Part shown: one piece after another, positions 1 to 33,652 of the stretch | Numbering within the stretch: position 1 is the stretch's first letter | Layout of the letters: each line of letters opens with the position of its first letter | Assembly: GCA_946537975.1 (NCBI GenBank) | Contig: CAMNGG010000239.1 | Span: 1-33,652, forward strand | Length of the DNA: 33,652 nt | Source of the DNA: an uncultured Treponema sp. | GTDB taxonomy: Bacteria > Spirochaetota > Spirochaetia > Treponematales > Treponemataceae | Reading direction: 5' to 3' | The notes under the pieces: model-generated | The model's database searches: none | Seen by the model: the letters and a program-made list of their open reading frames with translations, nothing else | What the model was told of the DNA's origin: nothing | Made by a program: the position numbers and the translations under genes

Positions 1-14
1 GCTTCGTCTGACAT
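1..14 (-). CDS. fliG: FliG, first codons only (flagellar motor switch protein)
   Basis: Only the ATG and the next few codons (reading M-S-D-E-A) lie in the window, starting 3 nt after the fliF stop codon. The call rests on gene order: in Treponema and Borrelia fliG follows fliF directly. The coding sequence itself is too short to prove identity. Confidence 0.6.
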
Positions 15-17
15 AAA

Positions 18-1721
18 CTATTCCTCCATCAACCATGTTCTTATGAGCATTGCAACATCTTCCGGATGTTCCTTTGCCATTGAGATTGCATTTTCCTGAA
101 GCTCCATACGTCTTGTTTCTTCGACAGACATTGTAACTTCCATACCGTCGTCCTTTGCTTCCCAAAGAGCGCGTTCGCGGGCTGCCTGCTGTTCTGCAAG
201 AAGACGTGCTTCGCGTTCGCGACGGCGGCGTTCCATTTCCTTGCTGATAATACGGAAGAGAATGAAGCCTACAAGAACAACAACAATTGCTATAAGAATA
301 AGCAGGATTGTATTTCGTCGCCGAATTGCGGCAAAGTATTCTTCATCCTCTGCTTTAAACTCCTCATCGCGGTAATAAGGAATATTAGTTACTTCAACAA
401 GATCTCCTCTTGCTCTATTATAACCAATAGCTCCCTGAATTAGTCTTACAGCTTCAGCCATTTCCTCTGGAGGAACAGGTGTATATTCACGTTTAATTGT
501 TCCATCCTCTATAATGATGTTTCCGTTATTATCTTTTATTCTCTTCCATTTTCCATCAAGGTTGACAGAAACCGAAATTTTATCGATTTTTGGAGAAGAG
601 ATTTCTGAAGTCTGTTTTGTATTGATTACGTTATTCTGAGTTACACCGGTTTCGGTAGATTTTCCGATTACGTTTGACATATCAGAATAAACCGCGGGAG
701 TCTGACCTTCTACACCGGCAGGTCCCTCCGGATTATAACCTGTTCCCTGCCACTCTTTTGTAACCGTCTGCTGACTGATTGGAAGTGTATCGCGGTATTC
801 AGAATCATCAAAAGGAGTATCCGGATTATCTGCCTTAATTTCGATTGGAGAATAAACTGTTGCCTCACTTGTTTTTTGAGACATATCCATTTCGATTGCA
901 ACGTTCATATCGCGGCAGCGGTCTTCTCCAAAAGTTCTCTGAAGAGCCTTAAGAATTTTCGCACGAAGCTCAACCTCCTGTTTGCGGATAAGCTTCTGCT
1001 GCTTTTCGATGATGCTTACACGGTCACTTTCAGCCATGCCTTCAAAATCATTAATCTGATTTCCATCGACATCAGTGATTATAAGATTTTCTTCGCGCAA
1101 ACCTTCTACAGCAGAAAGAATAAGGCGCTGAATACCAAGAATACGCTTTCTGTCCTGCAAAAGGTTACTCTGAGGGGTAGTTTTAAGAATAACACTTGCA
1201 GTAACAGGATTCTGATCTGCGGTAAAGAGCTGATTGTCCGGCAAAACAATATTGACATCTGCCAGCTGAACATCGGCAATTGCTTCAATATGCTGTTTAA
1301 GCTGTCTTTGAATAGTATTTTTAAGTTTTACATTCTGGTCTGCATCGGTTGTAGACCAGCTTCTGTCATAAAAACCTGCCCAAGGGTCAACTGATGAAGG
1401 AACAAGATTTTCAGAAATTAAAATCTCGCGCATACGGCGGGCAGTCTTATCATCACTTACTGAGATATAACCGTCTGTTGTTGTATAGGCTTCAACATTT
1501 TCCTGTGAAAGACGGTCAAGAATTTGAGTACGAGAAGTTTCGTCTGTTACCGGAGCATTAAAAAGACGGACAGTAGAAGGCTTTGCAGAAAGCTTTACTG
1601 ACGCAATTATGACTATGATTACAACTACAATTATGCCAAATAATATGACTTTTTGAATCGGTTTCCAGTTCGACCACATCTTTTTGGCCGACTCGGTAAC
1701 CTTTTTAAGCCATTCGTTCAT
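18..1721 (-). CDS. fliF: FliF, flagellar MS-ring protein
   Basis: FliF forms the membrane MS ring on which the flagellar motor and export apparatus are built. The 567-residue length is normal for the family. There is a transmembrane helix near residues 25-45, a large periplasmic part, a second helix near 472-492 followed by a basic stretch, and an acidic C-terminus ending TWLMEE, the FliG-binding tail. Residues 296-306 (KADNPDTPFDD) and 329-340 (YNPEGPAGVEGQ) lie in the periplasmic loop; close copies of both occur in the accessory protein at 15336-16040. The ATG is preceded by a strong GGGAGGGG ribosome binding site. In other spirochetes fliF follows fliE directly; here 14 kb of accessory genes separate them and fliF has its own promoter (1786-1814). 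Confidence 0.98.
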   Translation of the reverse strand: MNEWLKKVTESAKKMWSNWKPIQKVILFGIIVVVIIVIIASVKLSAKPSTVRLFNAPVTDETSRTQILDRLSQENVEAYTTTDGYISVSDDKTARRMREILISENLVPSSVDPWAGFYDRSWSTTDADQNVKLKNTIQRQLKQHIEAIADVQLADVNIVLPDNQLFTADQNPVTASVILKTTPQSNLLQDRKRILGIQRLILSAVEGLREENLIITDVDGNQINDFEGMAESDRVSIIEKQQKLIRKQEVELRAKILKALQRTFGEDRCRDMNVAIEMDMSQKTSEATVYSPIEIKADNPDTPFDDSEYRDTLPISQQTVTKEWQGTGYNPEGPAGVEGQTPAVYSDMSNVIGKSTETGVTQNNVINTKQTSEISSPKIDKISVSVNLDGKWKRIKDNNGNIIIEDGTIKREYTPVPPEEMAEAVRLIQGAIGYNRARGDLVEVTNIPYYRDEEFKAEDEEYFAAIRRRNTILLILIAIVVVLVGFILFRIISKEMERRRREREARLLAEQQAARERALWEAKDDGMEVTMSVEETRRMELQENAISMAKEHPEDVAMLIRTWLMEE

Positions 1722-1785
1722 CTGACCCCTCCCGTGAACGAATTTTAAAGAAATTTATACCAAATTTACATACTAAATTTAATTA

Positions 1786-1814
1786 AGTATAACATAGGAA
1801 GTAAAATAATGCAA
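1786..1814 (-). promoter_or_regulatory. Sigma-70-type promoter for fliF
   Basis: Read on the minus strand, TTGCAT (1814-1809) and TATACT (1791-1786) are separated by exactly 17 bp, and the -10 box is preceded by TG (extended -10, TGTTATACT). The transcript would start near 1779, leaving a leader of about 58 nt with the fliF ribosome binding site. The accessory operon between fliE and fliF would otherwise cut fliF off from the flgB promoter, so an own promoter makes sense. Confidence 0.6.
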
Positions 1815-1833
1815 ACGAAAAAATAATGAATGA

Positions 1834-1878
1834 TAGTTAGTTTTAATTAATGACTGTTAGTTAGTTATATGATAAAAT
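1834..1878 (+). promoter_or_regulatory. Candidate promoter and direct-repeat operator of the CARF/sigma/Abi operon
   Basis: The 9-mer TAGTTAGTT occurs twice (1834-1842 and 1858-1866), start-to-start distance 24 bp. A plausible promoter lies across the second copy: ATGACT (1850-1855), 17 bp, TAAAAT (1873-1878). One repeat would then sit upstream of the -35 box and one in the spacer, a layout typical of an operator for a dimeric or paired regulator. Which protein binds is unknown; the sigma-like protein of the same operon is one candidate. The region back to fliF is otherwise AT-rich and empty. Confidence 0.4.
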
Positions 1879-1916
1879 ATAGTAATTGATTTTTCCATAC
1901 GCGAGGATTTGTTTAT

Positions 1917-2555
1917 ATGAAAAAAATTGTATTCGCTGATATCTGTATGAGAGATGAACAGGCTTTTCACAAGGCCTGTTACAAAGGAAGTGGAAATGCA
2001 GGCAGCAATTACGCCGAAGAAGTATATTACCCTATCAACGCAATTCTTGCAGATAAACTGAAAAAAGACGATGACGTAAAGGTTGTTCTGGTTCAGACCA
2101 TCGATAAAGAAGATGAACGTGAGCAAAACAATGTTAAGGAAAATACTGAAAAATTCAAAGCCGAACTCAACCATATCAACGAATCAATCAATGCAAAAAT
2201 TGATTACAAAGAAGTCTGCGCAGACTATAATGAGCTCAAAGAAAATCATGAAAAGCGAATTATGACAATTCTCGAACAGATGGAAGAAGATGCTGAGCTT
2301 TACGGTGATATAACCTTTGGGCCGAGAACAGTCCCTATGGAAATGCTCTGTGCCTTTGCCTTTGCAGAACAGTTTTACAATGCTGATATCAAAAAGATTG
2401 TTTACGGTCAGGTAAAATGGGAAAACAACACACCCAAAGAGCCGCAGCTTTTTGACATTACTTCCCTGCACTATTTAAATTCCCTTACCTATAACATGCA
2501 GCCAGATACAAAAGAAGAAGCAATGAAAGCTCTTAAATTATTTTTCTCTCTTTAA
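1917..2555 (+). CDS. CARF-like sensor protein of the Cas_DxTHG / TM1812 type, stand-alone
   Basis: The 212-residue protein resembles the CARF domain of the Cas_DxTHG/TM1812 (Csx2-like) family, which binds cyclic oligoadenylate in type III CRISPR immunity. A hydrophobic strand VKVVLVQT leads into an N-terminal Rossmann-like part. The signature DxTHG appears as D131-I-T-F-G135, followed by P-R and a helix, then IKKIVYGQV and LFDITSLHYL, in the order seen in that family (D-x-T-H-G-F-R, then IxxIxYG, then xFDLTPL). The signature His is Phe here. No HEPN or nuclease domain follows, so it is a sensor or ring-nuclease-like module alone. It heads an operon with a sigma-like gene (18 bp downstream) and an Abi_2 gene. 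A GAGGA ribosome binding site precedes the ATG. The family call is from motif pattern only. Confidence 0.6.
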   Translation: MKKIVFADICMRDEQAFHKACYKGSGNAGSNYAEEVYYPINAILADKLKKDDDVKVVLVQTIDKEDEREQNNVKENTEKFKAELNHINESINAKIDYKEVCADYNELKENHEKRIMTILEQMEEDAELYGDITFGPRTVPMEMLCAFAFAEQFYNADIKKIVYGQVKWENNTPKEPQLFDITSLHYLNSLTYNMQPDTKEEAMKALKLFFSL

Positions 2556-2573
2556 TAATACCGGAAATTTCAC

Positions 2574-3311
2574 ATGGAACAAGAAGCTTTTTATGAAAAA
2601 ATCGACGAACTCTATAAGGAAATTGCAGATCAGCCGGAAGAAAACTCAAGCACTGGAAAAAAGGAACTGGCAGAGTTTCTTTTTGTAAATAATAAAAAAT
2701 GGGCTAAGTATCCTGTTCAGCTCCTTGAAACTCTTAATTACTGTCTTTCTCATTACGATAGCAGCAGAGGTGCTTTTTCAAACATGCTCACCTTTATGCT
2801 TCACCAGAAAATCGGGAATACAGAAACTGACGAAAAAAAAGATGAACAAAAACGCCGTTACAATGAAATTCCTATTGAAAAACAAAACTCCGATGGTGAC
2901 TACATATTTATTACAGACCAAGCACCTCCGACAGAACATCATTTAACTGATATTGAAAAACTATTAACAATAGACGATCTGCAGAATACCTTTGAAAAAA
3001 TTGACAAAACCCTGAAAGAGGAAGAAGAAAACCAAATGGCAAAATCTCTCCTGGCTACACGGGAAATTCTTTACATTCTAAAAAAACAGAGCTATGAATT
3101 ATTAAAGGATCCGCGGGTTTTTGAACTTGGCAAAGCCTTTGATTTTTCGAACAACCACATCTGGAATACTTTCTTCTATGATATAGATAATTTACCGACT
3201 AAGGAAGTTTTAGCCGCCTCGATGGGTATTAAGAAAAGCAATGCTTCAAAAATGATGACCCGCTTCTACGAAAGGCTAAAAGTTTCAGTTGATAAAATTA
3301 CAACCATGTAG
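2574..3311 (+). CDS. Sigma-factor-like DNA-binding protein
   Basis: The 245-residue protein has two features of sigma-70-family proteins. Near residues 60-75, YDSSRGAFSNMLTFML resembles the region-2 start seen in ECF-like sigma factors, where a D-P-x-x-G-x-F-x-x-(F/Y)-L pattern is common. The C-terminus (about 208-238) holds a helix-turn-helix of region-4 type: LPTKEVLAASMGIKKSNASK then MMTRFYERLK. The middle is charged and variable. It could equally be a non-sigma transcription factor with a sigma-4-like HTH. It lies between the CARF-like gene (18 bp) and the Abi gene (13 bp), so the three are probably co-transcribed. A CARF sensor beside a sigma-like factor recalls, without being homologous in parts, the CRISPR-Lon system that releases a sigma factor. 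Confidence 0.5.
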   Translation: MEQEAFYEKIDELYKEIADQPEENSSTGKKELAEFLFVNNKKWAKYPVQLLETLNYCLSHYDSSRGAFSNMLTFMLHQKIGNTETDEKKDEQKRRYNEIPIEKQNSDGDYIFITDQAPPTEHHLTDIEKLLTIDDLQNTFEKIDKTLKEEEENQMAKSLLATREILYILKKQSYELLKDPRVFELGKAFDFSNNHIWNTFFYDIDNLPTKEVLAASMGIKKSNASKMMTRFYERLKVSVDKITTM

Positions 3312-3324
3312 GATAATTACCAGC

Positions 3325-4284
3325 ATGTACAGTTTTCAGGATTTAGCCAACCATCTTAAAGATGTTCACAAGTTGCCTGTGGATCCGAACCAGATTCAGG
3401 ATTTAAGAAACATCGGTTATTACCACGGCTACAAGGGTTACCGCTTTATACGCAAAGCCGGAAATCTTATTAACTTTACAGCATTTGGACAGATTGTTGA
3501 TCTGAACAATTTTGACATGCAATTAAAAGGTTTATTCTACCCAAACCTTATGTTTATAGAAAACGCATTAAAAAGTTATGTTCTTGAAGCAACTCTTGCT
3601 GAATGCCAAAGTGAAAAACTCAATGACGTGTATAAAAAGGGGCTTACATATTATTCAGAATTTTCTGCAGGAACACCTCCGTATAAAAAAGAATTTAAGC
3701 GACGTATGGAACTTGAAATGAAAATTTCAAATGCCTTGATTCGTGACTATATGTCTGATAAAGCAATTGAAGTTCATTTTTACAATCAAGATAAAGAGAT
3801 TCCTATCTGGGCCGCTTTTGAAAGTCTTACACTTGGTGAGTTTGGAACTTTTTTTGCCTGCTCGAATAAAACTATCAGAAATAATGTTTCAACTTTATTA
3901 AACTTACCGACAAATCTTAACAGCGACAGCTTCCTGCTCAAAGAAATCATTTTTTCTCTTAAAGATTTACGTAATTCTATTGCACATAATGGAATTATCT
4001 TTGATACCCGTTTTGCAACGAGCAAAGTTCCAAACAGAATAAAAAGGCTTATAGAAAATGAGTTGAAAATAAATCAAATTGATTTTAATTATATTGTATC
4101 TTACATTGCATTGATTATTTTTCTTCTTAAACAGATGGGGGAAAACCGCAGGGCCAAAAGCTTTATCAACGAATACGTAAAGCTTCAGAACATGCTGAAA
4201 AGACTCCCCCCTAACACAAGCATTAAGATTTTTGGTTCTCAGGATGCAGCTGTTGTTGCTGCAATGCTTAAATATGTCTCTTGA
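3325..4284 (+). CDS. Abi_2-family abortive infection protein (HEPN-type RNase)
   Basis: The 319-residue protein has the Abi_2 (AbiD/AbiF) layout: an N-terminal part with the family-typical I-G-Y-Y-x-x-x-x-Y stretch (IGYYHGYKGYRFI), FYPNLMFIENALKSYV, a central IPIWAAFESLTLGEFGTFF, and a C-terminal R216-N-S-I-A-H221. The last is the R-x4-H catalytic motif of HEPN ribonucleases. Abi_2 proteins stop phage growth by growth arrest or cell death, probably through RNA cleavage. The reading frame extends to a TTG at 3289 that overlaps the previous gene; I choose the ATG at 3325 because AGGA precedes it and family homology begins there. It is the last gene of the CARF/sigma/Abi operon and is followed by a terminator. 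A CARF sensor upstream of a separate HEPN effector is notable. Confidence 0.8.
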   Translation: MYSFQDLANHLKDVHKLPVDPNQIQDLRNIGYYHGYKGYRFIRKAGNLINFTAFGQIVDLNNFDMQLKGLFYPNLMFIENALKSYVLEATLAECQSEKLNDVYKKGLTYYSEFSAGTPPYKKEFKRRMELEMKISNALIRDYMSDKAIEVHFYNQDKEIPIWAAFESLTLGEFGTFFACSNKTIRNNVSTLLNLPTNLNSDSFLLKEIIFSLKDLRNSIAHNGIIFDTRFATSKVPNRIKRLIENELKINQIDFNYIVSYIALIIFLLKQMGENRRAKSFINEYVKLQNMLKRLPPNTSIKIFGSQDAAVVAAMLKYVS

Positions 4285-4350
4285 TTTTTCAGGACTTTTA
4301 CAGTATATTAATAAATGAATTGAAGCAGGATTCCTTCGGGAGCCTGTTTG

Positions 4351-4386
4351 AGGGAGAGGATACGTTCGTCTCCCTTCATTTTTTTA
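4351..4386 (+). terminator. Rho-independent terminator after the Abi gene
   Basis: A 7-bp stem AGGGAGA/TCTCCCT (4351-4357 with 4369-4375) is followed within a few bases by a run of seven T. A second weaker hairpin with a TTCG loop (about 4322-4348) lies just before it. The T run overlaps the stop codon of the convergent radical SAM gene. Confidence 0.65.
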
Positions 4387-4953
4387 AAAGGGCCAGCCGT
4401 TACTTAAAATCTCTTTTTCTGAAATCAATATTTCCATTGAGTGTTCCTTTTTTTCATACTCAATGCCCTTTTTATATCTGTCAGATAAAAAAATAACCTT
4501 CTGATTTTTTGATCCAACCCAATCGCGTTCTGAATCTGGCTGAGTTTTATCATAGAGCCCGTCAATAAGAATATCTGTATTTGCAAGTAATTTTCTCACA
4601 GAAGGCTCTTGTGTTTTCAAAAGAGTTTCATATAAAAAACCGGTAAAAACCAGAACAGAAAGATTATTTTTTTTACACCACTCGGCAACAAGACTTAAAC
4701 CTTCCGCCTGCAACAAAGGCTCGCCTCCAATAAAAGAAACCCCTTCTATTTTAAAATCTCTTTTTGCCTTTTCGATTATCTGTATAAAATCAGAAACCTC
4801 TACAATATGAGCCTGAGAAAAAGTCTGCATTTTCTGATTGCAGCAGTCAGGACATCTTTGTTTACAGCCCTGCACCCACAAAGCAAAACGCTTTCCGGGT
4901 CCTTCAGATTCTGTACAAAGTCTGACTGCTGCCAGGTTTAAATACGTTGCCAT
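4384..4953 (-). CDS. NrdG-like radical SAM protein (4Fe-4S activating-enzyme type)
   Basis: The 189-residue protein is a short radical SAM enzyme of the anaerobic ribonucleotide-reductase-activase/4Fe-4S single-cluster type. The cluster ligands are C30-x3-C34-x2-C37 within WVQGCKQRCPDCCNQ; SFIGGEPLLQ (GGE at 76-78) is the SAM-binding motif. Such enzymes cleave SAM to a 5'-deoxyadenosyl radical, usually to make a glycyl radical in a partner. No glycyl-radical enzyme (nrdD-like) is present here. It is the last gene of a five-gene operon (9 bp after the AAA+ gene), so its substrate is more likely the ATPase, a neighbour protein or a nucleotide. Family assignment is firm; function in this operon is unknown. 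Confidence 0.85.
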   Translation of the reverse strand: MATYLNLAAVRLCTESEGPGKRFALWVQGCKQRCPDCCNQKMQTFSQAHIVEVSDFIQIIEKAKRDFKIEGVSFIGGEPLLQAEGLSLVAEWCKKNNLSVLVFTGFLYETLLKTQEPSVRKLLANTDILIDGLYDKTQPDSERDWVGSKNQKVIFLSDRYKKGIEYEKKEHSMEILISEKEILSNGWPF

Positions 4954-4962
4954 TATTTCAAA

Positions 4963-6792
4963 TTACACAAAATCAAAATCAAAAATTTGTCTAATAAGTG
5001 TGATTTTTATTCTTCGCCCTTCTACATTATCAGAACGCATAAAAATCCATTCAGCAAGCGGATTCACTATATAGGTTTCTATAGTGTTTAAAAGACCGCG
5101 ACCACCATTTGCTACTCCAGCTTTCTCTGCAATAAATTTAAACGCCTCATTCTCGTTTTCAAATTCAAGACTTGCCTTGTACTTCTCTTTTACGAAATTT
5201 TCGACAGCAATAAATTTTGCTTTTGCAATTTGAATAAATACATTCGAATCGCTGATAAAGTTGAACGCCACAATATTGTCGCCGATTCGGTTCAAGAGCT
5301 CCGGGCGTTTCAATTCTTTAACAAAATGCTCTTTTACCTTATTAACAAAAGTTTCACGAACCAGCTTCGCATCCATACCGCTCGGATTTACATCTGCTGC
5401 ACCTATATTTGAAGTAAAGATGATGATTGTTTCCGCAAAAGAAACTGTCTCACCTTTTCCGTCAGTAAGGCGGCCGTCTTCCAGAATCTGCAGGAATTTA
5501 TCCAGAATGCGGCCATGTGCCTTTTCTATTTCATCAAACAAAATTACACAGAAGGGCTTTTCTTTTACCGCATTCGTAAGCTGTCCGCCTGCCTCATAGC
5601 CTACGTATCCCGGAGGTGCACCAACGAGTCTCTGGTCGCTCTGCTCGTGGTTATACTCAGACATATCAAAGCGAATGCAGGCATTTTCATCACCAAAAAC
5701 AAATTCTGCCAGAGCCTTTGCAAGCTCAGTTTTACCGACACCAGTTGGACCTACAAAGAACAAGGTGCCCTTTGGCTTTTTCTGCTTTGCGGAATGCTGT
5801 AAACCAGAGAAACCTGTATAGGCACGGATAATTACTTCCTTTACCTTATCGATTGCCTGAGGCTGCCCCTTTACTCTGGCCGAAAGTCTATCTTCAATTT
5901 CCGCTAACTTTTCTTTTGAAAGCTCCTCCCATGGGCTAACCTTTTCTCCATATTTATAGAGATTAATCAGCTTTTCAAAAGTCATTGTTTCTGAATTCTG
6001 TCGGGAAAGCTTCATAAGCTGGGCAATTTCTTTCAGAGAAAAGCCGTCAAGCGCATCAAGTAAATCATCAAATATTTTTTTATCATCAATATTCTGAGAG
6101 ATTTTTAGACAGGTCTTGTTTTCTGAAAGAAAGCTTTCACGCTCACTTCTGGCCGGAAGTGGAATATTTACAGAGCTTACAAGGGGATTATTCAGATAAT
6201 AAGATGGAGGAATCATAGCATTATTTTTTGTAATAAGAACAACAATATTTCCTACCGCTTCAAAATTTGGAGAAAGTATATCATAAGACTGAGAATCCTT
6301 GAGAGTCTTCCCCAGAACTGTAAGATACTGACGTTCAGCATCTGAAAGAGAATTTGCGTTTCCAAAGATAAAATCTGAATAGTCAAGAATGAAAGCGGTT
6401 TTTCCACTGCCTCCGCTTATAGCCTGCAGCATATATGGAAAAAACTCTGCCGGATTTGTATAGGTGTTTGTATTTACCACATCTTCACCAGCAGACTCGT
6501 CCTCACCCAAATCGTAATCGTTGCCACCTGCCTGTTCAGAAGCTGCAGAATTCGTAATCTCAATCTTGTCAGAGAATTTAAGGTCTATTCCGCTCACTCT
6601 ATCCCATTTTACAACCTTCTCGTACCCCTTGCTTTTCAGATTTTTCATAACAATTTCTACAAGACTGTCATATTTTCCCTGATTCAAAGCATCAAAATAA
6701 ATATCATCTGTATTACCAAAAAGAATAATTGATGATTTAATTCCCGCATCCCGGTTAAACCTGTCGAGCCAGGCCATTTTACTTTCTGCCAT
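4963..6792 (-). CDS. ClpA/ClpB-type AAA+ ATPase with atypical N-terminal half
   Basis: The C-terminal half (about 290-609) is a Clp/Hsp100 D2-type AAA+ module with all catalytic parts: Walker A GPTGVGKT (348-355), Walker B VILFDE (416-421), aromatic pore loop GYVGYE (395-400), sensor 1 TSN (460-462), arginine finger R502 in RPELLNRI, and sensor 2 in GGRG (563-566), ending in the small D2 subdomain. The N-terminal half (1-280) replaces the normal N and D1 domains. It contains Walker-B-like TAFILDYSDF (132-141) and VVLITKN, suggesting a decayed AAA+ fold, with an acidic linker near 90-105. I see no ClpP-binding tripeptide loop, so it probably remodels rather than feeds a protease. The gene starts directly at the stop codon of the previous one (TAAATG). 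At 609 residues it is shorter than ClpB (about 860). Confidence 0.88.
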   Translation of the reverse strand: MAESKMAWLDRFNRDAGIKSSIILFGNTDDIYFDALNQGKYDSLVEIVMKNLKSKGYEKVVKWDRVSGIDLKFSDKIEITNSAASEQAGGNDYDLGEDESAGEDVVNTNTYTNPAEFFPYMLQAISGGSGKTAFILDYSDFIFGNANSLSDAERQYLTVLGKTLKDSQSYDILSPNFEAVGNIVVLITKNNAMIPPSYYLNNPLVSSVNIPLPARSERESFLSENKTCLKISQNIDDKKIFDDLLDALDGFSLKEIAQLMKLSRQNSETMTFEKLINLYKYGEKVSPWEELSKEKLAEIEDRLSARVKGQPQAIDKVKEVIIRAYTGFSGLQHSAKQKKPKGTLFFVGPTGVGKTELAKALAEFVFGDENACIRFDMSEYNHEQSDQRLVGAPPGYVGYEAGGQLTNAVKEKPFCVILFDEIEKAHGRILDKFLQILEDGRLTDGKGETVSFAETIIIFTSNIGAADVNPSGMDAKLVRETFVNKVKEHFVKELKRPELLNRIGDNIVAFNFISDSNVFIQIAKAKFIAVENFVKEKYKASLEFENENEAFKFIAEKAGVANGGRGLLNTIETYIVNPLAEWIFMRSDNVEGRRIKITLIRQIFDFDFV

Positions 6793-7920
6793 TTACATGT
6801 TCCCCCTTTTTGAATCGCTTGAAGCACTTTGTGTTCTTGAAAGACGGTCTGGATTTTCCCAGATTACCCGTTCATCAGAAAATTTTACGGAATAGATTTT
6901 TTCCAAATCTACATTAAATTTTTCAATTTCTTTAAGACAGGTCATACCCTCATAATTATCAAAACGATAATTCAGCTTTCCCTGAAGATTGATTTTACAG
7001 GTTGCTTGTTTGCCAGACGGCTTTTTTGCCTTTATAAGAACATAGGAATTATTTCCCTCTCCAAGAAGCTGAGGCTTTTCAACTGTAAATTCCTGAGACC
7101 TCAATTCCTTTATTATTGCCTTTACGGTTTCGCGACGAACCTCTTCATCTATAAGAGAATTGTCTACCTGAGCACGAAGAGCATTAATCTTTTCTGTTAT
7201 TTCTTCTACTGAATTTTCCATAGACAGATTTTCTTTCAGCTGTGACATTTCAATAAGGAGCTTTTCTTTATTTGCTTCGTTTTCAAATTTTTCATTCTCT
7301 ACAGATTTTATTGCATCATTAATCTGATTTGTCATAATTTCAAGCTTTGCTTTTTCAAGCTTTTGTTTTTTCCATTCTGCCGCTTTTTCTTCTGCAATTT
7401 CAGCTGCTTTTTCAATTTGCTTTATAAGCTCTGCTTCTGCAGTAATTTCTTCATTTTGTATTTTGGTTTTTATTTCTTCTAATTCCTTAAGTCCAAAATT
7501 TGCAAGAGCAGGATTTTTGATTTCACTTAAGCTAGAATAAAAAGCCTCTTCCAGCTTAGATTTTGCCTCGGCCTTTTTACGCTGTATTTCTTCATAACGG
7601 AGTCTTTCCTGACGGGCAAATTCTTCTTTAGCAGAACGTACAAGAAAAGCTATTGAATTTAACATACTTTCTGTTTCATAACATAAATCACGAGCCGTAA
7701 GGGGATCGCTTGTTATTATAGAAGAAATGTTCTTTATATTACGGGCAAGATTTTTCATTTCATCAGGAACATAGGAATCGAAAGCGTCATTTTTCATCTG
7801 TTCAAAACGAGCAGAAATTTCTTTTAACGCTTTCTCAGAATAATCGGCAGCTCTCTTATGTTCCAGTTCTTCCCTTCGTTTTCGTTCTAATTCATACCTT
7901 GCATCTAACTCGTGACTCAT
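6793..7920 (-). CDS. Coiled-coil protein with a conserved-looking C-terminal domain, unknown function
   Basis: I do not recognise the 375-residue protein. Residues 1-270 are highly charged (Lys/Glu/Ala-rich) and predicted to be mostly coiled coil. From about 275 to 365 there is a compact domain with the look of a real family: E-F-T-V-E-K-P, YVLIKAKKPSGKQA, YRFDNYEGMTCLKEI, a hydrophobic helix, and VIWENPDRLSR at the end. The gene overlaps its upstream neighbour by 4 bp (ATGA) and is followed with no gap by the AAA+ gene, so the three products are probably made in fixed ratio. A role as adaptor or substrate-binding rod for the AAA+ ring is my inference. Confidence 0.8.
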   Translation of the reverse strand: MSHELDARYELERKRREELEHKRAADYSEKALKEISARFEQMKNDAFDSYVPDEMKNLARNIKNISSIITSDPLTARDLCYETESMLNSIAFLVRSAKEEFARQERLRYEEIQRKKAEAKSKLEEAFYSSLSEIKNPALANFGLKELEEIKTKIQNEEITAEAELIKQIEKAAEIAEEKAAEWKKQKLEKAKLEIMTNQINDAIKSVENEKFENEANKEKLLIEMSQLKENLSMENSVEEITEKINALRAQVDNSLIDEEVRRETVKAIIKELRSQEFTVEKPQLLGEGNNSYVLIKAKKPSGKQATCKINLQGKLNYRFDNYEGMTCLKEIEKFNVDLEKIYSVKFSDERVIWENPDRLSRTQSASSDSKRGNM

Positions 7921-9986
7921 TTTTTTCCTCCGTTATTCATTTTTTTATTTGCATTCATTTTTGCTTCAAATACCTGATTGTATTTTTCAGATTCCTTTAT
8001 ACTTCCGTATATTTTTTCGAGATTGTGCAGATTACTTCTCCAGGAATTTATGAACTCATTCAGTTTTTTCTTATCTGTTTCTGTACTTATTTTGATACAG
8101 AGCTCATACAACTTAAAAACCCTTTCTTCAAAATCCCAATGTGCAGTCTTTATTTTTCCTGTAAAGACTTTTTCAAAATAATCATTTTTTGCCTTCTCAG
8201 AATAAAACTTTCCCCAGATCCCCTGCTTATTCAAATAACCATGAAAGCCTGGTGCTTTTTGTTTAACAAGGTCAATAAGAGCCCAGACATCTTCCAGCGA
8301 ATCTGTTGGCTGCAGACAAGGAATAACTGCTTTTAAGAGCTCTGTCAAAACCTGATTTTTTATAGCAGGGTTCTTTGTATATTCTTTTATAACTTTTATT
8401 GCAGAAGGAAAATCCTTTACAGTCTGCTTTATCTGATTTTTATCAATCAAGGAATCAGCAACAACTTCATTTGAAAGCAGTTTTTTTCCGGTCAACTTAA
8501 GATTTAACTGATTCAGTTCATTTAAAATTTTGTCTTTATCGCTTGCAGAATGGTCGGCAACAAGCTTATCTAAAAAGCCGTTAAATTCCTTTTTTAAGCC
8601 GTTCTCTTCATTTAACAAAAGCAGAACAGCAGGCTGACTTTTATAATACTGCTCAACTATTGAAAGAATACAGTCCCTTACATTCAATTCATTTTTCTTT
8701 GGAATATAGGAAAAGGTTATATCTCTTGAAACATCCCCAGCTCTTACAGGGAATTTTTCTGCTTTTATACAAAAAAGATTGTTTACATAAATACACGCAG
8801 AATGAATTACCGCTTCCGGTGCTGAAGGAATTGTAACAATAAGTCGACCGCTTTCTGCCTTTACCGCTAATTTATTCGCATTGAATACAATAACAGACTT
8901 CACGTCTTTGTTTTTATTTTTGCCATCCGAAATTTTCTGAAAAAAGTTTTCTTCATTGAAGAAAGAATTTTCAACTATAAAAGCTTTACAGTTATTATTA
9001 CCGGTAGCATAATTAATACGATACTGAACATTTTTTATGGAATGTTCAAAATTGCTTATCGTATCACTTGAAAACAACAATAACTCCTGGACCTGTGAAT
9101 CAGGCTTTGTAATTGAAGATACAGGACATACTTTCAGGCTTTCTGGAGGATTATTTTCAAAGTTTTTAAGACTTTCTTCCTCAAGTTCAACAGCTTTATT
9201 ACCTTCAAGCTTCCAGAGGAGTCCATCTTTTAACTGAACTTTATGCTTACTGTTTTCATAGCAGACATTGCGTTCACTTGGAAACACAGCACTAATCTGG
9301 GTATCTACTTTGAGCCAGTCAATTTTCTTTTGCTTAGCTTTCTTATTTTTCTTTTTATTATCCTCTGCCTGCGGCCAGTTTTTAGACAGCATTGCTTTTA
9401 CAAGTGGATCGTCTGCCAGGCTGTCTGTCTGTTTCTTTTTGTCCTGATTTTCAGTTTCCGGTTTTTGAGCTTCCAGATAATTTCGGATTTGTTTCTCTGG
9501 AAAATATTTTTCATTACCCTCTTCTTCAAGAGGTATATAATTACCTTTAGGCTCAGAAGTAAAATTATTTCTGTCGGTAATCAGCTTTTTATTTAAAGCA
9601 TCATATACTACATTCACTATATCTCTTTGCTCTTCTGCCGGCAAAAAGCCCTTCTGCTGCATTTCTTTTCCAAGCGGTAAAACTTTTACATCGCTAAGCT
9701 TAAGCTGGTTAAGAGTAGTATCATCTGTAAAGTCCTTACAGTTTACAGCACTTAAATCGTAAAGTGTTTTTAAAACAGGCATAATAAGTTTTTCAGGATT
9801 ATCAATCATAAAATATTTTTTGAAAAAATCCTCGAGGTTTTCATTCTGAAATTCACTTCCCTCGGCTTTTATAAGCGCTTCCAGAAAAAGCCATTCAAAA
9901 GCCGTAGACTTACGGGGAGTAAGATGCGAAACCATAACTTTATATTTCATATAAGGATGTGCTATTATTTCTTCACAAACTTCCAT
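7917..9986 (-). CDS. Large protein of unknown function in the helicase/AAA+ operon
   Basis: I do not recognise the 689-residue protein. The first 150 residues look helical and winged-helix-like, with LKLSDVKVLPLGKEMQQKGF and LP near 96-117 and repeated aliphatic helices. Residues about 180-230 are a Lys/Gln-rich linker (KKKNKKAKQKK). Residues 240-460 contain several beta strands (KSVIVFNAN, GRLIVTIPS, VIHSACIYV), and the C-terminal third is helical. There is no signal peptide, membrane helix or clear catalytic motif. It starts 12 bp after the helicase stop and overlaps the coiled-coil gene by 4 bp, so it is an integral part of the operon. It could be a scaffold or nucleic-acid-binding partner of the helicase. 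Confidence 0.8.
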   Translation of the reverse strand: MEVCEEIIAHPYMKYKVMVSHLTPRKSTAFEWLFLEALIKAEGSEFQNENLEDFFKKYFMIDNPEKLIMPVLKTLYDLSAVNCKDFTDDTTLNQLKLSDVKVLPLGKEMQQKGFLPAEEQRDIVNVVYDALNKKLITDRNNFTSEPKGNYIPLEEEGNEKYFPEKQIRNYLEAQKPETENQDKKKQTDSLADDPLVKAMLSKNWPQAEDNKKKNKKAKQKKIDWLKVDTQISAVFPSERNVCYENSKHKVQLKDGLLWKLEGNKAVELEEESLKNFENNPPESLKVCPVSSITKPDSQVQELLLFSSDTISNFEHSIKNVQYRINYATGNNNCKAFIVENSFFNEENFFQKISDGKNKNKDVKSVIVFNANKLAVKAESGRLIVTIPSAPEAVIHSACIYVNNLFCIKAEKFPVRAGDVSRDITFSYIPKKNELNVRDCILSIVEQYYKSQPAVLLLLNEENGLKKEFNGFLDKLVADHSASDKDKILNELNQLNLKLTGKKLLSNEVVADSLIDKNQIKQTVKDFPSAIKVIKEYTKNPAIKNQVLTELLKAVIPCLQPTDSLEDVWALIDLVKQKAPGFHGYLNKQGIWGKFYSEKAKNDYFEKVFTGKIKTAHWDFEERVFKLYELCIKISTETDKKKLNEFINSWRSNLHNLEKIYGSIKESEKYNQVFEAKMNANKKMNNGGKK

Positions 9987-9998
9987 CTTTAAACTCTC

Positions 9999-12900
9999 CT
10001 AACCTTTAGCTTCGTTATATTCTTTCAAAATATTTTTTTCAACTTCTGTAGAAATCAGTTTTGCAGAGCCTGCAAAGCAGCCATGACGTTTCAAGTCATC
10101 AATTATATTTGCATAAACAGGCAGCGTAAGTTCACCTTCCGAATCCATTTTTGGAATAGTAATTTTAAGATGATTGTAAGTATGCTCTGCCCCAACAATA
10201 AAAAGCAGATTTTGTGCACGCGAAAAAGCAACGTTAATTCGCTCATAAGTTACAACATGCTTTGAAGCATTACCTTGCTTATTATTACGGACAAGGCTCG
10301 TTATAATTATGTTCTTTTCCTTACCCTGAAAGCGGTCTACAGTATTTACATCAATATCAATAGCTTCAAAGGCATCCTTGAATTCTTTTGAATTACGGAT
10401 TTTTCTAACCTCGGCTCGAATTTCATTTACCTGGCGCTGATAGAAGCTGATTACTCCTACTGAAACCGCATCTTTTTTTCCAAGCCCCTGCTTTTTATAC
10501 TCTGCCGCAATCTTTTTCAAAAGCTCTATTATCAGATACTTTTCCATAATATTGCAGGCAGAGGTACTGTTCTGACGGAAAGTTTCATAAATTGGCTTTG
10601 GAGCATTTTTAGTGCTGCTAGGCAAAAACGATGAATCAAGCCAGTAAACGTGTTTTTTTGGCTGAATGAACGAAGAACCGTCAATTCCATCAATCTTGAG
10701 ATTATGGGCTTTTTCTTTATTTTCAACCTCGGGAGAATTACCGTTCTGCAGTCTGCCGTCATAAAAGCGATTAATAACATTCATAATATCAGAATGCATA
10801 CGGTACTGAGTCAAAAGCGAATGCTTTATCTTTTCATCAGCCTGTTCAAAGTAAGCCTTAAATAGAGAAGCAGTTACCATATTTTTAAACTTATTAAAAT
10901 TATCCTCGTTAAGAACCTGTCTTAAGTCTTCTTCCTCCTCGCTTAAATCATCAATCATCTCTTTGTAAGATTTTTCATGTTCTTCAAACATTGGAGGAAG
11001 CTGTCGGTGGTCTCCTACGAGTATTACCTTTCCAGCCTTCATAAGAGGAATAAGCAGTTCAGGAGGTGTAGCCTTACTTACCTCATCTATGATTACTACA
11101 TCAAAATTATCAAAGCCTTTATCCGAAAGATCTTTCATGTTGCTTGTACAGGAAACACCCACTACATTGCAGGAATTAATATAGGAGTCCAGAAAATACT
11201 CATTATCATACCGATAGGTATTTTCATCATCCAGCTTCTGGCAGAATTTCTGCATTGTTTCGCCAAAGCCAGTGCGTAAAAGCTTTGATTTATTCTGTTC
11301 AGATTCCAGCTGCTTTAAACGCAATTTTATTGCCTCTGACAGCTCTATACCATTTGCGGCTTCAGAAAGCTCATAGCGTGAACACAACTCGCGGATTTGA
11401 CTTGACTTAGACTTTCGCTGTCTGCCTTTATCTTTAAGCTCCTGCTTAAGAGTATTTATTTTTCCTTCCAGAGCATTCTTAGCTTCCACAAGAGACTTCA
11501 TTCCTTCTGACGAATTAGACTGTATTAATTGCTGCATTTTTTTCAGCGAGTCATTAACAGAGTCTTTCCATTGATTATAAACAGACTCAAGCAGGCGGCC
11601 TACTGAAGTCTTGTCGCTTTTGCATTTAGCCTGCAAATCTGCAGAAAAGGCTTTGCGAATCTCAGAGGATAATTCGATACCACCTGAGATTGAAATCTTA
11701 TCTCTTTTAAGCTTCAGACTATCCCATTCTTTTTTCTTTGTCTGGCTGAGTTCTTCATTTCCAGCGTCAACCGCTTCAAGATATTGCTTTTTTACAATTT
11801 CAATCTGTGCATTCAAGTTTTCGAATTCTGAATCTCCATTATTTGAACCGCTTGTTTTCTCTAAATTCTCAGAAAGCTTTTTAAACTCTAACATAACAAG
11901 ATGATTTGCTGAAATAAAATTGTCGGGTATAGTTATACCATTGCTTTGCGCAAAGTCCCTTATCGCTGAAAGCTCATTTCTTAGCACTGAAGAAAATTCA
12001 TCTGGAAGAACATCGTAGGGTTTTCCGTTATCAATAAAGGCCTTAAAGGCATCAAGCTTACGGCGAAGATTTTCCTTATCTGAATTAGCGGCTTCTATTT
12101 TCCTTAATTCTTCTATAGTTTTATTATATTTTGAGTTTTCTGTATCTATAGTTTTGTTAAGTTCTTCAATTTGAATTCCAAGCCCATCAAAATCTTTCTG
12201 CAACAAAGTTACATCGCGTAAATCCTTATTACATTGATTAATACTTTTATCAACGCCATTCCAGCCGTCAAGAAATTTTGAAGATATAGATTTTGAAAGC
12301 GATTGGTAATAATACTTTAAAGCGTCTTTTTCGATGTATTTACATTCCTGCTCTTCATCATTCTTCTTTTTCTTTTTGCCACCACGACCACCAAGTCGAA
12401 TTGCACGAATAGAAGGATTATTTGAAAGTCTGTCCAAAGCGTTATCAACCGCATCATTAGACTGAGAAGAAACAAGAACACGAAGTCCTTTACGGGCAAA
12501 CTGATAAATTATTTCAGCGATTACTGTAGTTTTACCGGTTCCAGGAGGTCCCTGCAGCAAAAACAGTTCTTCTGCATTTAAAGCTTTTTCTACAGCCTCT
12601 TTCTGATTTTGATTCTGAGCAATTTTTGGATTCGCCCATTCTGTTATTTCTGCGGCTTCTCTTGCAGGAATCGCTGCCTGTTTTACATCAAAAAGCCAGT
12701 TAATAAGAGTTTGAGAATAACAGTTACCCTCTTCAAGGTTGCTTATTGCCTGTTCAAATCTTCTTATAAGCGCAAAGTCACCAGCGGCAGAAAGTGCAAT
12801 AAATCCATTTTTTGGAATAGCAGAAATATAGTCTTCGATTTTTGTATCATTTTCTGTATCATCCGATTCATCTGCTGACTCCCCTTCCTGCTCCTCTGAG

Positions 12901-14048
12901 GGCTCCTCTTCTTTAGCTTCCTTTAATAATTCATCGGGAAGCTTATAGGAAGCATCGACTATAAAAGCATGCTGAAACTGCTCCTTTAATTCTTCTACTG
13001 AGAAAGTATTATCGCTGCTATTTATAATAGCATTATCTTCCTCTTTTGAAGATGGATGTTTATGAGCAAGCTCTGGATTTTCTTCTGCGCTGCCAGTCAG
13101 TTCCTCTTCGTACGAAAAACCTTGCAAAAAGCCCAAGCTGTTAGTGATATTGTCACCAAAAGATTTTTTACATTTTCTTACATACATCAGTTCTCTATCA
13201 TAATTAAACTTCCAGAAATCAAGCGAAATAAGATTATTAAAAATACAGGCATCGCGTTTTATATAGCGTTTCTCTTTTTCAAAGACTTCTTTTGATTCGA
13301 AGATTAAACTAAAAGTGATTGTCTTAGTTTCTTTGTTGTATTCGAAGTCAAAATATTTAGCACCATGAATCTGTTTATTTGTAATTTCCTTACGCCAATC
13401 CAGGTATTTCTTCCATTGTTCAAGATTATCCATTGCATTCTTACGAATAGATGGTAATGATGCAAGAAGAGTTGTAAAGTTTAAATCAGAAGGATTAGGA
13501 TTTGGAAGAAAAGACAGTTCACATTCGGCTTCAAAGTCCTTTTTTTCGGTTTCCTGTATTATTTGAATTGAATCTATTATGCTTATCCCTACTTCGCCTT
13601 CCTCTGTTATAAATCTGTGGCCAAGAAAAAGCAGGGTTTCATTTTCCTCAAGGTATTTGTCACAAAAGTCTCCTTCGCTTCGCACAGGACGAATTCCAAA
13701 CTGTATTTTGTCACTTGATGGAGAGAGATTTCGTATATAATACTTTTTTGATAAACCTGGTACAAAATTTTCTTTTATAATGGAATTAAGGAGAGGATTG
13801 ATTTCAGCATCAGAATTATCTGCTATTTCCTTTAACTTTGGACTATGAGCAAGCAAATTTCTTTCATTTTCTTTTCTATTTTTTAAACTTGGAATCCCCT
13901 TATTGAGCTGTATACAGACTTCTATTGATTTATTATTTTTTGAAGAAGTATTTTTTGGAGCCAAAGAATCCCACCACTCTTGTATAAAATCTGCAGCCTT
14001 GTCTATGGCATTTAAATCTATATCATTAAGTACATTATCTTTTTGCAT
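9999..14048 (-). CDS. UPF1/DNA2-like superfamily 1 helicase with long N-terminal extension
   Basis: The 1349-residue protein heads the five-gene operon. The SF1 helicase motifs are complete: Walker A GPPGTGKT (500-507), the Ia-like VLVSSQSNDAVDNAL, Walker B VVIIDEVSKA (D988), motif III VGDHRQLPP (about 1009), motif IV LTQYRMHS (about 1083), motif V VDRFQGKEK (about 1240) and motif VI INVAFSRAQ (about 1275). This is the AAA_11/AAA_12 pattern of UPF1/DNA2/SMUBP2-type enzymes. About 400 residues between motifs Ia and II are coiled-coil-rich, a large insertion. The N-terminal 480 residues are unrecognised, with a very acidic linker near 375-405. Such helicases act on DNA or RNA; which one cannot be told here. 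The ATG is only 5 nt from a TATAAT box, suggesting a leaderless mRNA. Confidence 0.92.
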   Translation of the reverse strand: MQKDNVLNDIDLNAIDKAADFIQEWWDSLAPKNTSSKNNKSIEVCIQLNKGIPSLKNRKENERNLLAHSPKLKEIADNSDAEINPLLNSIIKENFVPGLSKKYYIRNLSPSSDKIQFGIRPVRSEGDFCDKYLEENETLLFLGHRFITEEGEVGISIIDSIQIIQETEKKDFEAECELSFLPNPNPSDLNFTTLLASLPSIRKNAMDNLEQWKKYLDWRKEITNKQIHGAKYFDFEYNKETKTITFSLIFESKEVFEKEKRYIKRDACIFNNLISLDFWKFNYDRELMYVRKCKKSFGDNITNSLGFLQGFSYEEELTGSAEENPELAHKHPSSKEEDNAIINSSDNTFSVEELKEQFQHAFIVDASYKLPDELLKEAKEEEPSEEQEGESADESDDTENDTKIEDYISAIPKNGFIALSAAGDFALIRRFEQAISNLEEGNCYSQTLINWLFDVKQAAIPAREAAEITEWANPKIAQNQNQKEAVEKALNAEELFLLQGPPGTGKTTVIAEIIYQFARKGLRVLVSSQSNDAVDNALDRLSNNPSIRAIRLGGRGGKKKKKNDEEQECKYIEKDALKYYYQSLSKSISSKFLDGWNGVDKSINQCNKDLRDVTLLQKDFDGLGIQIEELNKTIDTENSKYNKTIEELRKIEAANSDKENLRRKLDAFKAFIDNGKPYDVLPDEFSSVLRNELSAIRDFAQSNGITIPDNFISANHLVMLEFKKLSENLEKTSGSNNGDSEFENLNAQIEIVKKQYLEAVDAGNEELSQTKKKEWDSLKLKRDKISISGGIELSSEIRKAFSADLQAKCKSDKTSVGRLLESVYNQWKDSVNDSLKKMQQLIQSNSSEGMKSLVEAKNALEGKINTLKQELKDKGRQRKSKSSQIRELCSRYELSEAANGIELSEAIKLRLKQLESEQNKSKLLRTGFGETMQKFCQKLDDENTYRYDNEYFLDSYINSCNVVGVSCTSNMKDLSDKGFDNFDVVIIDEVSKATPPELLIPLMKAGKVILVGDHRQLPPMFEEHEKSYKEMIDDLSEEEEDLRQVLNEDNFNKFKNMVTASLFKAYFEQADEKIKHSLLTQYRMHSDIMNVINRFYDGRLQNGNSPEVENKEKAHNLKIDGIDGSSFIQPKKHVYWLDSSFLPSSTKNAPKPIYETFRQNSTSACNIMEKYLIIELLKKIAAEYKKQGLGKKDAVSVGVISFYQRQVNEIRAEVRKIRNSKEFKDAFEAIDIDVNTVDRFQGKEKNIIITSLVRNNKQGNASKHVVTYERINVAFSRAQNLLFIVGAEHTYNHLKITIPKMDSEGELTLPVYANIIDDLKRHGCFAGSAKLISTEVEKNILKEYNEAKG

Positions 14049-14053
14049 ACTTA

Positions 14054-14146
14054 ATTATAGCATATATATATTCAAAAGTTGACACGAAAAAAAACATTTT
14101 TTTCAAAACTCTCTGTCAACTTTTCCCACTCCCCACTCTATATAAT
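14054..14146. promoter_or_regulatory. Symmetric divergent promoter with 11-bp inverted repeat
   Basis: A perfect 11-bp inverted repeat, AAAAGTTGACA (14074-14084) and TGTCAACTTTT (14114-14124), flanks a 29-bp centre. In each direction the near arm reads TGTCAACTTTT and is followed after 14 bp (minus) or 16 bp (plus) by a consensus TATAAT (14059-14054 minus; 14141-14146 plus). Start codons follow after 5 nt and 4 nt. The arms thus occupy the -35 position of both promoters but do not present a consensus -35 in that orientation. This suggests an activator or repressor box, or an alternative -35, controlling the five-gene operon and the plus-strand trio together. Confidence 0.65.
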
Positions 14147-14150
14147 TAAC

Positions 14151-14636
14151 ATGGACACAATAAGAATAATTTTAACCTGGGGCGGCGTTGGAGTCGCAAT
14201 TGGAATCGGGATTGTTGCGGTTATTGCCGTAGCAGTCAAACTAAGCGAGTTTTACGCAAAGCTTTTCCCTAAAAAGGATTTGCCCAAAGTTGATTTTCTG
14301 GAAAGCCAGCTGAATACCATGGGGCGCGACTATGTAGTTTTTTCTTACGAGATGAAAATGGTAACAAAGCTGCTGGTAGAAAAACTCAAGGACCTGCGTT
14401 TTGATCTCTGGAGTCTGGATTACATTCTTCCCACTATTTCTATTGCGACGGCGAACTTCCCCGCAGGAAAAAACTGCGCAATCAGAATTGAAGGAAAAGA
14501 AATCTTTAACGGGGAAATTGCAGCGCAATATTCAGATGAAAAAAAAGCAGACTTCATAGCCTGGAAAATCAGAAAGTATTTTGAAGCAAAAGAAAAGGAA
14601 GAAAAAACAGCTGAAGAAGGAGGAAAGGTAAATTGA
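14151..14636 (+). CDS. Small protein with N-terminal membrane anchor, unknown function
   Basis: I do not recognise the 161-residue protein. Residues 4-30 form one Gly/Val/Ile-rich transmembrane helix; the rest is soluble and charged, including LPTISIATANFPAGKN and a Lys/Glu-rich C-terminal helix. The frame extends upstream to a TTG at 14079, but that codon is part of the inverted-repeat promoter, so I start at the ATG at 14151. No ribosome binding site precedes it, and a TATAAT ends 4 nt upstream, so the mRNA would be leaderless or start slightly later. First gene of a plus-strand trio; the next gene starts inside its stop codon. Confidence 0.65.
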   Translation: MDTIRIILTWGGVGVAIGIGIVAVIAVAVKLSEFYAKLFPKKDLPKVDFLESQLNTMGRDYVVFSYEMKMVTKLLVEKLKDLRFDLWSLDYILPTISIATANFPAGKNCAIRIEGKEIFNGEIAAQYSDEKKADFIAWKIRKYFEAKEKEEKTAEEGGKVN

Positions 14637-15349
14637 AAGATCACTTTATTGGAATGAAGGATAATGTTCTTTACCTTCGAGAGTATGGTTCTAACTGGAC
14701 TTCTACCTATGATTCGGAAGAATCTCTTTTATCTACGGATGCAGAAATGATTTTTGAACATACAATCAATAATCTTAAGTTTGGAAATGATATTCTGCTG
14801 ATTAAGGATTCTTCTTCGAATGATTATTTTGATTTTGGAATCAAGATTACTAAAGAAGGTTTTATACCAAATAAATCTCTTCTGGGACTGTATTCTCTCT
14901 GCAAGGCTGAAAATAATTCCACTTATCCTATCACCTCCCGCCTGAATGTAAAATTCAACAATTATTATTCCGTCACTTCTTTTTTTGAATGCCCGGGTCT
15001 TACAACAGAAGTGAAAGACAAAACTGAATGGATGAAACTTTTTAAGCTTTTGGAAGAAGCCGGAAAATCCGTTGGCATTTATTGTCTGCATTTATTTAAA
15101 ACTGATGAATGTAAAGCCGGAGCAAAACTCCTTCTGGCCGCTGATGATTTATATAATCTGAAATCCGCGTCAAAACTTTTCCGTAACGCAGGAAACAATT
15201 ACGAAGAATACTTTTATCAGAAAGAAGAATGTAGTTCGTTTCTTAAGACTATTTCTAATCGAGAAAACATCAAAATAGAAAAAGATGATGCCCACCGCGT
15301 CATTTTTGAAAACACAAACAAAGGAGATGTGAAAAATGAAAAAGAATAA
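14633..15349 (+). CDS. Unknown soluble protein, TTG start, coupled to its neighbours
   Basis: I do not recognise the 238-residue protein. It has no signal peptide or membrane helix and is rich in aromatic residues and Asn/Ser. A TTG start overlaps the preceding gene's TGA stop (TTGA), and a strong GGAGGAAAGG lies a few nt upstream, which supports this rare start. It overlaps the next gene by 14 bp. The three plus-strand genes are therefore translationally coupled. Nothing in the sequence indicates an enzymatic role. Confidence 0.7.
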   Translation: MKDHFIGMKDNVLYLREYGSNWTSTYDSEESLLSTDAEMIFEHTINNLKFGNDILLIKDSSSNDYFDFGIKITKEGFIPNKSLLGLYSLCKAENNSTYPITSRLNVKFNNYYSVTSFFECPGLTTEVKDKTEWMKLFKLLEEAGKSVGIYCLHLFKTDECKAGAKLLLAADDLYNLKSASKLFRNAGNNYEEYFYQKEECSSFLKTISNRENIKIEKDDAHRVIFENTNKGDVKNEKE

Positions 15350-16040
15350 TTTTCTTACAAAAATAGTGATTATGTTCCTTGCCCTTATAATTACAGCAAG
15401 CACAAAAGCTTTTGCTGCAGGCCGTTATAATCCGGAAGGATCAGCTGGTGTCGAAGGACATTTTTCGGCAATCATAAAAGCTGACAATCCAGATAAGCCT
15501 TATGATGATGCAAATGGACTCGTTTCCCGCTACTCAAAGGGTGAAGAAATTGTCAGTTCCGTAGAAGAAATTGAAATGCCTCTACGCCAGACTGACTATG
15601 GTAAGTACTATGATGATTTCAACCGTCGTGTTTCAAATGAGATTCGTCCCGAAGCTAAAAAGCTTTTTATTGAACAGGAAAAATCAAAAGAAATTACGAA
15701 CCTTGATGACGCTATAATGCCTCTTATCAAAAGAGGTTTATCGGAAGATAGAGATTATTATTACTACTATGCATGGCCGGAATACAAAGTCAACTCTGCT
15801 CTTAATAAATATCCGGTTGCTTTTTATGATTCACTGGGAAGAAAGATTTCTGATGATTTGATTGAAGATGCTGCTAAGCTTTATGAAAAGCAGAAAAGAC
15901 ACAGAGAACTTACAGACTGGAGTTCGACCAGCGTAAGCTCTATCTGGTGTTACATCTGGGGAACTGTAAAGTTTATAATTACACTTATGATTCTCTTCTT
16001 TATTGCGGCTCTCTTTTATAAAAAGGTGATTAAAAAATAA
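15336..16040 (+). CDS. Secreted, C-terminally anchored protein carrying FliF-like peptide motifs
   Basis: The 234-residue protein has a signal peptide (1-27, cleavage likely at AFA-A) and a C-terminal transmembrane helix near 208-228 followed by KKVIKK, so the body should lie in the periplasm. The mature N-terminus begins A-G-R and then YNPEGSAGVEG (31-41) and IKADNPDKPYDD (47-58). FliF of the same window has YNPEGPAGVEG (329-339) and IKADNPDTPFDD (295-306), in the opposite order. By hand count the DNA agrees at about 29/36 and 28/36 positions in the two blocks. The rest shows no similarity to FliF; it has a tyrosine-rich patch (YYYYYAWPEY). Third gene of the trio, overlapping the previous one by 14 bp. 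Function unknown. Confidence 0.75.
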   Translation: MKKNNFLTKIVIMFLALIITASTKAFAAGRYNPEGSAGVEGHFSAIIKADNPDKPYDDANGLVSRYSKGEEIVSSVEEIEMPLRQTDYGKYYDDFNRRVSNEIRPEAKKLFIEQEKSKEITNLDDAIMPLIKRGLSEDRDYYYYYAWPEYKVNSALNKYPVAFYDSLGRKISDDLIEDAAKLYEKQKRHRELTDWSSTSVSSIWCYIWGTVKFIITLMILFFIAALFYKKVIKK

Positions 16041-16043
16041 TCG

Positions 16044-16139
16044 CTGGTTGAGTGCTCGCGAAGCGAGTGTATCGAAACCAAATTAGACGGTGGGTATAAT
16101 GGTGGTTTCGATACGGTGCCTCGCACCACTCAACCACCA
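16044..16139. repeat. REP-like palindromic element (GGTTGAG...TCGAAACCA family)
   Basis: Two arms in inverted orientation: TGGTTGAGTGCTCGCG at the left with ATCGAAACCA, and TGGTTTCGATACGGTGCC with CACTCAACCACC at the right, about 20 bp apart. The left arm contains its own small hairpin CTCGCGAAGCGAG. A related element lies at 21135-21209, and the tandem repeat at 18662-18781 looks derived from the same core. Here it separates the end of accessory region 1 from the convergent fliE stop and may act as a bidirectional terminator. Confidence 0.75.
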
Positions 16140-16150
16140 TTACTTATTAA

Positions 16151-16552
16151 CTACCGAGTAGTAGTAATTTCATTCCAGCCGGTTACCAGGCGGTCGATTA
16201 CTGTCTGTGCGAGGTTTAAGCTCTGGCGGGCCTTTGCCATTGCAATTGTTACGTCGTGAACATCAACTTCGTCAGGACTTGTAATAAGCTTTTCCTGAAC
16301 GGCAGTAACATCCAGCTGATTGCTGTTTACGCTGTTCAAGGCGTCAAGAAGATATGACTGGAAGGTCTTTTTCTGACCACTTTCTTCGAGTCTCTGAATT
16401 GCGGCAGCTTCAGTTGATTTATCTGCGCGATGAATCTTTTCGATTGGTTCCAGTCCCGGAGCATTAGTAGTAATAGCCTGAATTTTCCCCTGACCAAAAT
16501 GAGCCTTGTCTGTGCGAATTAATTGTAATGTTCCGAAATCTTGAATCTTCAT
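16151..16552 (-). CDS. fliE: FliE, flagellar hook-basal body protein
   Basis: FliE links the MS ring to the rod and export gate. The 133-residue length and the C-terminal pattern fit the family: SFQSYLLDALNSVN, then EVDVHDVTIAMAKARQSLNL and TVIDRLVTGWNEI, the conserved FliE end. GAGGGG precedes the ATG. In other spirochetes fliF follows directly; here the downstream neighbour is accessory region 1. Upstream is flgC, 153 bp away, with a repeat element in the gap. Confidence 0.95.
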   Translation of the reverse strand: MKIQDFGTLQLIRTDKAHFGQGKIQAITTNAPGLEPIEKIHRADKSTEAAAIQRLEESGQKKTFQSYLLDALNSVNSNQLDVTAVQEKLITSPDEVDVHDVTIAMAKARQSLNLAQTVIDRLVTGWNEITTTR

Positions 16553-16633
16553 TTTTTATTCCCCTCAATCTTTATTGTACAACATCATCAGGATTTTGTA
16601 CACCTAAAAACTAACGAACGTACGTTAGCGTCA

Positions 16634-16693
16634 TGTCATCCCGAACTTGATTCGGGATCCATTTACAGATGCTGAAACAAGTTCAGCATGACA
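16634..16693. repeat. Double-hairpin intergenic repeat (TGTCATCCCGAA type), copy 1
   Basis: A 60-bp unit with ends TGTCA/TGACA containing two hairpins, CCCGAA-TTCGGG and ATGCTGAA-TTCAGCAT. A close second copy lies at 27105-27165 between hslV and hslU. Just upstream (about 16610-16628) is a separate small inverted repeat CTAACG/CGTTAG. It lies in the flgC-fliE gap within one transcription unit, so its hairpins would be in the mRNA. Confidence 0.85.
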
Positions 16694-16705
16694 TTTATTT
16701 AGTAA

Positions 16706-17164
16706 TTAGCGGCCGATTTCAAGGGCAGCGCTGAACATATCCTTTGCGCCGTCTACTACGGTTGCGTTTGCTTCGTAAGCGCGGGAAGCAGAAATCAAAT
16801 CTACCATTTCGTTTACGATATTTACATTTGGATATTCAACATAACCTTTGTGAGGTCCACTCTGATATGCATCCGGATGTGTCGGATCGTAAACAAGACG
16901 ACCTTCCGAAGTGTCCTTTGTGATTTCAAGAACCTTTACTCCTTTTCCAGGACCGTTATCGAGGCTGGCCGGTGTAAAAGGTGTACGCCACTGTGGATTG
17001 CTGTCGGCAACAGGAGTCATTATAACTGTTGATTTTTTGAAAGGTCCTCCGTCCTGTGTACGGGTTGTAGATGCGTTTGCGATATTGTCAGAAATTACAT
17101 CACTTCTAAGTCTTTGAGCAGCCATTCCGGTTGCGGCGATATTTATACTTGTGAACATTCCCAT
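16706..17164 (-). CDS. flgC: FlgC, flagellar proximal rod protein
   Basis: Rod protein of the flagellar basal body. The 152-residue length is typical. The N-terminal rod signature is present (INIAATGMAAQRLRSDVISD, then NIANASTT), and the C-terminal rod signature includes YVEYPNVNIVNEMVDLISAS followed by RAYEANATV. AAGGAGAA precedes the ATG. It lies between flgB and fliE as in all spirochetes; the 174-bp gap to flgB is filled by repeats. Confidence 0.97.
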   Translation of the reverse strand: MGMFTSINIAATGMAAQRLRSDVISDNIANASTTRTQDGGPFKKSTVIMTPVADSNPQWRTPFTPASLDNGPGKGVKVLEITKDTSEGRLVYDPTHPDAYQSGPHKGYVEYPNVNIVNEMVDLISASRAYEANATVVDGAKDMFSAALEIGR

Positions 17165-17211
17165 AATTAGTTCTCCTTTTTTTAAGCTACTAGCCCTTAG
17201 CTTTTAGCAGG

Positions 17212-17338
17212 GTTTTAGGGGTGCAACCCCTAGGCGAAGGGGTAGGACGCAACGAAGTGCGGCCGAGGGGAAGGCTTTCCCCTACTTCCCTAATAGCTAA
17301 TAGCTAACTGCTAATAGCTAACTGCTAATAGCTAACAT
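17212..17338. repeat. Composite intergenic repeat between flgB and flgC
   Basis: The block consists of a GC-rich palindromic part (about 17212-17290) with AGGGGTGCAACCCCT and GAGGGGAAGGCTTTCCCCT hairpins, followed by a short-period tandem tract built on CTAATAGCTAACTG (about 17290-17336) that runs up to the flgB stop codon. The element at 25400-25535 has the same plan and the same GAGGGGAAGGC(C/T)TTCCCCT core. The two sit on either side of accessory region 2. Confidence 0.75.
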
Positions 17339-17755
17339 CTACTTCTTCATTGCTGTATTCACCTGCTCAAACTCAAAATTGGTGAGTTGGGTGAGCATGC
17401 GGTACTGCATCTGAATCTGGAGGATGTTGTTTGCTTCTGTTTCGGCATCAACATTATTACCGTTAGCCTTGGCAGTTGTTGTGTAATCAAGAACGCGGCG
17501 AGGCTGAACTTCGCGGTAATCGTAAGGAACATTAACCTGAATATGGCGTGAATCTGTAGTTGTAAGATTAAAAGAGTTCTTTGCGGCTTCTTCTGATTCA
17601 AAGGCACGCTTGAGTTCGCTTTCGAAATTAACTGTGGAACGCTTGAAATTTGGGACCTCGGCATTTGCCAGGTTATTTGCGGTAACCTGATAGCGCAGGG
17701 AAGTTACATCCATCTCGCGCTGAAGCAGGTCTATAGATCGAGTAAACGAGTTCAC
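17339..17755 (-). CDS. flgB: FlgB, flagellar proximal rod protein
   Basis: Basal-body rod protein, 138 residues, normal length. It starts with the family pattern RSIDLLQREMDVTSLRYQVT then ANNLANAEVPNFKRS, and ends in the rod-type helix RMLTQLTNFEFEQVNTAMKK. The start codon is GTG, chosen because AGAGGAGGATAAAA lies just upstream. In other spirochetes hslU precedes flgB; here about 7.8 kb lies between. A candidate sigma-28 promoter (17793-17819) is well placed. Confidence 0.97.
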   Translation of the reverse strand: MNSFTRSIDLLQREMDVTSLRYQVTANNLANAEVPNFKRSTVNFESELKRAFESEEAAKNSFNLTTTDSRHIQVNVPYDYREVQPRRVLDYTTTAKANGNNVDAETEANNILQIQMQYRMLTQLTNFEFEQVNTAMKK

Positions 17756-17792
17756 TTTTATCCTCCTCTGATTTTTATTTACATCTACTTGA

Positions 17793-17819
17793 TTTTCGGA
17801 ATCTGGAGGAAAAGGTTTA
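17793..17819 (-). promoter_or_regulatory. Candidate sigma-28 (FliA-type) promoter for flgB
   Basis: On the minus strand TAAA (17819-17816), 15 bp, then TCCGAAAA (17800-17793). The sigma-28 consensus is TAAA-N15-GCCGATAA, so six of eight -10 positions match at the exact spacing. The transcript would start about 30 nt before the GTG, leaving room for the ribosome binding site. Confidence 0.45.
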
Positions 17820-17836
17820 GGATTTTTTACTGTATT

Positions 17837-18544
17837 TTACAAGTGTCTGTCTGTACGGAATTCGTGCTTAATAACCCGCCAGGCAAAGAAATCCAGTATA
17901 ACTACGTAAATAAAGAAAAAGGAACGCAGCTCAAGAGACGCCACCTGGTCTGACAGGAGAAAATCATAAGCCCCGTGAATCAGCATTGGAATTCCAAGGG
18001 AAAAAAGTTTACACAGCCTCATGCGGTTAAGTTTTCCATGTAACCAGCAGGCTTTTGCCCGGCTAAGCCAGTAGCCCATAAAAACACCGAAGGTCGCATG
18101 GCCCGGGATAGCAAAAATGGCACGACCAAGCGAAACTCCCGTTCCATAGGAAATTATATAGAGGATATTTTCAAGTGCCGCAAAGCCAAGGGAAGCCGAA
18201 ACCGCATAAACAATTCCATCATAGCGGTAGTCAAAGTTTTTATTTTTCCAGACGATCAGCATAAGGACAAGCCATTTTGAAAGCTCTTCAACCAGGGCAA
18301 CTCCAATGGTATTTTCCATCCAGGCATAGTCTATTGTGGCCGGGTCATAAATGGAACCTATAAAAGAAATCATAAAACTCTCTACTCCGGCGCAGGGAAT
18401 TGAAAAAATTGCTCCCCAGAGAACGACCTTCAGCACAAAGCCCAGGGGTTCACGTTCGTTACGGTCGAGAAGATAAACATAACGCAAAATCAGGAAAACT
18501 GGCAGAAGGGCTGGAATCAGAATAAAGTATAAAACTGCTTTCAT
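17837..18544 (-). CDS. PrsW-family intramembrane metalloprotease
   Basis: A 235-residue membrane protein with about seven hydrophobic helices. The PrsW/CPBP-type catalytic motifs are present in order: EE-x-x-K in VALVEELSKW, F-x-x-x-E-N in LGFAALENILY, GHATFG, and H-G-x-x-D in HGAYDFLL. PrsW cleaves the anti-sigma factor RsiW in Bacillus; family members elsewhere have varied or unknown substrates. A loop with DRNEREP after the first helix is also typical. It lies upstream of flgB in the same direction but belongs to accessory region 2. Substrate unknown. Confidence 0.88.
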   Translation of the reverse strand: MKAVLYFILIPALLPVFLILRYVYLLDRNEREPLGFVLKVVLWGAIFSIPCAGVESFMISFIGSIYDPATIDYAWMENTIGVALVEELSKWLVLMLIVWKNKNFDYRYDGIVYAVSASLGFAALENILYIISYGTGVSLGRAIFAIPGHATFGVFMGYWLSRAKACWLHGKLNRMRLCKLFSLGIPMLIHGAYDFLLSDQVASLELRSFFFIYVVILDFFAWRVIKHEFRTDRHL

Positions 18545-18626
18545 ATTTTAATTGTACTACCTGCCCTGAGTCTGGTCAATTTATATAGATTTATACAATT
18601 TAATAAGAGAACTTATATTTTGAGAA

Positions 18627-18656
18627 TTGATAATGTCAGAGTAAAATATATGTAAT
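18627..18656 (+). promoter_or_regulatory. Possible promoter of the alcohol dehydrogenase gene
   Basis: TTGATA (18627-18632), 18 bp, TGTAAT (18651-18656). A start near 18663 would put the whole 24-bp tandem repeat in the mRNA leader. The match is moderate. The rest of the gap to the PrsW gene is AT-rich with no other clear signal. Confidence 0.35.
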
Positions 18657-18661
18657 GTGAA

Positions 18662-18781
18662 ATTGCGGTGACTGAGGCTCTCGACATTGCGGTGGCTGAA
18701 AGTCTCGATATTGCGGTGACTGAAAGTCCCGACATTGCGGTGACTGAGGCTCTCGACATTGCGGTGGCTGAGGCTCTCGAA
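18662..18781. repeat. Five-copy 24-bp tandem repeat upstream of the alcohol dehydrogenase
   Basis: Five head-to-tail units of 24 bp begin with ATTGCGGTG(A/G)CTGA at 18662, 18686, 18710, 18734 and 18758, with substitutions only. Because 24 is a multiple of 3, the plus frame reads five octapeptides of the type IAVTEALD. That frame stays open through an internal ATG to a stop overlapping the dehydrogenase start. The unit core GGTGGCTGAGGCTCTCGAAG resembles GGTGGTTGAGCCTGTCGAAA of the REP element at 21135-21209, suggesting it arose by expansion of a REP arm. Confidence 0.9.
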
Positions 18782-18821
18782 GCCATGATAATCACTTTTT
18801 ATATGGAGGATAAATACATTT

Positions 18822-20006
18822 ATGAATAACTTTACATTTTACAGTCCTACAAAATTCGTTTTTGGAAAAGATACTGAAGCGCAGGCTGGTGCTCTTGTAC
18901 GCGAGTTCGGTGGTTCGAAAGTTCTTCTGCACTTTGGCGGAAAGTCTGCTGAGAAGTCTGGTCTGCTTGGCAGAGTACGCGAGGCTTTGAAGGGGGCGGG
19001 TCTTGATTTTGTAGAGCTTGGCGGTGTTCACCCTAACCCTCTTGATGATTTAGTTTACGAAGGAATTGATTTGTGTAAGCGCGAGGGCGTGGACTTTATT
19101 CTTGCAGTGGGTGGTGGTTCTGTAATTGACAGCGCAAAGGCAATCGCAATGGGTGTCTGCTACGACGGAGACTTCTGGGATTTTTACAGTGGCAAGGCTG
19201 CGGCAAAGAAAGCTGTGCCGGTTGGAACTGTTTTGACAATTGCAGCGGCAGGAAGCGAAGGCTCGGGTGACTCTGTAATCACTAAAAAAGACGGTATGGT
19301 AAAACGCGGTGCAAGCGGTGAATGTATCCGTCCGAAATTTTCTATTTTGAATCCGGCTTTGACACAGACTCTGCCTGCTTATCAGACAGCCTGTGGTGCA
19401 ACTGATATTATGGCTCACGTTTGCGAACGTTACTTTACAAACACAAAGAATGTAGAAACTACCGATCGTTTGTGTGAGGCTGTTTTGATGGCAATGATCC
19501 ACGAAACTCCTAAAGTAATTGCTGACGCAAATGATTATGAAGCCCGTGCTAACATTATGTGGGCCGGAATGGTTGCTCACAATAATATCGTAGGTGTTGG
19601 CCGCGACCAGGACTGGAACAGCCACGGAATTGAGCATGAGCTTAGTGGTTTGTATGACTGTGCTCACGGTGCTGGTCTTGCGGTAATCATGCCGGCCTGG
19701 ATGGATTTTGTTTACAAGCACGATGTAATGCGTTTTGCCCAGTGGGCTACAAGAGTCTGGGGCTGCAAGATGGATTTTGCAGATCCTGATAGAACTGCCC
19801 GCGAGGGTATTAAGTGTTTCCGCCAGTTCTTGAGAAGCATCGGCATGCCAATTAATTTTGCTGAACTTGGTGCTAAGGAAGAAGATATCCCTACTCTCGT
19901 AAAGAAGTTTGGTTTGCCAGAAGGTGGAAGAACCGGTGGATTTGTGAATTTGAGTTCGGAAGATATAGCAGAAATCTACAAGATTGCCGCTAAGGCTACA
20001 ATATAA
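18822..20006 (+). CDS. Iron-containing alcohol dehydrogenase (YqhD/BDH type)
   Basis: An NAD(P)H-dependent group III alcohol dehydrogenase that interconverts aldehydes and alcohols; 394 residues is typical. The cofactor loop is AVGGGSVIDSAKAIA (96-110). Metal ligands are D195, H199, H268 and H282, in ATDIMAHV, NSHGIEHE and CAHGAG, matching the YqhD/butanol dehydrogenase ligand set. GGAGG lies 12 nt before the ATG, a slightly long spacing. Likely role: reducing fermentation aldehydes, or detoxification. It is divergent from PrsW and followed by an epimerase gene in the same direction, with a repeat between. Confidence 0.93.
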   Translation: MNNFTFYSPTKFVFGKDTEAQAGALVREFGGSKVLLHFGGKSAEKSGLLGRVREALKGAGLDFVELGGVHPNPLDDLVYEGIDLCKREGVDFILAVGGGSVIDSAKAIAMGVCYDGDFWDFYSGKAAAKKAVPVGTVLTIAAAGSEGSGDSVITKKDGMVKRGASGECIRPKFSILNPALTQTLPAYQTACGATDIMAHVCERYFTNTKNVETTDRLCEAVLMAMIHETPKVIADANDYEARANIMWAGMVAHNNIVGVGRDQDWNSHGIEHELSGLYDCAHGAGLAVIMPAWMDFVYKHDVMRFAQWATRVWGCKMDFADPDRTAREGIKCFRQFLRSIGMPINFAELGAKEEDIPTLVKKFGLPEGGRTGGFVNLSSEDIAEIYKIAAKATI

Positions 20007-20011
20007 TTAAG

Positions 20012-20094
20012 TTTCTCACAGAGGACACGGAGGCCACAGAGGAAAACATAAAAAAATTATAAAACTCTGTATGCTCTTTAGCTCTGTGAGGAAT
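20012..20094. repeat. Inverted-repeat element (CTCACAGAG/CTCTGTGAG type)
   Basis: CTCACAGAG (20015-20023) and CTCTGTGAG (20082-20090) form inverted ends, with an inner GAGGACACGGAGGCCACAGAGG tract cut here to its repeated GAGG/ACAG pattern, and a second CTCTGT inside. The element fills the gap between the dehydrogenase and epimerase genes and ends just before the epimerase ribosome binding site. Confidence 0.6.
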
Positions 20095-20110
20095 TTCTTT
20101 AGGAGGAACC

Positions 20111-21106
20111 ATGAAAGCACTATTTATCGGCGGAACAGGCACAATCAGCATGGCAATTTCAAAACTGCTGCTGGAAAAAGGCTGGGAGCTATATCTTATT
20201 AATAGAGGGAACCGTAATACAGATTCGCGTCTCAAGGGCGCACATTTTATTACAGTTGATATAAATGATGAGGCGGCCGCAGAAAAACTCGCTGGCATGA
20301 CCTTTGACGTTGCCTGCGACTTTATCGGCTTTGTACCGCAGCAGCTGGAGCGAGACTACCGTCTGCTTAAGGGCAAGGTTCGTCAGTTTATGTATATCTC
20401 TTCTGCATCTGCTTATCAAAAGCCTTGTGGAAACTATGTAATCAGCGAAAAAACTCCGCTTGCAAATCCTTACTGGGAATATTCCCGCAATAAAATTGCC
20501 TGCGAAGATTACCTGATGAAGCTTTACCGCGAGGAAAACTTCCCGGTTACGATTATCCGCCCGAGTCATACTTATGATGAGAGGTCGGTGCCTCTCGGAG
20601 TTCACGGAGACAAGGGCAGCTGGCAGGTTGTAAAAAGAATCAAAGAAGGAAAACCTGTTATTATTCACGGAGACGGAACTTCGCTTTGGACCATCACTCA
20701 CAACTCAGATTTTGCAAAAGGCTTTGTTGGCTTAATGGGAAACATTCACGCAATCGGCGAAGCTGTTCAGATTATGAGCGACGAAAGCGTAACCTGGAAT
20801 CAGATTTACCAGTGTATTGCGGCAGCGCTTGGTGTTGAACTTAAGGCAGTTCATGTTTCTTCTGAATATCTGGCTGCTCATTCTGATTATGACTTTACAG
20901 GAAGCCTGATTGGAGATAAGGCAAACTCGGTTGTATTTGATTGCAGTAAACTTAAGTCTCTGGTACCAGACTTTGTTGCGACAAAGCGAGCAGATCAGGG
21001 AATCAGAGAAACAATAGAATACGTTCTATCCCACCCCGAATGCCAGAAAGAAGACCCGGATTTTGACAAGTGGTGTGATGAGATTATCAGTAAAGTCGGT
21101 GGTTGA
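20111..21106 (+). CDS. NAD-dependent epimerase/dehydratase (extended/atypical SDR)
   Basis: A 331-residue protein with an N-terminal Rossmann fold (MKALFIGGTGTISMAISKLL; glycine motif GGTGTIS at 7-13) and the active-site pair Y124-x3-K128 in YSRNK, preceded by MYISSASAY. This fits the sugar-nucleotide epimerase/dehydratase superfamily, closest in pattern to atypical SDRs with a GGTG-x-IS motif. Substrate unknown. AGGAGGAACC precedes the ATG. The stop codon is the TGA inside a GGTGGTTGAG repeat core, and the last codons are duplicated just downstream (see repeat 21078-21209). Confidence 0.9.
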   Translation: MKALFIGGTGTISMAISKLLLEKGWELYLINRGNRNTDSRLKGAHFITVDINDEAAAEKLAGMTFDVACDFIGFVPQQLERDYRLLKGKVRQFMYISSASAYQKPCGNYVISEKTPLANPYWEYSRNKIACEDYLMKLYREENFPVTIIRPSHTYDERSVPLGVHGDKGSWQVVKRIKEGKPVIIHGDGTSLWTITHNSDFAKGFVGLMGNIHAIGEAVQIMSDESVTWNQIYQCIAAALGVELKAVHVSSEYLAAHSDYDFTGSLIGDKANSVVFDCSKLKSLVPDFVATKRADQGIRETIEYVLSHPECQKEDPDFDKWCDEIISKVGG

Positions 21107-21209
21107 GTGCCGCAATGAGATAATCTGTAAAGCCGGTGGTTGAGTAGCCCGGCAGGGCGTATCGAAACCACAAAAGAAGGCACAGGTGGTTTCGACAGGC
21201 TCAACCACC
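21078..21209. repeat. REP-like palindrome plus 37-bp tandem duplication of the epimerase 3' end
   Basis: The stretch from 21078 (ATGAGATTATCAGTAAAG...) recurs at 21115 (ATGAGATAATCTGTAAAG...), period 37 bp. The second copy still reads N-E-I-I-C-K-A-G-G-stop beside the true end D-E-I-I-S-K-V-G-G-stop. From 21135 the sequence is an inverted REP pair: GGTGGTTGAG...TATCGAAACCAC and GTGGTTTCGACAGG...CTCAACCACC (to 21209). Confidence 0.8.
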
Positions 21210-21213
21210 GCAT

Positions 21214-21411
21214 ATGGAGACTAAAAAAATGACAGACGTAAAAGGAAAATGGGCGCTGGTAACCGGCGCAAACCGTGGAATCGGCTATAGAATCGCAAAA
21301 TTTATGGCCGGCAAAGGCTGCAATCTGATTTTGCATAGCCGTTCGCTGGAGCATACTACTGCCGTTCTCAGAAGCCATAAAAAAAGCCGCAGATTTTCCG
21401 CAGCTTTTTAA
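21214..21411 (+). pseudogene. 5' fragment of a short-chain dehydrogenase/reductase
   Basis: About 45 residues match the start of an SDR: GKWALVTGANRGIGYRIAKF with the TGxxxGIG cofactor motif, followed by NLILHSRSLEH. After that the similarity stops and the frame ends at residue 65. The catalytic Ser-Tyr-Lys part is missing. A normal SDR has about 250 residues, so this is a truncated remnant, probably cut by deletion or insertion; the next feature is a terminator and the toxin-antitoxin module. Confidence 0.75.
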
Positions 21412-21419
21412 ATGATATC

Positions 21420-21445
21420 AATGCCCGGAATATTTGCCGGGCATT
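21420..21445. terminator. Bidirectional terminator-like hairpin
   Basis: A perfect 9-bp inverted repeat AATGCCCGG/CCGGGCATT with an 8-nt loop lies 3 bp beyond the stop codon of the PIN toxin gene, between it and the convergent SDR fragment. A second imperfect hairpin (AAAAAGCCGC/GCAGCTTTTT, about 21381-21410) ends in T residues on the plus strand. Confidence 0.7.
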
Positions 21446-21447
21446 AT

Positions 21448-21882
21448 TTATTCTTCAAACCAGTTTTCAAGCATTAAAGCACTACAATCCTTTATATAAA
21501 CAAAATCCTGAATATTACGGGTCACAAGAATAAGATTATTTGCAATGGCTACAGAGGCAATTTGCAAATCCAGTTCTGCAGGTATTTTTCCAATTTCTTC
21601 AAGGCGGCTTTTTATATCAGAGTAAATTGATGCTGCATGAATATCAAAATCTAAAAACTCATACATACCTTGTACTGTATTGATATAAAAGTCTGAAAGA
21701 TTATCTTTTCTCTTTCCGTCGGCAAGACGTTTTATTCCATATAAAGCCTCTGCCCATGTGACTGAACTCAACGCTGAAATCTTTTGAGTTTCAAAAATCT
21801 TTTTTACTACATTCTGATTTTGAACTTCTTTAGTCAGCTCTGAAATAATATTTGTATCAAGCAGATATAATTTTTGCATCAT
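21448..21882 (-). CDS. VapC-like PIN-domain toxin
   Basis: PIN-domain RNase of a type II toxin-antitoxin pair, about 144 residues. It starts with LYLLDTNIISEL (first Asp of the PIN site), has TWAEALYGIKRL (conserved Glu) and ends with ELDLQIASVAIANNLILVTR followed by NIQDF (C-terminal acidic residues), the full VapC pattern. VapC toxins usually cut tRNA or rRNA. GTG, ATG and ATG codons lie in a row at the start; I choose the first ATG, since GGTAGG lies just upstream. It begins 8 nt after the antitoxin stop codon. Confidence 0.92.
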   Translation of the reverse strand: MMQKLYLLDTNIISELTKEVQNQNVVKKIFETQKISALSSVTWAEALYGIKRLADGKRKDNLSDFYINTVQGMYEFLDFDIHAASIYSDIKSRLEEIGKIPAELDLQIASVAIANNLILVTRNIQDFVYIKDCSALMLENWFEE

Positions 21883-21890
21883 CACCTACC

Positions 21891-22181
21891 TTATTCAAAA
21901 TCTTCGGGATGACGTAATCCGGTTTTCTTGCGTTCAATTTCAAAAGTTTTTTTCCATTCTTCTTCTGAAAAAGAATCAAAATTCATTTTCTTACGGAAAT
22001 TTATATATGCAAGATAAAAAGGAGATTTACTAATATCTTCTGTTGTTGTCTGACTTTCAGCTCCAACTAAAACTGCAGATGTTTTTCCATGCCGGGTAAT
22101 TTCAATCCTCTCCCCCTGCTCAGCCAGCTGCACAAAAAAAGAGAGTTTATTTTTAACTTCAAAAAGAGGAATCTGCCGCAT
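21891..22181 (-). CDS. Phd/YefM-type antitoxin of the VapC-like toxin
   Basis: A 96-residue protein with the Phd/YefM N-terminal DNA-binding fold: IPLFEVKNKLSFFVQLAEQG followed by ERIEITRHGKTSAVLV. The charged C-terminal tail (from EDISKSPFY on) should wrap the toxin. I choose the ATG at 22181 over an in-frame GTG 6 nt upstream because AGGAGG lies 5 nt before it. The promoter has an inverted repeat suited to autorepression. Confidence 0.9.
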   Translation of the reverse strand: MRQIPLFEVKNKLSFFVQLAEQGERIEITRHGKTSAVLVGAESQTTTEDISKSPFYLAYINFRKKMNFDSFSEEEWKKTFEIERKKTGLRHPEDFE

Positions 22182-22209
22182 ATTCACCTCCTATGATGGA
22201 TATACGGTT

Positions 22210-22251
22210 ATTATATATCAATATAGCCATATTGTCAAATTTAGCTATATT
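22210..22251 (-). promoter_or_regulatory. Consensus promoter and operator of the toxin-antitoxin operon
   Basis: On the minus strand a perfect TTGACA (22238-22233) and TATAAT (22215-22210) are 17 bp apart. An 8-bp inverted repeat AATATAGC (22220-22227) and GCTATATT (22244-22251) places one arm in the spacer and the other just upstream of the -35 box, as expected for repression by the antitoxin or toxin-antitoxin complex. Confidence 0.85.
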
Positions 22252-22273
22252 ATTAGATATGTTGTAACAATAA

Positions 22274-22456
22274 CTATAATTCAAATTGTTTCATTTCTTC
22301 ACTCGTAAGAGGCCGTCCTAATCTTTTTGACAAAAGGATTGCCTCTCGCAGGCGAAAAGGTTTTGGCGAAGATTGTTCAACTAATCTTCCATCTGGAAAT
22401 TCTTCACCAAAGCAATCAAAATCTTCTTTTGTAAAAGACTGTGTATTGCTTTCCAT
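22274..22456 (-). CDS. Small unknown protein (60 residues)
   Basis: The product is MESNTQSFTKEDFDCFGEEF and onward, ending LGRPLTSEEMKQFEL. It is acidic and soluble with no known motif. The frame extends to a TTG 24 nt upstream, but the ATG is better placed. It could be an orphan antitoxin-like protein; no toxin is directly paired with it. Weakly supported, because of its size and lack of a recognised family. Confidence 0.45.
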   Translation of the reverse strand: MESNTQSFTKEDFDCFGEEFPDGRLVEQSSPKPFRLREAILLSKRLGRPLTSEEMKQFEL

Positions 22457-22513
22457 ATTTATATAATAGCATAAAATCAAGCATTAAAAACAAGAAAAAA
22501 CTGGTTAACAGAT

Positions 22514-23674
22514 TTATTTATTTCCCTTTGCAATATTATGTGGTCTGCAAAGCATCTGACAATTTGAAATATCCGTTGCACCACCTTTACTCCAGGCTGC
22601 TACATGATCGGCATCCATTTCTGTGAGTTTCCATATTTTTATTTTATTAGGAGTATCTGAAATAGCACAGAAAGGACAATTAGAAATACCCTTTTCTTCT
22701 GCTTCTTTAGTTTGTTTATCATAAACAATTCTTTTATCTCTATCTTCAAAAATTCTGATGTTTAAGAGCTTTGTATCGACACAACCACCTAAAACATATT
22801 CAAAAATACCACTTCGGTTTTTAACGGCACCATCTGCATAGAGTTCTTTTACCTTTTTGTCAATTTCATCCGGATTATAAGGCGTTGTATGATATTTTTC
22901 ATAAAGCTCTCCCCATTTTTGGCCACACATTTCTTTTTCAACAGTTTTGAAAACACTGGAAACCCAATCAATTACAGAAGTAAAATAATTTTTGAGTTCA
23001 GAAATATCTTCATTGTTTCTGTGTTCAGACATATATACTTCTTTATTATTTTTACTTACCCAATTTAAAGCACAGGAAAGAAAATCCTGTCTTTTTACAT
23101 CGCCTTTTATATATGCACTCCATTTTTGAATATTTGAATTCTGGCTGTTAGAAAATTCTTTTTTTGCGGCAGTGACAAACTTACCAGAATAAATTGCATT
23201 CAAAAGCTCCTGATCATTAAGCGGAACACCTGCGATATTTATTGTCTTAAACCATTCCTTAATTTCACTTTCAGTTCCTTCGCAGATGTAAATCAATAAT
23301 TTAGTATTAAGTATTTTTTCCTGCAAGTCTTCATCAAGTCCTGTAAAATAATTTTCCATTCCATTAACTTTTACAGCAAACTTACCAATTACATAACGAC
23401 CAAAACTCGTAATACGCTGTTGCCCATCTAAAACCTCGTAAGAATCTTTGCCAGTTTTTACAAAATAAAGAATACCAAGTGGATAACCTTTTATGATTGA
23501 ATCAATTACTGCAACATCTTTTACACCATCCGCATAAATATAATTACGCTGATATTCCGGCTGGATTGTCAGCTTACCAGATAAACCAAATAAACCTTTA
23601 CCTTCAAGTTCGTTATATGTAAAACCATTACAAATTTCTTTTATAGTGATTTCGGTTTTTAGAGTTGTTTGCAT
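22514..23674 (-). CDS. DUF262 (GmrSD N-like) protein with C-terminal HNH nuclease
   Basis: A 386-residue two-domain protein. The N-terminal DUF262/ParB-like domain has [10 protein letters not shown] (38-47) and [10 protein letters not shown] (81-90, the D-G-Q-Q-R signature), as in GmrSD-type type IV restriction enzymes, where it binds or hydrolyses NTP. The C-terminal HNH site is DADHVAAW (D-H at 356-357), [11 protein letters not shown] (N372, H380), with a zinc-type C-P-F-C upstream. It starts 2 bp after the methylase stop codon, and its ribosome binding site (AAAAGGAAAT) lies in the methylase 3' end. It is the likely nuclease partner of the methylase: either a restriction enzyme for unmethylated sites or a modification-dependent enzyme. 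Confidence 0.9.
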
Positions 23675-23676
23675 TT

Positions 23677-24843
23677 TTATTTCCTTTTTATCAAAATTCT
23701 CTGATAAACTTTTTCTAAATGCCCGTCACCTACTAGAAGAACTCCACTTGCATTTAAATCATAAGTTCCTTTTTTTCCAAATTTTGTAAAATATGCGTCT
23801 TTACATTCGCTTGTTGTATACAACTTTGTTTTTAAACCATATAAATCTTCATTTTCACACATTCCAACAATTTCAAATTGTTCAGGACAATATTTATCAA
23901 GAAAGGAAATGGGAACCCCCATAATTCCATTAAAATCAGATGGTATTGAATCAACAAAAGGAATTTCTATGGCATTATAATTATCATAATGACTATATCC
24001 ATAATTCTTTACTTCTTTATGTCTACTGAATTTTATATTATCTGCTTCTGTCATTAAGACTAAAGGTTGATGTCTACGCCCATGCTCAATGTTTGTGTAC
24101 CATCTGACACCATTTACACGCCAATATAATTTTCCGTCTTTAATATAAGCATTTTTTTCATTTGACATTTTTTTGGGGTCATACAATTTTGCACTTCCTA
24201 CAAAATAGGCTGCGCCACCATTAAAATAACTTGAACCAAGCCATATTTCATTATTTTTAATCTTTGGAAATACCTCTTTATATGTAATTGCATTAAGATT
24301 TCCAATTATTATAAATTTTTTATTCTTTTCTAAAATCCAGGCCAAAAATTCCTTGAATAAGCTAAATGGTGGATTAGTAATAATTATATCCGATTCATCT
24401 CTAAGCTTTCTAACTTCTTGACTTCTAAAATCACCATCACCATCTAAGTAATTCCATTTCAAATCATCAACATTGATTTTACCATCACCATTTTCATCTT
24501 TTTCAAGTATAAATATTTTTCCATTTGTTCTTGTTTTAGAATTATCAAAAAGTGGACTTTCAGTTTCAAATAACGATGGTTGGTAATCTTTGTAATATTT
24601 GCTTTCTACAGCATAACTTGTACTGATTAATTTCTTCAATCCAAATCTATTGAAATTCTGAGCAAAATATTTTGTAAAATTAGACCATTCCGGATCATCA
24701 CAAGGAAGAAGAATCGTTTTATTCTTAAAAACTTCTGGATTATAATCCAAATAAGCATTCATTTCTTTTTCGATGTCAACATATTGTGTATAAAACTCAT
24801 CGTTTTTTGTTGATTTTGCAGAATATAATTTATCATTAGCCAT
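23677..24843 (-). CDS. EcoRI-family adenine-specific DNA methyltransferase
   Basis: A 388-residue N6-adenine methylase of the EcoRI methylase family. It shows NDEFYT near the N-terminus, the long loop [13 protein letters not shown], the family-typical DGDGDFRS, the catalytic motif IV as NPPF (157-160) in [12 protein letters not shown], and later [10 protein letters not shown]. An insertion at 116-127 ([12 protein letters not shown]) is a perfect EF-hand-type calcium loop pattern (D-x-N-x-D-G-x-I-x3-D). Such enzymes protect host DNA from a partner nuclease, here probably the DUF262-HNH protein just downstream. Transcribed divergently from an XRE controller gene. Confidence 0.9.
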
Positions 24844-24856
24844 AAAAAACTACCTA

Positions 24857-24956
24857 ATGATAATGGTCATAAAAATTTCATAAAATGAACATTATCATCT
24901 TCTAAATAATAATGAATTAGTTCACTTTATTAAAGATAAAGATGATAAAAATCATC
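24857..24956. promoter_or_regulatory. Divergent control region with two palindromic operators
   Basis: A 9-bp inverted repeat ATGATAATG (24857-24865) and CATTATCAT (24890-24898) lies in front of the methylase gene. A second perfect palindrome, GATGAT-AAAA-ATCATC (24941-24956), lies 5 bp before the controller gene and overlaps a possible -10 box (TTCACT at 24921, 17 bp, GATAAA). This layout fits C-protein-type control: the XRE product represses itself and sets methylase/nuclease timing. Confidence 0.65.
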
Positions 24957-24961
24957 AAAAT

Positions 24962-25303
24962 ATGAATATGAGTTTTTGGAAAAATGTTGAGGAAGAATTA
25001 AAATTTCAGAATAAAACTCGAAAGCAATTAGCAAAAGCTGTCGGATTTGATACGACAACTATAAGCAAAGGTTTAACAAATCAAAGTATTCCTTCGGCTG
25101 ATGTAGCATTAAAAATTGCTTACTTTTTAAATGTATCTGTTGAATCACTTTTGGATTTACCTGCCAGAACAGAGAATAAAAATGCTGAGGAAGAACAAAA
25201 ACAAATTCGTTATTACAAAAAATATTTCAATTTAATTTCTCAAGCCGAACACTTGAACGACCAACAATTAAAAGCTATTGAGAATCTAATTAAAACTATA
25301 TAA
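24962..25303 (+). CDS. XRE-family controller (C-protein-like) of the restriction-modification cassette
   Basis: A 113-residue regulator with a lambda-repressor-type helix-turn-helix: RKQLAKAVGFDTTTISKGL followed by ALKIAYFLNVSVESLLDLP. The C-terminal 45 residues are a charged helix, longer than in classical C proteins (about 80 residues). Its position, divergent from the methylase with palindromes between, suggests autoregulated control of the cassette. There is no ribosome binding site before the ATG, and a second ATG lies two codons on; the mRNA may be nearly leaderless. Confidence 0.85.
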   Translation: MNMSFWKNVEEELKFQNKTRKQLAKAVGFDTTTISKGLTNQSIPSADVALKIAYFLNVSVESLLDLPARTENKNAEEEQKQIRYYKKYFNLISQAEHLNDQQLKAIENLIKTI

Positions 25304-25317
25304 AAGCAGGGGCGTTG

Positions 25318-25396
25318 CGGAACAACCAGTTGTTCCGAGCCATTTTTATCGATGAGCCTAAAAAATGCAGTGCATTTTTTTTAACGGCTCTTCGAT
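25318..25396. terminator. Strong hairpins after the XRE gene
   Basis: First a 9-bp palindrome CGGAACAAC-CA-GTTGTTCCG (25318-25337). Then a long stem (25348-25396): ATCGA/TCGAT, GAGCC/GGCTC and AAAAAATGC/GCATTTTTT with loop AGT, followed by more T. The inner stem can act as a terminator in both directions, ending the XRE transcript and possibly hslU transcripts. Confidence 0.65.
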
Positions 25397-25399
25397 TTT

Positions 25400-25535
25400 A
25401 GGCAGGGGGCGGCGTTTGAGCCCCCCGCAGAAGGGATAGCGGAAGACCGGTAGCACGCTTGCGTGCGTACGGGCTGGAGCGAGGGGAAGGCCTTCCCCTC
25501 CTAACACCTAAAACCTAGAACCTATAACCTATAAC
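25400..25535. repeat. Composite intergenic repeat beside hslU
   Basis: A GC-rich palindromic part (about 25400-25500: GGGGGC...GCCCCCC, GCACGCTTGCGTGC, GAGGGGAAGGCCTTCCCCT) is followed by a short-period tandem tract of the ACCTATA/ACCTAAA type (25502-25540). The tract runs into the last bases of hslU: the hslU stop codon is read from its CTA. Same plan as the block at 17212-17338. Confidence 0.75.
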
Positions 25536-27089
25536 CTAAAGAATATATCTGCTCAAATCCTGATTCTGACTGATGCCTTCGAGCTTTTCGTCTACGTAGG
25601 CAGCATCAATCTTGATTGTCTCACCCTTGTGTTCATCTGCTTCGAAGTTGATATCGGCAAGAACCTTTTCCATAATTGTGTGCAGGCGGCGGGCTCCGAT
25701 ATTTTCGGCGCTGGCGTTCACCTCTTCTGCAACAGTACTCATACGGTCGAGGGCGTCTTCTGTGATATCGAGTTTTACACCTTCTGTTTCGAGAAGCGAT
25801 GTGTACTGCATAATCAGGCTGTTCTTTGGCTCGCTGAGAATGCGTTTAAAATCATCTTTGTGCAGTGAATCAAGCTCTACACGAAGTGGGAAGCGTCCCT
25901 GCAATTCCGGAATCAAATCACTAGGAGCGGCAACACTGAAGGCACCGGCAGCAATAAAAAGAATGTGAGTTGTATCAATTACACCAAACTTTGTATTTAC
26001 GTTACTGCCTTCTACGATTGGAAGGATATCACGCTGAACTCCTTCGCGGCTTACGTCCTGTCCGTGGCTTTCGCCGTGAACCGCAATCTTATCTATTTCA
26101 TCAATAAAGATAATTCCGCTCTGCTCTACACGCTTTTTGGCTTCGTCGGCAACCTTGTCGTGATCTACCATATTATCCAGAACTTCTTCGGTAAGAATCT
26201 TGCGGGCTTCCTTTACAGTGATGTTGCGCTTTTTACCGCGGCCAGAGCCGTTCATCATATTCAGGATTCCCTGCATGCTGTTCTGAAGGTCGTCTATGCT
26301 GCCACCGGCAATGATTTCCATATTTGGCATTCCCTGAGGGCGGTGAACAACCATTTCAACCTCGCGGTCTTCGAGTTTACCCTCGCGAAGCATCTGACGG
26401 AACTTTTCGCGGGTATGATTTTCACGCTCTTTTTCTGCAGCAGCCTCGGCAGATTCAGCGGCTTCTTCGTCGGCCTTCTGCTGGTCTGCTGCAGCCTGAT
26501 TTGCCTCATTAAGAGCTGACTGCATGTCAGCGGCAACCTTGTTCAAATCTATTGTGATTTCACCTGCGCTTGGCTGAGTCAAAAAGCCCAGAGGCTTGAT
26601 ATCCATTTTAGAGTCAGATGCTGACTTGTCGTTTTTCTTCTTCTCGTCTTTACCGGTTCCAGGCAAGAGCAAATCAAGAAGGCGCTCTTCAACAACGCTT
26701 ACAGACTTCTCGCGGAGCTGCTCTTCCATCTCGGCTTTAACGTCGTTGTAGCCAACTGCCATAAGGTCGCGAATCATGCTTTCTACATCGCGGCCAACGT
26801 AACCGACCTCGGTGTATTTTGTAGCTTCAACCTTAAGGAAAGGCGCACCGCAGAGCTTTGCAAGACGGCGGGCAATTTCTGTTTTACCACAGCCTGTTGG
26901 TCCAATCATCAAAATGTTTTTTGGAGCAACTTCATCGCGGATTTCTTCCGGCAATTTGAGACGGCGGAAGCGGTTACGAAGAGCAACTGCAACGGCACGC
27001 TTAGCCTTTTCCTGCCCGATGATATATGAGTCCAGTCTCTCTACAATCTGTTTTGGTGTAAGTTCTGTTTTGTTTTCTGTGTTTTCCAT
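25536..27089 (-). CDS. hslU: HslU, ATPase subunit of the HslUV protease
   Basis: AAA+ unfoldase that feeds HslV. Walker A GPTGCGKT (63-70), pore motif GYVGRDVES, Walker B IIFIDEIDK, sensor region GAFSVAAPSDLIPELQGRFP, and the conserved C-terminal tail DLSRYIL that docks into HslV. The 517 residues are longer than E. coli HslU (443), the extra lying in the middle I domain (Ala/Glu/Lys-rich). The open frame extends 24 codons further to 27161, but those codons are the repeat at 27105-27165; the true start is MENTENKTELTPKQ at 27089. Confidence 0.97.
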   Translation of the reverse strand: MENTENKTELTPKQIVERLDSYIIGQEKAKRAVAVALRNRFRRLKLPEEIRDEVAPKNILMIGPTGCGKTEIARRLAKLCGAPFLKVEATKYTEVGYVGRDVESMIRDLMAVGYNDVKAEMEEQLREKSVSVVEERLLDLLLPGTGKDEKKKNDKSASDSKMDIKPLGFLTQPSAGEITIDLNKVAADMQSALNEANQAAADQQKADEEAAESAEAAAEKERENHTREKFRQMLREGKLEDREVEMVVHRPQGMPNMEIIAGGSIDDLQNSMQGILNMMNGSGRGKKRNITVKEARKILTEEVLDNMVDHDKVADEAKKRVEQSGIIFIDEIDKIAVHGESHGQDVSREGVQRDILPIVEGSNVNTKFGVIDTTHILFIAAGAFSVAAPSDLIPELQGRFPLRVELDSLHKDDFKRILSEPKNSLIMQYTSLLETEGVKLDITEDALDRMSTVAEEVNASAENIGARRLHTIMEKVLADINFEADEHKGETIKIDAAYVDEKLEGISQNQDLSRYIL

Positions 27090-27104
27090 AAGGTTATAAT
27101 TCCC

Positions 27105-27165
27105 TGTCACCCCGAACTTGTTTCGGGGTCTCATTTTTAGATGCTGAAACAAGTTCAGCATGACG
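27105..27165. repeat. Double-hairpin intergenic repeat (TGTCACCCCGAA type), copy 2
   Basis: A 61-bp unit closely related to 16634-16693: TGTCACCCCGAACTTGTTTC with GGGGT, then ATGCTGAAACAAGTTCAGCAT. Its two hairpins lie in the hslV-hslU mRNA between the two genes. One edge supplies an AGGGAA that may serve as the weak hslU ribosome binding site. Confidence 0.85.
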
Positions 27166-27170
27166 CAATC

Positions 27171-27716
27171 TTACTCTAACGTTTCAACAGTCAAATTCTG
27201 ATTTGTGTAAATACAGATGCTGCCGGCGATATTCAAAGATCTCTCCGCAATTTCCTTAGCGCTCAAATCCGAAGAATCAAGATAAGCAAGGGCCGCAGAG
27301 TAAGCATAGTTACCGCCCGAACCAATCGCAATTGCATCGTGCTCAGGCTCAATAACGTTACCGTCGCCGCTGATCAAAAGAATCTGTTTTTTATCGGCAA
27401 CAAGAAGCATAGCCTCGAGCTTCTGCAGAGTGCGGTCTGTTCGCCAGGCCTTAGCAAGCTCAACTGCAGAGCGCATAATGTCGCCGTTATATTCCTTTAC
27501 CTTAGCTTCAAAGCGGTCCAGCAGAGTAAAAGCGTCTGCCACAGAACCTGCAAAGCCGGTGAGAATCTTTCCATCATAAATTTTACGAACCTTTCGCGAG
27601 TTTCCCTTACAAACTGTCTCGCCCAAAGTACACTGACCGTCGCCCGCCATGGCAACCTGTCCGTTTCTGCGCACCGCAAGAATAGTGGTGCTTCTGATTT
27701 TCGTCTTATTTCCCAT
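27171..27716 (-). CDS. hslV: HslV, proteolytic subunit of the HslUV protease
   Basis: N-terminal-threonine peptidase of the HslUV complex, 181 residues. After a short leader comes S-T-T-I-L-A-V-R-R with the catalytic Thr at residue 10, exposed by processing; then [20 protein letters not shown] and [18 protein letters not shown], the family signature, and [14 protein letters not shown] near the end. The frame extends upstream to 27866, but the start at 27716 matches the family. A good promoter (27724-27752) lies immediately in front, so the mRNA would be leaderless. Downstream hslU is co-transcribed. Confidence 0.97.
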
Positions 27717-27723
27717 ATAATAA

Positions 27724-27752
27724 AATATAATGATTTCCGCCTCACTATGCAA
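27724..27752 (-). promoter_or_regulatory. Sigma-70-type promoter of hslVU
   Basis: On the minus strand TTGCAT (27752-27747), 17 bp, TATATT (27729-27724). The -10 box ends 7 nt before the hslV ATG, so transcription would start at or within a base or two of the start codon. The -35 sequence is the same as that of fliF. Confidence 0.6.
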
Positions 27753-27827
27753 ATAAAAAAGAAAACAGAAAGAAAATTGACTTTTTTTCAAATTTCCTCC
27801 AAAAAAACTGCGTAAAATGCCGATGAA

Positions 27828-27965
27828 ATGTATTTTGATGAATTTGCTGAAAAAGTACGCAATCACAAGCAGAATTCAGAGGGGGTAAAGGTGGTTAGTA
27901 AAATAGTAGAAGAATACGGTGATGAAAGAGCCGCAGCCACCTTGCAACAAGGAATACAACAGTAA
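27828..27965 (+). pseudogene. C-terminal remnant of a PD-(D/E)XK transposase/Rpn-type nuclease
   Basis: A 45-codon open stretch reads [19 protein letters not shown] and continues VKVVSKIVEEYGDERAAAT, ending QQGIQQ. This resembles the C-terminal segment common in PD-(D/E)XK transposase-family (Rpn-like) proteins of gut bacteria, where a (R/V)xxxKxxxEGxK motif is followed by an E-E/acidic helix. The frame is open only a few codons further upstream, so the catalytic part is missing. It could also be a chance short ORF. Confidence 0.4.
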
Positions 27966-27972
27966 TCTATTG

Positions 27973-28225
27973 AGGAAGTTATTTTACTTCGTCGGACTGC
28001 GCTACTGCGCAGATCCGACGAGGCACATGCGTCGGGCAAGCCCGCCGCTATCTGTATGGAAATTTATATACGTGTGCGCTCGCACGCACTGCGATTCCAC
28101 TCTGCCTGAATTAGCCTAGTTCGCACTACCTACCAGACACATCAGCCGCCTTCGGCGTCTGGTGTTGCAAGGAAGTTATTTTACTTCGTCGGACTGCGCT
28201 ACTGCGCAGATCCGACGAGGCACAT
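27973..28225. repeat. 56-bp direct repeat flanking a 141-bp spacer, overlapping the end of fabZ
   Basis: The 56-bp sequence at 27973-28028 recurs exactly in register at 28170-28225 (offset 197). Each copy contains a hairpin, GTCGGACTGCGC pairing with GCGCAG-A-TCCGAC (one bulged A). Between them are further hairpins (for example CCAGAC...GTCTGG and GTGCGCTCGCACGC). The second copy encodes the last seven or eight residues and stop codon of fabZ. Apart from the remnant above, this is all I see between hslV and fabZ. Confidence 0.85.
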
Positions 28226-28630
28226 CCATTCTGCCTCGGCGCATAACTTATCGCCTACGTAGGCTTTACCGGCCTGTTTGATCATCTTTGGGCTGTTGCG
28301 GAGGAACTCAATTTCCATACGAACCTTGTCGCCAGGACGAACCTGGTTGCGGAACTTTACCTTGTCCAGTGTGGCAAAGAAGAAAAGCCCGTCTGCGGGT
28401 ACAATGTTCAGATAACGCAAAGCCGCGCCGCCTGCCTGAGCCATAGTCTCACAGAGAATTACTCCCGGAACTACAGGGTACTCAGGAAAGTGTCCCTTAA
28501 AGAAAAACTCGTTTTCTGTAAAGGTATGTTCACAAACGCAGCCCTTTTCATCAGCACTGATAATTGCGTCGACAAAAAGAAAAGGCTCGCGGTGTGGAAG
28601 CAATGATTTAATATCAGTTGTTAATGCCAT
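28199..28630 (-). CDS. fabZ: FabZ, 3-hydroxyacyl-ACP dehydratase
   Basis: Dehydratase of fatty-acid elongation, 143 residues. It has LLPHREPFLFVDAI at the start and the catalytic region GHFPEYPVVPGV with H47 and E61 (ILCETMAQ). The last residues (C-L-V-G-S-A-Q) and the stop codon come from the 56-bp repeat, so the natural 3' end was replaced. FabZ tails are variable, so the enzyme should still work. It is the last gene of fabD-fabF-barrel-fabZ, 13 bp after the barrel gene. Confidence 0.96.
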   Translation of the reverse strand: MALTTDIKSLLPHREPFLFVDAIISADEKGCVCEHTFTENEFFFKGHFPEYPVVPGVILCETMAQAGGAALRYLNIVPADGLFFFATLDKVKFRNQVRPGDKVRMEIEFLRNSPKMIKQAGKAYVGDKLCAEAEWMCLVGSAQ

Positions 28631-28643
28631 TTAAATCCTCTTG

Positions 28644-29339
28644 TTACCAGCTGAAGGAAATAGCGGCATAAAGAACATTCTGTGTCAAATCAAACTTCTT
28701 ATTAACAGTTTCTGTATTAGAAGGAATGGAGTATGATGAATTATAAGTAATTGTTTCAATCTTATCGCCAAGGCCCTTTACAAATCTCCAGCCGATAACA
28801 GGATTAACTACACTGTTTGGAAGGAACTTAGCCTGAAGGCCAAGAGAGATTCCCGAGTAAGAAGCATTCAAATTAGTATAACCATAAACCTGGCTATATC
28901 CACTTTGATATCTATAATTAGATGGTTCCTTAAAATTCCAGCCGGCATTATAACCAATGTTAAAACCAAAGCGAACAACGTTTCCTAAATAAAGTCCAAC
29001 AGCAGGTCCAAATTCAAAGTTCAAAGAAACACTGACTGCATCTTCATAAGTTACGTTAGGCCTATTGCCAAGCACTTTCCAGTTTTCAGTCTTTCCAACA
29101 CCAAAATTAAAACCACCCATAAAACCAAAGCCTACAATATCCCATGGCTTAAAAAGATGATATGACTGAAGCCCCATCGCAAATTCGTTGGCATTGATAT
29201 CTTTGTCCACATCCTGAACTGTTGCCTTATTGATACCATAACCAAACTGAATCTGAATATCTCCATTATAGAAATCTCCAGCACAAACTGCTCCACCCAT
29301 TACCATAAGGGCAGCTACCAAAGCTAAAATCTTTTTCAT
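28644..29339 (-). CDS. Outer-membrane beta-barrel protein
   Basis: The 231-residue protein has a signal peptide (1-20, MKKILALVAALMVMGGAVCA) and then alternating amphipathic strands rich in Gly/Tyr/Asn/Phe, such as IQIQFGYGIN, VRFGFNIGYNAGW and GISLGLQAKF. It ends in Trp (YAAISFSW), the aromatic terminal residue that signals barrel assembly. About eight strands are likely, an OmpW/OmpX-size barrel. It lies 15 bp after fabF and 13 bp before fabZ, so it is co-transcribed with fatty-acid synthesis genes. Function unknown. Confidence 0.85.
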   Translation of the reverse strand: MKKILALVAALMVMGGAVCAGDFYNGDIQIQFGYGINKATVQDVDKDINANEFAMGLQSYHLFKPWDIVGFGFMGGFNFGVGKTENWKVLGNRPNVTYEDAVSVSLNFEFGPAVGLYLGNVVRFGFNIGYNAGWNFKEPSNYRYQSGYSQVYGYTNLNASYSGISLGLQAKFLPNSVVNPVIGWRFVKGLGDKIETITYNSSYSIPSNTETVNKKFDLTQNVLYAAISFSW

Positions 29340-29354
29340 AAATTTTTCTCCTTT

Positions 29355-30608
29355 CTATTTTATTTTCTTTATAATAATTGCACCGTTGTGTCCACCAAAA
29401 CCAAAGGTTGCAGACATTGCGGCGTCTATATTCATTTCTACACCTTTGTTAGGTGTGTAGTCAAGGTCACAACCGCCTTCAATATCCTGCTCATCAAGGT
29501 TCTTTGTACAAGGAACAAAGCTGTCGTTGATTGCCTTTACACAAATCATAGCTTCTACCGCGCCGGTTGCACCTAGACAGTGTCCGTGCATAGACTTTGT
29601 AGAAGAAATCTTAAGCTTGCGGGCATTTTCTTCACCGAAGGCAATCTTAATCATATTTGTTTCGCTGGAATCATTCTTCATTGTAGATGTTCCGTGAGCG
29701 TTGTAGTACTGAATCTCGCTTGGATCCATTCCGGCATCCTTGAGGGCGCGTGTCATACACTTTGAACCGCAGATTCCATCAGGATTTGGAGCTGTAAGAT
29801 GATATCCATCACAAGAAGCACCGTAACCTGCAATTTCTGCATAAATCTTAGCACCACGAGCCTTAGCGTGCTCATACTCTTCGAGAACGAGAATAGCTGA
29901 GCCCTCGCCCATTACAAAGCCGTTGCGGTTCTTATCGAAAGGACGGCTTGCCTTTGTCGGGTCATCATCAAAACCAGTAGAAAGAGCGTGAAGTACTTCG
30001 AAGCCTACAACACCGAACTGACAGATAGTTGATTCAGCACCACCACTCAAACAGGTGTCGAGGCGGCCACTTCTTACCATATCAAAAGCAACTCCGAGAG
30101 CATCTGTACCAGAAGAACATGCTGTAGCAATTGACTGAACAGGACCGTGTACTCCAAACTGAATTGCGATGTTTCCGCCTACTTCGTTAGGAATGAGCTT
30201 TGGAATAGCCATAGGATTAGTTTTTACACCACCCATTTTCTGCATACCAAGAATATCAGCTTCTGTCTCTTCGAGACCACCGATTCCAACTCCAAGTACA
30301 ATACCGGTTTCATCAAGTACTTCGGCATTTCCCATAAGCCCTGAATCATCAAGTGCCATTTTAGCTGCGGCTACACCAAGCTGTGTAAAACGAGCCATTT
30401 TGCGGGCATCCTTTGAATCCATATAAAGACCTGGATCAAAGTTTTTTACTTCTGCCGCATAGTGAACCTTGTTTACAGAAGCATCAAAAAGTGTGATTGG
30501 GCCGATTCCGCTTTTGCCGGCTTTAATTCCAGCCCAGGTTTCTTCTACAGTATTTCCAAGAGGAGTTACAGCTCCCATTCCAGTAATTACAACACGTCTT
30601 TTTTCCAT
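29355..30608 (-). CDS. fabF: FabF, 3-oxoacyl-ACP synthase II
   Basis: Condensing enzyme of fatty-acid elongation, 417 residues. The Cys-His-His triad is C164 (TACSSGTDA), H305 (NAHGTSTM) and H343 (MHGHCLGATG). It begins MEKRRVVITGMGAVTPLGNT. The frame has five extra codons upstream; I choose the ATG at 30608 because GAGGA precedes it and the family begins there. Downstream of fabD across an 101-bp gap containing a strong hairpin. Confidence 0.97.
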   Translation of the reverse strand: MEKRRVVITGMGAVTPLGNTVEETWAGIKAGKSGIGPITLFDASVNKVHYAAEVKNFDPGLYMDSKDARKMARFTQLGVAAAKMALDDSGLMGNAEVLDETGIVLGVGIGGLEETEADILGMQKMGGVKTNPMAIPKLIPNEVGGNIAIQFGVHGPVQSIATACSSGTDALGVAFDMVRSGRLDTCLSGGAESTICQFGVVGFEVLHALSTGFDDDPTKASRPFDKNRNGFVMGEGSAILVLEEYEHAKARGAKIYAEIAGYGASCDGYHLTAPNPDGICGSKCMTRALKDAGMDPSEIQYYNAHGTSTMKNDSSETNMIKIAFGEENARKLKISSTKSMHGHCLGATGAVEAMICVKAINDSFVPCTKNLDEQDIEGGCDLDYTPNKGVEMNIDAAMSATFGFGGHNGAIIIKKIK

Positions 30609-30634
30609 ATTAATCCTCATCAAAATTTTACAAA

Positions 30635-30687
30635 GATATAAAAGATAGAAAGGATGATAAGGATTTTTTTATTCTATCTTTTATATC
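30635..30687. repeat. 16-bp perfect inverted repeat between fabD and fabF
   Basis: GATATAAAAGATAGAA (30635-30650) and TTCTATCTTTTATATC (30672-30687) form a perfect 16-bp stem with a 21-nt loop, and weaker complementary sequence (ACAAAGAT/ATCTTTGT) lies outside. In the fabDF mRNA it would form a long AU-rich hairpin. There is no clear U tract after it on the minus strand, so it looks like an mRNA-processing or stability element, or a mobile palindrome, rather than a terminator. Confidence 0.8.
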
Positions 30688-30709
30688 CTGTTCATCTTTG
30701 TTTATTAAA

Positions 30710-31660
30710 TTATAAATTTCCAATGCTTTCTGCAGAATTAACTGCAACACAGTTTGCTGTCTCTGCAAATCCTGATTTTCCCCAGAGGCCTGTCAAAACT
30801 GCGCCAACACCAGGCTCAATCAGTTCCCATTCGTCGCCGCTTGACTTAATAAGGTCGTTCAAAACTGCCTCTTCACTTGTCCAGCGAACAGGGTTTGTAA
30901 GGTGAAGAACGGCATTCTTTTTGATTTCTTCACCATCTTTTGCTTCCTTACCTGTTACGTTGCTGAAAAGTGTTTTATCAGGGTTATTAAAGGTAACTCC
31001 CGCAATTGCCTTTTCAAAATTATCAGCTGCTTCCTGCATCAACGGGCTGTGGAAAGGACCAGCTACAGCAAGGCGGAGGGCACGGCGCGCCCCTGCTTCC
31101 TTTGCCTTGGCTTCAATCTGTTCAAGGGCATCTGCAGTACCGCTGACTACTGTCTGAACAGGGCTGTTAAGGTTTGCTGCATAAGCATCTTTAATGCCAT
31201 TTGCAAGCTCTTCTACCTTCTCTGGCGGAAGACCAAGAACGGCTGTCATTCCAGGTGCGTGACCTTCGTTTGCCTTAGCAATATTTTCGCAGGTTGCCTG
31301 CATAATAAGTCCGCGCTCGCGAACAACTTTAATTACATCTTCAAAGCTCAAAACGCCAGCCGCATACAAAGCCGGGAATTCACCAAGAGAAAAGCCCATA
31401 GCGGCGCTTGGCTCAATACCTTTTGTTTTCAAAACAGCCATAACTGCGAGCGAGGCAGTTGTAATTGCAAGCTGACTGTTATCTGAACGGCTCAAAGTTG
31501 CCGCATCACTTTCCCAAAGAAGCTTCGGCATATCAACGCCGGTAATTTTTGTTACCTGATCTACAACTGCACGTGCTTCAGGATAAGCATCACAGATATC
31601 CTTAATCATGCCGGGAACCTGTGCACCCTGTCCCGGAAATAAAAATGCATATTTTTTCAT
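30710..31660 (-). CDS. fabD: FabD, malonyl-CoA:ACP transacylase
   Basis: Loads malonyl groups onto ACP, 316 residues. It begins MKKYAFLFPGQGAQVPGM; the nucleophile Ser91 lies in MGFSLGEFPA, Arg116 in VRERGLIMQ and His204 in AGPFHSPLM. The usual GHSLG elbow is GFSLG here (His to Phe before the Ser). The frame runs 20 codons further upstream, but MKKYAF with AGGGGT in front is the real start. First gene of the fab operon. In the gap to the divergent EAL gene an inverted repeat TGACA/TGTCA (31706-31710, 31725-31729) might be an operator. Confidence 0.96.
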   Translation of the reverse strand: MKKYAFLFPGQGAQVPGMIKDICDAYPEARAVVDQVTKITGVDMPKLLWESDAATLSRSDNSQLAITTASLAVMAVLKTKGIEPSAAMGFSLGEFPALYAAGVLSFEDVIKVVRERGLIMQATCENIAKANEGHAPGMTAVLGLPPEKVEELANGIKDAYAANLNSPVQTVVSGTADALEQIEAKAKEAGARRALRLAVAGPFHSPLMQEAADNFEKAIAGVTFNNPDKTLFSNVTGKEAKDGEEIKKNAVLHLTNPVRWTSEEAVLNDLIKSSGDEWELIEPGVGAVLTGLWGKSGFAETANCVAVNSAESIGNL

Positions 31661-31760
31661 ATTTACCCCTATAAGAATATTCTGCCAAAAGGCACTGTAA
31701 CAAAATGACATTTTATGCACTTTTTGTCAATATAAGAGCATAAATAGGGGCAGATTTTTT

Positions 31761-31789
31761 TTGTCTTTTATTCTTTTCTATAATATAAT
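31761..31789 (+). promoter_or_regulatory. Promoter of the receiver-EAL gene
   Basis: TTGTCT (31761-31766), 17 bp, TATAAT (31784-31789). The -10 box ends 7 nt before the ATG at 31797 and no ribosome binding site is present, so the mRNA should be leaderless. Confidence 0.65.
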
Positions 31790-31796
31790 AGATGAT

Positions 31797-33488
31797 ATGA
31801 AGATTGCTAACGAATTATTTGACAGAAAGGTTTTAATCGTCGATGACGAAGAAATAAACCGCGAAATTCTTGGAAACATAATTGAATCAGAATACAAGGT
31901 CGACTTTGCTGGTAATGGCAGGGAGGCACTGGAGAAAATCCATGACAAAAGCTCCGGTATTTCTCTGGTGCTGCTTGATATCCTTATGCCCGAAGTTTCA
32001 GGCCTTGATGTTATAAAGCAAATGAAGGCAGAAGGCCTGCTCACTGAGATTCCGGTAATTGTTCTTACTTCCGAAAAAAATTCCGAAATCGAAAGCCTTA
32101 AGCTTGGCGCTGCAGACTTTCTTACCAAGCCTTATGACCGGCCCGAAGTTATTCTTGCCCGAGTCCGCCATTCAATAGAGCTTTTTGAAAATGCAAGGCT
32201 CATCAATGCGACAGAGTTTGATAAGCTTACCACTCTTTACTCTCCGGAATTCTTTTTTGAATATGCCGCTCTTTTTGACCAGCGCTTCCCGGAAAAAACA
32301 ATGGATGCTGTTGTAATAAACTTTACCCGTTTCCATCTTTTGAACGAGCTTAAGGGCCGCGCCTTTGGAGACCAGATTCTTAGCGCCATGGCAGACGGAC
32401 TACGCAGCATCCTTTTAAAAACCGGAGGTCTTGCAGGCCGTAAGGATGCCGACACCTTCTTTGCCTATATTCCTCATATCGACGATTACAAAAGCATCAT
32501 AGAAAAAATAAACGAAAAGCTTTCTTCCCTCCTCAAGGCTTCTGAAACAAGACTGCGCCTTGGAGTTTACACCGACACAGAAAAAAAACTTCCGGTTCTT
32601 CTTCGTTTTGATTACGCAGTTCAGGCCTGCAATTCTATCCGCAGTCATGCCGGAGAAGAAATCTGCATTTATGATAATCAGATGGCAGAGCGCGAAGTTT
32701 TCAACGCCCACCTGCTCGAAGATTTTGAAGCCGCAATTGAACAAAAGCAGTTTAAGGTTCAGTATCAGCCAAAGTTCAACATCACAGGCGACACTCCAAA
32801 GCTTTGTTCTGCCGAAGCTCTTGTCCGCTGGATTCACCCGGAGCTTGGCTTTGTGCGTCCTGATCTTTTTATTCCTCTTTTTGAAGAAAACGGCCTTGTT
32901 ACCAAGCTTGACCGCTACGTCTGGGAAGAGTCTGCAAAACAGATTGCCCGCTGGAAAAAAGAGCTTGGCATGACAATTCCTGTTTCGGTAAATGTTTCGC
33001 GCGTAGATATTGCCGCTCCTGATGTTGTGGACTTTATCAGCAAAATTGTAAAAGAAAACGGCCTTGAGCCAAAGGACTACATGCTGGAAATTACCGAGTC
33101 TGCCTATACCGAAGATTCCAAACGCATTATAGAGGTTGTGGAAAAGCTTCGTTCTCTTGGTCACAAAATAGAAATGGATGACTTTGGTTCGGGTTATTCT
33201 TCGCTCAATATGCTTACTTCCATGCCAATAGATGCCCTCAAAATGGACAAGGCCTTTATCCGCAATATCCAGCCGGGCAATAAGGAAATGGAGCTGGTAA
33301 CACTTGTACTAAAAATTGCCCAGGCTCTTGGAGTTCCGGTAATTGCCGAAGGTGTAGAAACCGAAGAAGAATGCAAGCTTTTAAAAGATGCCGGCTGCGA
33401 CATAATTCAGGGTTATTATTTTTCAAAACCACTTCCACCGGAAGATTTTTCAAAATATGCCGGCAATGATAAGGGAGATGCAAATTGA
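31797..33488 (+). CDS. Response regulator with degenerate GGDEF and active-type EAL domain (c-di-GMP phosphodiesterase)
   Basis: A 563-residue protein in three parts. The receiver (1-125) has acidic VDDEE, phospho-acceptor D61 in LLDILMP and the conserved Lys in LTKPYD. A GGDEF-like domain (about 140-300) has its active motif decayed to GRKDADTF, so no cyclase activity is expected. The EAL domain (about 305-555) keeps the catalytic residues: SAEALVRW, NVSRVDI, EITES, MDDFGSGYSSL, LKMDKAF, AEGVET and IQGYYFSKPL. It should hydrolyse c-di-GMP under phosphorelay control. The frame extends 12 codons upstream; the ATG at 31797 fits the promoter. Its stop overlaps the Hpt gene by 1 bp. Confidence 0.95.
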   Translation: MKIANELFDRKVLIVDDEEINREILGNIIESEYKVDFAGNGREALEKIHDKSSGISLVLLDILMPEVSGLDVIKQMKAEGLLTEIPVIVLTSEKNSEIESLKLGAADFLTKPYDRPEVILARVRHSIELFENARLINATEFDKLTTLYSPEFFFEYAALFDQRFPEKTMDAVVINFTRFHLLNELKGRAFGDQILSAMADGLRSILLKTGGLAGRKDADTFFAYIPHIDDYKSIIEKINEKLSSLLKASETRLRLGVYTDTEKKLPVLLRFDYAVQACNSIRSHAGEEICIYDNQMAEREVFNAHLLEDFEAAIEQKQFKVQYQPKFNITGDTPKLCSAEALVRWIHPELGFVRPDLFIPLFEENGLVTKLDRYVWEESAKQIARWKKELGMTIPVSVNVSRVDIAAPDVVDFISKIVKENGLEPKDYMLEITESAYTEDSKRIIEVVEKLRSLGHKIEMDDFGSGYSSLNMLTSMPIDALKMDKAFIRNIQPGNKEMELVTLVLKIAQALGVPVIAEGVETEEECKLLKDAGCDIIQGYYFSKPLPPEDFSKYAGNDKGDAN

Positions 33489-33652
33489 TGACTATAGAAT
33501 CCCTTAAAGCTACAGGAGCAAATGTAGAAGAAGGACTGGCCCGCTGCCTGAACAAGGAAGATTTTTACCTTAAAATGGTAAACATGGGCCTGACAAATCA
33601 GAATTTTCAGCTGCTGGGCCCTGCCCTTGAAGCAAAGGATTTTGACAGGGCT
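33488..33652 (+). CDS. Hpt-domain phosphotransfer protein, N-terminal part
   Basis: The start overlaps the EAL gene stop (TGATG), so the two are translationally coupled. The 55 visible residues (MTIESLKATGANVEEGLARC, then LNKEDFYLKMVNMGL, ending EAKDFDRA) match the first helices of Hpt domains: the xGLxRxxxxxxFYxxxLxxF-type pattern that precedes the A-H-x-L-K-G phospho-His motif, which lies beyond the window edge. It probably passes phosphate to or from the receiver of its neighbour. Confidence 0.75.
   Translation, partial: MTIESLKATGANVEEGLARCLNKEDFYLKMVNMGLTNQNFQLLGPALEAKDFDRA

Follow-up and report, generated by a model that had tools for sequence, protein, structure and literature searches.

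Organization of the five-gene operon

Analysis of the window, i.e. the whole 33,652-bp stretch that forms contig 239 in the draft genome (3.6 Mb) of an uncultured Treponema sp., revealed an operon that is real, widespread and mobile and whose function is most likely defensive. The minus strand carries five genes, those for a helicase, a 689-aa protein, a 375-aa protein, an AAA+ ATPase and a radical SAM protein in that order (genes 1 to 5; Table 1), head to tail with intact ORFs and gaps of 12, -4, 0 and 9 bp, just as the initial annotation had described them. We consider it quite probable that they form a mobile system directed against viruses (or plasmids), of the kind that combines a UPF1-like helicase with a winged-helix effector, to which genes 3-5 would add a control arm; the role in defence is suggested by relatives of the genes and by their neighbourhood. 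The motifs of the helicase (GPPGTGKT at residue 500, DEVSKA at 988, GDHRQLPP at 1012, QYRMH at 1081 and VDRFQG at 1237), those of the D2 domain of gene 4 (GPTGVGKT at 348, LFDEIEKAH at 418, TSN at 460, NRIG at 499 and GGRG at 563) and the cysteines C30, C34 and C37 of gene 5 were all intact. Scans for promoters and terminators gave results no better than those with shuffles.

Table 1. Features of the operon and of the adjoining cassette in the window
Feature	Position	Strand	Basis
Gene 1, UPF1-like SF1 helicase of CnuH/MkoA type, 1349 aa	9999..14048	-	Pfam AAA_11/AAA_12, PADLOC MkoA
Gene 2, CnuE/MkoB type, 689 aa, without the PIN nuclease of relatives	7917..9986	-	family profile, fold
Gene 3, coiled-coil protein, 375 aa, C-terminal alpha-beta domain at 259-343	6793..7920	-	67-sequence alignment, AlphaFold
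Gene 4, AAA+ protein, 609 aa, degenerate first AAA half, ClpB-like second AAA	4963..6792	-	Pfam AAA_2
Gene 5, NrdG/PflA-like radical SAM protein, 189 aa, CX3CX2CC	4384..4953	-	Fer4_12, NrdG and PflA profiles
Abi_2/AbiD gene of HEPN RNase type, convergent with gene 5 at a distance of 99 bp	3289..4284	+	Pfam, PADLOC
245-aa gene flanked by CARF and Abi_2, with a C-terminus that looks HTH-like by eye	2574..3311	+	kept in 3/4 loci
Stand-alone CARF-domain protein	1917..2555	+	PADLOC; kept in 3/4 loci
Shared eight-gene cassette, full extent	1741..13925	.	tblastx of window vs L063, L067, L068

Recurrence and distribution of the operon

Profiles built from each family located all five families together at 58 loci, the window included, and 57 of these 58 complete loci were collinear on one strand; a genome-wide scan gave 78 loci. 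Inter-locus distances correlated at 0.905-0.975 for each pair of the five families, and this correlated divergence indicates that the genes are inherited as a unit. The initial annotation had read the close spacing as a sign of one functional unit and had suggested family profiles as a check; collinearity and correlated divergence agree with a single unit, and the families co-occur instead of lying scattered singly in relatives. With the N-terminal half of the AAA+ protein as tblastn query, the identically ordered set of five was recovered from plasmids of Polaromonas, Moellerella, Photobacterium, Acinetobacter and Leisingera. According to database records, the carriers belong to at least seven phyla (Pseudomonadota, Actinomycetota, Bacillota, Spirochaetota, Synergistota, Fibrobacterota and, with a rearranged operon, Planctomycetota), and one Lentisphaerae record may be misbinned.

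Gene 3 is sparse in Spirochaetota (7 of 393 genomes), and relatives of gene 2 were present in 1 of the 35 other members of the window's genus that were searched. No match to the AAA+ N-terminus was found in a phage collection, and two scans of virus contigs yielded one real homologue (L030). At the DNA level, 5426 complete E. coli genomes contained no copy of the operon, the matches listed being clp genes. The operon of Helicobacter suis (L066:2406-11841) is decaying, with the helicase in four pieces and the AAA+ gene in two.

The helicase and its winged-helix partner

The window helicase matched the PADLOC MkoA model at 3e-112 (8e-102 for the helicase of locus L023), and PDB matches of the family profile were SMUBP2, DNA2 and UPF1. 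Walker A is separated from Walker B by about 480 aa (median of 496 in 57 homologues). A tree of 63 helicases united the 57 from five-gene loci in one clade with a support of 0.91, beside which were placed helicases of two-gene pairs with a wHTH-PLD or wHTH-DarT partner. Gene 2, initially listed as unknown, is no orphan: it belongs to a family of helicase partners, which as a rule carry a PIN nuclease at the C-terminal end. Its product is predicted to have an N-terminal MarR-like winged helix, a beta-rich middle and C-terminal helices (AlphaFold pLDDT 89), the wHTH being recognized by fold in the predicted structure (Z 7.7 over 76 residues); Foldseek searches with genes 2 and 3 returned nothing below 0.001. 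PADLOC MkoB matched 16 of 48 members of the gene 2 family, the best at 3e-11, and the window protein failed to reach 0.01. Because a two-sequence MkoB profile matched the N-terminus of gene 2 weakly (probability 20%, E 0.001), the kinship between gene 2 and MkoB rests on the PADLOC MkoB matches and on those of L124 and L126. Across the phylum, the MkoB profile scored mainly via its low-specificity C-terminal part; it was left out of the prevalence figures.

Pairs of this kind have been described: CnuH is a UPF1-like helicase containing a large helical insertion, the CnuE protein that follows it joins an elongated winged helix to one of various effectors, and Bell et al. (2024) argue that CnuH/CnuE target RNA, which is read as defence (PMC11090510). 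Judging from sequence, the helicase and gene 2 are a branch of this already known CnuH/CnuE, MkoA/MkoB-like pair, one that lies outside Mokosh proper and the CoCoNuTs because PLD and McrB/McrC, respectively, are absent. The novelty claimed for the operon in the initial annotation consequently does not extend to this pair, and it stands for the full set of five, for which no named match or description was found in the system libraries and literature searched (subscription papers and preprints lay largely outside). We also found no description of the putative control arm, genes 3-5, in that literature.

CoCoNuT types II and III likewise have an SF1 helicase of UPF1 type in which Walker A is followed by a large insertion, and coiled-coil partners and an AAA+ motor within the operon. 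Their downstream winged-helix protein with a swappable nuclease is resembled in part by gene 2, in which the wHTH is seen by fold and a nuclease is present in 56 of 66 relatives but absent from the window protein. They differ from the five-gene operon in that 1) McrB/McrC (CnuB/CnuC) are absent from the window operon and from its Pfam and PADLOC hits, 2) the motor of the five-gene operon is of Clp type and a radical SAM protein is added, and 3) the five-gene effector is usually PIN, a word that does not occur in the main text of PMC11090510. With Mokosh type I, the operon shares the MkoA-family helicase, and the resemblance of gene 2 to MkoB extends to the 16 of 48 members mentioned above. Mokosh type I was reportedly described by Millman et al. 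in 2022 as consisting of MkoA and MkoB. Its domains are given in PMC10952713. The five-gene operon differs by having PIN, HEPN or no nuclease on gene 2 instead of PLD, by three additional genes, and by the absence of a kinase domain among the Pfam hits of the window helicase; MkoB of L110, L111 and L127 had PLD-type motifs or annotation. Mokosh-like pairs on cyanobacterial plasmids (L124 and L126 with PLD, L125 with DarT in a BREX cluster) form a sister clade whose second gene is also a wHTH-effector, but they lack genes 3-5. On the Nostoc plasmid among them (L125:8140-14888), the helicase and winged-helix-DarT genes are accompanied by an ADP-ribosylglycohydrolase gene within the BREX cluster. 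The same two enzyme families are paired as UPF1 and SMG6 in eukaryotic nonsense-mediated decay, a domain analogy with no sign of common descent as a pair.

Effector variation and the treponemal cassette

A C-terminal PIN_4 domain was present in 56 of the 66 gene 2 proteins, its best PDB match being SMG6/EST1A (E 2e-13). The virus-derived contig L030 has a HEPN-type RNSLIH motif (seen by eye) in place of PIN at the C-terminus of gene 2, and in two synergistete loci and one planctomycete locus PIN is missing and no evident substitute was seen. Gene 2 of the window and of three treponemal relatives has no nuclease domain either. In all four of these PIN-less treponemal loci, an Abi_2 gene (Pfam 9e-28, PADLOC AbiD 3e-26) adjoins the operon at the radical SAM end, with one intervening gene in L067, and the RNxIAH motif of Abi_2 is kept in the four homologues. 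A complete genome from that treponemal family has the operon in its PIN form, without Abi_2. It is most likely, from these sequence comparisons, that the window lineage lost PIN and that the adjacent Abi_2 HEPN protein is the replacement nuclease; since the four PIN-less loci are one lineage, the swap counts as one evolutionary event. A gene with a start similar to the HD part of Cas10/Csm1 (seen by eye; L138:1-2177) lies near the PIN-bearing operon of the complete genome.

Ahead of Abi_2, three of the four PIN-less loci carry the 245-aa gene, for which no Pfam, PADLOC or PDB match was found, and a CARF gene (PADLOC CARF2 3e-71, Csx1 7e-37). The similarity of the four treponemal loci in tblastx was limited to 1741-13925 of the window; flanks were unrelated and insertion sites differed. 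Because the similarity ends at 1741 and 13925 and the flanks are unrelated, the eight genes appear to move together. The five-gene unit initially proposed is retained, and in the window lineage the conserved unit also takes in 1917-4284 on the other strand. The CARF/245-aa/Abi_2 trio in this plus-strand segment is kept in L067 and L068, with no evident cyclic-nucleotide synthase adjoining.

The AAA+ ring, the radical SAM protein and gene 3

Gene 4 matched Pfam AAA_2 at 2e-51 over residues 339-503. Its N-terminal half, noted earlier as atypical, had Walker A in none of 74 homologues, and the two working ATPase domains that are a feature of ClpB/ClpA were not found; a profile of this half weakly matched the AAA domains of paraplegin/VCP. 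The ClpP-docking tripeptide was looked for in gene 4 and was absent, on which ground a role as ClpP partner was rejected. Catalytic folds and motifs are shared with the second AAA domain of ClpB/ClpA and with the NrdG/PflA activases, but gene 4 differs from ClpB/ClpA by its dead first AAA half and the lack of a ClpP loop, and gene 5 differs from NrdG/PflA by its CX3CX2CC signature and by carriers that mostly have no glycyl-radical partner.

Gene 5 matched Pfam Fer4_12 at 2e-32, and its family profile matched PflA at 1e-17; CX3CX2C was present in 75 of 75 sequences, with the extra Cys in 95%. The best NCBIfam model was NrdG (1e-28), with a score of 100.1 bits where the cut-off is 126.1. This match, together with NrdD genes directly adjoining the operon in two unrelated carriers (L082/L004/G016 and L070:12544-14683, the latter with its own NrdG), could be explained if gene 5 activated a glycyl-radical enzyme, e.g. 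class III ribonucleotide reductase, with nucleotide pools changing during infection. Such a role as activase is exceedingly improbable and was rejected: the NrdG cut-off was missed, NrdD and a Gly_radical protein were both absent from 15 of 20 carrier genomes (the window's own genome has NrdD on another contig), and no operon protein had a glycyl-radical motif near its C-terminus. Because those 15 carriers lack such an enzyme, the substrate of gene 5 is expected to be something other than a glycyl-radical enzyme, and a protein target is more likely than a nucleotide signal. The radical-dependent nucleotide signal put forward in the initial annotation found no support, since the viperin-family hits were weak and generic and the NrdG/PflA models fitted far better; a viperin-like role was rejected, the curated viperin model giving 19.9 bits vs 180. 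Extra radical SAM genes were seen close to the operon at L026:14709-16691, with a small ATPase, and at L025:1431-3499.

The pair of AAA+ and radical SAM genes was also found without gene 3, in FHA/PP2C/kinase operons; gene 3 therefore cannot be the sole substrate of the pair, which looks, by its gene contexts, like a reusable module. This second operon type (L028, L094 and L098) consists of an FHA or zinc-ribbon protein, a radical SAM protein, the same AAA+ family, a PP2C phosphatase and a protein kinase, to which the operon of L028, a rumen Aristaeella plasmid, adds a DUF4011 helicase. Given the occurrence of AAA+ and radical SAM genes in other operons and the two-gene relatives without genes 3-5, one might regard genes 3-5 as a passenger module downstream of a Mokosh-like pair, dispensable for its function. 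However, the collinearity in 57 loci, the near-zero gaps and the correlated divergence of all five genes make this very unlikely.

Gene 3 is predicted to consist of long helices and a C-terminal alpha-beta domain (AlphaFold pLDDT 82). In the 67-sequence alignment, ten residues were invariant, among them Y323, G325, C328, Y343, W354, N356 and P357. The nearest fold to the C-terminal domain was the spermine synthase N-terminal domain (Z 9.9, 2.4-2.5 A, 88-90 residues), and KA1 domains were also similar (Z 8.6), both being matches of fold only.

Proposed mode of action

For the defence system favoured here, we infer RNA as the target, the formation of a complex and a target for the radical SAM protein, as follows. 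The helicase would travel on foreign RNA or single-stranded nucleic acid, with its long insertion holding gene 2 by the winged-helix part. Upon engagement of the target, the nuclease would be released and RNA would be cut. This nuclease would be the PIN domain fused to gene 2 for most bacteria, a domain of HEPN type for the one virus-derived contig and, most likely, the separate Abi_2 protein for the window lineage. Genes 3-5 would act as the control arm, in which the AAA+ ring may remodel the complex by means of its single functional ATPase tier, with the coiled-coil gene 3 as its adaptor, and the radical SAM enzyme may modify a protein partner, thereby setting or resetting the switch; the best candidate is the invariant Tyr-x-Gly-x-x-Cys region of gene 3. 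More tentatively, and with rather low confidence, the Clp-like ring might feed the radical SAM protein, so that the invariant Cys/Gly/Tyr domain of gene 3 receives a covalent mark by which the helicase-nuclease is armed or disarmed.

A unit kept from Acinetobacter plasmids to rumen treponemes extends the class of UPF1-like helicase/wHTH-nuclease systems and brings into it a Clp-type unfoldase and an NrdG-like radical SAM protein. As gene 5 is cut off from the reaction of its closest families, its substrate becomes a testable question, and the apparent exchange of PIN for a stand-alone HEPN protein, which occurred naturally in treponemes, opens the effector role of gene 2 to direct testing. If true, the marking of gene 3 would be an immune switch by radical protein chemistry that operates in bacteria lacking glycyl-radical enzymes altogether, and the radical switch module would also be plugged into FHA/kinase/phosphatase operons.

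Genomic neighbourhood

Plasmid copies of the operon adjoin integrases, ArdA and restriction genes. BREX, DISARM, Cas6, CARF, CARF-HEPN and AbiD genes, integrases and transposases flank other copies, making up several of 142 flanking ORFs, a tally that covers carrier loci alone. The flanks in the window contain CARF, AbiD, an EcoRI-type methylase, a GmrSD/HNH nuclease and a PIN toxin. The defence-type setting suggested in the initial annotation is in line with the plasmids and with the adjoining BREX, DISARM, CRISPR and Abi genes, and a confinement to core metabolic loci, which it had named as contrary evidence, was not observed. Some copies do lie among housekeeping genes (for example, L083 adjoins genes of tryptophan synthesis and L078 precedes genes for ribosomal proteins); this counts against defence, yet mobile systems also sit in such places.

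These core-gene loci would suit a role in stress or RNA quality control, in which the UPF1-like helicase and an SMG6-like nuclease would clear damaged or stalled RNA, the Clp-like ring would clear attached proteins and the radical SAM protein would be a sensor of oxidative stress. The closest eukaryotic parts are indeed UPF1-family helicases and SMG6, and a Clp-type ring with a 4Fe-4S protein suits stress responses. However, the very patchy spread (7/393), the plasmid carriage, the insertion sites that differ in close relatives and the neighbouring defence genes are all unlike a housekeeping stress system; we regard this role as unlikely and defence as the better reading. At 22514-24843 on the minus strand of the window, the EcoRI-type adenine methylase gene is followed by that of the GmrSD/HNH-type nuclease, likely a restriction-modification pair, in a low-GC patch of 27-33%.

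Follow-up and report, generated by a model that had tools for sequence, protein, structure and literature searches.

In the Salmonella MS ring, residues 305-354 of FliF form a flexible loop at the top of the collar, according to the available part of PMC8270960, and loops within residues 309-331 extend out of the collar to bind the rod, one of which does so in the FliE/FlgC groove (available part of PMC11528121). Conflict islands with CARF proteins are described in PMC7159879 (available part), as are the MoxR-vWA ternary systems. In the literature searched, by titles and abstract openings, we found no description of FliF-loop copies in other proteins. Here we report that a loop of FliF, rod-facing by position, recurs in non-FliF exported proteins of one Treponema genus, among them the product of a gene inserted between fliE and fliF in a rumen-type Treponema.

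The window, i.e. the whole 33,652-nucleotide stretch of DNA analysed, is a contig of an uncultured Treponema sp. (GCA_946537975.1, CAMNGG010000239.1; genome G000) and comprises the following features:

18-1721, minus strand: fliF, 567 aa (PF01514 and PF08345; 12dr_A at 2.5e-118)
705-737, minus strand: YNPEGPAGVEG of FliF, residues 329-339, overlapping the longest invariant run of 19 FliFs
804-839, minus strand: IKADNPDTPFDD of FliF, residues 295-306
1808-16148, no strand: insertion between fliF and fliE, absent from the relative G077
1917-2555, plus strand: CARF protein of the island (PADLOC CARF2, PDLC01820, 2.9e-71; TIGR02221 8.9e-10, below its cut-off)
2574-3311, plus strand: protein beside the CARF gene, sigma-like by eye, no family match
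3289-4284, plus strand: Abi_2/AbiD protein (PF07751 9.3e-28; AbiD 3.2e-26)
4963-6792, minus strand: AAA ATPase of the island (PF07724 2.2e-51)
9999-14048, minus strand: UPF1/MkoA-like helicase of the island (PF13087 1.9e-41; MkoA 3e-112)
14151-14636, plus strand: gene A, judged by eye to encode a membrane protein, with its start set by alignment
14633-15349, plus strand: gene B, 238 aa, 14-base overlap with C; gene order shared with the homologues in G105, G021 and G090
15336-16040, plus strand: gene C (P0001), 234 aa; predicted to consist of a signal peptide followed by a disordered FliF-like tail, a core in the periplasm and a C-terminal membrane helix
16151-16552, minus strand: fliE, named by eye, beside flgC/flgB; adjacent to fliF in G077

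While fliF and fliE are separated by 41 bases in G077, they lie about 14.3 kb apart in the window, confirming that gene C sits within an insertion that parts the two, as originally predicted. Judging by its gene content, this insertion appears to be a defence-like CARF conflict island, with putative anti-phage activity, inside the flagellar operon. The CARF2 protein (PDLC01820) was detected in all five islands scanned, i.e. in those of G105 (9.3e-85), G021 (5.2e-77), G090 (4.7e-57) and G025 (4.6e-88) besides the window. Radical-SAM genes are also present in the window island, and the same fliE-fliF site in T. bryantii holds different cargo. MoxR (bpMoxR) and vWA genes diverge from the module A-B-C in G021 (L009 6407-10092), again as different cargo beside the module; among the scanned proteins of the window island, no MoxR ATPase and vWA pair of the ternary type was found. 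Intergenic repeats occur at 16037-16138 and 16634-16693, with several more copies on both strands in T. bryantii.

Gene C is the third and last gene of the module A-B-C, whose genes overlap or adjoin. Its reading frame, checked for coordinates and phase, is open over all 234 codons and is laid out as follows:

15336-15416, plus strand: signal peptide, 27 aa (hydrophobic segment 4-29; probable AFA cleavage site, by eye)
15426-15458, plus strand: block b, YNPEGSAGVEG, residues 31-41; 27 of 33 bases as in the window fliF
15462-15509, plus strand: block a, FSAI-IKADNPDKPYDD, residues 43-58; 28 of 36 bases over the last 12 codons, plus an upstream extension against T. bryantii fliF
15933-16028, plus strand: predicted C-terminal membrane helix, residues 200-231

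In an AlphaFold monomer, residues 28-69, tail included, have pLDDT values below 50 and are probably disordered, so that the FliF-loop sequence falls within a segment predicted to be both exported and flexible. C is probably an inner-membrane protein, with a tail that would be periplasmic and disordered in vivo. Neither a Pfam family above its cut-off nor a PADLOC family matched gene C, its predicted fold (mean pLDDT 62.8) gave no match at E ≤0.001 in a PDB search, and the prediction for B (pLDDT 44) was unusable. The YscJ/FliF ring domains (PF01514/PF08345) were absent from C in the Pfam search, which leaves the loop as the sole part in common with FliF and bears out the claim that the remainder of C is unrelated to it.

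In the window FliF, IKADNPDTPFDD precedes YNPEGPAGVEG by 22 residues; in C, the order is reversed, with YNPEGSAGVEG directly after the signal peptide and IKADNPDKPYDD at residues 47-58, just as had been noticed from the sequence. The accompanying estimate of about 80% agreement in DNA stands: the IKADNPDKPYDD block gives 28/36 and the YNPEGSAGVEG block 27/33, the earlier count of 29/36 being reached if the codon before it is included. The two best ungapped blocks between C and FliF score 60 and 59. Out of 1000 shuffles of FliF, two reached the first score and none the second (largest second score, 42), and the corresponding scores were at most 40 and 39 for 15 other window proteins and at most 35 and 32 for the two tail-less homologues of C. 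Compared with fliF of T. bryantii NK4A124 (G105), block a is prolonged upstream (FSPIVIK vs FSAI-IK, one codon missing). There is good support for reading the tail as a rearranged fliF piece: its blocks agree with fliF at the DNA level, one of them continues upstream in the comparison with T. bryantii, and the two homologues located away from the flagellar genes lack them. The original proposal of a rearranged fliF piece is supported as to the gene of origin, but not as to the window's own copy: the tail DNA is nearer to fliF of G015 (59/69 bases) than to that of the window (55/69), and the module has moved.

Relatives of C were found in 4 of 196 genomes of the genus and 4 of 274 of the family, the present genome included, and a scan of a named genome collection returned the same three further copies and no more. 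Two copies have the FliF-like tail, both at the fliE-fliF site (G000 and T. bryantii NK4A124). In G021 and G090, the module is located elsewhere and C is devoid of the tail, the linker after the signal peptide being another stretch in G090 and almost lacking in G021. This variability of the linker, the confinement of the tail to copies at the fliE-fliF site and the match to fliF DNA at about 80% would all be expected if a fliF fragment had been passively captured, i.e. copied and rearranged into a free linker while the module adjoined fliF, and then tolerated. We consider such a capture possible, if somewhat doubtful, since the module has spread with its tail kept. Synonymous divergence between G000 and T. 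bryantii is lower in the module (dS of 0.25 for A, 0.11 for B and 0.21 for C) than in the flagellar genes (0.41 for fliF, 1.70 for fliE, 0.85 for flgC and 0.87 for flgB), and the module was therefore exchanged after the lineages split, with the tail aboard. Furthermore, the changes within the tail are mostly synonymous between the two copies, with 4 synonymous and 1 non-synonymous over 39 codons (omega 0.07; Fisher p 0.011; small counts, as the test is based on these 5 changes), compared with 13 and 7 in the core (omega 0.12). Tail and core are under similar constraint. Over the last 35 codons of C (15933-16040), dS climbs to 0.68, compared with about 0.18 before them, and recombination may therefore have had a breakpoint near the 3′ end of the gene.

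Within FliF itself, the loop is exceptionally conserved: GTGYNPEGPAG is the longest invariant run in a set of 19 FliFs whose identity to the first otherwise falls as low as 48%. Treponema FliF 293-345 is bracketed by Salmonella FliF residues 284 and 347 and maps, by this bracketing and not residue by residue, to region 285-346. The 6scn chain used for the mapping is presumably Salmonella FliF. This region spans the rod-binding loops (309-331), and the Treponema loop corresponds by position to these loops of Salmonella (PMC11528121, available part). A mimic docking to the collar, as envisaged in the original prediction, would have to be recast: the motif is part of the collar's own loop, and a mimic would more likely bind the partner of FliF than FliF.

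Copies of the loop also exist in proteins other than C. A loop DNA pattern matched in 89 of 196 genomes of the genus, and the 30 pattern loci that were read were mostly FliF, with a DUF4349 lipoprotein in G076 and a 124-aa membrane protein in G025; the second loop place in the present genome (contig C19) encodes the same 124-aa protein. At the protein level, the search covered the FliF loop and the stretch before it, and a 36-aa loop query matched in 185 of 200 genomes of the genus. Row-by-row reading of 35 of these 200 (30 with at least two matches and 5 with weak ones), the remaining single matches being taken as FliF, by frame length where given, revealed at least eight non-FliF places at E <1e-3 (G025:C9 and the identical G000:C19, G002, G095, G244, G076, G116:C55 and G164:C183), with strong matches from 5e-15 to 1e-6. 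A weaker set (E 0.003-0.18) included DUF4349 proteins in G174, G069, G058, G164, G171, G116 and G087, TPR proteins in G171 and G058, a VIT/DUF2135 protein in G084 and a LysM protein in G068; its DUF4349, TPR and VIT/DUF2135 members share families and linker positions with the strong matches. Besides C, the carriers thus fall into five families (DUF4349 lipoproteins, VIT/DUF2135, TPR, LysM and the 124-aa membrane protein), a recurrence that, in a search covering the loop and the stretch preceding it, also speaks against passive capture.

Single weak matches (E >0.01) could be random, and chance or convergence in low-complexity linkers might be invoked more widely. However, the reversed peptide matched in 6 of 200 genomes at E ≤10 with a best value of 0.52, and no shuffle reached the second-block score of C; for the strong carriers, their E-values already contradict such an origin, which we judge very improbable overall. 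On reading the frames, weak matches in G243, G077, G121, G159 (two places), G167 and G096 were judged to be chance, as plainly was a DnaX-like linker among the weakest, and a candidate in G016 was a true FliF cut at a contig end. Frames at E >0.4 were read in part, and motif-a matches were followed up to E 0.05. Matches were present in 60 of the 61 genomes from other genera, and FliF-sized frames account for all of those at E <0.1 save one in G248 (E 0.002), a 229-aa frame that is presumably a FliF fragment. We found no support for gene conversion by the fliF of the host itself: for three carriers and 58 FliF segments, synonymous differences between carrier and FliF (0.50-0.59) were about as large as those separating FliFs of different species (0.52).

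In nine of nine representative carriers, a predicted hydrophobic segment precedes the motif. Among 25 DUF4349 linkers displayed (of 30 fetched), the motif was clear in two; it is missing from most of these linkers and from two of the four C proteins and is therefore not essential to those families. The G084 VIT/DUF2135 protein (L096 634-3531) has a linker with two pieces of the FliF loop in swapped order, VYSDIS before EWTGTGYNPE, and the order swaps in C and G084 would fit independent short motifs. Occurrence in unrelated periplasmic proteins had been named as a refutation of a flagellar link should it prove common; further exported proteins do contain the motifs, but rarely, and restricted to the genus among the genomes searched. 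Such rare copies, placed in linkers that follow a segment for export or membrane insertion, argue for a shared docking peptide rather than a sequence devoid of meaning. The partner need not be flagellar: the peptide could be a short linear motif directed at another widespread partner in the envelope (a scaffold, a peptidoglycan-associated protein, or a processing or modifying enzyme) that FliF uses as well. The variety of carriers, LysM protein and DUF4349 lipoproteins included, and the varying subsets and orders of sub-motifs, as in G084, would suit this explanation, which is nonetheless unlikely given that the known partner of the Salmonella counterpart loop is the rod (PMC11528121, available part) and that rod genes were present in all ten carrier genomes tested.

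The 124-aa membrane protein, which is not homologous to C, lies within the CARF island of G025 and matches TIGR00206 at positions 259-341 (4.5e-6, below cut-off). Besides CARF2, this island encodes a helicase of the MkoA-like type, a PP2C-like phosphatase, a kinase-like protein and proteins that look vWA-like by eye. Two CARF islands therefore encode two non-homologous membrane proteins, each with the loop. G000:C19 (L049) and G025:C9 (L099) are 100% identical over 5,751 bases, although they belong to the genomes of two species; mis-binning and very recent transfer are both possible for this shared contig, the end of a CARF island. Viral contigs contained no exact match to the loop DNA pattern and no relative of C or of the 124-aa protein, and plasmids no match to the latter.

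Taken together, we tentatively favour, over passive capture, the tail of C as a selected docking or decoy peptide, because it occurs only in the fliE-fliF copies, the module spread with it and few amino acids changed, and because the loop recurs in exported families, chiefly behind hydrophobic segments, in genomes that, where tested, have rod genes. In mature C, the N-terminus would form a disordered tail in the periplasm, assembled from two rearranged fragments of the FliF collar-top loop. By analogy with Salmonella, it may bind the same partner as the FliF loop, i.e. the proximal rod (FliE/FlgC groove), and in this way anchor the membrane module of the island at the basal body or compete there with FliF; unrelated exported proteins of the genus would have gained the same peptide repeatedly. 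This partner is putative, as would be any consequence for motility or defence. As a counter-reading to the docking peptide, a general habit of fragment capture is possible. A bolder extension, in which the rod-facing loop serves as a portable periplasmic address tag, shown piecemeal and in whatever order, by which islands and envelope proteins reach or block the flagellar base, coupling defence to the motor, is speculative and rather unlikely.

If the tail binds the partner of FliF, a flagellar docking peptide would have been reused by non-flagellar proteins, and a CARF-type defence-like island would be directly linked to the flagellum. Were it a mere captured fragment, unrelated exported proteins within a single genus would still clearly have acquired one flagellar peptide again and again. 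The loop peptide, used as bait, offers a simple route to the partner of the most conserved stretch of Treponema FliF.

Compared with the CARF conflict islands and MoxR-vWA systems of PMC7159879, the present islands have in common CARF2 in all five, MoxR and vWA in G021, and AbiD and the MkoA-like helicase in the window. They differ in the A-B-C module with its FliF-like tail, for neither of which there is a family; FliF is not mentioned in the available part of that paper. DUF4349 lipoproteins (PF14257) resemble C in that some have the loop in the linker after the lipobox, but they are unrelated to it and the majority lack the motif. As for the rod-facing loops L1-L3 of the Salmonella MS ring (PMC11528121, available part), the peptide falls within the equivalent part of Treponema FliF, where it contains the longest invariant run, whereas in the carriers it appears without the FliF ring domains, fragmented and partly reordered.
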